Shown here: in pieces, positions 1 through 64,000 of the stretch | How positions within the stretch are numbered: the first letter of the stretch is position 1 | Layout: each line of letters opens with the position of its first letter | Assembly (NCBI RefSeq): GCF_020921035.1 | Contig: NC_063150.1 | Location: 5,270,001 to 5,334,000, forward strand | Origin: Rhodamnia argentea | Lineage: Eukaryota > Streptophyta > Magnoliopsida > Myrtales > Myrtaceae | Direction of reading: 5' to 3' | Length of the DNA: 64,000 nt | Made by a program: the position numbers and the translations under genes | Notes under the pieces: model-generated | Database searches by the model: none | What the model saw: only the letters and a program-made list of their open reading frames with translations | Told to the model about the DNA's origin: nothing

Positions 1-416
1 CCAAAAATCCTAAATTGGTACATCTGTGATAAATTTGCCTTCGACTAATTTTTTTGACTATGAAAAACCTCAAACCGATACATTTGTAATAAATTTATCC
101 TCCGTTAAATTGGTTTAATACCACAAAAAATCTCTAATTGATAGACCTGCGATAAACATAGGGTAAAAATCCCAAATCGATATATCCGTGAACCGTCACG
201 TACCATCCAACTCAATAATTTAACAGTTTTTTTTTGTCAAAATAATTTGATAGTTAGATTTAACGAAATCTAATAGAGGGTAGATTTCTCATAAGTATAC
301 CGATTTTGAGATAAATTTGTCACAAGTATACCAGTTTGAATTTTTTTTATCAAAAACTAATTTGAGATAAATTTATCATATGTATACCGATTTGAGATTT
401 TTCATAATATTAACCC
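1..416. mobile_element. Right part of an inverted-repeat (MULE-like) non-autonomous element, cut by window edge
   Basis: The stretch is built from degenerate units reading roughly 'aaatcccaaattggta ... gtgacaaattta', in one orientation up to about 200 and in the opposite orientation after about 230. It ends with ATATTAACCC at 407-416, the same end as the complete element at 2065-2585. The left end lies outside the window, so no target-site duplication can be checked. No coding capacity is visible. Confidence 0.6.
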
Positions 417-715
417 ATTTAAATAGCAAAACGCAAAGTCGTTTCCGTTTACTTTGCCTTCCAATCTTCCCTCTTCCAAGAAGTTGCGTTCACAACAACT
501 GCTCCCGAAACTCCAATACACGCAAATCAATCCCGACAACGCCAACTCCTCCTTTTTCTTTTGAAAAAAAAATAATATTTATAGTCATGACATGGCTAAC
601 AAGTCCTAGGTTTTCTCTTCAACGGCATTAACTTACACAACCTTAAACCTTAAACCTCACGAACTCAGACGACATCACCGCCTTCATCTCGTCTTCATTT
701 TCTCCCGGGAGAAAC

Positions 716-1261
716 ATGTCATCCTTCAACTCTTTCCCTTCATCCACCCTCTTCTTCCTCTTCCTCCTCTTCACCGCCGCCGTCGTCCTCTCCATCTTCC
801 ACTGTGAGGACTACTCCGAGGCCACCCTCTCCTTCCTCAACCTCGCCGCCTCCACCTCCTACCTGATCGTCCGAGCTGTCTTCGCGGGCACCGCCTACTT
901 CCTCGCGTTCGTGATCAACGGGCTGCGCGTCCCAAGCGAGGCCCTCCTCTCGGGGCTCCGGCAGCTCGCGGAGGCCATCCTGTCGGTGGCGAGTTACGTA
1001 GGGGCGGCTGCCGTGGACGCCGCGAGCTCGCTGGTGTCGGCCGCTTTGGAGCTGGTGAAGGAAGCCGCGGGGAAATTCGTCGAGCTCGCGACGGAAGGAG
1101 CGGCCGCTTTAGCCGAGCAAGGTAAGGAAGGGATCGAGGGCCTGTGCAAGTTCGTGGCGGAGGCGGCACGGATCATGTTGGAGGTGGTGGCCGGCGTGGT
1201 GGCGGAGTTATGGAACAGCTGCAAGGAAGCGGTCAAGTACGTCATGGAGAAAGGGAAATGA
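716..1261 (+). CDS. Uncharacterised intronless 181-aa membrane-anchored, alanine-rich protein
   Basis: I do not recognise the family. The frame runs from an ATG after an A-rich context (gaaacATG) to TGA without an intron and is much richer in G+C than its flanks, as expected for real coding DNA. Residues 10-30 form a hydrophobic signal-anchor (LFFLFLLFTAAVVLSIF). Residues 40-72 are a second hydrophobic stretch. From about 75 to 175 the chain is alanine-, valine- and glutamate-rich with a heptad-like spacing, predicting long amphipathic helices. The tail is lysine-rich (YVMEKGK). Inference: a small secretory-pathway or membrane protein with a helical domain. Opposite-strand frames here are shadows of this high-GC sequence. 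Confidence 0.7.
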   Translation: MSSFNSFPSSTLFFLFLLFTAAVVLSIFHCEDYSEATLSFLNLAASTSYLIVRAVFAGTAYFLAFVINGLRVPSEALLSGLRQLAEAILSVASYVGAAAVDAASSLVSAALELVKEAAGKFVELATEGAAALAEQGKEGIEGLCKFVAEAARIMLEVVAGVVAELWNSCKEAVKYVMEKGK

Positions 1262-2055
1262 AATTCGGTGTCATTGACTTCACCACCAAGTCTTTCTAGA
1301 GGAATATATTTCACAGGGGAAGCTTCCTTCATGCGGGGATTCCAAGTATTTAGATATCGTTCGAGACAGCGACATTTCATCTTTTCTTCGCTATAGCGTC
1401 TCCAAAACGGCCTTCATCGAAAAGTCTCGTTTGAATTTTCTTTTCCGCTTCGTTCATATCGACGGAATCTCGATCGAAATAGAGCGATCTAGGTCAGTCG
1501 CCGGTCCCCATCCCCCGCCCTTTTGTTTAGCGAAAAATATTAGAATCGGACAAGCTCCCCTTATTAGAATCGAACTCGAGATCTTTCGCTTTCTATAGCA
1601 TGGTCCCCGACTTTCGAGTGGTCCCATCGCCGTAACAATTGACACCAACAAATTCATAAATGTGCTGATGGATCAAACTTTCCGTCCCTCGTGGCACGTC
1701 TAAAATATTCGGTCTCTGCAAAAGCTAGCTTAAAGGAAATCAACGATCATCCTACCAAGATTATCGATCTTAGATTGGACCTTGGGGCTCGTTTCATTTT
1801 CCCTCTTTTAATAAGAGTCCCCGAAACTTGTCTTCAAGGCTCTATATTTTCCTCAATCCCCGACCACTTGAAATTTCCTCTCGACAGTGCATTTAATTGT
1901 TAATATTGCAAGTTATGAACATAATTCATATATAGGTTTAATTTAAAAAAAAATTAAAATGCGATTAATATCCATATCGATATTCGTATAGAAAAGAAAG
2001 TGGCGTCACTTTTTGGCTGAAGAAATAAATTTAAAAAAAAACTACTAGTTTGTAT
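1262..2055. other. Intergenic, no gene seen
   Basis: Presumed 3' UTR of the 716-1261 gene followed by AT-rich DNA. Short open frames here have no recognisable domain. Confidence 0.5.
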
Positions 2056-2594
2056 TTGTCCAAAAGGTTAATACCACGAAAAATCCCAAATTGGTATGCC
2101 AGTAACAAATTTATTCTAAATTATTTTTTTGACCATTGAAAATCTCAAATTGGTATATTTGTGACAAATTTACCTCAAACTAATACACTTGTGACAAATT
2201 TACCCTCCGTTAGTTTTCATTAAATCTAACTATCAAATTGCTAACTTTGATGGCATGTGGCGGTTCACGGATATATTAGTTTGGGATTTTTACCCTCTGT
2301 TTGTCATAGGTTTATTAAATTGAAATTTTTCATGGTATTAATCCAATTTAACAGAGGGTAAATTTATCACAAATATACCAGTTTGGGATTTTTCTTGATC
2401 AAAAAAATTATTTTAGGGTAAATTTATCAAAAAAGTACCAATTTAGAATTTTTTGTGGTCAAAAAAATAATTTTGGGTAAATTTATCACAGATGTATCGG
2501 TTTGGGATTTTTCGTGATCAAAAAAATAATTTGAGGTAAATTTGTCACAAGTGTGCCAGTTTTGGATTTTTCATGATATTAACCCTTGTCCAAA
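2056..2594. mobile_element. Complete non-autonomous Mutator-like element (inverted-repeat MITE) with 9-bp target duplication
   Basis: The element occupies 2065-2585. It begins AGGTTAATACCACGAAAAAT and its other end, read on the opposite strand, begins GGGTTAATATCATGAAAAAT, so the termini are inverted repeats. Both arms (about 2065-2250 and 2330-2585) consist of several degenerate copies of one unit in opposite orientation. The element is flanked by the identical 9-mer TTGTCCAAA at 2056-2064 and 2586-2594. A 9-bp target-site duplication together with long terminal inverted repeats is characteristic of Mutator-like transposons. No transposase is encoded. Confidence 0.82.
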
Positions 2595-4383
2595 TGATGA
2601 TTGTCAACGCATACGGGCCTTGTCAAGTAAAACCTTAAGCACGATCGGTCTCGTTCAAATAGATCATTCATAGGGATTTTTGACAATTAGAAATAGGAAG
2701 ACTTATGCCTTTCGTCTTTCATGTACTTTTATTTATTTATATTGTTTCTGGCACAAATTATTTAATCAAGTTTTTTTCGGTACAATACCGATCGGATCCA
2801 ATTGACGTGACTTGTAAGAAATTGAGTACAACGTGGTCAACGTTATACCGACACGAATGACAATGCGGAAGATAAACAAAAAAAAAAAGAATCCTCTTCT
2901 TCCTCTTATGCTTCTCTCTCTTGTTTTTACTTGGGAGTTTCGATCTTGAAAATTATTGTCCGCATGCGCTCTGACGTTGTCGAACGAATGCGTCGGCTTT
3001 GATTTGATCGGATTTGATGCCGGAGGAATTCGATTGGATATCTGGTGCGGGTAAAAAGACTCGATTTTAAAAATTAAAAGCATGAAAACTTGATTAAAAA
3101 AATTCATGGAAATAGCCGATCGGGGCGTTAAGAATTTCCATATCGGAAATTAGAGGTCACTCGTTCGAATTTCATTGATCGTATGCGAACATCAAATGCC
3201 TGGACTTAACTGATTCATAAACAGAAATAGTTGGAAATACGAGCAAGTCATTCAAGCATCTCACGGATTTTTTTTATAATAATAATAATAACAACAAATA
3301 TCAATAATGACTCACGAATAGAATTTTAATGTTATGTAAAACTTCTCCATAGCTGGTTTAGCCATGAAAAGAGATGTTGCGGACCGCAGCTTTTATGAGC
3401 TATTTATCAAGTTCGTTATAATGCCGCTAAGGGTGAGTAAGATGGATCAATTGAATCGAAAATCGCCTGGATCAAAATTCACTAGCTAGTTAAGTCCAAT
3501 TTTTGGTTCCGTAAAATTGAAATCGGTGAGAACCAAATCGGACCGATTGTTCTTTATTAACTTTTTTATTCCATAACTATAAACTTAGTCTTAATTAATA
3601 GGTTAAAATTAAGGTCCGTGTTGCTCATCCCTTCATCCCTATTAATAATCTACCGGTTTCATTAGACCGTCTAGGAACCGGTGATCCTTAGCCACGGCCC
3701 CTCGCAAATTGTAATAGTTTGTAGCAATTTTCGATAAGCGCTTTGAGACAGTGACGGGGCTTCAAAAAAATGTATGGCTAAGCACACAAATTAGAGTATA
3801 GTCAAAACGCAGCACGATTGCAACAGAGCCACGGTCGTGCTGCAGGGACGGTTATCATCATCAGCAAGACATACCAACGATCGCGCCATTTGAGTGTCCG
3901 ACCTCTGGCCTCGGCCCAGAACCCAATCCGACCTGCCCGTTTATAGTCGGGTCTTTGTTTGAGCCAAAAAGCACACATGACTAAAGAGAAATGGAAGCCA
4001 GATCCGCTCTTATATGTGATCGAATTTTTACCGTCACGACGGGGTTGACCAGATTTAAAATTCGGATCTGTCACTGGGGATTTTGTGTACTCGGGTCGGG
4101 TCTCTCTATCTTTATGGATTTGTCTTACAAAATTCGATTTAGTACGGTGACGGGGGTGCCGTTATTCCAGGAGATGCTTAAGTAGGAAGGGAAGACAAGT
4201 GAAAGTCCACCGTCTTCCCTCTCCTTCTCTGCTTGCTTGGCGGGAGCACTCCACCTGGCGAAGGTGGCATCTGCTCTGTTCGCATCCTTCGTGCCACTGT
4301 AAAGCCACACCACCGTCTCTCTCTCTCTCTGAGTTTATACTGTGAACGCTCTGATTTGGAGCTCAATCTGCGAAAACTCGACC
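2595..4383. other. Intergenic and promoter of the P-loop NTPase gene
   Basis: AT-rich DNA with no convincing coding region. A CT microsatellite at about 4313-4332 lies in the presumed 5' UTR just before the start codon of the next gene. Confidence 0.5.
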
Positions 4384-7300
4384 ATGGGTGGTGAAGTCGT
4401 CGACTCTGTCGTCTCTGGTGGCTCTTCATCCGGTAAATTCGTCACCTCTATCCTCGTGCTCATTCCATTAAGATCATTGCCCCGATCGGAATATTAAATT
4501 GGCCCCACTTTGTTTCTCGGTGTCATGATCACATTCCGGGAATCATCGTGAATGATCTCTGCAGAAGGCGAAGTGCCACTGGACGAAAGCTTCGCTTCTC
4601 AAGTTCCCACTCTTTTCAGGTGCTTAATTTTATTTTGTTTTTTTTTTTTTTGGGTTTCGCAATGAAATCTTTGACAATTGAATCAAGAAATTCAGATATC
4701 TTTTGGCCTCGAGAATTGTTCGTGTTTGGATAGAAAACTTATCTCAAGGTTGAATCTTGCAAAGATGAAAATTTTAGTATCAGAATTCTCGTTCCTTGAA
4801 AATTTCAAATCCTAGATGAACCGAATGAGGCATCGGTAAATAAAAGGTTATGGTTAGAATTCAAAAGCTAAATCAGGTGGGTTTTGTTCTATTAGCAGCT
4901 AGACATAGAATGTGGGCTTTTTGCTTGTCAGGGATGGTCTCAGCAGGAAAGTTGGCAGTAAAACTGTGAAGGAAGATGATGTTTTGGGACTCGGGGATTT
5001 TGAGGGGGAGGATGGCGTGTTTTCTTCTGCTCTAGAATCTGAAGTTAACTTGCGGAGGAGGAGTAGCACTCATAGAGAAGTCTTGGGGAGCTACGATGAC
5101 TCACGGGTTCATATCGAAAGTCTGGGTCATGCGAAAAGCAAGATTCTGAGGTATTAAGTTCTTAGCAGTGTGGTTTTGTCCATTACCATAAAAATTATGA
5201 TGATCTAATCCGATGTTCTTTGTGAAACAATTATGTTTCAGTGCTTATATTTAGTTCTATGTGATGATATGGATGTTGCATGTCATCTGATGAGCTGGAA
5301 GTTTCAAATTCTGTTGGGTGAAATTAGTGGACTATGTTAAATGAGCATGCAATCGAGTTAACTTGTATTGTGGTCACCTGATTTTACAAACTTTACTTTG
5401 CAGCTACTACCCTGGAGCATGGATTGAGGAAGTAGGCGGTACAAAATCTTTTGACTACAAGGTGCCACAGACGACTTCCCTCATCTTGATTGGTCCAAGA
5501 GGGTCAGGGAAAAGCAGTCTTGTCAACAGAATATCCAAGTTGCTCGATGATGACAAGTTTGCCTCAGAAAGAGCCCAAGTATCATGTACATGTCACTTCA
5601 TTGCTTTTGACATGTTACATGTTGATTTATTAATGTTCTATAAGATGGTGTAGTTCATCTGACCAGTTTCTTCTTCAATTGTCTTTTACACCAGACAATT
5701 CTTCTGCAGGAGATGGGACATACTTCCTCCAGGAGTACATGATTCCAAGGGGTTCAACATCCTTCTGTCTTTATGATACCCGTAGTTTGTCAACTGACCC
5801 CTCTGAAGACAGTAAAATCATCAAACGATGGATGACAAAAGGCGTTCGTCATGGTGAACTTGTCATCAGGTGTGAAGATCTTACTTCAGGCTGGAGTTGG
5901 CTTTATAAATAGGTGTGTCCATTCGGAACTATAATACTTCTGCATTTTACTTCCAGGGAATCAGATGATTGGAGTTTAAGGAAGAGAATGAGGTGCAAGG
6001 CTCGCTGGAGTTGCCATCCATCCTCAGTAATAAGGAGGGTGAATTTTGTGATATTTGTTGTTAACAGCATAACAGTTCTCACTTCCATGGACAATAACCA
6101 TGATGGCCAATCACAGTACATGCAGTTGATTGCAGATACCTACAATTGCCCGTATTTGTCATTTAAAGGTACCAAAACATTTATTAGTTTAATAATTTTA
6201 GTTAAACGGGGGAAGCTTTAAATTGGCAAAAGAAGTGCCGGAAGACCTGTAGTGAGAGTAGAAGAACGAGGATTTTGCTTTCGGACAGAGGGTTTATCCT
6301 TCTTAGGTAAATCTTGCCAGATGGAAATGAAAAGGATCGTAAGCAGAAATCTGCTGATGCCAACAGATCTCGTGACATAGGTCACACCCAATTGGCCTAA
6401 AAAATGACTTGAGATGATAATGTCAGTTTAAGATTGATTAAAATGAATGGTCTTATAACACACATTACTGTTTCAAGGGGCTAAATTTTATGCTGAGACT
6501 AGATGATGTCCTCTGTAGTCAGTTGACATGGGAGATTGTAAGGCCAGGATTATCAAAAGTGCACATTCTGAAAAATTGTCTGCAACACTTTAGAGTAAAG
6601 CTAGAGAATAGGAAGCATGTTATATTAATGGAGAAATTATGTTGAAGGTTGTCTTTTTCAATGAAAAGATGGCGACATTTATTGTAGTAACAGAGAGATA
6701 TCAACTATTCAGAGTTCTTGAAGCTCTGCCTGTGCTCGAACAGGCAGATAACATTTGCTAACATCCTTTCTTGTACTATCTCTGTTGGTCGCTGCACAAA
6801 TATCAAATATTACAAAAGAGCAGTCAATTGTCATGCTCACTGGTTAAGAATCTTGAGTAAAAAGCATTAAGAGCATTAGGTGACATTCTTCATTTGTATG
6901 TTCTTTTCCTTTTTACAGATGACAAGCCTGCTGTAGTAGTCACACATGGCGATCTACTTTCAGTCCCTGACCGTGCTCGTGTTCGCGTATACCTGGGAGA
7001 GCTGTTTGGCATCCCTCCTGCAAAGCAAATATTTGACATTCCAGGTATTTTGATTCAGCTTTCCAAGTTTTAGCGAGTCATTTGTGAAGTGGAAGTGAAA
7101 TGTGACTCCTTGTTGCAGATAACTCCAACCTTGTAACGCAGAACACAATAGTTGACATGCTGCGCTATTCCCTTGAACACGCTGATAGAAATCTTCCTCG
7201 TAAGACTTGGGTATCAAAAAGGGTAAGGCTCTTTCAGCTATATGTTTTATCATCATTCACGCTTATCCTCCTTTATGCAGATTATAGTCTGAGAGGTCTA

Positions 7301-8054
7301 AATTCTTCCCTTTGAATATCATCCACTTCTATTTGTAAAGCATACATGAGCATGTTAGTCCAAATTAGCACATTTGAAAAGATAGGGACAGTATTGTGTA
7401 AGTGGCATTTGATATGTGCCTTGACTCTTCTTAGAATCGTTTGAAATTTGACAATCATAATAGAGAAAAAGTCGTAATATCCTCTAAGGAGAGTACAAAT
7501 GTGGCAGCAACCCGAGAAAGCTAAGATTGATAAGAATGGAAACTGCGGCAATGAGTACAGACGCATGGATGTACATATCCCTCGATAGCATTTGCTCATA
7601 TAGGCCTGTGGGTCCACTGTATAACATGCAAAATGTCGGAAAGTTATTGAATGCAACCTTCTTAGCTTTGCTAAGAGGGTAACTTCCTGCCCCCGTCTTT
7701 TGTCTCTGTGGCATCTCTATTATTGTCTAGCAGAACAGCAAACCTCGCATTTTCGTTACGTCTAATGTTGTCACAATCTTTGTATTTCACTCTCCTTATT
7801 CTCCTTCCAGTTGGATTAGTGTCTTCACACGCGGATTTAAATGCATAGACAGCATGCGCACCTTAACATTTCCTCGGAAGTGAGCTGACTGTATGTTTTG
7901 CCAGGTTTGGAGAGTGCAGGTCTCAGCATGCGTTTATCTGGCCCTTATTGTTGGAATCGCTATCATCGCAGCCTGCATGAAAAGGACACACCGCGTACCC
8001 AAATCAAAGATTCACATCGATTGGCCTAAAATTCGGCATATGTGGCTGGAATGA
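4384..8054 (+). CDS. P-loop NTPase with C-terminal membrane anchor (9 exons, 423 aa)
   Basis: Phase-consistent exons are 4384-4432, 4565-4619, 4932-5150, 5404-5585, 5695-5869, 5957-6168, 6919-7044, 7119-7222 and 7905-8054, giving 423 codons and a TGA. The start is MGGEVVDSVVSGG. A Walker A motif, GPRGSGKSS, lies at residues 138-146, followed by SLVNRISKLL, so a nucleotide-binding domain starts near residue 130. Later segments FVIFVVNSITVL and DKPAVVVTHGDLL look like core strands of a GTPase-like fold. The Ser-rich N-terminal 100 residues look disordered. One transmembrane helix, about residues 380-399, sits close to the C-terminus, followed by a basic 23-residue tail: a tail-anchored arrangement, with the NTPase domain presumably cytosolic. 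It resembles the plant proteins annotated only as P-loop containing nucleoside triphosphate hydrolase; substrate and role are unknown to me. Confidence 0.85.
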
Positions 8055-9267
8055 GAAAATTGCTTTGATCTTCGCTATATTGTCTGTCCCACTCCCACCC
8101 CTTTGAATCTGCAGCAATCACCAAGTGTTCATTCATGTAAAGACCAGTTGTTGTACATAGGAGTCCCTCCTGAAACTTTAAGCTGCGTGGTTATGAACAG
8201 TTCGTTCCCTTTTTTTTTTTTTTTTTGGTCGAACAGTTCTTCGTTACTTGTATATTGCTTTTATGTATCAAAGCTCTAAAACATGTTCCTTTGAAGTGCA
8301 CTGAAGGAAGTTGGGACCCGCTGAAACGACAGCGGGGAAAGTTCTCTAACTTCGGAAAAACCTTCGAATCCGTCTTTTTTGGACGGAAAGGGCTAGTAGA
8401 ATGGGCGCAAAAACGAAACCTTCCTTCTTCGGCCTAAACCGAGTTAGTAGAATACGAATGACTGCTTGTGAAGTAATTTATATCTGTAGCTGATTCCCTT
8501 ACGAGTACCAAAGATTTTATTACCTGACTATAATTATTCCTCTCAATTTGGTCTCATGTAGCTGGCTCAACATCTATACGGGCATCTCTCTGATGTCTAT
8601 CTACGTAATGGTTGGCAGTTGCGATGAACTGCTTGATTCGCTCGAGTCCTTGCTCAGAGCCAGGCGGAGGCATCACGGAGGAACGCCAAACTTGGTTTTG
8701 TAGGCCTCAAAACACTTCTAACACAGAAAATAAATTACTCCTCTATCATCTTGTCTTATGTCCAAGAATCTGTCTTATCTCATAGAGGACAGAGTAATGT
8801 CTCAAGCGGTTTTAGCATTCAGGTGAAGGGATGCCATAGCCACGGACTGAGCGACACTGCGGTGGACTCGAGTAACGTTGGGAATCAGGCAATAAGGGCG
8901 CAAAGCAGGGTGTGCCGACGACATGAACAACATGAAGCAAAGCGATGCAAATTAGAAATATTGCCCAAGAACGACCTTTCATAGAAAATCGACAAATTCC
9001 ACGACACGATTCTTGTGGGAGAAAACAAAAAGAATGGGTGAAGAGCAACCTTTCCAAATCTCAGATGTTTTCTTTCCATCTCGATTATCTCGACAATCTG
9101 CTCGTTATAAACTCGACCCACCGCCAAATCAAAAACTCAAGCGAGACCCTTATGTCTTCAAGTAGACCAGATATGACTCGCAAATTATTCCTGTTATCTG
9201 AAGACCACCTGGTGAGAAGGCGGTGAACGAATGGAGAAAACTCAAGTGAATCCTGCAAGTTCAATTT
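8055..9267. other. Convergent 3' intergenic region
   Basis: Lies between the 3' ends of the P-loop NTPase gene (+) and the GTP cyclohydrolase gene (-) and should hold both 3' UTRs. A poly-T run is present near 8211-8226. No gene is recognised. Confidence 0.5.
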
Positions 9268-11985
9268 TCACCATCCATTTGCCTCTGAAATGCTGTCCAA
9301 AAATTTAGATCTTGCAACTGAGTCAGTTGAGAATCGGCCTAGCACGGCAATTGTAGCTGTATTACTTCCAAACTTCTCAATCCCTCTAGATATCATACAG
9401 GTGTGGTAAGCCTCCACAACTACCATCACATCTCCTCCCAGCAGCGAAGAAACCGTCTCAGCGATCTGCCTGGTGAGTCTTTCCTGTACCTGGAGCTTTG
9501 AGCCGTAGAAGTGTACTATTGACTGCAATAGAGATTTCACCGATGGGCTAAATCCTTCTCTACAGAAATATCCTATATGCACACTGCCGTGAAAGGGAAG
9601 CAAATGATGCTCGCACTGAGAACAGAATGGCAAGTTCAGCTCCGAACAAATCTGCTCCATCTCACCATTAACTTCCCCATTGGATAATGAGTCTACGTTA
9701 TGAATGGTGCAGCCGGTAAGTTTCATTGGTAGATTGGTATTCTGGAAGTTCATGAGCCATTTTACGAAGCGACTGGGGGTTCCAACAAGCTCTTTCCTTG
9801 ATGGGTCTTCACCTAACAACTGAATAATTGAAGTTACCGCAGTTACCATTTTGGGATTCATCGATCCAAAGCTGGAGCATGTTGGAGAGATCGAGGGAGA
9901 TCGAGAGGGGCACCAAGATTTTCCAGTCGAGTCCCTTGTGCAGCTTTTGTTGATATTAATGCCCCTGGATTTTAGAAGACTCAAGAAATCACCCCAAATT
10001 CCGGCCTTTTCATCTTTGAAAGCACCTGAACCTGAAGTAACCTGAATCTTCACCCAATCTTCGTGATTAGAGGCGAGAGATGCTGGATATTGGATGTGTA
10101 AGCATTGGAGTACAACAGCAACACCTGCAGGCTTGATACCATTCTGCAAGGCTGAGGCTATTTCATCGGCCAGTCGTTGTGGGTCTTGAAGTCTTTTAGC
10201 ATATACATCAGATACTCTCGAGAGCTTACTTAATCCCACAACCCGCTGTCCAGAAGGGACGTAACCCACGTGACACTTGACCTGGAACGGAAGAAGACAG
10301 GATTCGCAATATGAGAAAAGGTTCAGATCTCGAACTATCACAAGCCCACCAGCTCCTCCCGCATGACCAATTTCCTTGTCAAGACCAGCTTCAGGGAACA
10401 AGGCACCTTGAACAATGTCCTTTACGTATTGTCGATAACCTATTAAAGAAAACTTACATGATTCAGTTCTAGAGAAAGAAGAAGCGTTTACTTGTCTTGT
10501 GAGATGAATCTACTTGCAAAGTGTAAAAAACCACGAGTTTACAAGAATCGTAGTATTTAGACAAGCCAAACTACGAAAAAAGGGAAATCCAAAGAAAAAG
10601 TGGATGCTATACTAGAGACACTGTGAATTATTCTGAGAAGAAAACAAGATTTCTGTATCCAATTGACAAGAGGACAATCTTACTAGTTGCTGCAAAAAAA
10701 ATAAAAATAAAGCATAACTCTTGTTCCTGTGCTGCTCGTGGAAACATGGTAAACGGAAAAAGGTAACCAGCAGGTTTTGATAGCACTAAATGAATCAACA
10801 ACCATGGATATACACTTCACCAACTCACCAAGGAAGGGGGGGAAGAAGACTCATCAAATGAGAAAACTGAAACACAAAAGGATACAAAACCAAGAAAAAT
10901 TTGCAAAGTGCCTTCTTATGGCAAACCCGATACTAATAAATCCAGAGATAGTATGCTTATGCATTTGAGCAAGCAGTTTCTAAGGAATCATGCATCATCT
11001 GCTGCCTCTGGACACCTTCCAGGTCACCAGATTCCGCTATAAATTATGGGAGGTGGGATGTACAGTAGGAATTTTGACCAAGTTTAAAACCAGACATTTC
11101 CTTCCAACTTCAGAGAGTTGCTATCTACGAAAAAATAGAGGAAGCAATAGACAGTATGCTAAGGTGTTCAGGAGCAACAGAAGGATCATTTTAAACCACC
11201 ATTACATCAAATCGCCCATTCATTTATTTTGTGTTACAAGAAAACATAATTAAGCTTAACCCCGAGGCGACACCAAATAAAGCAGCATTGGAAGGGAGGG
11301 GAAATCCAACCAGATGATGCCAAAGTCTCTAATATTCAAAACCAGAAGCACCTAAACTCAGAAGAGACAAACACGAACGGTAGAGCATGTTTTAGTGTGA
11401 CCACATCTTCCGGTCTATCGTGCCAAACTCCAAGATCGGACCATACTTTAGTTCACATAATAAACCTCTGAAATTCTTGCCCTTGTACTCATTTCTTCGG
11501 TTACACATGTTGTCAACCTAAGTTGGTGGAAGATGGCCTACGAACAACCCGTAGGAAATACAAAACATCTGAACCACCTAAGAAGCTAAGTGTCAAGTGT
11601 CATTGCCCAAAAGTCGGAAGCCAGATTCAATGCAGAATAACAAAAATCCCAGGACATCCCACAAAAAAGTAAAACGAAGATACTTTGAGCATGATTCAAT
11701 GACGCGACACCATGGTAGCAAAGCAAGAAACTGAAACTACTCGTGTTATGAGGAAGCCAATTGGCAAGCACCTCTAGTTCCTTCAAGAAAGGCTTTGGCA
11801 ACGCGAAGCGGGGTCTTCTTGAGACCTTCTCTGTTCACATCTTCACCCAAACCCTGCAACAGAACTTTAACAGCATCCTCAATAGCCAAAGTATCAGGCC
11901 CTTCCTCATCACCTAGCTCAAGACAACCCAGCCTGACTCCATTTTCCAGCTCCGCATCGAAATGCCCCTCATCCAAAGCTCCCAT
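9268..11985 (-). CDS. GCH1: GTP cyclohydrolase I, plant two-domain type (folate synthesis)
   Basis: Exon 1 is 11985-11772 and exon 2 is 10439-9268, joined in phase across a 1.3 kb intron to give 461 codons plus stop. The junction reads FLEGTRGYRQYVKDIVQGA, a highly conserved GTPCHI block. The enzyme converts GTP to dihydroneopterin triphosphate, the first step of pterin/folate synthesis, in the plant cytosol. Two GTPCHI-like domains are fused in tandem, the plant arrangement. In the first, the zinc motif CEHH is replaced by CESC near residue 116; the second keeps CEHHLLPF at residues 347-354 but lacks other conserved residues. In plant enzymes neither half has the full active site and both are needed. 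The start is the first ATG (MGALDEGHFD) of the exon-1 frame. The length matches known plant members. Confidence 0.95.
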
Positions 11986-12614
11986 TGACAAGAACCACCT
12001 ACACCCTCAATCACCAAACCGACCCAGATCCCTGATAAATGCAGATAAGTTGAGTCCCCACAATAATGACACATCAAAGGGAAGAAAAACAGAGACGCGT
12101 CAAAGAGTAATCAATACCAAATCTTTCGGATTCAGACAAGAAGCAGATTAAGATAATAGTGCTATTGACAGAGAAGGGTCGGAGTACATGGCATATACGA
12201 CATACAATAACAATATAGAAAGGTGAGATTTTTAGACTTCGATGAAGAAGCAGGAGACAAAAAGCTCAAAGGGGTCGTCATTTTACTCGGAAAAAGAGCA
12301 AGCACCTGCACTGGATCCCGGTCCAAGGAAAGGTGATGCGGGTTATATCAATTTACAATACGTGCAGAGGAAGAGAAAGAAGAAGAAGAATGAATGAATG
12401 GAGGCTCGAGGGGATGGGAAGGAGAGAAACGTAGGGTTAGCGTTGATAGAGGGTCTAGATCCTCACAATTCTTATTTTTTGGAGGAACCAGATTGAGGGG
12501 TCCTACCCAAGCGGACGCTTTATTTCATTTTTTCAAGGACGGCGAGTCGGCACGATCTTCATGTCTAATCCCCTGCTTCGACTCATGCTCATACAAATGC
12601 AATAAAGCAATCCT

Positions 12615-12647
<33 letters not shown>

Positions 12648-13745
12648 GTTCGACCATTTGACGCATCGAGTTTTATCTTATGCCAGAATACGCTATTCGG
12701 TACTGAATTTGATAAGAAAACAGGAAAATTTCACTCGAACCAGAGTAGTACATGACTCGCATATCAACGGCGCAGATGAATCTATGTATACACAAATGAT
12801 GCAATCGCGACCACCTCGTTTCATGTTAACTTTATATTGTTAATGATTATGAACGATTCGATTCTCGACGAATTCGTGAATTGCGTCGTTTAAATTTCAG
12901 TTTGGAAATTGAAAGGTCAAACTTTCGAACTTAGCTCGTTCATTTAGTCCGAAGCGCATAGCTAGACATTCATGTATCTGGATCTCAACAACTCCGGCTT
13001 TCGAAAAAGAAAGGGAAAAAGTACATAGCAAATGGCGTGGGGAGCAAGAGAGATGGGGTCCAAATCAAAAGTCGGGTTGGGTGGAAGGGGGAAGGGGGGA
13101 GGAATTGAGAAATGGTAAACGTTCCACCACCAACTCCCGCTATCAAAAAAAAGCAAGTAAAGAAAAACCTTCCACCAACCCAACCCAACCCTACCAAAAA
13201 GGAGAAAGCTGTTAAGCGCCGCGGCGCACACATCGGATCTCAACGGCAACAACGCGAAGGGGTCCCGGGATCTCTGTACTTTCCACCAGCATCTGTGCAC
13301 GCCAATGAGCCGCGGGTCAACGTCAACCTTGCAATTCTCCTCTTTCTTTGGCACTGAAGTCTTGCTAAATGGCCAATGGCCCCCAATTTTCACGCGCCTA
13401 CTCGGGGAATTTCCCGCTGGTACAGTGTCGTGCGTCGCAACAACTTGGTCAGTCGAAAATCAGGTGGCTTTGCATTAGACTCGGATCGATAAGCGACGAT
13501 ACGAAAATTATCGCATCCCTCGTGCAAAATCGATTGGACTCTGGACGGACGAAAGAGAATTGCTTTGCCCTCGTTCGACCATTTTGCCCTAGATTCAAAA
13601 ACCCATCCAACGGTCGTGTTTTTTGCGGAGGTTGAGGTGTGTTTTGAGTTTCCATCGATCTTACGTTTCGGTCACGGAAATCGAGAGATATCAATCAGAA
13701 GTAACGTGACTTCGTTTTCAAAGTCCCAAATCACAAGCACCGCCC
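11986..13745. other. Divergent promoter region, GTPCHI (-) and small acidic protein (+)
   Basis: Presumed 5' UTR and promoter of both flanking genes. An (AG)n microsatellite runs from about 12616 to 12645. Several open frames occur at 12394-13400 but show no family signature and low-complexity composition, so I do not call a gene. Confidence 0.5.
12616..12645. repeat. (AG)15 microsatellite
   Basis: Uninterrupted dinucleotide run, a typical GA repeat of plant promoter regions. Confidence 0.95.
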
Positions 13746-14691
13746 ATGGCCACCACGGAGACCTCATCGAGGATGACCAGCTCCTCCCCGTCACGCGTTC
13801 ACCATCACCACCACCACCACCTGTTGCTGTGTCCTCGCCACCACCATCTCTACCATCACCACAACCTCCACCGCCATCACGGCAACAGCTGTGACTTTCG
13901 CTGCCATTGGCACCCTGCTTCTTTCATTTCTCCTCCTCCTCTTCCCAACGTCGCTACTCGAAACGACGCAGAAGCTGCGCCTTGCGTTGCATCGCCGGCA
14001 GAGCTGAATCCCCTAGAGGCCGACTCTTCCCATCAGTAAATTCCCTCTACTTCTTAGCTCCACCATTTTATTGATCTTTAAACGGGCTTCATTGCCATTC
14101 ATGTGATTTTGAATCGGCTGCCAACTGAATTCGACGGCACGTTCTATAAATGGGAGGATTTTGGTTGTCCCAACTCCCCCAAGTTCTGCTATTTCGTCGT
14201 TTCTAGCTGTTTACGCTTCATGCAGAGCAGGTGTTTGTTGTATTGCGCCCGAGAGCACACTGTCCTTCAAGCTTGATCTTTTGTTCTCTCTTTGTATCGG
14301 GCTGTTCCTTCGGGAAAAGCATGAAAAACTAAGAACTAATCGTTCTGAAGAGAAGTCCAGTCAAATTTGAACTGGTTAAGTTTCAAATGGATAATGTATG
14401 TTAAAATCCATCGACTCCCTTGCTTTTTGTTGATTTCCAGGATGTTAGAGCAGCAGGACTATCAGCAGCAAGAGGAGGTCTTTGAGGACGACGAGGAGGA
14501 AGAGCCTGTATTTGTTTTGACTGATGAATGGAGGGAGTTCTTCGCGAGGTCCGAAGCAAAGAGGAAGTTAGGTAGTGTTGGTAGCTTTTGTAGTCTTCTG
14601 TTTCTTCATCTCGATCATGTTCGTCTTCCGGGTATTTCACCGTCTCACCCTGGTTGCTCCTTATGCAGCTAAGAAGAAAGCTAAGAAGTGA
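13746..14691 (+). CDS. Small protein with acidic centre and lysine-rich tail (3 exons, 147 aa); function unknown
   Basis: Exons 13746-14035, 14441-14571 and 14669-14691 join in frame. The ATG sits in a strong context (CCCATGGCC). The C-terminal half reads EEVFEDDEEEEPVFVLTDEW, then REFFARSEAKRKLAKKKAKK. This acidic block followed by an 'EWREFFARSEAKRKL' helix and a Lys-rich end looks like a conserved plant small protein of unknown role, possibly nucleic-acid binding or nuclear. The N-terminal half comes from a CAC/CCA repeat and reads as poly-His (HHHHHHH at about 20-26). The same DNA in another frame reads poly-Pro, so exon 1 is the weak part of the model. A minimal alternative starts at the ATG at 14442 in exon 2. 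Confidence is high for exons 2-3 and moderate for exon 1. Confidence 0.65.
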
Positions 14692-16234
14692 ATGGGACTT
14701 CTGTCTTCACATCCACCTCTCTGGATCTCCACGTTCCTGTCGGAACTTGTATCAGTGACAATCCACGAACCTGAATTATATTCACCTGGAGTTACCGAGT
14801 AATTCCAATGATTCGGGTCTTGTGTTTGCTCATGTTAGGCTTACGTGTAATACTGTAACCTGAAGATTTCATCGCGAAAAAATGGAATGAAAGAACGAAA
14901 CCTTAGTATTTTTCGTGTTTTTGGGTATGGGCTTGGGAGAACTTATCGGCACAGAAGCTGCATCTGGGTTTTGGAGGATGATGCTTTGGTTGCCATTTCT
15001 CTACCGAGAAAATTAATTCGGAGATATCAATGTCTACCCTGTATTAGTGTTGCAGATTCAGTTCATGCATTAGCGCTGACAGGGAAGGGAGAAATTGAGA
15101 GAACTAACCAAGCCATCACCCTCGTTCTTTAGGCAGAATTGCACTTTTGGATGCCAATGGAGAATGTTATCAGACGACTGATTCAGAATTTCCACCCTTA
15201 CTTAATGGGAAGAGTGACGATACAAGTCTCTTCAGGTGATTGTGTTGGCACAACAACAGCAATTACAGATATCAGTTCTTCTAGATGCGCTCAAGCTTAG
15301 ATTACCAAGTTTCTCAAACAACAAATAGACCCGGACAAATATTGCAATTTGGGGATCTTTCATACTCCACTAGCTGCTGAACTCTTGACACTGTCATCGA
15401 GTCCTTAGTCAGGTCTAGCAGCTAAGGATTTTAGTAAGTGCCTCGTGACATTATCCATTGCAATCTCGAGCGATAGATCAGCAAGGCTTACAGTCTTCAA
15501 ATTGCTACTTTGACATAGCCCCCTCGTGAACATGTACCTTTAAGGTAAAAAATACACGAACAACCAAACAGAAATCAGATCATTTGTTCATGTTAGATAT
15601 TCATATGAGCTCTCGGTAAGTGACAGTCATGAAGCAATTATAAAATTGCGGACAAGGCTACATTCAACTTCCAAGATATACCATCTCTTTATATCATCTT
15701 GCACAATATCAGGTCTCTAGCAATAGACGAAAAACTGGACAGATCAATGGGTTTGACTTTCTGATTTTCTTAGACTCCACTTAGACGATCTGCCCCTCAA
15801 ACGAAAGAGAAAAAAAAAAAGCAATGAGATACTGAAGTTCCTGCCTGGCTCGATATATTCATATAAAAGGAGTCCAATAAGAATTTCCAAGAATGGCAGA
15901 TGCTTCCACTTCATTCAAGAGAGATGTCCCCAAACTATTTGTCAGAAACTACTTTTCAGCATGTTATATGGTAAAGCAGTATTAATAGAACTTTCAGTTG
16001 TGGCATTGGCAGGAAAAAATAGAAAAGAACTTCCAGTGGCGGCAAATGTCTTCATTAAAGAGAGGCATCATCAACCACTTTTTTATTATCCGACATCACC
16101 AAACTTTAGAGAAGGGAACTTTCAATGGCGTCAAATGTTTCACTTCATTCAAGAGAGCCATCACCAATAACCAAACTTCAATCAGATCAGACGCAACAAG
16201 ATCCCCCATGGCAAGCATAAGACTCACCTAATGT
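14692..16234. other. Convergent 3' intergenic region
   Basis: Between the 3' ends of the small acidic-protein gene and cyclin C. It holds imperfect tandem copies, at about 15893, 16039 and 16129, of a segment like 'ttcattcaagagag'. No gene is recognised. Confidence 0.5.
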
Positions 16235-19200
16235 TTATGGTTTCAAAGCCAACTTGTTGAAAACAGCATTTACTCTGTCTTCTGCGATCAATTTATGGTT
16301 CTCATAGAAATCCAATATCTCCACCGCTATATTCTTCACCTGTCCATGAACATCAGCTTGATTGGTTAAAAAATTCAAAGAAACAGTATGCAAGAAATGA
16401 CAGAAAGGAAAAAATGAGCCTTGCAAATTTGTCAGAATTATTCTTTGGTAAAAATATGTTCAAAAGTAAGCCAATGGCATGGCTAGATATGCAACGAGTA
16501 GTTGATACAGGCACTAAAGGTTCTGAGCTTTTGACCATGCAATTTTAAGGGAGATCAGGAATACACACATATCATTTATCAATTCACAGCAGCTTGTCAG
16601 AAATATATGTAAACAAACATGAAAAATCATACCACTAAGATTTTTAGATAGATGAATCAGGGGAATGCTATCACACCAAATTCCCCTTTCACATCTTTCC
16701 TAGCAACAATTTCAAATTATGAGTATGATGTTAGTCTATCTCAAGTGAAAGGGCCACAACTATGCAAAACTCCACCTTCCATGAACAAAAGGAAATCCTT
16801 CACAAAGTTGAACTCGTGCACACTAGAGTGATGACTTTGAAACCATTCACTGGCCACTCACCGCCGCTAATCTCTCGCGGTAAATCTATTCTACGACTCA
16901 TAAGGACCTATAGCAAGAAAAAAGTGGCTTAGCAGAGACAGTAAAGTTTTACGTCCCTTGGAAGCTTGAACCGAATTAACACTTCACTGAATCGAGTTGC
17001 CAGAAGTCAATGAGCAATTATAAATTCTAATAACCTTGAAGATGAGGACTTATTGTCAAGTGGTACAATCAATGGGAGAGGGCATTTGTACCGACAACCA
17101 AATCCAAAACCTCAAGAAGAAGAAGCTATATGTTTCCCTTTTTCCTTAAAGTTGTCCCTAAAAGGTGTCTGTCCTATTGCTGATAAACAAAATTGGAATT
17201 GAGAAGTTCAATAACCATGATTGATCAAGGGAAAATAGAGAAAGAAGAAGAACTACAAGAGAGTCGTGTAAAGACTAACCATTGGGATATAAACATTCTG
17301 GATATCGAAATTTGACAAGATCTGATAGAAGCCTAAGTAAAGCTTTCTTTATCCGTAAGATGTGCTTTTAGATGGACACATGCTTAAATTTTACCAGGCA
17401 ATCTAAGGATTGAACAAATAAAAAATTTTCCCTTGAAATTATTTGCATATCTTCTTAAAGAGCCATAAAATTACAGTATGAAGAAAAACCAAGATAATCT
17501 TCTTTAGGCTTCAGTAAGTACAGATATGACCAAAGAGAAAGAGAGATTCAAACTCACGACATTCATGTCAACACGAAGCTCTTCAAACCATGAGGTAGTG
17601 TCCCTGTCTTTGTATACGCTTGCAATGTATATGCAAGCCAATGCAATCAAGTGAGGAGGATGCACAAGAATGAGATCCATCTTGTACGTATCATTTACAA
17701 GTCCCCTGCGTATCAATTTGGCATATATAATCATTTTTCACCATGAAACCAACTGAAAGTGAGACCATGGCATCAAATGACCAACAGTACAAACAAAAAA
17801 GTTCATTTGCTCAATACTATTTTCAAATGCAAAAATTATGATGCTATATCCACGACGCAAGTATTAGACCGAGCTCCATATCAATGAGGGGCAGCTTATT
17901 CAGAAGTCACTGAACTAGTGAGCTTTTCTCTGAACATATGCAATCCGGAAAAGTACGGGGCCCTGCTATGTAAACTTTTCCTGGAGGTTCGTGATTATAT
18001 TTGTTTACGCTTATTTGTCTCAATGACATTATATATTCTTGAATGTCATGCGGATGTTTTATCTTTTGAGCACATTAGAAAATCTGCATGATATCTTAGC
18101 TATCTGGGTGCACAGAAAAGCCAGCTACATGGTTAAGGGAGCTAAGATGAGAGCTGTTAATGAAGATGATGCACTAGATATGAGTGGTATAAGAAGATCT
18201 TCAGCTATCCCGAAGTCATATTACTCTCAAGCACCTCATCTTGAAAGACTGAAAATCCAGTTCAAAGAATAAATCCGAGCCACAAATATCTAAAGCCGCA
18301 GGGTAATGGCTCTCTGCAGCTATTTTACTTCAAGAAATCATGCACCAAAAGTCGAAGAAGCCTATGCATCTGATTATTTCATTATTATTTCGAGAACAAC
18401 TTACAAGCAGTGTCTACAGGAAGAGTGGAAGTTTTACCAAGTAAACTGGGTCATATCATCCATGCCCGCGTCCTGAAGCAAGCTGCCCAAAAATGAAGAT
18501 TAAAGAGACAGAGAGAATTCAGATTGTAAGTCCTAACAAAGAAAAAATAGATTGAGTACCATCTTATAAGTGCTTAATTTGGGTCTGATCATGCACGAAG
18601 GACATACATGAACTCTAATTCTTGGCATAAAGCATGGTTGTGACCAGTAATGCTAATATATTAGGAGACACAAAAAATGGTTGGAGTCTTTGCTATGATA
18701 CTTCATCATAGTCACATCATACAGTAGCAAGGTAGACCCTATCCCCAAATCACCCATTCCAATACCAATTCTCATAAGCACCATCAACTTCAAAAGGCAG
18801 TGCAGAGGCAAAAGAACCATAGCCAAGATGGTGAAACAAAGTCCTTACTGCGTCAAAGAACGGTAAGGATGGAATACCACCAAATAATAGTTGAGAGCTT
18901 CCAATATCTTCATTTCCATTTCAAGAATATCCTTTATCTCGTACCGCTCGTACCGAGGCTTCTCCTCAGCATCTGGATAGCATAAGCAAGGGACTCTTAG
19001 CAGTTCTCAGATTCGAGCTATGGTTGCTTCTTCCATCTTGTTGGAAATTTGACAACCACAAAACCGGATTGAGTATGACATCCTTACATAGTTTTCTGAT
19101 GAAGAATGCAAGTGCTTTGGCCTGCACAGTGCTTTCTTCTGCTTTTGCTGCCAAGTAAAGGCAGGCTGGAGCCACTAGGCGTGGATCATACTCTGACATA

Positions 19201-21804
19201 CTCTTTCTGGAATCGAAAAGGCAAAAAGGCATATTGTGATCTCAAACTTCAAAAAGACTACAAGCAAAACTGGCAGCCAGCTCATATGATAAAACGTAAA
19301 AGGAGAGAAGCTTGTGAGTTCATAGAAATACAAATGAAACAAATTCGAGTCCCACACAGTAAAAGATAACAATACAGGCCTTCTGAAGGAGGGATAGAGT
19401 GTGTTCAAAACATAGTTGAATACATCCAGGCATGAGTTGTCGACCTCCAACTCAAACATAATTTGCACCCATCATATAATGCTCATAAAGCATAAGTTTT
19501 CACAGGAAAATTTGTCCAATATGATACTTCAGTATTAAGTTCACCAAAATAAGAAGAGGGAGTTCTAAAAAAATTAAGCAGTTAAAATCTACCACAATCG
19601 ATACTTGTTTCAATATGATTTCAGATCACTGAGAAAAAATCAATGTGTTTTTTCTGTCTGATAAATGATCTAATATGAATGCTCCACTAGGTAGTAGGTA
19701 GAACCATAATCTTCCAGGCATTGTAGCAATGCCTGACTGGTACCCCCTAAAAGGCAAAGTCTCTAACTTCTAGACCGTGAAAAATGCTACATGGAATCCC
19801 TACATGGTAAAACAACCTCTAAGTAAGGAAAAGCAAAGGAGAAAGCACCAACTCAGTTACACCATCTATTGCAACCTAGAGAGGTATGACCCGATCAATT
19901 TCTTCCTTCGAAATCACAGTGGAAAGAATGACAAGCACATCAAGCGAGACAGTTCAAATAAGGGAACTGAACACAGGAAAGAAAGAATAGATGGACGAGG
20001 GACTTGTCATGTTTCTGGTTTTCACCACAACCTCAAATTTAGGGCAATATGTTAATGAAAAAGCAAAACTAAACTATTATCATGAGATATAAAACAGGAA
20101 CTAAGCAAGCCAAAGTGGAGCAAGCGTAAATTGTGACTAGATAAACAGATCAATGTAGAATTCTTATGTTGTGTGACCATATTAGATATTACCAATGCAG
20201 CTTCTTGATGCAATCAACAAAATCTTTTGTTGGTCAACATTCGCAACACAATGCAGACACTGTCCTGCATTAGTTGTTACATATAGCCACTTACCTAGTA
20301 TAAACGCGTCTCATATAAGTAACTGCAGTGGCTATAACCCTGGCAAATAAACAGTTCATCAGAAAAGTATTGTGTTTTCAACAAAAGGGATTGCCCGCAC
20401 CACTGACCTTACAATGAATACTCCAATTGTTAAGTAATAAACTCTTTCTATAAGGTAGTGATATAACCTGAAGCATTATAAAGAGAGGGAGTTTATAATA
20501 TACCTTTGCCTGACTTTAACATGCTGAGCCAGTCTCAATATATCTGAAAAAGAAACAGGATCAACATGTTTGGGGAAATACCCATATAACATGCAACAAC
20601 AATTAACAACCTTCTGGTCAAATGGGTAAAAGCAAACAGGGGCCACAAGTCAACTATTCCTATCTTTGCATGGAAGTCCATCGCTGCATTAGTTGCCCCA
20701 GAAAAGCAAAGAAAATGCTTGAATTGGGTTAGGATATCGTGCGACCACTGCTAGCAAGACGAAAATTCGACTGGAGTGCAAAACTTTTTTCCCCAACATA
20801 TGATCAATGAGCAAAGTAACAAATTTGTGTTTTAAAGTACATGTCCAGATAAAAGAAATATGACACGTAAAATTCTCCTTCATGTGTGCCTTGCCGCAAG
20901 TCCAGTGATATTAACCAGCATCAACAATTCCCAGGCTCGAGATGCATCAGGAAGTAACACAACATAGCGATCGACAATCTTCTGCTTTATACTACAGTCA
21001 AATGTTTACTGATGTACTCTTTATGAGAAGCCCTCAAACATAAAAGAGAGTACATGTTCTATCCATGTTGCTGTCGTGATTACCGAATGAGGCCTTCCTT
21101 AGCCTCATATTTACAAGGTTCCCGTCACATCATGAGACTAACGATTGATCACCACTCTTCACTTTTTCACATACATGATTCTGAACACAGCGAGCATGAC
21201 AGCAATTTAACTGCTTAGCTGCCCAAATAAAGTTCGGTCGATCTTGATAGACCAAAAGCCAGGGACTCTAATCAAGTCCAAGAAGCTTCCCTTAACACCA
21301 CATCAGAAAGTAAACTCTGGTAAATGCTTCTCACTCTATCAATATTGCCTTAACAATTTATGTTGACTTAAAACAACAACCGATAAATCGAGCAGTGGTC
21401 CATAATCACGAGTTCATACTCGATAATGACGACCCGATAGATGTTTTATCGCGAATCAAGAACTCAGACTACGAATTCAACACGAAATCAGATCAAAGCG
21501 GGAAGGACCAAAGGAAAGACGCATACACTGGGCCATGTGCATTTTGACGAGCTTAAAATCTTCGACGGTAACGCCTCTCTCTCTATCCAGTGGATGCACC
21601 ACGTCCACCTCCTCCGGGTCCAGAAGTTGCTTGCTGCACAGCCAAAACCAAAAGGGGGGAAATCGAAAAAAAATTCTCCAAGCCCAAAGAAAACGAATCA
21701 AGAATCAACAAGATCAAGGCGTGGAAAAAGAGAAGATGCACAACGCAAGAGTCGGGGATTCCGGGAACTCACTAGTGAGTGGAAGTCCAGAAATTGGCAG
21801 CCAT
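16235..21804 (-). CDS. CYCC1: Cyclin C (CDK8-module cyclin of Mediator), 9 exons, 254 aa
   Basis: Exons on the minus strand are 21804-21773, 21633-21527, 20543-20504, 20339-20295, 19206-19088, 18972-18849, 18482-18438, 17705-17558 and 16339-16235; all phases agree and give 254 residues, the usual length for plant C-type cyclins. The N-terminus is MAANFWTSTHYKQLLDPEEV. The first cyclin fold contains the box VIATAVTYMRRVYTRKS (61-77) and LVAPACLYLAAKAEES (85-100). The second fold contains NDTYKMDLILVHPPHLIALA and ends with NKLALKP. Cyclin C pairs with CDK8 in the Mediator kinase module and regulates RNA polymerase II transcription. Compared with my memory of the Arabidopsis protein, the segment after KLYAEEK carries an extra RYE from a tandem 9-base repeat (see findings). 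The long introns hold no other gene I recognise. Confidence 0.95.
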
Positions 21805-22957
21805 TGCCGACACAGAACTGAAGGAGCTCAGCTGAGCTGCACGCTACGGCGAGCAGGATTCGACGAAGAAGAAGAAGAAGAAGAGTCCTCTCTCTCTCTC
21901 TCTCCCCTCCTCGGGTTCGGGCAAGGGGACTCGCGTGATAACCATCGTCTATCTTTATATTTCTGTTTTCCTTGTTCCCGAAACATAAATTCATATGGTA
22001 AAATAATTTCACATTTTTTTTTTGGGACAAATTTTCATCCTAAAGATAGGTTTGATTTAGAACATAAATAAAAATAAAAATTATTTTCATCGCGCATTCC
22101 ATCTCCATCTCTCTCGCATCCCTACCACCGATCGCTATCCGTTAGCAACTACAGAATTTTATGTTATTATCAAATGAATTTTTATTTCAAAAGTAAAAAA
22201 GTTTATGTTGTTACCAAAAAGTTTATGCCGTTGTCAAAAAGCTTATACTTCTTCCTCATTTTCACTTCGACACAGCGAAGAGGAATTCACAGATTTAACG
22301 GACGAAACAGACTTTTCCATACCGACAAACTCCGTAAAAAATTCATAGTAAAGAAGGAGATGTCGCGCAAGACCGCGTTGACCGAGTCGACCCCCAGCCA
22401 CCACGGCCGACGAGACCAATCCACAGAGCTATCGAATTCCTGGCGTAGTTACTTGTTGCCATCACCCTCCATGTCGCTTTCCCTTTCTCGACGCTCGTGA
22501 ATCCCATCTACTTTTCTCTCGCCTGTGTAAAGTCAATTCGAGGGAAAATGCGTCTTCCACTAATAACAATTTAAAAAAAAAAACCAACAACTATAGATGA
22601 GCTATATAATTTCGAATACTTCGAAATATTATCTCAATATCGTCACTATCCTTAACCAACTAATTTCCCCGACTAAGTTACAAAAGAGATATTTACATAC
22701 GGGTGATATAAAAAATCAAAATTACATTGCATGGTTAGACTAATCAATCACGTAATCATTTGATCTATTTCCTTTGAAGTGATGAACATATCATGGTGAC
22801 GGTAATTGTTTGTAAAAATAAATAGTGAAAAAAAAATAAAGATGAGAAAGGAAATAAAATAAAAAAAAAGGACCAAATTATATACCATGTTAAGTTATTA
22901 ACCATTCAAGTCCAACTCTGTTCATTGACACACACCTTCTCCCTCTCTCTCTGAACC
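21805..22957. other. Divergent promoter region, cyclin C (-) and P450 (+)
   Basis: A CT tract near 21888-21903 lies in the presumed 5' UTR of cyclin C. The remainder is AT-rich with short homopolymers. No coding region is recognised. Confidence 0.5.
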
Positions 22958-22960
22958 GCC

Positions 22961-25762
22961 ATGCCTCTTCTTCACTCATCTCTTTGCAGTTCTGGGGGTT
23001 CTGTCGCTCCTACTAATCCTATGGAGGTCAAGATCTTCTCCGAACAAACCCAAAGGCGCCACCTTGCCCCCGGAGCTGCCGGGCGCATGGCCGGTCATAG
23101 GCCACCTCCACTTGCTCGGCGGCGAGACCCCGCTGGCCAGGACCCTGGCCGCCATGGCCGACGCGCAAGGCCCGATGTTCCGGATCCGGCTCGGAGTCCA
23201 CCCGACGACCGTCATAAGCAGCCGCGAGGCGGTCCGGGAGTGCTTCACCACCCACGATAAGGACCTCGCTTCCCGTCCCAAGTCCAAGGCCGGGATCCAC
23301 TTGGGCTACGGCTACGCGGGCTTCGGCTTCGCGGAGTACGGAGACTTTTGGCGCGAGATGAGGAAGATCACCATGCTCGAGCTCCTGAGCACCCGAAGGT
23401 AGGGCTGTTGGATCGTCGCCTGAATTCAGTCTGGTTCCGTTCAGTCTAGAAGATAAAAAGTCAAAAGTCGCGTTCGTCTCTCTTGCAGGCTCGACAACCT
23501 GAAGCACGTTCAAGCGTCAGAAATCGACGCCTTCATCAAGGACCTGCACGCCCTCTGCCGGACCGACACCGACCGCGTCCCAGACGGGTCCTCCAAGGCG
23601 CTGGTCCTAAGCCAATCGCTCGAGCTCCTGACCTTGAACATCATAATCAGAATGATCGCGAGCAAGAGGTACTTCGGGCTGTCGCCGGCGGCACCGACCG
23701 GGTCTTCCCCCGGTGACGACGAGGCGAGCCACCTGAGGAAAGTGATCAAGGACTTCATGTACATCTCCGGGTTCCCCGCGGTGTCGGACCTGCTGCCCTT
23801 CGCGGGGTGGACGGACTGCGTGGGGACAGTGAAGACCATGAAGAGGGTGGCTGCGGAATTGGACGAGATCGTCGGGAAATGGGTCGAGGAGCACAAGCTG
23901 AAGAGGAGAGGCGGAGGGGCGACGGATGGGAAGGAGGATTTCATAGACGTGATGCTGGCCGTGATTGGGGAGGATGGCTTCGCCGCGTTCGGTCACTCGC
24001 CTGAGACGCTCATCAAGGCTACAGTAGTGGTATGACTCTTAGTGATTAAAGCTCACTTGTTTTTTAGTGGTCAGAACAAAGCTCACTTCATTATTTCTTT
24101 GACTGAAGGCGAAGGGTGTTGGAAAATATCTCGCGGTCAATTTGTACTTGTCCTAGCAAAAAGCTGTAGCCATGATTCATACTATCGAAAATCTTAAATC
24201 ATGCGAGCTGTGACACGATATCTCAAAAGTTTTTCTTGTGTCATCGCTATGCTCGCTATGACACCAATACCCGAAATTTGTTTTTGTATTTTTTTGTTTG
24301 TATTACCGATGTCTCGTACTCGTACGAGTGTGACAAAAATACCCTTCGTCCACCAACAATATTTTTTTTTTTTTTGGGATATTGGTATCACGGATATAAT
24401 TTATGATTATTTTATGGTATCTTTCCCTGACAAGGGGCATCATTTTTTTTTTTCCTGCCACAATAATAGTTACTGAGTTGGCTCATCCAAATCCTGTTCT
24501 CTATGGGCTTCTGGGCTTGTTATTGACAAGTTTTGTCCGAATTGATCCAGAAAAAGGGTAAAAGGGTCCACACAGTATTTTTGTTTCTTGGGCTTGTAGC
24601 TGTAATAGAATGTTCTAAAATGAAAATCAGAAGTGTGGGCCGGATCTAGCTCATCGTCTCCATGTCCAAACCCCTCCAATCGTTCCTTCTTCTTTCTCGA
24701 ATAAGCGTATGGTCTAAATTTTATTTTGTAAGTCAAGCTGCAATGACCATATGTACTGATTAATATTCTTGGTCCCTTTTTTTCTTTTTTCTCTCTCTCA
24801 TCTGGCTGATTTACATCCTGAAGAACATTATAGTGGCCGGATCGGACACGACGTCTCTGAACTTGACGTGGGTCGTGTCTCTATTGCTCAACAACAAGCA
24901 TGTCCTGAAGAGAGCTCAAGAAGAGATGGACCTCAGGGTGGGCAAGGACAAGTGGGTGCAAGACTCCGACATCGAGAGCTTGCCTTACCTCCAAGCCATC
25001 GTCAAGGAAACCCTACGCCTATACCCGCCAGGTGCCTTATTCTTTTCGTATGATTCATTGTCTGACTCGATCCGATATCAATGACGTCCGGATGGGACAC
25101 GACATGATGTGTGTCTCGGAGATGTAATGGGACAATGTATGCGAAAATTTGAATGGTCGTTTCTTGCATCAGGTCCCCTTGTCGGTGCCGCACGAAGCGA
25201 GGGAGGACTGCACCGTGACGGGCTATCTTATTCCGAAAGGTACTCGGATATTCGTCAACGTGTGGAAGCTGCACAGAGACCCTCGGGTCTGGTCCGACCC
25301 TGAAAAATTCTTACCAGAAAGGTTCTTGACGAATCATTCAGGTACGTATATCTGCTCGTTAACCATACACACATGCAACTCATATATAAAGCAAGGCTCC
25401 CTATGAGGCCCAATCAAACGAATTGACCAGCTAAACACGTTAAATTGATGTGATCTCTCTTCCTCTTTTTTTTTTTTTTTGGGTCCCCTCCCCTCGAAGG
25501 CGTGGACGCTTCGGGTCAGCATTTCGAGTTCATTCCATTCGGGTCGGGCAGAAGGTCGTGCCCGGGAGCTGCGTTCGCGTTGCGAGCGACCCACTTGACA
25601 CTGGCTCGTCTTCTTCAAGGATTCGACTTGGCAACGCCGTCGGACGAGCCGGTGGACATGACCGAAGGGTTAGGGGTCAACCTGCCCAAGGCCACTCCTC
25701 TTCGAGCCGTCCTCACCCCAAGGTTGCCTCCCATGCTCTACGAGCAATTGACGGAAAATTAG
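22961..25762 (+). CDS. Cytochrome P450, CYP82-like; frame broken at the start and at the exon 3/4 junction
   Basis: Exon-like segments are about 22961-23398, 23489-24029, 24824-25031, 25173-25341 and 25500-25762. The product has a hydrophobic N-terminal anchor ([15 protein letters not shown]), the hinge [15 protein letters not shown], the I-helix AGSDTT, the K-helix KETLR, FLPERF and the haem loop [15 protein letters not shown], so all P450 landmarks are present; the best match is CYP82, ER-bound monooxygenases of specialised metabolism. The ATG at 22961 is out of frame with the anchor, and the anchor frame has a TGA at 22926 and no ATG of its own upstream. Between exon 3 (ending CCGCCAG) and exon 4 (starting GTCCCC) canonical splice sites leave the frame off by one base. 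Each break is at a run of C. Either this is a young pseudogene or the assembly has two one-base insertions; I cannot decide. Other introns join in phase. Confidence 0.8.
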
Positions 25763-25978
25763 GAACTATCTTCGTCAGGAAGAGAAAAAAGGGTCCATGT
25801 ACGTGAATAATCTCGTTGTTATAAAACAATTACTCGGGTAGATAATATGGATTAGACGAGTGTTAAACCATGATTATCTTGGTGTAGGTGCATCAATGCC
25901 ATCCTCTAGTGTACAAGAAACTCGTGATTGTATCTCCCTCCTCTTTTTCCCTCTTTTGTTAGGCAAAGTTTGGCACCC

Positions 25979-26345
25979 ACAAGTCTAAGGATAATTTTCC
26001 AAAGGTCTTAAATCTATTGTACAACAGTTAATTTAGTCCTAAACTTTTTGAAAATTTTTCAGTTTAGTCCTAAGCATTTTTTTATGATATTCAATCCTAA
26101 ATCTTTTGAAGATTTGCCAACTTAGCCTTAAACCTATCATTTGACTATTTGGTCAGAATGACTACATTGACAAATCGTAAAAAGATTTATGACTAAATTA
26201 GCAAATCGTTAAAAGGTTTAGAACTATATTGATAAATCGTCAAAAAGTTTAGAATTAAATTGGGACAATTGAAATGTTTAAGGATGAATTGGTATCTGTA
26301 TAATAGGTTTATAATTTTTTTTAAATAATTTTTCCCATAAGTCTA
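25979..26345. mobile_element. Inverted-repeat (MULE-like) non-autonomous element with near-perfect 9-bp target duplication
   Basis: Arms rich in 'ttagtcctaaactttttga' on the left and its reverse complement-like 'aaaaagtttagaattaaa' on the right fold around a centre near 26150. The element runs AGGATAATTTTCC (25988) to ATTTTTCCC (26336). Flanks are ACAAGTCTA (25979-25987) and ATAAGTCTA (26337-26345), eight of nine bases equal. There is no coding capacity. Confidence 0.6.
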
Positions 26346-27363
26346 GGCACCTTTGATAATCGAATCCATAGGACCTTTCTAAGAGACAATGCACGAGATA
26401 GTTATGTTGCTATCCTCATTGTTAGGGTGTGCCATGCTTTGATTCAACGGTTGACATGAACCTATAGATGAAAAGTTTCCTACTCACAAGGTATAATTAC
26501 TATCTCTCGAAGCCTTCAAATTGTAAGTTTAAATTTAAGTGAGAGGGAGAAAAGGGACAATTTCTTTTTTTTTTTATTAATCATTTGTGGGGGTGGGGGG
26601 GAAGTGAAGAACTTCAGCAAAATCACATATGTTGGGGAATCTAATCACTTGTTAAAAGAACCTAAATCAAACCACATTGGGCAATTTGCATTCCTATGAT
26701 TGGAAACTATCAACCAAAAGGAGAGGGAGTGTCTCAATAGGGAACTCCTTCAAAATTGGATATGTTGGGGATGGATTTGTTACCATCTATCTTCAAAGAA
26801 GAGAATGGACCTCTTTCCTAAGATTGAACAGGTGTTTCAAAGAAAACACAATCAATTACCTTCTCCGGCTATCGTCTTGCAATAAAAAGAAAACGGAAAA
26901 ACAGATTGCATTCTTTTAAAAGACTGTATGAAAAGACGTCTCTCATATTCAACAGCATGAAGTAACGCAAATATATCGATGAAAATTAGATTTATAATCA
27001 AATAAAAAGAGTTATAAAGAAATTCGGCATCCATACGACATGTCAAGAAATCGATTTAGTCGATTTAGTCAAACTCCCCTTAAGTTAGGCAATTTACCTC
27101 CATAATCCCAATCTTTATTAACCAGCTTATTCCGGAAACCATATCAGTAAATCCATAATTAAGATACCGCACGTGGCAAAACCTCATTGGCGTTTGAGAA
27201 AAAGTGGGAAATTAATTGATTGATTGCCTAATAAATAGCACGTATAACAGTAACACCCTCTGCATGCACTCTATTTGTCTCCTCCATAACGCCCCTTCTC
27301 TCTCCTCTCTGGTCTCCTCCTTCGTCTTCCTCCTCCTTCTCTGTCCAGACACATCGTAACGCC

Positions 27364-27385
27364 ACTCTCTCTCTCTCTCTCTCTC
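27364..27385. repeat. (CT)n microsatellite in 5' leader
   Basis: Uninterrupted CT run about 30 bases upstream of the ERD2-like start codon. Confidence 0.9.
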
Positions 27386-27411
27386 GCTTCTGTGGAAAAA
27401 GAAAAAGAAAG

Positions 27412-29762
27412 ATGGAGAAGAAGAAGAATTTGCCGGTGGTGGTTGGGTGGATGAGGAGGCAACCCATGAAGGTGAAGGTCTTGGTGGTGGTGGGCCTCAT
27501 GGCGGCTTGCTTGTTGGCCCTCAAGCTCACGGTGAAGAACCACAGCCATTTCTTCGTAGCCTCCGAGCTCAGCCATGCGGCTGGGCTTCTCGTGCTCGGG
27601 TACAAGCTCATCCGCCAAAGGACTTGCTCCGGTACAGCTCTTCTTGTTTTTCTCCTCCTCTTTTCCATGCTCTGTTTTTAGCTCTGGAATCCCTTTTGTT
27701 TTTCCCTTTTCCCTTGAGTTCATTCCTCTGTTTAATGCGGATTAATTTTCGTTTTCTTGACTTTTGGCCGAGTGAATTAGGCAGATGTCGATTCGGTTTG
27801 CATTAATCGTTTGGACCATGCATCCGGAATTCGGCTAGTGTCCGAGATGCAGTAGGTCTTCTAGGCAGGGCTATGGAGATATCGTAAATCGGAAATTTGT
27901 TATATAGATCAGTTATGTGCATTATTTTCCCTTCGAAGCTATGATCCAAATCTGAGATTTGGTTGATTTAGGATGCATTCGCTTGGTCCGTGCGATAATT
28001 CCTATCTCGAAAGGATTACCCAATGATTTCATTCATGCAAGCTTGAGGCCTCCTTTAGGGGGTTAGTCCTGCAATCTAGAACAAGTAGATTAAGCCTTGT
28101 GGGATTTGCTTCCTCTCTGGATTCAAATTTTGCTCGAAGGTCCACTTTTCGCTGCCTTAAACCCGTGGTTGTTCTTTGAAAAAGTCAACTGCAATGCATC
28201 GATGCAACGGCAAGGAATGAATCTTATTGGGACTTAGTCATTCGGTGACTCCTTGTGGTTGGCAATGTCCCCAGGGACATAGCATAATCGACAATAACAT
28301 GGCTTTGCTGTTCGAAAACGGTTTGTGGAATGCAATTAGCTCGATGTTGCCGATGTGATAATGGTCCACACCAATAAGAATTAGAAGGTTAAGATTTGTT
28401 ATAGGGGGAAATGTTCCTTATATGTCGGTAATTAGCACAGATCGAAGTTCAGTAATTGGAAGCTGGGCTTCTTCTCTCCACAGAGGAATTTAATTTATGT
28501 TCTATGTACTAGCATAATTAATGTTAGGAAATGGAGATAGGTAGGACAGTCATCGAGAAAATGGTGGTGTATACGCTGCTCGTCATGAAAGTGGCCGTGG
28601 CGTGGTGATCAGTACTCTAACCCGAACATTACATGGATCTCCTAATTCTATTCTCATTGACTTCTTTTCAGGCCTGTCTCTAAAGACTCAAGAACTCACG
28701 GCTATCTTCCTCGTGGCAAGATTTATCTCTAGTACCATCACCGAACAGAACATCCATACCGTGTTGGATTTCATTACCCTCGCATCGACCACATGGGTCA
28801 TCTACATGATGCGAGTCAAGTTGAAAGCAAGTTATGCGAAGGATCTAGACAATTTTCCTATATATTACGTGGTAAGTATATAGAATACATCGGCGAAGTA
28901 CATCACATCCGATGTTGCTGCTTTGTGCTTGATTAGTAGCGTGTTCTTAACTTGAACGTAGAAGAAATTTGCTGCTAGTGATAACATAGCGTGCTTCGGC
29001 ATTCTGCTTGTCAGGTGGCGCCTTGCATCGTCCTTGCCGTCCTAATTCATCCTTACATTCCCAAGACTCGCTACATCGAGATCATATTTGCATTTTGCGT
29101 TTACGCAGAAGCTTTGTCTGTGCTGCCTCAGCTTCGGCTAATGCAAAATATGAAGGTCGATTTATTCATGTTGCCGTAGTTTAACGTGCTCCGGATCGGA
29201 TCACGAGTTTTCTCATTCATGTCTTTCTCAAGATGGTTTTCAGATGATCGAGCCATTCACGGCCCACTACGTTTTCGCTCTGGGGGTTGCGAGATTCATG
29301 GCCTGGGCTCATTGGATCATTCAGGTCAGCTTTGTTTCTCGTATCAAACGACAACCTAGGAAAAAGTATTCTCGTGTAGTTCTTAGCTTCCGGTCCGGAA
29401 TGTCTCATTTAGAGTTTAGAACGGCGAAAATGACTTCATTGTTTACATGACGTTTTGCGAACACATATGCGCAGACTATCGACACACGGGGGGCGTATTT
29501 TTACATGATTGGGAGCGGCTCGTTCTGGTTCCTGGCGATCTTCCTCGCCGAAATCGTGCAGTCGTTCATCTTGGTCGATTTTTGCTACTACTACATCAAG
29601 AGGTATGCTTGTTTCGCAGCTGTTTTCTGCTATTATTTCCTAGTTTTATTTGAGCAATCTCTACAATTCTCTGTCTCTTTTCTTTTGAATTTGGATGACA
29701 AAAGTTTCTTCTGTGATTCCAGTTTTATGGAAGGCCAAATGGTGATGACGATGCCAGTCTAG
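27412..29762 (+). CDS. ER lumen protein-retaining receptor (ERD2)-like family protein, 6 exons, 269 aa
   Basis: Exons 27412-27631, 28672-28871, 29015-29155, 29244-29324, 29475-29602 and 29723-29762 join in phase and end in TAG. The protein is almost wholly membrane: seven hydrophobic segments, including VLVVVGLMAACLLALKL, PCIVLAVLIHPYIP and FWFLAIFLAEIVQSFILV. Family blocks include CSGLSLKTQELTAIFLVARF, YAEALSVLPQLRLMQ and the end FCYYYIKSFMEGQ. True HDEL receptors are about 215 aa; this one has an N-terminal extension of about 50 residues beginning MEKKKNLPVVVGW and belongs to the longer ERD2-like class. Canonical ERD2 returns HDEL-bearing proteins from Golgi to ER; whether the long class binds HDEL is not known to me. 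Confidence 0.92.
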
Positions 29763-29984
29763 AAATTTTCAGGTGGCTCAAGCTTTTATACTTTGATCTT
29801 GAGAGGCAATTTCTTTCTTTCTTTCTTTTCTGTCTTTTTCCTTGACCAAGTGAGACTTAGCTACCTCTTCACTGTACTTCGTGTCCGAAACTAGATTTTG
29901 AGAATCGATTGACCTGTCTATGTACTTTATTTTTTTTTTAGGACTTAAGAGTTACGGCGAATCGAGCCTTGTTATCCATCCCTC

Positions 29985-30740
29985 CAAACTCGACTCGACT
30001 CGGTTTGATCATCAAACCTGGCTTAAGCTCAGCTCTCAAATTCGAGTCATATTTATGCATAGATACGTAAAATGTATCAGCTCCTTAAAAGACACGATGA
30101 CTATTCGTGAGTAGCTCGGACTTGTCTCAATGATTATTCGAGATCGACTAGCCCATTTTCAACCCAAGCTCAAGTTCAAGTTGGGCAAATATCTTGTCTG
30201 AGTTAAGTTTGAGTTTATTAATATTTAGCTGGATAAGCTCGCGAGCCAAATCAAGCTTTGATTATTGATTATTTTTTTCAAACACGTTAATACTCACAAA
30301 ATAGATAAAATATACTTGAAATTCCATGACTTGTGAGCTAGTATGACTCGAGCTTGAATTTTGTTTGGAAATTAATTGTAATTTAGGCTTCTTTTTTTTT
30401 TTTTGTTATAGAAAACGAATAGTTCAAAAAATATATTTTTTAAAATAATCGCTTATATCTCTTATAAAAATGAATGTGTGCATAATATTTTCATCGCTCA
30501 AAAAAATATCTGAACATAAATTATTGGCGATAATGAAAATATTTTTCATTGGTTGACTATTTTAAGATATACAAGCGATCATTTTTAGGAAAATATTTTC
30601 CAAATCATCTATTTTTATCCAAATAAACATAGCTTTGATCAAGCTCGAGCGAGAAATTGATACTCGATCGAGCTCTGCATATAAAAGTTGGGTCGAGTTT
30701 AAGTGAGGCATTTTATCGAGTCGACTCGGCTCGATTACAT
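29985..30740. repeat. Degenerate transposon-like block with ACTCGACTCG-type ends
   Basis: The left edge reads 'actcgactcgactcggttt' (about 29989) and the right edge 'tcgagtcgactcggctcgat' (about 30716), which are inverted relative to each other. Between them are many 'gagctcgg/ctcgagc' variants and a nested MITE. No ORF of note is present. Confidence 0.5.
30408..30622. mobile_element. Nested MITE with arms of about 90 bp
   Basis: The left arm (about 30408-30494, containing 'ataatcgcttatatct') is the imperfect reverse complement of the right arm (about 30536-30622, containing 'gatatacaagcgatca'). The spacer is about 40 bp. It would fold into a long hairpin; it is AT-rich and non-coding. Confidence 0.6.
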
Positions 30741-32129
30741 CTAAGGCAGGGCAATCGAATTCGATTGAAAACAGGGTCGTGCGGGCCACCCATGGCCTCT
30801 ACCCTAATTGGGCCTTAGCAGAGTCAAAAGCCCATTGGCCCCATTGGGCCCTCCCAGGCCCTACTTTTTCTTCTTTGGATTCAGCCTTTGAGGCCGTGTG
30901 CGGGACACAGAGGCCCAATAATAAAAATATTTTGGGGCCCAAAGGGCCCAAAAGATTTGAACGACCGGAAAAAAGAAACACTCCGCTATGAATTGGCTCC
31001 CTCCCCTTGTCATTTTTATCGTTCGTCAATCTCTCTAAGAACCTTTTGTCAATTTCATGTTTTTCCTTTCTCCTTTCAACGATTTAACCTCGTTCTAGAT
31101 ATCACCATGAATAACTAAACAACTATTGCTCCCGAACATTCCAACTCAATTAAAAAAGGTTTTTTTTTTTTTTGGTTGGGGGGTCAAAACTCAATTCGGA
31201 CTTCACCTTGTAAAAGTCGTGCAAATTATTCATTGAGTTTCGTGACGACATCATCAAACTCCCATTCTAGCAACAAGCTAGATTGGACAACGACAAGGCA
31301 CAAACAGCGCAACTCCACTCTAGCAACACAGCCAGATTGGAAGGATTACAAATACAAGAAGTTAAAGAAGGCATGCAATTGGGAGACGAGCATGCCGACA
31401 ACAAGCCAGATTAGTCCCGCCGTGATTGATAAATATGTGTTACTATTCATAATACTTGTGATTGAGATTGCACCGTTATTACTATTACTCGCCAACTTCT
31501 CAAGTCCCTCTACCGACCTTGTACTTCAACACTCATAGTGGATTTATCGGTATCCCGCCGTTATTACGACAAGATTGGAGCTTTCTTGAAACCTTTAGGG
31601 ATTTCTTTCGGGTTTTCGGCGATGTAACCGATGTATGGTTCTTGTACATAGATGTCGGTTAAATTAGCGAATAAAGAGGCCGGTTCCTCCTTCAATGAAA
31701 CAGCACGAGTCATGAAAGTCAAATTACTCAAATATAACGAGGACTTTCTACTTTTTCTTGGTGTCCCCTCTTACATATTACCAAAAATTTTGGGTTGGAC
31801 TAGAATATCCAAGAGGAGCAGATATTGCTAATATCGATGGATTTGACTCCACAATTTAGATGTTACATATGCTAGTCAATTATGTAAGGTAGTTGTTGTT
31901 TCATGACAAGAAGAACACCCTACGATGTTTCGCTAATACTTTGTTTTCGTTTCTCTTAGTGACCCGCCGTTGTCTACGTTACCATTGGTGTTATACACAA
32001 TCCTAATCATCCTAAAACATTATCGTATTTGCATTTTTGTAATTGCAATTTATAAAATCAACTTATAGCGTAATTCTGGATTTTCTTTGAAAAATTTTCA
32101 AAGAAGTTTCGTGCCAATCGTTTGCGGAC

Positions 32130-32745
32130 ACGTAGTCACCTTAATTACACCCTTTTACTTAAAATGTCGACCGAAAGAGTTTCTCGGGACTCCTCGTCAC
32201 CTCCACGTATCAAATCCCCAAGGATTCCCATCCCCGACACCTTTCGTTATCCAAACAGCTCAACCCACGTGCGCTCCACCGTTCAGATGCCGACACGTGG
32301 GACTCCAGCGAACTCCCGCTCCACGTCACCAACCGGGAGGCGGGGCCCACCTGCCCGTCGCCCCGATGCTCCACACAAAGGCAAACGTGGCCTGTAAATC
32401 AGACGTACGGCGATTCTCTTTGGCCGGAGACGTGGAGATCCGGGGGGCACCAGATATCCCTCCACGTGGCGGGCCCCCTCGCTTCCCGTCCTCAAAAGGA
32501 AAGAAGAAGATTCCCCCTCCCGAACAGCGTCGGTAAGAAAAACAGAAGAAGCCCTTCCCCGCCATGCACCCGGCCACGTGTCGCCGCGACCTCGACCCTC
32601 CATCGGCGCAGGACACGTGTCCGCCCAGGGAGGGAAGGAGATCCAACTTGCGTCTATGGAAATTCTTATTAGCTGTCAACGAGGATTCAGTGGGGCTGCC
32701 TTATTTATCTCGCAACGCACCCTCGCCCGTCGGTTCCGACACGTG
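32130..32745 (+). promoter_or_regulatory. Dense ACGT / G-box (ABRE-type) cluster upstream of the AFP gene
   Basis: Twelve ACGT cores occur in about 615 bp. Six are palindromic CACGTG (starting at 32266, 32294, 32463, 32575, 32614 and 32740), two are ACGTGG (32385, 32430), and others are at 32130, 32205, 32323 and 32403. About two or three would be expected by chance. ACGT cores of this type are bound by group-A bZIP factors such as ABI5/ABF and by other G-box factors. A TATA-like TTATTTAT lies near 32700. Inference: ABA- or stress-responsive control of the AFP gene. Confidence 0.7.
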
Positions 32746-32917
32746 TCGCACTGTCCCGGCTCCCTCCGTCGCTATTATTACTCCCTACGAAGAGCTTAAC
32801 GTTGTCCCAAAAAGAAAATCGCGAGACAAAGACCGAGTGAACGTTTCATCCTCTTCTTCTTCCTTTGTTGCTTGTATACCTTGCGAAGGAAAAGGTAGAA
32901 AGGTATCGCCTTTGTCC

Positions 32918-34542
32918 ATGTTTGAGGCTGATACGATGATCGAGATCATGGGCGCGACCGAGTTGGGGTTGAAAGAGGAAAAGCTCGAGGACCTAGAGCT
33001 CGATTTGGTTTTGTCGATCGGAGGTTCGTATGGGAAATCGGAGAAAGCGAGAGAGCCCGTCAAAGGTCTCGCCTTTGAGAGCTCATTGGGGTCGAACGGC
33101 GAGGACTCGGGAGGAGCTCGAAAGGATCGGACTGTTTCTGCCGAATTGACGGGATCGGATCTTGAGACGGGCGGGTCGGGGTCGGACCCGAATAGAAAGC
33201 GGGCAATGCAGGCTATGAGGAGGTTCGAGGCGAAGAAGAAGAGAGAGGAGAAGCGGCGGAGGAACAACGCTGGAAGATCCGACCCGGTTGGTGAACCCGC
33301 TCCGAAAAAGGTGGAGGAGGAGGGCGTGGATGTGGAACCGGGCGCTGAGGGAGCGGCGGCCACTGCTCATCCCGTGTGCCCGCCCTACCTGGTGGTGCCG
33401 GTGCAGTTCCCGTACGGTCCTTTCGTGAACGGGTACGGGTTCCCTTACTGGGTCCCGGGTCCGGGCAAGAGCGATGGGGTTTGGGAGTTGGGGCAAATTG
33501 CCTCGGACCAGAGTAGCAGCGGGAAGAAAACGGCGTCCTCGAATGGGTCGCAAGTGTGCAGCTCTTCTGGTGTCTCCGATTGCCAGCGTTGTTCTCCGCG
33601 CCAAGGTACTGTCTTTTGGACTTGTTCTTGGTAATAGAAATTAAAGTTTAATTCCCTGGTCTGTTGATGATTTGTTAGTATTTTATTTGAAATCAGCTAG
33701 ACAAAGGTTGCTCGGTTTTTTTTTCCCCTGGGATTCTCTGTTGTCTGATGTCTTGTAAGTACAACTCTGCTTGGCGTTTGCCACAGAGAGGAAGGGGATG
33801 AACGTGTCTATTGCATTACCAATCTCGTGAGTTGATAGTGTCCTGTCATTCATGTATCTAGGAAGTTGATGTTTGATATAGGTTGGCTGGTCGGAATAGT
33901 TTCCGTATTGATCGAAACAAAAACGGATCCTTTTCAGTCTCCCGGCGCAGGCCTAATTTGCATCGGCTCGCCACACCGCACAACTCCGTTTTTGCTACTG
34001 AGCGACACTGATAATCTATCCTTTGATCTTTCGCAGGTGGCACTGGCTGCGATGCCAAAAACTGTTCCACTGCAAGCAGCAGAAAGAGACGGTTGCCCAA
34101 GCGGAACTCTCCCCGCCATCCATCAGAATCTGCTGAAGTCACGGACGAGGCAATGAACCTATCCGATGAGAAAGCTGATTCCACAAGCCCTACCAGGTCA
34201 GCGGACCCAACTAAACCGAAAGAAGATGCTGGTTCAGAAACCCAAGGCGTACCTCAAAATCCCGATGGAGAATGCGTGGACCCAAGGTCTGCTTCGCCCA
34301 ACGGAGGCAGCGGAAAGCCTCCGAGGCCTTCACATCCTCTCCTTCAGATGCCGCGCGTTTCGACAACAGGAAGCGGCCCGAACGGCAAGACAGTCAACGG
34401 GTTCCTGCACAGGTACACGAAGGCGGAGGTCAGCATTGTTTGCACCTGCCATGGATTCTCTTTCTCGCCGGCCGAGTTCGTGGAGCATGCTGGAGGCACC
34501 GATGTATCGCATCCTCTCAGACACATCACCATGGTACCTTAG
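32918..34542 (+). CDS. Ninja-family / ABI5-binding protein (AFP) transcriptional repressor, 397 aa
   Basis: Exons 32918-33605 and 34037-34542 join in phase. Three family regions are seen: an EAR-type repression motif LELDLVLSIGG at about residues 26-36; the basic B region RKRAMQAMRRFEAKKKREEK at 93-112; and the C-terminal domain from about 339, with TTGSGPNGKTVNGFLHRY, VCTCHGFSFSPAEFVEHAGG and HPLRHITMVP. A basic NLS-like RKRR lies at 245-248. The HAGGTDVSHPLRHI ending fits the AFP branch rather than NINJA itself. Members recruit TOPLESS-type co-repressors through the EAR motif and bind ABI5 or related factors through the C domain, damping ABA (or jasmonate) responses in the nucleus. The frame is open upstream to an ATG at 32564, but that ATG lies inside the G-box cluster; I prefer 32918, or the Met codon at 32936. 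Confidence 0.92.
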
Positions 34543-36792
34543 ACACCTTTCTACGGATATGTTGGGGGTAACATAATGTTTATGTTCAAACTGTAGGCTT
34601 TTTCACCCACTTTTACATGTCCGTCTTCCTAGAAGCTGTATAGGTTAGATCTGCGACCGCGGGCATTTTAAGAGTGGCAAAACCGATGTAGAACTGAGCT
34701 CACGAGAATGTGAGCGATTCCGGGGAGGATATTGGTTTTGTATTTGTTCAACCTTTTCTTGGACTTCACTTCGAGGAGGATTTAGAAATGGAAGTAAGTT
34801 GTGAATAGCTTCCGTGCTCGCTCTGGAAGCAATTGAAAATGTATGTTGCTGCAATGTTTGGCCAAGCTTTCTCCTTTTGTTCAACCGGAGCTCCAAAAAT
34901 ATCGGGTTTGGGTTGTCTCCGCGACCATGATTGACTGCATGATGTCGCGGACATAAGATGGGACGATACGGGCCGGACTGATTTGGCTTTCGGATCCAGT
35001 TTTAAGCAGCTGTGTGACGAAGTAACTGACTGCAGGTACGAGAAGAAAGATCAACAGGCTTCACGTACCTGGAGCATTTGATCAGGCTAATAGCTTCCCA
35101 GCGTCGGTGGATTGATGACTCAATGCAAATGTATGTCTGACCTGATTTGTGGCAAGATATTGCTGCAATCTTTTGTCCATTTTACGAAGAAACTTACGAA
35201 AGCCAGCTTCAGCAGCTGACCTTTCTGTTATGGCTCATGAATGTGCAGTTTGGCATTACCTTCCCCTAGTGTCCGCATGAATTTATTCTTCTCACGCATG
35301 CAGAACTAAGCAACAAGGCATGTTTTGCACTGCGATTATGTCAATCCTTGTTGCCTGGATCGTACTTCATTGATCAAAACCGTGGTACGATGACGGTAGG
35401 TTCACTTTGATCGTGTAGTTAGAATCAGGCATTACTCTCTTAACTATAGTGAAGATAATATGGATATTCAATTGATTAGCTATGAAATACCACTAACTGC
35501 TTGTGTGCAGATGCATTGTCAATTAGCCACTTGCTCGGACATGGTGCTCTGAGTACCATGTTAAGCACGGTTTTCAAACTGTTTCTCGCCCGAATTGGAT
35601 TTGACAACGGAATCTCTTTTGGGATGATAAAGCTTGAGAAATACAGCCACTTTAATAGAACTTAATGTACACAAATTATGCCAGAATTTAATTGGCGACA
35701 AAGCTCGAGAACGTGAAAGATGCAACATCAGAGTATAATCAAGGATGCGGATTTGAAACTACATTTAAGAAACACGATGGAATTGAAACGACGATGTGAA
35801 CATTTCTCTTGCGATTATAGCTATGCTTCCCCATTTCCGAAAATCTTGTGTCCATGCTGCCGCGATGCCGTGATCTTGTCTTCGAGACGTGGCTCCGTTA
35901 AAATCACGTTTGGGTTACTCCACAACTCCATTGCTTTATTCAATAGTGGTTTGAAAAATCATGACTGCGTCCGGGCATCCTCCAACCTTCTCTTGGTGTC
36001 TCAATTTACAATCTATCGTCCCTTTTAATGGATATCCGTATCGACTATCGCTAACCATATGTCGTCGCATACGGACAACTTATTAATGGTCATCGATGTA
36101 CATCAACAATTCTTAGTGTTTCTGACAATAGGTCACGTGTTCAGTAATAGCTGGCGCTTTAGTCACGTGCCCTTTCATGTCGACGACCTGGTCAATTTTT
36201 GGTGCAAACAGAATCCTTTCAAGGTCTCATTTGAAAAATCTGCTCCGACCTTCACTCTGTGCTGTGCTCAAATTGGAATTTTGCATTTTACGAGGCCATG
36301 TTTAAGCCGGGCCACCATTGAGTGTGTTTTCAAGCGCTTCTATGATGCATCAGGTGTATCGTACGATATTACGAATGCGTCATCATAGTTAAGGAATTGG
36401 AGATTACAAATTGCATGCCTGGTACACGAATATTTTTTTATCATCTGGTAGTTTTTGCATGATGAAGCAAATCCAACTAATCATGAATGAACCATATATC
36501 AGATAAACAATTTCCCCACAAATTTTTTTGATGACACCTTCCGTATAAAGTGTCTTCTCTCAACACGTGGAGCTTCGCTCATACCTCGTAAAGACATTTC
36601 CTTTTGCATGATTGGCCTTGCAAGTTAGGCTCTTGATGAATTCTTCGTAAGTCAAACGTAATCCCTCCAAAAAAGAATGGCTCAGTCATGATTAGCTTCT
36701 CCTAAAATGTTTCACGACACCCTCCTTTATAACCATCTCGTATGAAACAACATCGGTGCTTCACTGAGAACATCCAACGAAAATCCCAGACC
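34543..36792. other. Intergenic between AFP and S-protein homologue genes
   Basis: AFP 3' UTR, then DNA with one recognisable feature: 35138-35310 resembles 37985-38215 and 45600-45772. Open frames at 35720-36028 and 36059-36388 have no recognisable domain and are not called. Confidence 0.5.
35138..35310. repeat. First copy of a dispersed S-protein-upstream-like sequence
   Basis: Shares, by eye, 'cagtttggcattaccttccc' with 'cggtttggcattttccttcc' in the second copy, and 'gaagaaacttac' plus 'gaactaagcaaca' with the third copy. Similarity is imperfect throughout. Confidence 0.5.
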
Positions 36793-37245
36793 ATGGCCTC
36801 GTTCGGCAACCACTTCTTCTTGGTCGCATCGCTCACCCTCATGTTCTCGGGCGGCGCGGCCCGCCTCATGATGAACGAAACCGGCGCCTGCGTAGACTTC
36901 GTGATCAGCCCTTTCAAGACCGTGGTGCAAGTGTTCAACCGCCTTTACGGCGTGAACTTTACGATTCACTGCAAGTCCAAGAACGACGACCTAGGGAGCT
37001 GCGTGGTCGGCCCCGATGGGAACTACCGGTTCAAGTTCCGGGCCAATTTCTGGGGCACCACGCTGTTTTTCTGCGGGGTTTCCTGGGCGAAAGGGTGGAT
37101 CGTGTTCGACATCTACTCGACCAAGAGAGACATCGGACGTTGCCAAACTTACTGCATGTGGGAAGTCCTTGGTGACGGCCTTTATGGTTACAGGCAGCAG
37201 GACAAGGTTTGTGACCTTAAACTCCCGTTCAAGGACAAGCCCTAA
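36793..37245 (+). CDS. S-protein homologue (plant self-incompatibility protein S1 family), 150 aa secreted
   Basis: Single exon. The start MASFGNHFFLVASLTLMF is preferred over an in-frame ATG 17 codons upstream because it places a signal peptide (about residues 1-23) at the N-terminus and has a good context (accATGG). The mature part shows family features: NFTIHCKSKNDDLG, a central W-rich strand region (FKFRANFWGTTLFFCGVSW) and conserved cysteines near residues 33, 60, 70, 116, 120 and 139. S1-family proteins are small secreted beta-sandwich proteins; the founding poppy member is a stigma self-incompatibility ligand, but most homologues have unknown roles. Upstream is a TATA-like tataac near 36728. 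It is the only intact member of a locally duplicated set. Confidence 0.88.
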   Translation: MASFGNHFFLVASLTLMFSGGAARLMMNETGACVDFVISPFKTVVQVFNRLYGVNFTIHCKSKNDDLGSCVVGPDGNYRFKFRANFWGTTLFFCGVSWAKGWIVFDIYSTKRDIGRCQTYCMWEVLGDGLYGYRQQDKVCDLKLPFKDKP

Positions 37246-37439
37246 TCTGATACTTTGATCATGTAATAAACATCCTCTCGCTTGGATGGTGATTAAGGTC
37301 GCTCTCGCTTGTGGAGAATCGCTCCTCCGCCGGTCTTTGTATCCATCGCTTAATGAAAAGCAAATCGACAGGGATTGTTCTTTCCCTCAATCTTGATCGT
37401 TCCTCAAATATTTACAATCGTAAATTTCCTTTACTTTTA
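37246..37439. other. Spacer after the S-protein homologue
   Basis: Presumed 3' UTR and spacer; nothing recognised before the AFP-like remnant. Confidence 0.4.
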
Positions 37440-37680
37440 GCCTATCGCGAGGCCTTTCACTTCTCTCCTTCGGATGCCGCGACGGAAACATCCTGGACGG
37501 CAAGATGATCAATGGGTTCTTGCAGAAGCATGTGAAAGGCGGAGATCAGCAGCGCCTGCGAGCCGTGCCAGGGGTGCGTTGTTTCTCGCCAGCCGAGTTC
37601 TCGGAGCATGTTGGAGGCGCAGATGTGCCGCACCCTCTTAGACGCAGCCACAAAGAACAGGTGGAATCGGCATGAGGTTC
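37440..37680 (+). pseudogene. Degraded second copy of the AFP C-terminal exon
   Basis: The DNA tracks the AFP exon at about 34318-34540: 'gaggcctttcac' matches 'gaggccttcaca', then TTCTCTCCTTCGGATGCCGC, then a diverged middle, then TTCTCGCCAGCCGAGTTC and 'ctcggagcatgttggaggcg' and 'gccgcaccctcttagacgca'. In one frame the last part reads SPAEFSEHVGGADVPHPLRR, the AFP signature. The middle part is frame-shifted and no start codon, EAR or B region is near, so it is a non-functional fragment. It shows that the AFP-to-S-protein segment was duplicated. Confidence 0.75.
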
Positions 37681-37976
37681 TGAAGTTTGGTTTCGCAAAA
37701 TCTCCGGCAGCGACTCACTTGAAAATGCACATACCATGGGGTCGGAATGACAACGTTCCTCGACATGCCTGTGAAGATTTTAACGGATCTAAAGCCGTGC
37801 GGAACACTGCCAACGCAGTTCATGATCTGGGCACAACCGCATGAATCACATAATTATCGGACCATATACATTAAGAGAGTTCTGTTTAGGAGGGTCTAAG
37901 GTAGGTATGCAACCACAATATACGAGCTAGGACACCGTTGACTGCATGCAAAACTTTGAAAAATGTTTAGTCCACA

Positions 37977-38222
37977 CAGTGTTGTTGACCAGATTTTGGC
38001 TAAGATCATTACAATCTGTCCATATTCCGAGACCAAAACAACTCGAGGTCGATTTCAATCAATGGGGGTCAACAGTTGCGAGGAAAGAAACGAAAAGTCC
38101 GTTTTGCCTCGTAAATATGCGGTTTGGCATTTTCCTTCCCTTGGTCTGAACAAATTTCTTCCTCTTCTGGGTCTAATTTCGTCACCAGATTAGTCCCATT
38201 TATATAAAACTAATCAGTATCA
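37977..38222. repeat. Second copy of the S-protein-upstream-like sequence, interrupted by the copia insertion
   Basis: Runs from 'gttgttgaccagattttggc' to 'ataaaactaatcagtatcaa'. It parallels 45577-45772 ('gttgttgacttgacttcggc' to 'atagaactaagcaacatcaa'). In the third copy this sequence directly precedes the truncated S-protein homologue; here the LTR element begins 45 bp further on. Confidence 0.6.
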
Positions 38223-38267
38223 ACCGCCCCTATTCAAGCTAGTGATAATGGTTGCAGTGGTGGTGGT

Positions 38268-39039
38268 TGTTGGAAAAATAATGGAATGTAGTAACAATGT
38301 GGTCGGACTTTGAGGCGTGTAATCACTCTCTTTTAGGATCAATTTGCCCCACGAAGTTGCTATAGGTTTTCGGCAAATTCCCTTCAGGATACAACAAAGT
38401 CGCGATGAGATTACTGGATAGCAATTCCAGTAATTCTCCAAAACTCTCTACGAAACAATGAAGATTGGCTGTCTCTCTTTTGAAGGAAAACGAAAGAAAT
38501 AAAAGTTGTCACGTAAATTGAACAAAATTGTCCTATATATAATACTAATGGAACACACCTCTTGGTGTCCAAACCGCCCATGTACGAACGCACCTTTTCA
38601 TGTCCGAAACATCGCACCAATTCATGTCCGAAACATTACCATTTGGACATGACTTGTTGTGAGTGATAACAATCATTCGAACACAACCGTTCGTAAGAGA
38701 CAACCGCCATTCGGACGCAACTGTTCATGTCTGAACAGTCATGATTAATAATATAAAAATAAAATAAATTGATTTCGAAAAAGAAAATAATAATTAAGGT
38801 TTATTTCCGTCCGCGGCGCGCAAGCGTGCAAAGTGCTAAGTGCGTCTAATAATCGCGTCAAAATCGCGCAATCACACGCGCACCCGCACGCGGGTATAGT
38901 GGGGTCTAGCCCACTTGCCCATTTCTTTATTCTGAAAGACTATTGTGGCCTTCTAACTAATAAAGAGACTTGCACCCTTCTTTCTATCCTATGTGGGATT
39001 GAAAAGGCAGCTTTTTGTTTTAACAAACAAACTTCAACA
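38268..39039 (-). repeat. LTR, left copy (3' LTR in element sense)
   Basis: 772 bp; begins TGTTGGAAAAATAATGG and ends AACTTCAACA. Contains CTATATATAATAC near 38531-38545, a TATA box in element sense, and short repeats around TGTCCGAA. Confidence 0.95.
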
Positions 39040-39053
39040 ATCCCCCACTTTGT
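39040..39053 (-). other. Polypurine tract of the copia element
   Basis: Read on the minus strand, CAAAGTGGGGGAT lies directly against the 3' LTR: the expected place and composition for the plus-strand primer. Confidence 0.75.
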
Positions 39054-39630
39054 TTGTAAAACAAATAATAATTTTTTTTTTTTTTAATAATATGTATTTT
39101 TAAAAGTGATACAGCCAAAATTTCATGAGATCGGTATACATACATGAAGGTCTCTTTCGAGTTAAACCTTCATTTAGTGCAAGTATCTCAAAGTTCTATT
39201 AAAGTCACAAGTAGTGCCGGCGTTAAACTTGTTACTTTTAGTAATATTACCGGAAATACTGCACATATATTAACCTCTTGTTTCAACGAGAAGTTTATAA
39301 TATACTTAGCACTGTTATGGCCTTGTGCTTGTACCTTTTCATGAGCTCTCTAGAAAGCAACCATAACTTTCGTAAGAAGCGGCACCACTTCTAAGCTCAT
39401 ATAGGTGAAGTATCAATCACGTGTTTCTGTTACTAATGAACACGATACATTAATGTATTATACTTCATTAAGAATATAATTCAGCCTCTAAAACGTAATG
39501 CACAATCCGATTTCTCATGTCGGGGCTTATATCGAGTATTATACAATCACTTTCAAGAACTTGTTTTTACCCATTAAACCATATTACTAGTGATGTGCTA
39601 GTATTTGGTCGGGTTACCATTACCGATGAT

Positions 39631-40719
39631 TTAATTAAATGGTTTCAACCCCATTTCTTTTGAGCTCATTATTACTACCTCTCTTGGTAGTGCCTTCGTG
39701 AAAGGGTCAGCCAAATTCTTGCTTGACCTTACATAGACAATTGTTATGGTACCATCTTTAATCAATTGTCTTACATACTCATGTCTTAGACTAATATGCC
39801 TAGACTTACCATTATAGGTGCTACTATATGCTCTTGCCAAAGTAGCTTGACTATCACAATGGATAGAAATAGGAGGCATTGGACTAAGCCACAATTTGAT
39901 ATCTAACAACAAATTTCTAATCCATTCAGCCTCTTTCCCACTTGCCGCTAAAGCTATAAATTCTGATTCCATCGTTGAATGAGATATACAAGTCTGTTTC
40001 TTGCTTGCCCAAGATATAGCACATCCTCCTAATGTGAAAATCCATCCAGAGGTAGAATGTTTATCTCCTACGCTTGTAATCCAACTAGCATCGGTGTATC
40101 CTTCTAGTACAGCCGGATAATTATTATAGAACAATCCCAAATTTTTGGTTCTCTTAAGATAGCCAAAAATTCTTGTAACAGCATTCCAATGTTCTATACT
40201 TGGATTACTAGTGTATCTACTCAATTTACACACAGAAAATGCGATGTCAGGTCTAGTACAATGCATCGCATACATTAAAGATCCTATAGCACTCGCATAT
40301 TCAAGTTGTGCTACTGCCCTACCGGAATTATAATTTAACTTCACATTGGGATCAAATGGAGTACTCGCCACTTTGTAACCAAGATGCTGAAATTTATTTA
40401 ACATTTTTTCAATGTAATCTCCTTGACTCAACGAGTAACCCCCACTATGCTTTTTTACTTTGATACCCAATATAGTATCTACTTCACCCAAATCTTTCAT
40501 TTTAAAGTTCGAAGTTAGATACTTTTTAGTCTCATTTACTCCAGTCATATTGGTTCCAAAAATAAGCATATCATCAACGTATAAGCAAACCAAGACTCCA
40601 TAGTCTTTAGTGAACTTAGAGTAAATACACTTATCAGCACTATTATGTTTGAAACCATTAGACAATATGACTGAATCAAATTTCTCATGCCACTTGTTTT
40701 GGAGCTTGCTTAAGTCCAT
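39631..40719 (-). pseudogene. Copia reverse transcriptase (C-terminal part) and RNase H segment
   Basis: Open segment of 362 codons. It has the RT catalytic block LVCLYVDDMLIFG (YVDD), then GSLMYAMHCTRPDIAF, and RNase H features GYTDASW, STMESEFIALA and SKNLADPFTKAL. It continues the preceding RT segment after a frame change near 40690. Confidence 0.92.
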
Positions 40720-41038
40720 AAAGAGATTTAATCAACTTACACACTTTCTTTTCGTTCCCGGGAAGTATAAAACCTTCTGGTTGTTCCATGTAAATTTCTT
40801 CATTTAAATCTCCATTTAAGAAAGCAGTTTTGACATCCATTTGATGAACACAAAGATCATAAATGGATGCAAGAGCAAAAAGAATCCGAATAGATGTTAT
40901 ACGTGCTACAGGGGCATAAGTATCAAAATAATCTATTCCTTCTTTTTGTCTATATCCTTTGGCCACCAACCTAGCCTTAAAAGTTTGGACCTGTACCATC
41001 AGAGTTATATTTTCTCCCGAAAACCCATTTACACCCAA
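40685..41038 (-). pseudogene. Copia reverse transcriptase, N-terminal segment
   Basis: Carries FKARLVAKGYRQKEGIDYFD, APVARITSIRILFALA, the YxQMDVKTAFLNG equivalent VHQMDVKTAFLNGDL and SLYGLKQAPKQ. Frame changes lie on both sides (near 40998 and 40690). Confidence 0.92.
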
Positions 41039-42389
41039 TAGGTTTAGATCCTTTTGGCAAATCTGCTAATACCCAAGTATTATTAGACATAATTGAGTCC
41101 ATTTCATCATCTATAGCTTCTTTCCAAAAGGAAGCATCTCTAGAAGACATAGCATCACTAAAACATTTAGGATCGTCTTCTAAATTAAATACTAAAGGGT
41201 ATTTATTTACCACATTATTATCTCTGTCTCCTTCAACAAGAAAAATATGAGTAATAAAGTCGGGACCTAAATCTTTCAATTTTCTTGGTCTTGTACTTCT
41301 CCTTGGTTCAGTCATAATTTTCGAATCCTTTATTTCCTTTTCATGAGAATCTACTTGTATTTCTATAGGCTTTGAATTATTATTCCCACTAATTTCAAAG
41401 TCCGTAGAATACTTATTCTCAAAAAACTCAACATCTCTTGATTCCACTATGACATTTGATTCTAAATCAAGAAGCCTATAAGCTTTACTATTTTCAGCAT
41501 ATCCAAGGAAAACACTTTTAATTGCTCTAGGACCAAGCTTTGTTCTCTTAGGGTCCGGTACTCTATAATAAGCCAAGCACCCCCACACTTTAAAATATGA
41601 CAAGTTTGGCTTTCTACCTTTCCACAATTCATATGGACTTACGTTAGTCTTCTTAGATGGTATTCTATTATGAATATGACATGCGGTAAGTAATGCTTCA
41701 CCCCATAAATTAATTGGTAGCTTTGAGTTAGAAAGCATACAATTAATCATTTCTCCAAGAGATCTATTTTTCCTTTCAGCCAAACCATTCTGCTGTGGAG
41801 TGTATGGTGCTGAAGTTTGATGAATAATACCATGTTCTTCACAAAATGATGAAAATTCATTCAAGAAATATTCACCACCTCTATCTGAACGTAGAACTTT
41901 AATTTTCTTTTCCAATTGATTTTCTACTTCAGCCTTATATTTCTTAAACATGGTAAATGCTTCATCCTTAGATCTTAAGAGATAAACGTACAAATACCTA
42001 CTGCGGTCATCCACAAAGGTAATAAAATACCTTTTACCACCACGAGTTAACATTCCATTGAATTCGCATATATCGCTATGCACCAAATCTAACAAATTCG
42101 AATTCCTACTTGTACTCGGAAAAGGTCTCTTCGTTAATTTAGACTCAGCACAAATTTCACATTTATCTAATTCTCCATTAAAATTGATCAAGTCTAATTT
42201 TTTCATATTCTTTAAATATCGAAAATTTAAATGCGCTAATCTACTATGCCATAAAATTGAAGAGTCAACAGTATAAACAGAAGATTCAATCTTATTATTG
42301 ATACTTAGTTGATACATGCCATCATTGGCATAACCCTTTCCCACAAATATTCCATTCTTCGACAAGATAACCTTGTCGGATTCAAACAA
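40977..42389 (-). pseudogene. Copia integrase segment
   Basis: 470 codons. Visible are a zinc-binding HRLAHLN-type region (LWHSRLAHLNFRYL with CEICAESKLTKRPF), integrase core blocks LLDLVHSDICEF, YFITFVDDRSRYLYVY and HQTSAPYTPQQNGLAERKNR, and the GKKPxLSYFKVWGC region. The frame breaks before and after it. Confidence 0.92.
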
Positions 42390-43654
42390 GACCGAAATCC
42401 CCTTTTACATAACAAATCAACAGAAATTAAATTCTTCCTAATCTCGGGTACATACAATACATTCAGAAGGGTAACTTTCTTTCCCGAAGTGAAGTCTAAC
42501 TCCACGGAGCCTTGGCCTTCGATTTTTGCAACACTGGTGTTTGCCATTTGGACCTCTCGATAGTTAATGTCAACAACCTCTTGAAAGTTCTTGATCATGG
42601 ACTTATCCTTGCACACGTGGATTGTTGCTCCGGAATCCAACCACCAACCCGATTGAACAGAAGTACCGTTGATTTCAGTAATCGTGGCCACAATACCATC
42701 AAGTTTCTCAGAAATTTCCAAGTTTGAAAACTTATGTGTAACCATGGCCACATAGTTTTCTTCAACAGCATTGGTATCCGCCTTCACAATTGGCATTGGT
42801 GTATTCTTCTCCTTGGAAGTATTGTTCTTGCGATGCCTACAGTCCCTTGCAAAATGGCCCACTTTGCCGCAAACGAAACAGCCCCCTTTCTTTTTCTTTT
42901 GTGCCTTCTTAAAATTCTGCTCTCTCTTGCGTTTCAAATTTGGGTTAATTTTGGACTGAAATCCATCACCCGTCGGGACATTCACTTTAGTTTCGTATAG
43001 TCCAGAATTTTCACGCAAGCGTGACTCTTCTTCAATGCGAAGATGTTTCTGGAGTTGAACCAAAGTTATGTCCTCTGTCCCGTGCATAAGCCTTTTCCCA
43101 TAGTCCTTCCAACTTGAAGGCAATTTGGCAATGATTGCTCCAACTTGAAATGCTTCTGGTATGTCGATTTTGAGAGCACGAATTTTGTTCACTAGAACTT
43201 GTAGTTCGTGGACTTGCTCCAGAAGGGGTTTAGCATCAATGAATTTGAAATCGAAATATTTAGCAATCAGATATTTGTTAGTACCTTGTTCCTCTGCTCT
43301 GTACTTGAATTCGAGTGCATTCCAGATTTCCCTAGCCGACTTCATTTCTGTGAACAAGTCATACGGTCGGTCGGACAGCGTATTGAGAATGTGCCCGCGA
43401 CAAAGTAGTTCGTCTTCATCACGTTTCTTCTTTGCCTTATTCACCCTCTCAATTTCTTCAGCATTTGGTTCTTGCCCTTCGGTGGTAGGAATAGGATCTT
43501 CAATAGGCGCCAAATTCGGGTCCAGAATATATGATATCTTCAAAGCCGTAAGCAGAAACATCACTTTGTCCTTCCAACGTGAGAAGTTGTTGCCGTCGAA
43601 CCGATCTAACTTGACCATATCCCGATTCATCACTTTGATGGTTTCCGACTCCAT
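42305..43654 (-). pseudogene. Copia gag and protease segment
   Basis: 449 codons from an ATG only 26 bases inside the 5' LTR. A gag domain (FDGNNFSRWKDKVMFLL onward) is followed by the CCHC zinc knuckle CFVCGKVGHFARDC and the aspartic protease motif WWLDSGATIHVC. The frame is lost after LISVDLLCKRGF. Confidence 0.92.
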
Positions 43655-43663
43655 TGTTGCGCG

Positions 43664-43758
43664 AAATTGATCCTAAAAATTGTTGGAAAAATAATGGAAT
43701 GTAGTAACAATGTGGTCGGACTTTGAGGCGTGTAATCACTCTCTTTTAGGATCAATTT
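43664..43758 (-). other. 15-bp inverted repeat spanning the 5' LTR / internal junction, at the primer-binding position
   Basis: AAATTGATCCTAAAA (43664-43678, internal) is the exact reverse complement of TTTTAGGATCAATTT (43744-43758, inside the LTR). In element sense the internal copy starts 2 bases after the LTR end, where a tRNA primer-binding site normally lies, yet it has no TGG start and no match I can see to initiator tRNA-Met. See findings. Confidence 0.7.
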
Positions 43759-44452
43759 GCCCCACGAAGTTGCTATAGGTTTCCGGCAAATTCCCTTCGG
43801 GATACAACAAAGTCGCGATGAGATTCTTGGATAGCAATTCCAGTAATTCTCCAAAACTCTCTACGAAACAATGAAGATTGGCTGTCTCTCTTTTGAAGGA
43901 AAACGAAAGAAATAAAAGTTGTCACAGAAATTGAACAAAATTGTCCTATATATAATACTAATGGAACACACCTCTTGGTGTCCAAACCGCCCATGTACGA
44001 ACGCACCTTTTCATGTCCGAAACATCGCACCAATTCATGTCCGAAACATTACCATTTGGACATGACTGTTTGTGAGTGATAACAATCATTCGAACACAAC
44101 CGTTCGTAAGAGACAACCGCCATTCGGACGCAACTGTTCATGTCCGAACAGTCATGATTAATAATATAAAAATAAAATAAATTGATTTCGAAAAAGAAAA
44201 TAATAATTAAGGTTTATTTCCGTCCGCGGCGCGCAAGCGTGCAAAGTGCTAAGTGCGTCTAATAATCGCGTCAAAATCGCGCAATCACACGCGCACCCGC
44301 ACGCGGGTATAGTGGGGTCTAGCCCACTTGCCCATTTCTTTATTCCGAAAGACTATTGTGGCCTTCTAACTAATAAAGAGACTTGCACCCTTCTTTCTAT
44401 CCTATGTGGGATTGAAAAGGCAGCTTTTTGTTTTAACAAACAAACTTCAACG
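43681..44452 (-). repeat. LTR, right copy (5' LTR in element sense)
   Basis: 772 bp, same length as the left copy. Differences seen by eye include ttccgg/tttcgg, ttcggg/ttcagg, gattcttgg/gattactgg, cacagaaat/cacgtaaat, gactgtttg/gacttgttg and the final base G instead of A. Confidence 0.95.
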
Positions 44453-45576
44453 GTGGTGGTGGTGGTGGTGCCGGAGTCCGTCCATGGTGGTGTTGAGGAC
44501 AACGGGTGGTGGCTGCCGGCAGGGATTTCTCAACCAAAGAAGGGGGTTTGTGTATGGAAGATGAAAAAGAGAGATGATGTGGATGCATCTCGACCGTCCA
44601 CTGCGTGCTTGGCGACATGGCATGATCTTAAGAAGACAGGTTGATGTGCTCCAACATGTACAACTAACAATGACACGATGGCAAAACCATTTACATCCAA
44701 TGATGTGAAATTGTTTTGAGGGAATTACTAAAGTTGTTTCGAATGTCGGATATGTCAAGTTCTTTTACTAAAAAGAAAATTTTTAAATAAAAATTTGAAG
44801 TATAACGTTTTTGAAAAAGATAGCTCAAAGTCAATCTTACCTCAAATAAGATTTTGAAGTGATCAAATTAAAACGAGGACATTTTTCAAACCATGACTTA
44901 TTTTCTTCCTTTCATCTTCTTCGTCTTTCTCATTCTTTTTCCCACTTCCGGTGCCCATCATTCTTCTTCATTCTTTTCTTTGTCCCCTTCAACCGCTCCT
45001 CCATCCGTCGGTGGCTCGACGGCGTTGATGGCCGTTCTCTTTTTCTCGCTCGTGGCAATGGCTGCCATATCTCTAGGCTGCCAACCATGGCCACAAGCTC
45101 TCTTCTGCTCTATTATAGAAAGCGAGTTCAGCATCTAATGGTGAAACTAAAATGCATGATATAATCCGGACATCCTCAAATTTTCACACTACACAAATCT
45201 AATGATCCATACCTAGCCCAATGTATATTGTTAAAAATACTTCAATATTAGAATCCAATTTAGAAAAAATTGTTTCTTATACATTTTTAAAGATATATAT
45301 TTCTAATGTATTTTTATGGTTTTCTTAGCTAATCCATATATGATCAATTTAAAAATTCATTTATGGCCCATTAAGTTTTTAAGTTACTCATTTTGTCGCT
45401 ATGAAAAATGAGTTCTAGATCCATTTTGCCACCTCTCCATCAGTAACACCAAACTTCAGGTCATACTAATTGAGTTCATAAGTGACTCCAAATTGAGTTC
45501 AAGCAGAAAAAAAAAAAAAGACTCCAACGTAAGCATTCCACCACAAAGTACGAGGAGATCAGTTTATCAACCAACG
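44453..45576. other. DNA right of the copia insertion
   Basis: Begins with the GTG-repeat target DNA. The frame at 44893-45138 would encode an 81-aa hydrophobic peptide (MTYFLPFIFFVFLILFPTS) but has no family match and I do not call it. A poly-A run is near 45507-45520. Confidence 0.5.
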
Positions 45577-45804
45577 TTGTTGACTTGACTTCGGCTGAAA
45601 TCGTTACAATAGTTTGTCCGTATTACGAGTCCAAAACAACTCAGGCTCAATTTCTTTTATGAGGGTCAAACGACATGAAGAAACTTACAAAAAAAAGTCC
45701 AGCTTCAACAGATCTGCTTTCTGTTTTGCCTTGGATTAGACCAGTTCATATAGAACTAAGCAACATCAACTAAGGACTTCAACGATCAGTCCTCACAACA
45801 ATTC
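45577..45804. repeat. Third copy of the S-protein-upstream-like sequence
   Basis: Parallels 37977-38222 and leads directly into the truncated S-protein homologue, which shows what the repeated segment originally preceded. Confidence 0.6.
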
Positions 45805-46023
45805 ATGGGTGCACTCACTGGCCACTCCTTGCCGGCTGTTCTTGTCCTCCTATCCGCGGCGGCGCTGGGTTTCACCTCGGGCTTTGGGACCAGAGGCCTC
45901 CAAACTAGGCATGTGGAGCTGTACAACAACCTCGCCTCGTGGGATGCGACCTTTGCGATCCGTTGCAAGTCCACGGATGACGACTCGGGGACTCCCGTGG
46001 TGCTGCCGCGGCCCAACATTTGA
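45805..46023 (+). pseudogene. Truncated S-protein homologue
   Basis: A signal-peptide-like N-terminus (MGALTGHSLPAVLVLLSAAAL) is followed by VELYNNLASWDATFAIRCKS and TDDDSGTPVV, matching the FTIHCKSKNDDLGSCVV block of the intact gene. The frame ends after 72 codons, and the homologous strand region, tryptophans and C-terminal cysteines are missing. The break coincides with the start of unrelated antisense sequence at about 46026, so the 3' half was replaced or lost. Confidence 0.75.
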
Positions 46024-46025
46024 GT

Positions 46026-47106
46026 TCAGTTCTTCTTGCTATGGGTAGAGGCCTCATGCGACCTCCGAATCCCTTTGATGGCCCGGGAAATCCTCACCAG
46101 ATTAGGCCTTACCAGTCCCAGATTGTTCACCGCCCCAGCTGATAACTTAGGTGCCACTAGGCAACACAATTCTTCGCTCGCCCCAACTTCACCATCGTCC
46201 TCGCGGTCGCCTGTCCGTCCTCTTTCCTTCCCCGACCTTGGCTCGCTGCTCTTTTTGTTGGATTCGTCCTCGTACCGCTCCCACAACCGATCCATCCCGT
46301 CTCCAGGACCAACCCCGTTGCCGTGCCACTCCTCGTAGAGCTTGCACGCCAAAGTTCTCCACCACTCCTTCTCCTTTCTCTTTGCTGACCCGAAACTCCG
46401 AAGATTCGAGGGCATCGGTTGGGAACCCCCGTTTTCTAGAGATTTCTTCCCTTCCATGTTTCCAGCAACAATTTTTTCGTTGCCAGACGATCCATCGGAT
46501 TCTGTTTCCAACCTTGGCTTTCCTTGTCCATAAGCTTTCTTGGATTCTGGAGCAGGTGGGTTGACTTCTCTGGACTCCATTCTGGAAGTATTACGTGGCC
46601 ACATCTCTTCCTTTCCCTGGAAAATTTTGTGCACCAGATTATCCTGCAATTCTCCCTTCAAAGCGTCAGCTGCACCCACACCATCACGGCCATCTTTCTC
46701 ATCGACATCATCGCCACCATTGGGAGTCAAGAAGTTTCGGGTACTTCTGCATCACTCTTCCAAACAGGAGCTTGTGCACTTCGAGCTCCTCACAGACCAT
46801 GTCCAGTCCTCAGCTTCTTCGGAACGCCGCGAGATGCCGGGTAAATGAAACCCGGTCTGGATTCAGATGCAGATGGATTTGCAAGATGGTGGTGGAAAGG
46901 GACGAGTTGGGGGAGAGATGGTGAGAAGAGCGATGAGGAAGAGGGAGGTGGTTACGAAGAGAGGACGGGAGGCAAGAGACCAGTGGCCTAACGATGAGGT
47001 AAGATGAGAAGCAGATGAAGCAGCAAATGGGTAGAATAGAAGGTGACCATAGAACGGAAGACCACATGAGAATCAAGTATGAAAGGAGGATCCTTAGAGA
47101 ATTCAT
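46026..47106 (-). pseudogene. Broken copy of an uncharacterised plant membrane-anchored protein
   Basis: Read on the minus strand, the N-terminal part (47106-46810) has hydrophobic stretches (MNSLRILLSYLILMWSSVLW, LPICCFICFSSYLIV) and ends at an in-frame TGA (46810-46812). The same frame then continues with VCEELEVHKLLFG to about 46735. After a one-base shift the frame 46730-46026 continues with acidic and lysine-rich sequence containing KEKEWWRTLACKLYEEWHGN and GMDRLWERYEDES. The 'KEWRRTLACKL..E ... GMD.LWE.YE' block is familiar from plant proteins of unknown function, but I cannot name the family. One stop plus one shift, no visible introns and an end abutting a truncated gene suggest an inserted dead copy, possibly a retrocopy. 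Confidence 0.6.
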
Positions 47107-49513
47107 TTTTCTTGATTTTCAGTGCACAGCATGCAGTCTCAGACATTTTAAATTCCCCGGTAGTTAAACTGGTCTTGGAAAATGGAAGAGAAAGGAGAAA
47201 GTTACTTTTGGTTCAAGAAAATTGGAAATTCTTATTTTTATTGAGAATTGGTGCGAGCATTAAAAAAAAAAATTTCAAACGAGGGCATGAAGTGCTCTTG
47301 TTTTCTTAAATAAGAATATGAAGTATATCATGTTACAAATAAGGGTTTAAAGTGCGATCATTCTTTTAAATAAAGACCTAAAGTGGTTATGTTTGTCTCA
47401 AAGAATGGTTTGACCTTCAAGTTGGTCAGACCCTTATTTGAAATTCATATGGCCGTTTCAGATTTTTAAAACAAAATCCATTTCGGGCACTTTTTCGAAA
47501 TTTTCCCATAAACAAAAATCTACATTAGAATAGTTTGATCTAGCTTAATGAGTCTTGACGATACTTACTCGAGCAAAGAGAATAATAACCAATACTAGGA
47601 AAATAGAAAAATCACCTTTTCAAACTTCCACCTATGCTGGTATTGTTGAGCAAAAGACCATACGAGAGCAGCAAATGCTTCTCCTGATTCATCCCTATCT
47701 TGAAAATCTTCCTCCTCTTTATCTTTTCTTTTTAGTGCTAAATCAACCTCTGCAAAAGAATCGGAATATTTTCTAGGACGTATCTCGCGTGAGCCTACAT
47801 ATGGTAAGGTCGTGGGCCTATAAAATAGAATAACACCTCTATACCACCAGTCGCCACCCTACCAGTTTCGCAATGATTGTAAGATGCGGATATAATAATG
47901 GGGCATGTCTCCAAGACGAGTTTGACCAAATCGGTGCATGTCGTGCCATATTAGTGTGACGAAAATATTTGCCTTTGAATTTTTCGATAATATCATGAGA
48001 ATGCATGTGCACAACAAAATGGTATGCGTATAGATAGAAGGAAAGGACATGTGCACAAAGATCATATATATATCCCGTAAATAAGAGATGTGGATACATT
48101 AGCATCCTACTCAAGCACAAGCTAAAATTTGAAGCGGAGAGAACACTATTATGATGCACATATTAGAATGTCCAATTCAAAAATTTAAACTTATAGATTG
48201 AAGAATACACGTGTACATATATATTTATATATTACAATTTGGGATACTTTAACGGTGGTCATGAGCGGAAGCGCAAGCGGCACATATGACCAAATTGGCG
48301 CATGTCGTGCCATATTAAAAGTAAATTTAAAAAAACCTGGATCGGGCCAAGGTTGTCGTCGATTACGGCCCATGGATGATGGATTACGGCAGCATACCAA
48401 ACCCGACGTTTCCTATTTCGACCCGAAAGGAAAGAAAGAATGAAGCGGGTCTCTTCGGTCTAAGCCTCTCAGCTCGGGGATTTCCCGGCGCCGCCAATCC
48501 GTGAAGAGCTCGCTCTGGCGGTCACGGTCGTGCCATTGCCTCGCAGGATTCTGCCGCGACCGGTGAACCATGACTGAAGTCGGGGTTCGGTGCGCGCAGG
48601 TGAGGCCTCGGCTTTCCGTATTTGATTGGCTCTTCATTTGTGGGTTCGGATCTGAACATTCTGGGGAGATCTTGTATGTTCAGGCGTCTGATCATCTCCC
48701 AAAGTTTTGATTTTTTTTGTTTCTGTGGGATTAGATCGTTTGGTTAACTGGTGGGGTTGTGCCATTTTGATTGATTACTCCTAGCGAAGTGTCAAATGTA
48801 GGTGGTTTCTTTCCGATTCCTTCCATGGATTCTCTCGTTCTGATTCTTGTGATCTCACTACAAGAAACGCGCATATCGAAGGCTTCCCAGGCGATTTGAT
48901 TGAAGCCTGAGGAGCTCAAATTTGTGCAACACAAAATGATCTATCTTTCTTTGCAATCAATCCTCTTGATGCCTTATTCTTTGCATCCAGGTGATTTCAA
49001 GGAGCTTGATGGACATTTGCTTAAAAAACCGCTGCGTCTTGTGTGTTTTTGTTTTCTTTCTGCTGTGAACGATTTGATGCTGATGATGTCTTGTTATATT
49101 CGTTTCCTTTTGTTGATTATCCGTGAATGGCGCAAAATCCGTTAATGACTATGCTGAAGTAGCAAATACTTGAAGTTCCGTGTTGGAGCTTGTACTTGGT
49201 CAGTAGAAATGAGATGTTTGGTGTGCTCCTTTAAATTTGTGCAGCATTGGACTCCTTTCTGGTTCATTCTCTTACTTGCCACTAGCTATATTGATTGAAC
49301 GCTGCTTGAGAATGTAGAAAGAGAATCGCAAGGGCAGCCAAGTTTTTTGGGTGAAATATATTCGAAGGTGGACACTGGTTGCTCGAATTTTATGAATTGT
49401 GTCCTTAAGTTGTTGTTACTCGGGGTTCATTTTGCTATTTGGTTATGATTTTGAGTGAATACAATGTACTTAACTAGATAATTCAGAAGAAAAAACATTC
49501 AGCACGCTGCCAG

Positions 49514-49551
49514 ATGATGATTGGGATATTGCGCATGGGCTTTGAATTCCA
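49514..49551. repeat. 38-bp direct repeat, copy 1
   Basis: ATGATGATTGGGATATTGCG onward is identical to 50492-50529. Weaker similarity continues for about 70 bp to the right of both copies. Confidence 0.85.
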
Positions 49552-50491
49552 TTAGATGGATTAGTGAAATATCCTCATAATTTGTCCCTGCTGATGGCTA
49601 AAATCTGTCCTTCTCATGGTACCCGGTAGCAGCTTTTGAAATGTCTCATTGTTTGTGATGGATGATTGTTTTGCGAAACCATAAAAAAAAAAATTTTTTT
49701 GTCAAAGTTGCATGTACGAGTTTCTCCTTTGATGAAAAAAACATCTATTTTAGTTAATCCATACTTCATTCTTTTGTTTCTGGTTCTCTCTTCCTGTGTT
49801 TTCTAGTCTTGTACAGAATGGCTGGCTGATCGGGTGGGGCCGAGAAAATATGAAAGACACATTTAGCTGCTCTCCCAATATAAATCCTCTGACACTCCTA
49901 GTGACCAGCTTGCATTTTCCTTAACCATCAGATGGAGGGAAAATTTGCTTGTCCTGCAATAGGTACGTGCCATTCTTTTTATTTACATGAAATGCACTCC
50001 TTTATCTCTGCGTAAGTAGCAGCCTAGTGTATATGACTCAGGATTCTAGGCGTGTCTTGGTTTTGTATTTAGATTGAGATGCCTTTTGGTATAGCCTCAT
50101 CTCATCCTATGGATAACACTGACAGTGGTTGATTTACTAAAGCTTTGTCGCAACCGGTGGTTTTCTTCCTTCAGGGTCAGTTTTGTGATCCACATAGTCA
50201 ACTATTAAGGTTGCAGATTGAAAACTAGAGTTATGTAAACTTCATTGGTGACGAGAATAGACTGTGGACACTGAGAAGGAGGAGATCTATAAGGACATTG
50301 TGTGGCTCAGGTCGCGACAACTTTGATGTCCCATGCTAAAGTTCCTGACCATGTGAGTTTTAATTTCGTATTTACGCTTTCTAAGCACCGCACAGACGCG
50401 ATCTGTCTTTCCATCCGAGCTTAGGTTATGTACTGTGTTTGGTAGGATGTGTACAAGTAGGAAGCTTCGAATTCCCCTTCGAGTGAGCTAC

Positions 50492-50529
50492 ATGATGATT
50501 GGGATATTGCGCATGGGCTTTGAATTCCA
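50492..50529. repeat. 38-bp direct repeat, copy 2
   Basis: Identical to 49514-49551 and in the same orientation, 978 bp away. Confidence 0.85.
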
Positions 50530-52687
50530 CTTTAATGGGATATTGAAAAAATCTTGCTACATCATCCCATCTGATAGCAAAATTTCAATCATAATAAATG
50601 TCTTAGCACCTTGCAACGACTTCACAATGACCACATCGTTTCTCGGTGGACTATTGTTTTTCTTGATGATACAAGCGTGAACTTACAACCTTCTTTGGCT
50701 AGAGTTCCTCTCACCCTGATGTTTTCTCAGCTCATTTGTAACGTTTGATCAGAGGAAAACCGAATGCCGGTATATTGATCTTGCATGTGCATCATGCCTC
50801 ACAGTAGCCCGCTGTCCTCCTTTAAGTTCAGGAGGACGTTCAGGTTTTCTCGGCCACAACCGTGAGCATGTCTTCTTTCCCCCTCTGAAGATGCTAACAT
50901 CTCTGTTTGAGTGCTCGGGGATTCAGCAATACAAGAAAGCAACCCCAGACAGTGCTTCTGGAAGCACGACAACTGAAGCAGGGTGAGGGAGTGAGTTAGA
51001 GCAGTTGTTGGTCTTGTCTTCCTATGTTTGTTAACTCTCTTTGAATTGTTTGTTAAAATCCACCCTCAACTTGTGTCTCAATTTTCCTTTTTATTTTTCG
51101 CTTTATTGCGATTGGACGTGTCATGGTGTAGAAAATTAAGCCTAACTACTTTTGGAATAAAGTAATTTTGTCACATGACTAAGGTTAGATTGTCTCAATA
51201 CAGAAAAGCGACCTTAAGACATAATAAGCTTTTTGGTCATCCTTAAACATAAATTCCGATACAACAGCAAAGGCAAAATGTACGAACTTTATCACCAAGA
51301 GTAACATTTCACCAACCCTATTTTCTCTTTTAAATTTCCTTTTGAATGCTCACCGTTCACAACAAATAAAAGAAAACACACCGCGTGGTCTCAGAAGTTT
51401 GTTGTTATTGGCTTGAATAGGTGAATTAACGTGTCGAGAACAGTCATGTCCGTACCGAGTACAATTAGAAGAGCACACTAGTTCAACACAAGCCTCACAA
51501 TATAATCCATGACAGTGTCCCGACTCGATTCGAGGCGATGAATACCCATAAGTCCGATCATCATGTTAGGTAATGCGACGACTCGATACGGGACGGGTCT
51601 TAACAAACTATCGTGCATTTCATGCGGATTTGTCGGCTCAATCCATCGACTTCTCATGTGTTTGATGAGTGTTGCATCTCCTGTGCCACAATTCCACGGG
51701 TGCTTAAACGATTTGATATCTTTAAGTAGCATTTAAGTAGTATCGATCCCGTGTTATCCGCTACACTCAACGTAGAGGTGACAAAATGGGTTAGGAAATC
51801 ATATTCTCATCCATATTTAAGAGTATAGATCATAAATGAGTTGTTTGACAAATTTAAGTGAGTCATAAATTGATCACTTAACAATTTGATGGATCAAAAA
51901 TGGATTAACTAATTGTAGTGAGTCATAGCAATATTATTTTTATTTTTTATTTTTATAATTATAAAATTGTCCATAATGTTTTAACAATATATATTTTTTA
52001 ATAATTCATAAGTTTTGCTAAAATTGGATTGAGTATGAACGTATTTTAGAAATATGGGTCGGGTATGAATTGAATTAGGTATGAATCGTTAAATTGTATT
52101 ACATGAATATGAGTCAATACGGGTTAAATTGATCAATATGGATCGGATCATATTCAATCCGATTTGACCCAACCGTTCGATATATCTAACTCAACGATGA
52201 ATTTATTAAAATCACATTGTTTTGCTACGGTAAATCTCGATCACAAGACGAGCATATTCCAAAAAAATTAGCTAAAATCGCCAAGCCGACCAACCCCTTC
52301 GGGAACAATCCCCCTGCTCCAAAAACTGAATTTGGTTTTGATGAAGAAAGAAATGCTTTTTAGCTCATTGAAGGAAACGAGAAATGCTGAGCGGAGATGG
52401 ACGCACGGATGAGGAGAGACTGGTTTCACCAGTTTTTTCGACGTGTGTTAATTGCCGCACAATCGGTGCTTTGAAATTGGAACGAACGCTATTTCCACTC
52501 CACGTCCTCGGTCCCATCGACACATCGATCGTCCAGACACGAAAACTCCAACACGACAATCCCACGGTCGCCTCGCATCGCCATCTCCTTATAAGACTCG
52601 CGGCCTCGCAAGCCACAAAATTACCTCTCCACATCACCCCCCACCCCTCCCTGCACGCCCGCGACCACCGCCGACCCTTCTCCGGAG

Positions 52688-55600
52688 ATGTTGAAGTTGT
52701 CGTGTAATGCCGCGGACCAGATTCAAGCCCTCGCCCAATGCAGATTCCTCGACCCATCGAAGCCCGGGCTCCTCCCGTCCAGGCGGAGAGCCGCCGCCGC
52801 CGCCGTCGTCTCTTGCTCCCCGGCTGGTAAAGCTCCGACTTTGGCGGTGGTCTCGGACGGGCCGGCCCGGGTCGAGCCCGGGCCGGGCAGCTTGGCCGAC
52901 CGCCTCAGGTTGGGCAGCTTGACCGAGGACGGGCTGTCGTACAAGGAGAGGTTCATAGTGAGGTGCTACGAGGTGGGGATGAACAAGACGGCCACCGTCG
53001 AGACCATCGCTAATCTGTTGCAGGTTTGTGTGCTCAGTGTCTCGAATTGATTTCACTTTCTTTTGATGGGTTTTGGGCAGTTGAGATTTGCGAGTGTCCT
53101 GGAGGAGATTTTGTGGGACTGCCTGCGAATGGCTATATGAGTTGTGGATCTGGAGTATTTGAGTAATTCAAAACCGAAGTTAAAAGCTCGTGAAGCAGAG
53201 TGCTTTTTTGTTGGTGTTGGACTGAGGGATTGGGTCTATGTCCTACATGCAAACCAGCATGCATCTTGGTTTAGCCGTATCAATATTTTAATTGTTGCCA
53301 TGAATTGCTAACAACATCTGGATTTTGAGAAATCCCATGATAGAGCAGTTGATCTTTGTTGCTGGGTTTGGGATTTGGTTGAATGATATTGAGTACTCCC
53401 CATGGCTTTCTTAATCCTTATTTTAAACTTCGTAACTTCTGTCAACGCAGTGTGTTGATCCAACAGCTGGATAGATCGATAGGCTCATTTATGGCAGTAG
53501 GATTTTTTTTTCCTATTTGGAAAGAGTTGCCTCAAGTTGCTTTTTGCAGTAAGAATTAGTGGTCAAACTTAATGATATCTGCCTTGCAGGAGGTTGGGGG
53601 TAATCATGCTCAGAGTGTTGGATTTTCGACTGATGGATTTGCGACGACCCCTACTATGCGGAAGCTGAATCTCATATGGGTAACTGCCCGCATGCATATT
53701 GAAATATACAAATATCCGACTTGGTAAGTTTGGCTAGTTTTATGTTTCACATCCGACGTTTGGGTTTAGGATTGTTATACATACTCTGGTATTAGGATTG
53801 TTATACATACTCTAATAGCAGTGTGTCATTTGAGTCAGGAGTGATGTGGTGGAAATAGAGACGTGGTGTCAAGGAGAAGGCAGGATCGGAACTAGACGAG
53901 ACTGGATAATCAAGGACTATGCAACTGGTCAAGTTACTGGAAGAGCTACAAGGTAAACTTGTTCGTTTCTTTGAAGTGCGAGCTGGTGTTGGGGATGCTG
54001 CTCTCTCATGTCTGTTGCCCTGAGCTACCTTATACGTCCAGGAAGAGTTAAACTGGTTTTTCCATATTTTGTTTGTAAAAATGGGGTGAATTGCCATCGG
54101 ATGGTGGAAATAATATTATTTCTCCTGCTTGGCAAAGGCTTTTGTACTGATCAATTAGCTTGTGGTCAATTACCTTGGGGTTGCAGAAGCAACACTGCAT
54201 CCATTCTGCATTGTTCTATATTCAGGATAGTTTTGAGGTTAGCATGAAGAAACCTCATCTCTGACAGAAGTAGTGGCGTTCCTCTCTGTCTGATGCTATC
54301 TTGGGGTTTTCTTGGGTGAGCCATAGGTTTATAAGTTCTTCTTTAAAACTTCAAGCAGAAGAGACAAATGTATAGACATGTCTATGGGATATGTATGTGG
54401 GTGAATGGATGTACATGCACATATTTTCCCTTAATTTGATATTGATGCTCTACCTTATCTAAGCTCCTTATAAAAAGAATTTCCCCTGCAACGGAAGTTA
54501 AAAATGCATACTGTTGGTACTTTTTTTGTTTGGATTATATACGTGGTACTTTGGCTCACCAGTTCAACCATCTGATTTTTCAGCAAGTGGGTCATGATGA
54601 ATCAAGAAACTAGGAGACTTCAGAAAGTAGACGATGATGTTCGTGATGAGTATCTAATTTTCTGTCCACGAGAATCAAGGTACATTTGTGTTCGTGTTAT
54701 AGGCATAAATATCATCTTTGTCGATTATGCTCTGTCACGCATTACTGGAACATGAGTATGATCACACTAGAGACTGCGGCATTCAATTCAATACAAGTAT
54801 ATTGAGGAAGGAGCTTATATTAGCAAGGGGCCTTTTGCCATGCTATAGTGATACCCAGGTTAGGTGATAATGTAGGTGCAGGAGTGATAAGAACTACTTA
54901 AATATGTGCATGAAAGTGTGAAAACTCTGCTAGATGGTTGGTGTTTTGACTTGCCTCATCAGTCAGAAGTTTCTCTGGATTCAAAGAACATGCCTGAAGT
55001 CATCTCCTCTAGTTCTGTGGACTATGGACCATTCTCCAAAAGTGGTATTATGAATTTGCAGAAGCATAGCATTGCACCTTTTGGATGCCTGGGACTAAAA
55101 AAAGTGACAATGCGATACCTAGCCAAGGATCTTTAGAATTCTTCTAACTTCTAAAAGTAATATCATTGGGATATTGTGCATGTTGTGTAAAATATAATCA
55201 AATGCTTGATATTCCCACATGTCTGGAGACATACTCTCAGACATAATTTCCAACGATTGACCAGATTCCAAAACCATTTGGCCTTTTTTTCCTCCCAAAA
55301 TATGTGAATAAGTACAATAAATGACTCTGCGTAATAAAATGTAAGTCATATCTTATGCCCTTTTAGATTATGCTCCTGAGTCATTGCTACTTTGTTTGCC
55401 GGAGATTTTGTTATTTGTAACTAATGTATAGCAATGGTGGATGGTTTCTTTGAAAAGTTTTTAAAACATAATTCCTCCAAAATTTTGATTATGGAAGATT
55501 TCCTTTTTGTACTGTTTAGATTTTGGGGTGGATCGTTAGTGGAGAGAGGGAAACGCAAACAGAAAGCGCTATATTTTCACTCGCTCAGATTACATAGCTT

Positions 55601-56807
55601 AAATAGCATGGAGAGATAACCTGCTTAATACCCTAAACCTGTTTACCTTCTTTAACATACCTAATGCGTGGTAAATATCTCATTTTTACTGAATATTCTT
55701 TGACGTACACGTTAAAGCTCATGTTTATTTGATTTGTAGATTAGCGTTCCCAGAGAAGAACAATGGCAGCTTGAAAAAAATAGCTAAGTTGGAAGACTCT
55801 GCTCAGTATTCGAGGCTGGGGCTTGTTGTAAGTTGATTAACTCATATGAGTTGCCCAGATTTATTCACATCTTTTCATTAATTATTGTGCTCCCCACAAC
55901 CACAGCCTAGACGAGCTGATCTGGACATGAACCAACATGTCAACAACGTCACCTACATTGGATGGGTTCTAGAGGTAAGAGTTGCAGGCCTTATTTCATA
56001 TCCACTACATTGGACATGCCTCATACTTCTAACATGGCTGAATCAAGGTTCTTCTAATTGCCTCTGTTTTGCTGCACGCATCGGGCTTTCAAGAGAAGTC
56101 GTGTTGAGAATTAAATCCTTGCAACCTGCATCTAGGTCGGGTTCCTCATCGTTATATCAGCCTCATTAGGAAGTTGAAATCATATGCTCACAGTTTTACT
56201 AAGGCTTGCCTTTCCTGTGGGAATAGCTTTTTCTTTGTTCCTGCTGTCACCAAGTGGGCCACAAAATTTGTCAGAAACATTATTTTTTTGTGCTGCTTTC
56301 CTTTAATTTGCCGAAAGGTGTCACAGAAGAAGAATAATGATAGAGGCTTTGGCTTGGCCTCATATAGCAAGAGCTGTTGCAGTCTCTGTCTTCATAAGTT
56401 TTTCTTGTCCCACTAATTTGTAGAGATGAAGACATCAGCAGTTTTTGAAATGTTCCTCAGTATCTCTCATATCCTGTAAATCCTGCAATCAACCTTCCTT
56501 TGAAATACTTTCTATGTTGTCATTATTACAGAGCATGCCTCAAGAAATTATCGACTCCTACGAACTGCAAATGATCACACTGGATTACAGGCGTGAGTGT
56601 CAGCACGATGATGTTGTCGATTCGCTCAGCAGTCATGAACCAGACGAGAACTCGGAGGACATCTCGCAGCTCAAAGGAACCAATGGATCGGCTGCATCTC
56701 CGGCGGCGGAAGATTATTGCCAGTTTCTCCACTTACTCAGGTTGTCTGGTGATGGCCTAGAAATAAACCGTGGTCGCACCCAGTGGAGAAAGAAGCCTAT
56801 AAGATAA
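52688..56807 (+). CDS. FATA: Plastid oleoyl-acyl carrier protein thioesterase, FatA type, 7 exons, 370 aa
   Basis: Exons 52688-53023, 53590-53723, 53839-53952, 54584-54679, 55740-55827, 55906-55974 and 56532-56807 join in phase. The enzyme hydrolyses acyl-ACP (oleoyl-ACP preferred) in the plastid stroma, ending fatty-acid synthesis and releasing 18:1 for export. Residues 1 to about 70 (MLKLSCN..., Ser/Ala/Arg-rich) are a transit peptide. Two hot-dog folds follow: the first from SLADRLRLGSLTEDGLSYKE through NLIWVTARMHIEIYKYPTW and the second with DLDMNQHVNNVTYIGWVLE. By analogy with plant thioesterases the catalytic set is Asp263, Asn265 and His267 in that block and Glu301 in YRRECQHDDVVD. The end GDGLEINRGRTQWRKKP is FatA-typical. 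The sequence is clearly FatA, not FatB. Length is close to the Arabidopsis protein. Intron 2 holds a 20-bp tandem repeat. Confidence 0.96.
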
Positions 56808-59667
56808 CTCATTTTTTTTTATCGCATGTAAAAAGACCATTGGTGATTTGTATTTGTCATTCTTCACGAGGATTTTCTGCGCTGCCAAATCCCCGTCATT
56901 GCTCGCTTGTAGTTTTTCTTCTGCATTTAGAAATGTGACTGTTGTGCTGAGAGAAAAAACGAGAGAGATTTGTGTACTCACTGCAGTTATTCGAGGTACC
57001 TTAAGGCCGCCTCGTAGTCGGGGGACTTGAATTTGTAACCTTTCATGCTGTGAGCATAAGGTTTTCATTTCATTTTTTACGAGGAGAATTATTAGGGGTC
57101 GCTCTTGGTAGTAAAGGAATGCATGCTGAAATGTTTTTGAGTTTTTTTAATTTGAAATGTCGCTGCTTGGGAAGAGCATTCAAGTGATATGTTGAAGAGA
57201 GAGGGACAATGGCTTGGGAAGTGAACTGAAGACATGATCTAGTGTTTGAAATTCTGCACAGTAGTGAAATCTCAGTAACAAGTTGCAGTTTGTCTGTCTT
57301 GAGCATCTATATACCTATTTGGAATCCGCAAATTTGAGAATTGTCTCAAGAGTTTCAAGTCCATTGCTGCTTATTGGTTTATGTTGATAAAGGTTATGTC
57401 GACATCAGAACTCAGTGAATTCTCTAATTCGGTGAACTCGGGATTAGTGGAAGCGGCGGCTTATGTTTCTCCGTGTCGCCCCGCGAGATTGAAACTCCAG
57501 TCACCTTTGCACCAAACGTATTGAGTATGTGATATTCTTAATCATGTTGATGCTCGTCATTTACGATCGAGGCAGTGGGCCTGGTGGCTTTCAGGATGTG
57601 TCAATCCCGGCCGAATTGGAGGAAAAGAAGAGGGTCTGCAAGGCGCACACATCCGGGCGTCTTCAAGACGCAGACTTCCGGGACCGTCGATGTGACGGAT
57701 CTTTATTAGAAACAACATCGGCTACAAAAACTATTTTCACAAAAAATGTTTGGTTGGTGACAAATAGACATTTTACCCAAGATCTGGGTATTTTTTCCAA
57801 TTTACCACCATAGCAGTCCAACAATTCCCATCGAAATAACGCTTCTCAGTTTTTTTAACTCAGTGAAAATAGCATGCTGAATTCTTGACGAACCTCCATC
57901 GTTTGCTTTTGACAACCATCCTGAGAACAGAAAACGTCCTACGTTGGACTTTTTCCCAAAGGAGGAACGGGTTCCAACGTGAAACTAGAAGACAAAAGAA
58001 ATTCTACTTGGTAAAGAAAGGACTCAGATCGCGGGATGGTTGCCATGTTTTTTCTTCTGTTCATGAAAATAGTGGCGGTATAGGACAAACGCCATTAACG
58101 CAGCTTCCTTCAAATCAAATACTAGTCCAATGAAGACAAGGCTACCTCCTCTTGGTTGAGTACTTCTCTACATTGTCTTAACAGATCTGATAGTGATAAG
58201 ATACCCACTGCTGACTCTCCTTGTCCTGTGATCTACTGTCTGATTCATTGCCTTCTCTACACTGCCTTTCTTTCATATTTCAAGTTTCCGGTCGGAGTCT
58301 GCCCTGGGCCAAGCTGAAGTGACAGCCAATTCTTGCATCTTTAAAGAACGGTGTATAAGTCGATACGAGCGCAAAAAACTCATCAACTATGGGAAGAACT
58401 ACATCATCCTGGCAACAGAAGTTGTCTATTTGCTCTTAGAAGAACAATTGACCCCATTAAGCCTTTGCGGACTGCAAAAACAGCTACTAAACTCACTGGA
58501 CAAGTCCTGGACTGACTTGTACTAGCAACCCTGTCATACTACTGTCAGCAAGAACTATTGCAATCTCCAGATCCTTGACCGTTAAAAAATGCAGCTCCCA
58601 AACACGTGAAGAAATAAATAATGATTATTCGCCAAAAGAGAGAGACCTGCCGATGGAGATCCTGAGATCGGCTATGGTAGCTGATTTATCTTCGCTAGGA
58701 AAAATCTGATTAAAAATGGGCAAACTCGGGAAATATACCATAATCCGCAGAATGGTAAAACTAGCAGATACCTGACGGATACAGAAATCCTTGCTTCGAA
58801 TTACCAAGAAATCCTCTGCCCTCGAGAAGACCAACAAGAGATGAATCAAGAAAAGACCCGGTGAGCCATGATAGCAAGATTACCTATGATGGTAGAAATC
58901 GTGGCCCAGGTTCCAAGAGAAGTTCCACTGCCTGATTGTTCTGAATAAGCCATCACCTACCTCGCCTAGTTCATCACAAGGGCAAACACAGCGTATTACC
59001 AAAACCAATCGGAGCAGCTAATGAAAATGTCAGCAATGGACTGGCGTAGCATTAGACTGTCAGAGAGTCCACAAGCACTTCTCGCCGTAATATGCAATGG
59101 ATAAAGTAATCTCATGAAGCTTGAAAGATCCAAAAATCTATAACAACACTATATCTGCAGCCAATAAAGACACATGAAACCCATTTTTTGGGCACTCAAG
59201 TAATTAGCTCCATCTTTACATAGGACCACCGACTGCCCTAGAACAATAAACTCCCTAATCTCCAACACAGCAAAGTAGAGCGTGCAAGCAAAATCTCACG
59301 GATGGAGAAGAACTTAAAGCACACAACAGCAACGCACAACAAAAGGTAAAACAGGTATCTTTTCTTTCTGAATGGATGTTTCTGCAGCATTCGTAAAATT
59401 AAACAGACAAGCAATGTCAGCCCTAAGGATAATCCAAGAAGGGCCCTGGAGTTTCAGAGGAGAAAATTCTAGGGTACAAAAAGAGAAGAGAAAAGTTAAC
59501 ATCATTCTACAAATTAGTGACAGGAAAACTGTTCCAACTTCCAAGGTCATACAATTGGCTAGAGTGTAACCTTTATTTTTTGTTTCAGCAAGCCAAAGAT
59601 GTCGGTGAAACATGCCTACCCAATGTTTCCACGACAAAATCACACAAATCTTGGACAAAGTACAGTT
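56808..59667. other. Convergent 3' intergenic region, FATA (+) and CDC45 (-)
   Basis: FATA 3' UTR, then DNA with short frames (for example 57529-57813 and 59314-59658) that show no family signature. Confidence 0.5.
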
Positions 59668-61464
59668 CTACAATTTCTCTGTCAACCTGATCATGAAAGA
59701 GTTAACTGCACTTGAATCCAAAACTATCCACGAAGATTCGAAGAGCTCATGAAAGAAATCAGCTCCAATTTCCTCAGCAGCGTTTCTGAATGCAATACCA
59801 AAAGCATTACCCTGCAATGCCCCAAGCCGAGGCTTCCCGCAAACCCCAACAACTAAAACCTTATTAGGCTCCTGTGATAAGCAAGCACAAAGTAGAGGCT
59901 TCATTCTTGCCCCCTTTTCTTTTAGTGCATCCATCAGGAAGTAACAGAACTTAGTCAAAGCCTGTGGATACCCTAACAACTTTGTGTCAACAGAATCTTC
60001 AAGCTTCACCCATCTAAATTTCCTGCCACTTCTTATTGAGCCACTCTTAGTAATGGCTCCACTTCCCTGTCTTAGAATGGCTCGTTGTATCTTGATAGCA
60101 TGTTGCATACCGGCTTTCAGCTTGTCCAAGTTGCTCAATGATAAGGCATCGTAGGCCACCCCAAACTGCTTGGAAGCACAAGAGCCATCAGATTTCACAA
60201 AGGACTCCAGCAGTGCAGTGACTCCATATACCACGTCTGCTGCAGACACCCTTGAACTATAACCATGGAGTCTCAGAAAACTTCTATAGTAGAAGTCACT
60301 GAGCCCGTACTCAGGAAGAAACCGTTCGAACTCATCTTTCATCTTTCTTTTCACTTCGAGGTTCATGTACTGATACTTTTGCTGGCAATCCACGAGTGCG
60401 AAGCCCATACGGGCAAGGAGAAGTTTGAGCTTTTTCATCCCATTGTCGCTCCACGTCTTTAATTTAGGTGCTATGTAAGAAGAACACAGCATGGAATCAA
60501 ATAAGTTCCATTCCTGCAATAACATCAGCCTCGGCTCGTCTTCATATGCTATCCGAGAGGAATCTGGAGCACGAATCTTAGTGCCATCCTTGAGAGTAAC
60601 AGAAGTAACGGCGTCCAAGTTCCCAGAGCTGTTAATATGCTGCTCAAGCTCCATAACCCCAGCTAGGTACCTCTCATCTGTTAACCGCTCATGAACAAAC
60701 TGATCTGTCAAGGAAACACAAGCTAACCAGAGCAATTCATTCGTATTCTTCCTCAAAGAATGTGACAGATCATACATCAAACATCCGGAAGGCTTCCCAT
60801 GAAAAGTCCCCATGCGGTAGTACTCTTTCTTCAGCTTTCTGAAAAGCTGAACCGGGTCATCCGCATTTTCTTCAGAGACCTTCCTTCGCTTCCTAGAGCC
60901 AGTCCTCCTTTCCTCTTCCTCGCTATCGCTATCATTTTCCTCTTCACTTTCCGAAGCTTCATCATCGATCTCGTCATCACTCATCAAATCGCTAGCATTA
61001 GCCAAAGCCGAGACATCAAAATCATAGGCCAAATCGGCCTGGTTCTCATCATCCCGAGTATAAAGTACAACCACCTGATCATTGCCCTCGCTCAAATTAC
61101 ACAAATGAATCGGACGGTGACTATCCACAACGAAAACCCTAGCTCCAGGCCCCAAATCCAAGACCCTGCGCAGGTCGCGGTGGCACCCCCAATTTATCAA
61201 AAGAATCGTGACGGCGCCGGCGCCGGCGCCCTCCTCAGCGCTCATGCTGGACCCGGCATACTTGTGTATCTCCCGAAACGACGACACCGGATAGCAAGCG
61301 TACTGCACCGAATCGGACTCGAGCACATGGAAAATGACCTTGAGAGCGCAGAGGGAGTCGACATCGGAGGTCGACGGGAAAATAAGGAGAGGAGAATCGG
61401 CCGAGGACAGGGCAGATTCGCGCAGCCGAGTGTAGAAAGACTCCACCCGTTGCTCCCGCACCAT
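59668..61464 (-). CDS. CDC45: CDC45, replicative helicase (CMG) component, intronless, 598 aa
   Basis: CDC45 joins MCM2-7 and GINS to form the CMG helicase at replication forks in the nucleus. The chosen start gives MVREQRVESFYTRLRESALS, the normal N-terminus; the frame is open for 84 further codons upstream, but that sequence is not CDC45-like. The RecJ/DHH-derived fold shows DVDSLCALKVIFHVLESDSV (35-54) and ARVFVVDSHRPIHLCN (108-123). An acidic insert rich in Asp/Glu/Ser (about 162-186) is followed by basic RKRRK (191-195). Later blocks include LLWLACVSLTDQFVHERL, ADVVYGVTALLES, RWVKLEDSVDTKLLGYPQAL and FGIAFRNAAEEIGADFFHE. Length matches plant orthologues, and the absence of introns agrees with what I recall of the Arabidopsis gene. 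Confidence 0.96.
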   Translation of the reverse strand: MVREQRVESFYTRLRESALSSADSPLLIFPSTSDVDSLCALKVIFHVLESDSVQYACYPVSSFREIHKYAGSSMSAEEGAGAGAVTILLINWGCHRDLRRVLDLGPGARVFVVDSHRPIHLCNLSEGNDQVVVLYTRDDENQADLAYDFDVSALANASDLMSDDEIDDEASESEEENDSDSEEEERRTGSRKRRKVSEENADDPVQLFRKLKKEYYRMGTFHGKPSGCLMYDLSHSLRKNTNELLWLACVSLTDQFVHERLTDERYLAGVMELEQHINSSGNLDAVTSVTLKDGTKIRAPDSSRIAYEDEPRLMLLQEWNLFDSMLCSSYIAPKLKTWSDNGMKKLKLLLARMGFALVDCQQKYQYMNLEVKRKMKDEFERFLPEYGLSDFYYRSFLRLHGYSSRVSAADVVYGVTALLESFVKSDGSCASKQFGVAYDALSLSNLDKLKAGMQHAIKIQRAILRQGSGAITKSGSIRSGRKFRWVKLEDSVDTKLLGYPQALTKFCYFLMDALKEKGARMKPLLCACLSQEPNKVLVVGVCGKPRLGALQGNAFGIAFRNAAEEIGADFFHELFESSWIVLDSSAVNSFMIRLTEKL

Positions 61465-63142
61465 GATTTCTTCAAATTCAAGACGGCGAATTTCCTCTCG
61501 CCGAACGAGCGGAACCTCCAGAATCCGACTCGAGCAAACACGGTACGGGAACTTCCGCAGGAGGAAAAAGGTAGAAACCCCAGAGCGCCGGACAGATCCA
61601 GCTCGTGCCTCGACTAACGGAGCCTCGGTTGGACAGTCAAGCTCATGGTGATGCGACACAGGAAAGGAGGAGACAGCGAGTGAGAGTGAGATAACCTCGT
61701 AGCTCCTGCATGTCACCGGAGCGACCAGCGAGCAGAGAAGCTTGTGCCGGAGGAAGACGAGAGAGAGAAGGGGGTCTGGTTCGTCGTCTCTGGGAAATGA
61801 TGGAGGAGGCGGTTAAAGTTCGAAGAAGCGAAAGTTGTTTGAAATTTTCGGATTTTTGCTCAATTTTCAAAAAGTGGCGCCACATATGTTTTCAGCACGC
61901 AGGCTTGCCACGCGACGCGATTTCGCTTTTTTTTTTTTTTGGGTGAGAGGAGGAGAGAATTGATTATTTATTAAAGCACTTGAAAGTTCGAAACCGTGAA
62001 AAAGGAATTGATTATTTCAAATGATGAAAAAAATTAGAACTAATAGAACGAAAAAAAAAGAATTAGCAAGTTGTTCAAATTGAGTTTGGTATTTTCCAAA
62101 AAAAAAAGGTGGGGTAAATTCAAGGTGTTGTCACACAAAAAAAATGAAAATCGTAAATGATGAGATAACGTGATCTTTGAATTTTCAATTTGTTCGTCGT
62201 GTCTCCAAAATTTTGTAATATGTTCAACTTAGTCCTTAAACTATACAAAAATGTTCAATGTTGTTTCTGAACTTTGATTAATGGAAGGCCAACATTGGAT
62301 ATCTCCCTATAGTTCGAGAACTAAATTGAACATCTTTTAAAAGTTCAAGGATCAAATTAGTCAAATTAAAAATTCAGGGACCACATCGCACATTAGGTTA
62401 AAGCTCAGTAATCATATTAGTCAAATTAAAAGTCCATAAATCACATTGCACATTTAGCCAAAATTTAAGGACCATTTGTGTCATTATCCTTTAAAAAACG
62501 ATATTATGTAATAATTTAATAAGAGAAAAGTTAGCAAATCACTTCGATTTAGATTGTTTGATACCTAAAAAGAGTCGATAAATGTGAATGATTACTTACC
62601 AAAAAAAAAAAAACTGGTAACTCAATAAGAAAATCTCTGACGAAAAAAAAAAAGAAAATTTTAAATTAAAACAATGATTAAAATTGGTAAATAGATCAAA
62701 TTAGACTTGATAAACCAAAAAGGGCATGTAATTTAACCGATAAAAAATATTGTCAAGTCGCTCTAATTTAGTTTGCTAGATACTTCGTATAAGCGGTAAA
62801 TTTTGCTAATAATGACCCTCCAATTAGTTTAATTTCTCGGATTAGTCCCTGGCTACTGGCGTCCATCGAGGCTTTAAACCTCGAAAAAGCAGTACGAAAT
62901 GCTCATCGATGTCCACATGACGCAGCACTAAACGATACACAGAGGAATAAGATTGTTTCACATTACATCTCTTGTAACATGACAGGAGTTGCAACAGAGG
63001 TTGGGAAAAAAACAAAAAAAAAACAATCAATGATGGTGAATCAAAGAAGTAAACTCTCCGAAAGGCAGATGATCCTTCAAAGATATTTACACTTCGCGGC
63101 GGCCCCGCCCCTGGCGACGACCGAGTTTGCAGACCCTCGACT
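61465..63142. other. CDC45 promoter, repeat-like DNA and 3' flank of the NOI gene
   Basis: 61465-61900 contains the CDC45 leader. 62180-62480 carries repeated phrases such as 'caaattaaaagtccataaatcacattgcac' variants in tandem and inverted order, like the inverted-repeat elements elsewhere in the window, but clear ends were not found. Poly-A runs occur at 62100 and 62600-62650. Confidence 0.45.
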
Positions 63143-63838
63143 TCACATCCAGGGGAAGCAGCAACCCTGCAAAATGTACGAGGGCGACGACGACGTTAAG
63201 TACGGTGTAAGAACGAGCGAAAAATTCGCAAGAGAAGCGGTCTAAAAAACATGAATTTTTCCTCTGTGGAGCGTTTGACGCAGTCGTGCCGACCAAGTAC
63301 AATCGGGTTAGTCGATTATGACTTGACGAGAGTACGACCGCACACCGCCGTCCATCACCGTATTGCTGTCACCACCAACGGGCAGGTGCTGATGCCGACA
63401 TTAAAAATCGGCGGCCTCAGCATCTCAGAAACTCTTAAAAGTACAGAAATGAATCTTTCACAGGTTCTAGATGTGGGCAAAAAGAAGAATCTGTGGTAAG
63501 TTGCTTATGAAACCGAAGCACTTGCCCAGGTTTCATGAAAGGAAACCTTAGCCACGAAGTTAACAAATCAACATGAAATTGAAAGTAAGTCCGAGCTTGA
63601 AATTATGCGCCCTTCATGAGAAACAGCGAGACTATACCTTGGGATTGCCCCTTGGACTCAGCTTCCCGTCGCCGGCATAGGGCGATGCGTGGACGTTCTG
63701 ACCGGGTGACATTGCTGCCATGGGGCGCCTCTGCTTCTCTTCCTTTATTCTGTTGAAAACAGTAGTGTAACCATCGCCCGATGCATGGTCGTTAACATTC
63801 CATTCGCCGAATCTCGGAACCGCAGCACCGCCGCTAGG
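63143..63838 (-). CDS. RIN4/NOI-domain protein, C-terminal exons (5' exon outside or near window end)
   Basis: Two exons are supported: 63838-63638 and 63166-63143, joined in phase 0 and ending at TGA. The product reads GGAAVPRFGEWNVNDHASGD then GYTTVFNRIKEEKQ, the NOI (nitrate-induced) domain that includes the AvrRpt2 cleavage-site context PRFGEW. The last exon encodes only GCCFPWM, giving a cysteine pair near the C-terminus typical for palmitoylation and plasma-membrane attachment in RIN4/NOI proteins. The upstream exon with the start codon is not identified and probably lies beyond the window. RIN4 itself is an immune regulator guarded by NB-LRR receptors; short NOI members are less well characterised. 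Confidence 0.85.
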
Positions 63839-64000
63839 CTGTTTATCGGACAGAACACACGTTAAGAGGCAAAAATCAATAGAAAGTAGAAACTCGACAT
63901 CACGATTCACTACGATGATACGCAGCTTGGATTCGACATGAAGGTCTTGAGTATTTAGACAAGAGGAAAGACTATAAGAATCAGAAAAGAGGGAGTTTGG

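Follow-up and report, generated by a model that had tools for sequence, protein, structure and literature searches.

Self-priming of reverse transcription was first demonstrated for the Ty3-type element Tf1 (PMC4600332), where it involves the 5' end of the RNA and a structure of three duplexes (PMC4600332, PMC10085805). In Tf1/Tf2 and the Tf1/sushi group, as well as in Tj1 and Tosmo, a self-primer from the 5' LTR pairs with a primer-binding site (PBS) just past the LTR (PMC4600332, PMC10085805). For plants, self-priming has been predicted in 12% of LTR elements, and within Ty1/copia this prediction concerns the TAR lineage (Neumann et al. 2019, PMC6317226). The REXdb lineage TAR includes Houba and Osr-1, for which self-priming had been proposed before that study (PMC6317226). 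A self-primer is predicted there when at least 10 bp of the 5' LTR can pair with sequence that begins 0-5 bp past the LTR (PMC6317226). Other plant copia elements without a standard 3'-tRNA PBS are proposed to use half tRNAs, tRNA-Ile in Bianca and tRNA-Met in Osser/Bryco, as their PBS matches an inner tRNA region (PMC6317226). The fungal GalEa copia elements are also devoid of a tRNA PBS and carry inverted repeats, the Conserved Hairpin Site, at the PBS position (PMC5445492).

The element described here is located in a window of 64,000 nucleotides from contig NC_063150.1 of Rhodamnia argentea, whose genome comprises 347 Mb in 74 contigs; the window is the whole stretch of DNA that was analysed, and all positions are counted within it. 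Domain order and Pfam families place the element in the Ty1/copia superfamily: its polyprotein contains, in copia order, Retrotran_gag_2, zf-CCHC, Pol_BBD, gag_pre-integrs, rve, SH3_retrovirus and RVT_2, and the coding part is split over several frames and ORFs in this copy. The two LTRs differ by 11 mismatches over 772 bp. The main parts of the insertion are as follows.

38268..44452, minus strand: Ty1/copia LTR retrotransposon, whole insertion, recognized by the LTR pair, the 5-bp target site duplication and Pfam copia domains
43681..44452, minus strand: 5' LTR, 772 bp; the first base of its TG end is C in the window copy
38268..39039, minus strand: 3' LTR, 772 bp
44453..44457: target site duplication ACCAC on the 5' side, perfect, 5 bp
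38263..38267: target site duplication ACCAC on the 3' side, perfect, 5 bp
42305..43654, minus strand: ORF with copia gag, zinc knuckle and Pol_BBD stretch (Pfam)
40977..42389, minus strand: ORF with gag_pre-integrs, integrase core and SH3-like domain (Pfam)
39631..40719, minus strand: ORF with the rear part of the copia reverse transcriptase (Pfam)
39042..39051, minus strand: polypurine tract AAAGTGGGGG, followed by AT and then the 3' LTR

The insertion site is a CCA-type microsatellite (44453-44470 and 38257-38267), to which the duplicated ACCAC belongs. Outside the element, stretches on both sides (45562-45669 and 37965-38072) are about 76% identical over 112 columns. About 1 kb past the 3' LTR, an ORF of 167 amino acids on the plus strand (36742-37245) resembles plant self-incompatibility protein S1 (PF05938, E 1e-24).

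The initial annotation had drawn attention to a perfect 15-nt complement between a site 2 nt past the 5' LTR and a segment 63 nt before the LTR end, and all coordinates of this arrangement hold. A renewed reading of the leader also agrees with its length of 26 bases and with the lack of a TGG-type tRNA site within it (the pattern for an initiator-Met-type site is TGGTATCAGAGC). The end of the 5' LTR at 43681 reads ...CCAACA. The region between arm and gag is organized as follows.

43744..43758, minus strand: candidate self-primer arm AAATTGATCCTAAAA in the 5' LTR; predicted primer 3' end at 43744
43681..43743, minus strand: loop between the arms, i.e. the rest of the LTR, 63 nt
43679..43680, minus strand: AT between LTR end and primer-binding site, the predicted first two bases copied
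43664..43678, minus strand: candidate primer-binding site TTTTAGGATCAATTT, the exact 15-nt complement of the arm
43655..43680, minus strand: leader from the 5' LTR to the gag ATG, 26 nt
38331..38345, minus strand: copy of the primer arm in the 3' LTR

With 15 bp of complementarity beginning 2 bp after the LTR, the element has the kind of complement from which a self-primer is predicted for TAR (PMC6317226). Like TAR members, it is a plant Ty1/copia element with a 5' LTR complement at 0-5 bp in place of a tRNA PBS, and by this feature it most likely belongs to the TAR lineage, which itself is defined by trees of RT, RH and INT protein domains. The idea of self-priming in plant copia elements is thus already in print (PMC6317226). 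The pairing of a 5' LTR segment with a site just past the LTR is shared with Tf1/Tf2, Tf1/sushi, Tj1 and Tosmo (PMC4600332, PMC10085805). However, a Ty3-type domain order with a chromodomain integrase, as in Tf1/sushi, is not present in the window element, which has copia order and copia families. From GalEa it differs in the position of the arms: both GalEa arms follow the LTR, whose last base is already part of the first arm, and no complement within the LTR was found (PMC5445492), whereas one arm of the window element lies inside the LTR. The absence of a standard 3'-tRNA PBS is a likeness to Bianca and Osser/Bryco (PMC6317226), but no inner-tRNA match of the window leader was found among the 40 tRNAs tested, the longest being 6 nt.

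Relatives of the element were collected in the same genome by a gag search, which gave 150 matches out of 409 candidates with identities from 100% down to 31%. Fifty of these matches were read as loci: the 30 best by E-value (L009-L038, where L009 is the copy in the window itself) and another 20 in which the match starts at gag residue 12 or earlier (L039-L058). An LTR end was recognized in 48 of the 50, L032 and L052 being dropped, and the flank of the arm was recognized in 42 of these 48, which are the copies scored below. Among the six loci dropped at this step, L041 and L045 have type B arms by eye, L045 with a 15-nt complement; L027 and L038 have no matching arm within the stretch shown; and for L037 and L055 the assigned LTR ends are apparently spurious. 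In the unscored L032 the junction lies further upstream, and its arm AAATTGATCTTAAAA and leader TTTTTAGGATAAAATTTT match imperfectly by eye. A further LTR/leader junction, C4:25744446, lies outside the sample. A contrast group consisted of 20 gag relatives at 34-40% identity (L059-L078) in which the LTR end could not be located; TGGTATCA is absent from these 20 stretches of 1001 bp, and its sole match is in the loop of L034.

The arms fall into four types, each named here by its commonest string, from which single copies deviate. Type A, AAATTGATCCTAAAA, is the window's own type and comprises 12 copies, type B, AAATAATTCCTTAAA, comprises 20, type C, AAATAAATCCTTAAA, four, and type D, AAATAATACCTTAAG, three; the remaining three of the 42 scored arms are outside these types. 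Type D is distant from the window element, its gag being 41-45% identical.

Arm and leader change together across these copies. Watson-Crick pairs are formed in 561 of 630 cells (42 copies by 15 positions), and in 374 of 435 when each of the 29 distinct arm/leader pairs is counted once. Pairing is perfect in 10 of the 42 copies and reaches at least 13 of 15 positions in 34, with nine in the worst two. When leaders were permuted among copies, none of 10,000 trials was as high as 561 (mean 486, maximum 525), a test that overstates independence, since the helix types form clusters on a tree from which arms and leaders were excluded (six label changes, with four being the minimum possible), which points to few coordinated switches and not to 42 independent events. 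On this tree, one type C copy (L029) is placed among type A. Changes on both sides that keep a Watson-Crick pair occur at seven of the 15 pairs (0, 3, 6, 7, 8, 9 and 10), for pair 6 in one copy only. Independent divergence of the two 15-mers, which the initial annotation had named as the observation that would speak against its proposal, is therefore not seen, and a drifting apart of arm and PBS is rejected over the 42 copies.

The specificity of pairing differs between the types. Arms of types A and D fit leaders of their own type at 14.0 of 15 positions versus 8.6 and 9.0 with each other's. Type D has its own matched pair, in which a terminal G-C replaces A-T in two of three copies. Type B arms score 12.9 with other type B leaders and nearly the same (12.6) with type D leaders, and the paired region of type B is 14 nt because most copies have an A-C mismatch at pair 14. 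For type C arms, the value with other type C leaders (12.0) is equaled by that with leaders of type A (11.9) and type B (11.7). Two copies, L040 and L057, have a common leader with TTTTGAGG and ...ATCC that matches their arms incompletely (11 and 12 of 15).

The pairing is also fixed in position. In 41 of 42 copies the best register begins at +2 past the LTR end, and summed matches amount to 561 at +2 versus 345 at +1 and 305 at +3, while the distance from the arm to the LTR end, i.e. the loop, varies from 56 to 85 nt. A register tied to the LTR end argues for a primer-binding site, since a generic hairpin has no reason for such locking. The dinucleotide between LTR and PBS is AT in 42 of 48 loci. 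At the other end of the element, LTR pairs were sought in six further copies and resolved in four (L016, L018, L025, L048), with no pair within the stretches fetched for L053 and L028; in these four and in the window element, the order is purine tract, AT, TGTTG. Provided that the minus-strand start adjoins the helix, the linear cDNA would have the symmetric form AT-TGTTG...CAACA-AT in the window element and in the resolved copies except L048, whose cDNA ends would not be symmetric because GT, not AT, follows its 5' LTR. Symmetric AT ends are what is expected if first-strand synthesis begins at the helix.

Four features read directly from the sequence, namely the complement, its fixed register, its co-variation among relatives and the AT that matches at either end, support the proposal that the element primes itself with its RNA folded over the U5/leader junction; very likely, the site binds a self-primer that is part of the RNA of the element. 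Three other explanations have to be weighed against this. The complement could be a chance inverted repeat in a single copy or the remnant of a local duplication, and AT-rich sequence does favour short complements. When the real leader was compared with 20,000 simulated first-order Markov LTRs, allowing a start 0-5 nt past the LTR, 13 nt and 14 nt were each reached once and 15 nt never, so that a chance match, already judged very unlikely in the initial annotation, is rejected. The pairing is, moreover, retained over four helix types and 42 copies, and the probability of this explanation is practically negligible. Genome-wide, the 15-mer occurs 67 times versus six for a reversed control pattern.

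A half-tRNA or another small host RNA might act as primer, with the LTR copy of the sequence being secondary. Half-tRNA primers have been described for some plant Ty1/copia lineages (PMC6317226), and the tRNA set available for comparison, 40 of 62 tRNA matches with 14 anticodons, does not include initiator Met; within this set the longest exact complement starting 0-5 nt past the LTR end is 6 nt. However, the PBS changes between families together with the LTR arm, which a fixed host RNA would not explain, and ARAGORN, applied to 26 loci surrounding exact copies of the 15-mer, detected no tRNA gene (67 sites found, 30 with loci, of which 26 were given). A host RNA as primer is therefore highly improbable. 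Somewhat less remote, though still unlikely, is a structural RNA hairpin with a role in packaging, dimerization or the control of translation at the gag start, combined with a different primer such as a tRNA fragment. The end of the helix is indeed near the gag ATG, and co-variation alone indicates pairing, not priming. Against a mere hairpin stands the lock at +2 despite a variable loop, which is the register of a PBS and with which the AT dinucleotides at both cDNA ends agree, and among the 40 tRNAs no complement exceeds 6 nt.

For self-priming, the following sequence of events is proposed. The LTR segment AAATTGATCCTAAAA in the element RNA would fold back onto the leader, and the RNase H of the element, or another nuclease, would cut the RNA just 3' of this segment. 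The freed 3' end of the arm would then prime minus-strand synthesis, in which AT would be copied first, followed by the LTR end. Cleavage, priming and strand transfer are inferred by analogy with Tf1 and with the account of Neumann et al. 2019 (PMC6317226).

The position of the primer within the RNA depends on where transcription starts. One promoter-like feature of the LTR is relevant here.

43946..43954, minus strand: TATA-like box TATATATAG; its start is 196 nt upstream of the arm

This box agrees with the earlier estimate that the best TATA places the RNA start about 165 nt upstream of the complement. The start itself is deduced: supposing that transcription relies on the upstream box and sets in about 30 nt after it, the RNA would begin roughly 165 nt before the arm. 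In 29 of 42 copies, a TATA-like box begins 175-212 nt before the arm, in 25 of them at 194-208 nt; a box within 150 nt of the arm occurs in three of 42 and one at 162 nt in two type D copies. No copy among the 42 has a TATA-like box 20-45 nt upstream of the arm. CTATAG near the arm, which had been suggested as a weak alternative TATA, is not favoured, as it is present in eight of 12 type A copies and in none of the 30 others. With the upstream box in 29 of 42 copies and CTATAG restricted to type A, an internal position of the primer in the RNA is the most likely one. It would thus probably lie about 165 nt inside the RNA of this copia element, in contrast to the Ty3-type Tf1/sushi elements, in which the primer is at the RNA 5' end (PMC4600332, PMC10085805).

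A specific variant, to which slightly less than an even chance is given, is that the primer is an internal R segment about 165 nt past the RNA start that is cut at its 3' side, yielding a strong-stop product of about 65 nt, with the R/U5 border downstream of the primer. If the cut lies 3' of the arm and leaves a template of about 65 nt, polyadenylation in the 3' LTR should take place downstream of the arm, unless the primer acts in trans, and a second RNA molecule may supply it in this way. AATAAT or AATAAA occurs in arms of type B (L018), type C (L025 and L031) and type D (L053) and is absent from those of type A. These motifs resemble plant poly(A) near-upstream elements, and it is a speculative thought that, in the three types that have them, the primer arm might at the same time determine where poly(A) is added.

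The arm/PBS helix is part of the minimum-energy fold in nine of 13 representative copies and, with 150 nt of upstream sequence, in 23 of 42. The window RNA is not unusually stable as a whole: free folding gave a z-score of -1.36 with 20 of 200 shuffles being equally good. Beyond the main helix, a possible second short stem involves one further segment.

43706..43711, minus strand: ATTGTT, complementary to AACAAT (43679-43684) at the LTR end

A loop complement of at least 5 nt to the LTR-end stretch is present in 26 of 42 copies versus a mean of 9.2 and a maximum of 20 in 1000 loop shuffles; these complements are mostly ATTGTT or TTGTT against AACAA(T), and the LTR end is conserved anyway, so that co-variation cannot be judged for this stem. 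By analogy, it could represent one of the extra duplexes known from Tf1. Several minimum-energy folds also contain a helix in which bases on the upstream side of the arm pair with the gag start. Its summed run length is 254 versus a mean of 210 and a maximum of 228 in 200 sets of shuffled flanks, and versus 250.6 for swapped partners, with 1360 of 5000 permutations being as high. Thus, this helix may exist, though without copy-specific co-variation. Compared with the three-duplex 'pretzel' of Tf1 (PMC4600332, PMC10085805), extra duplexes are weakly indicated in the group of the window element.

In the literature covered here, support for self-priming in plant copia elements is prediction from complementarity (PMC6317226). 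The arms described here are paired across relatives, and their co-variation over four helix types in one genome adds independent support. Co-variation of the arms was not found in the accessible text of Neumann et al. 2019 (PMC6317226), and no report of arm/PBS co-variation in plant copia was encountered in a literature that excludes most subscription journals and supplements and in which the phrase itself was not a search term. To the known picture, the comparison of copies would thus add arms that co-vary, a fixed register with matching AT at either end of the element, and a primer that is likely internal. The co-variation fixes the predicted 3' end of the primer to the base. If the variant with an internal primer is true, each cycle would rewrite the PBS from the LTR, so that arm and PBS could drift in concert, and such an internal primer would constrain where the RNAs of these elements start and end.
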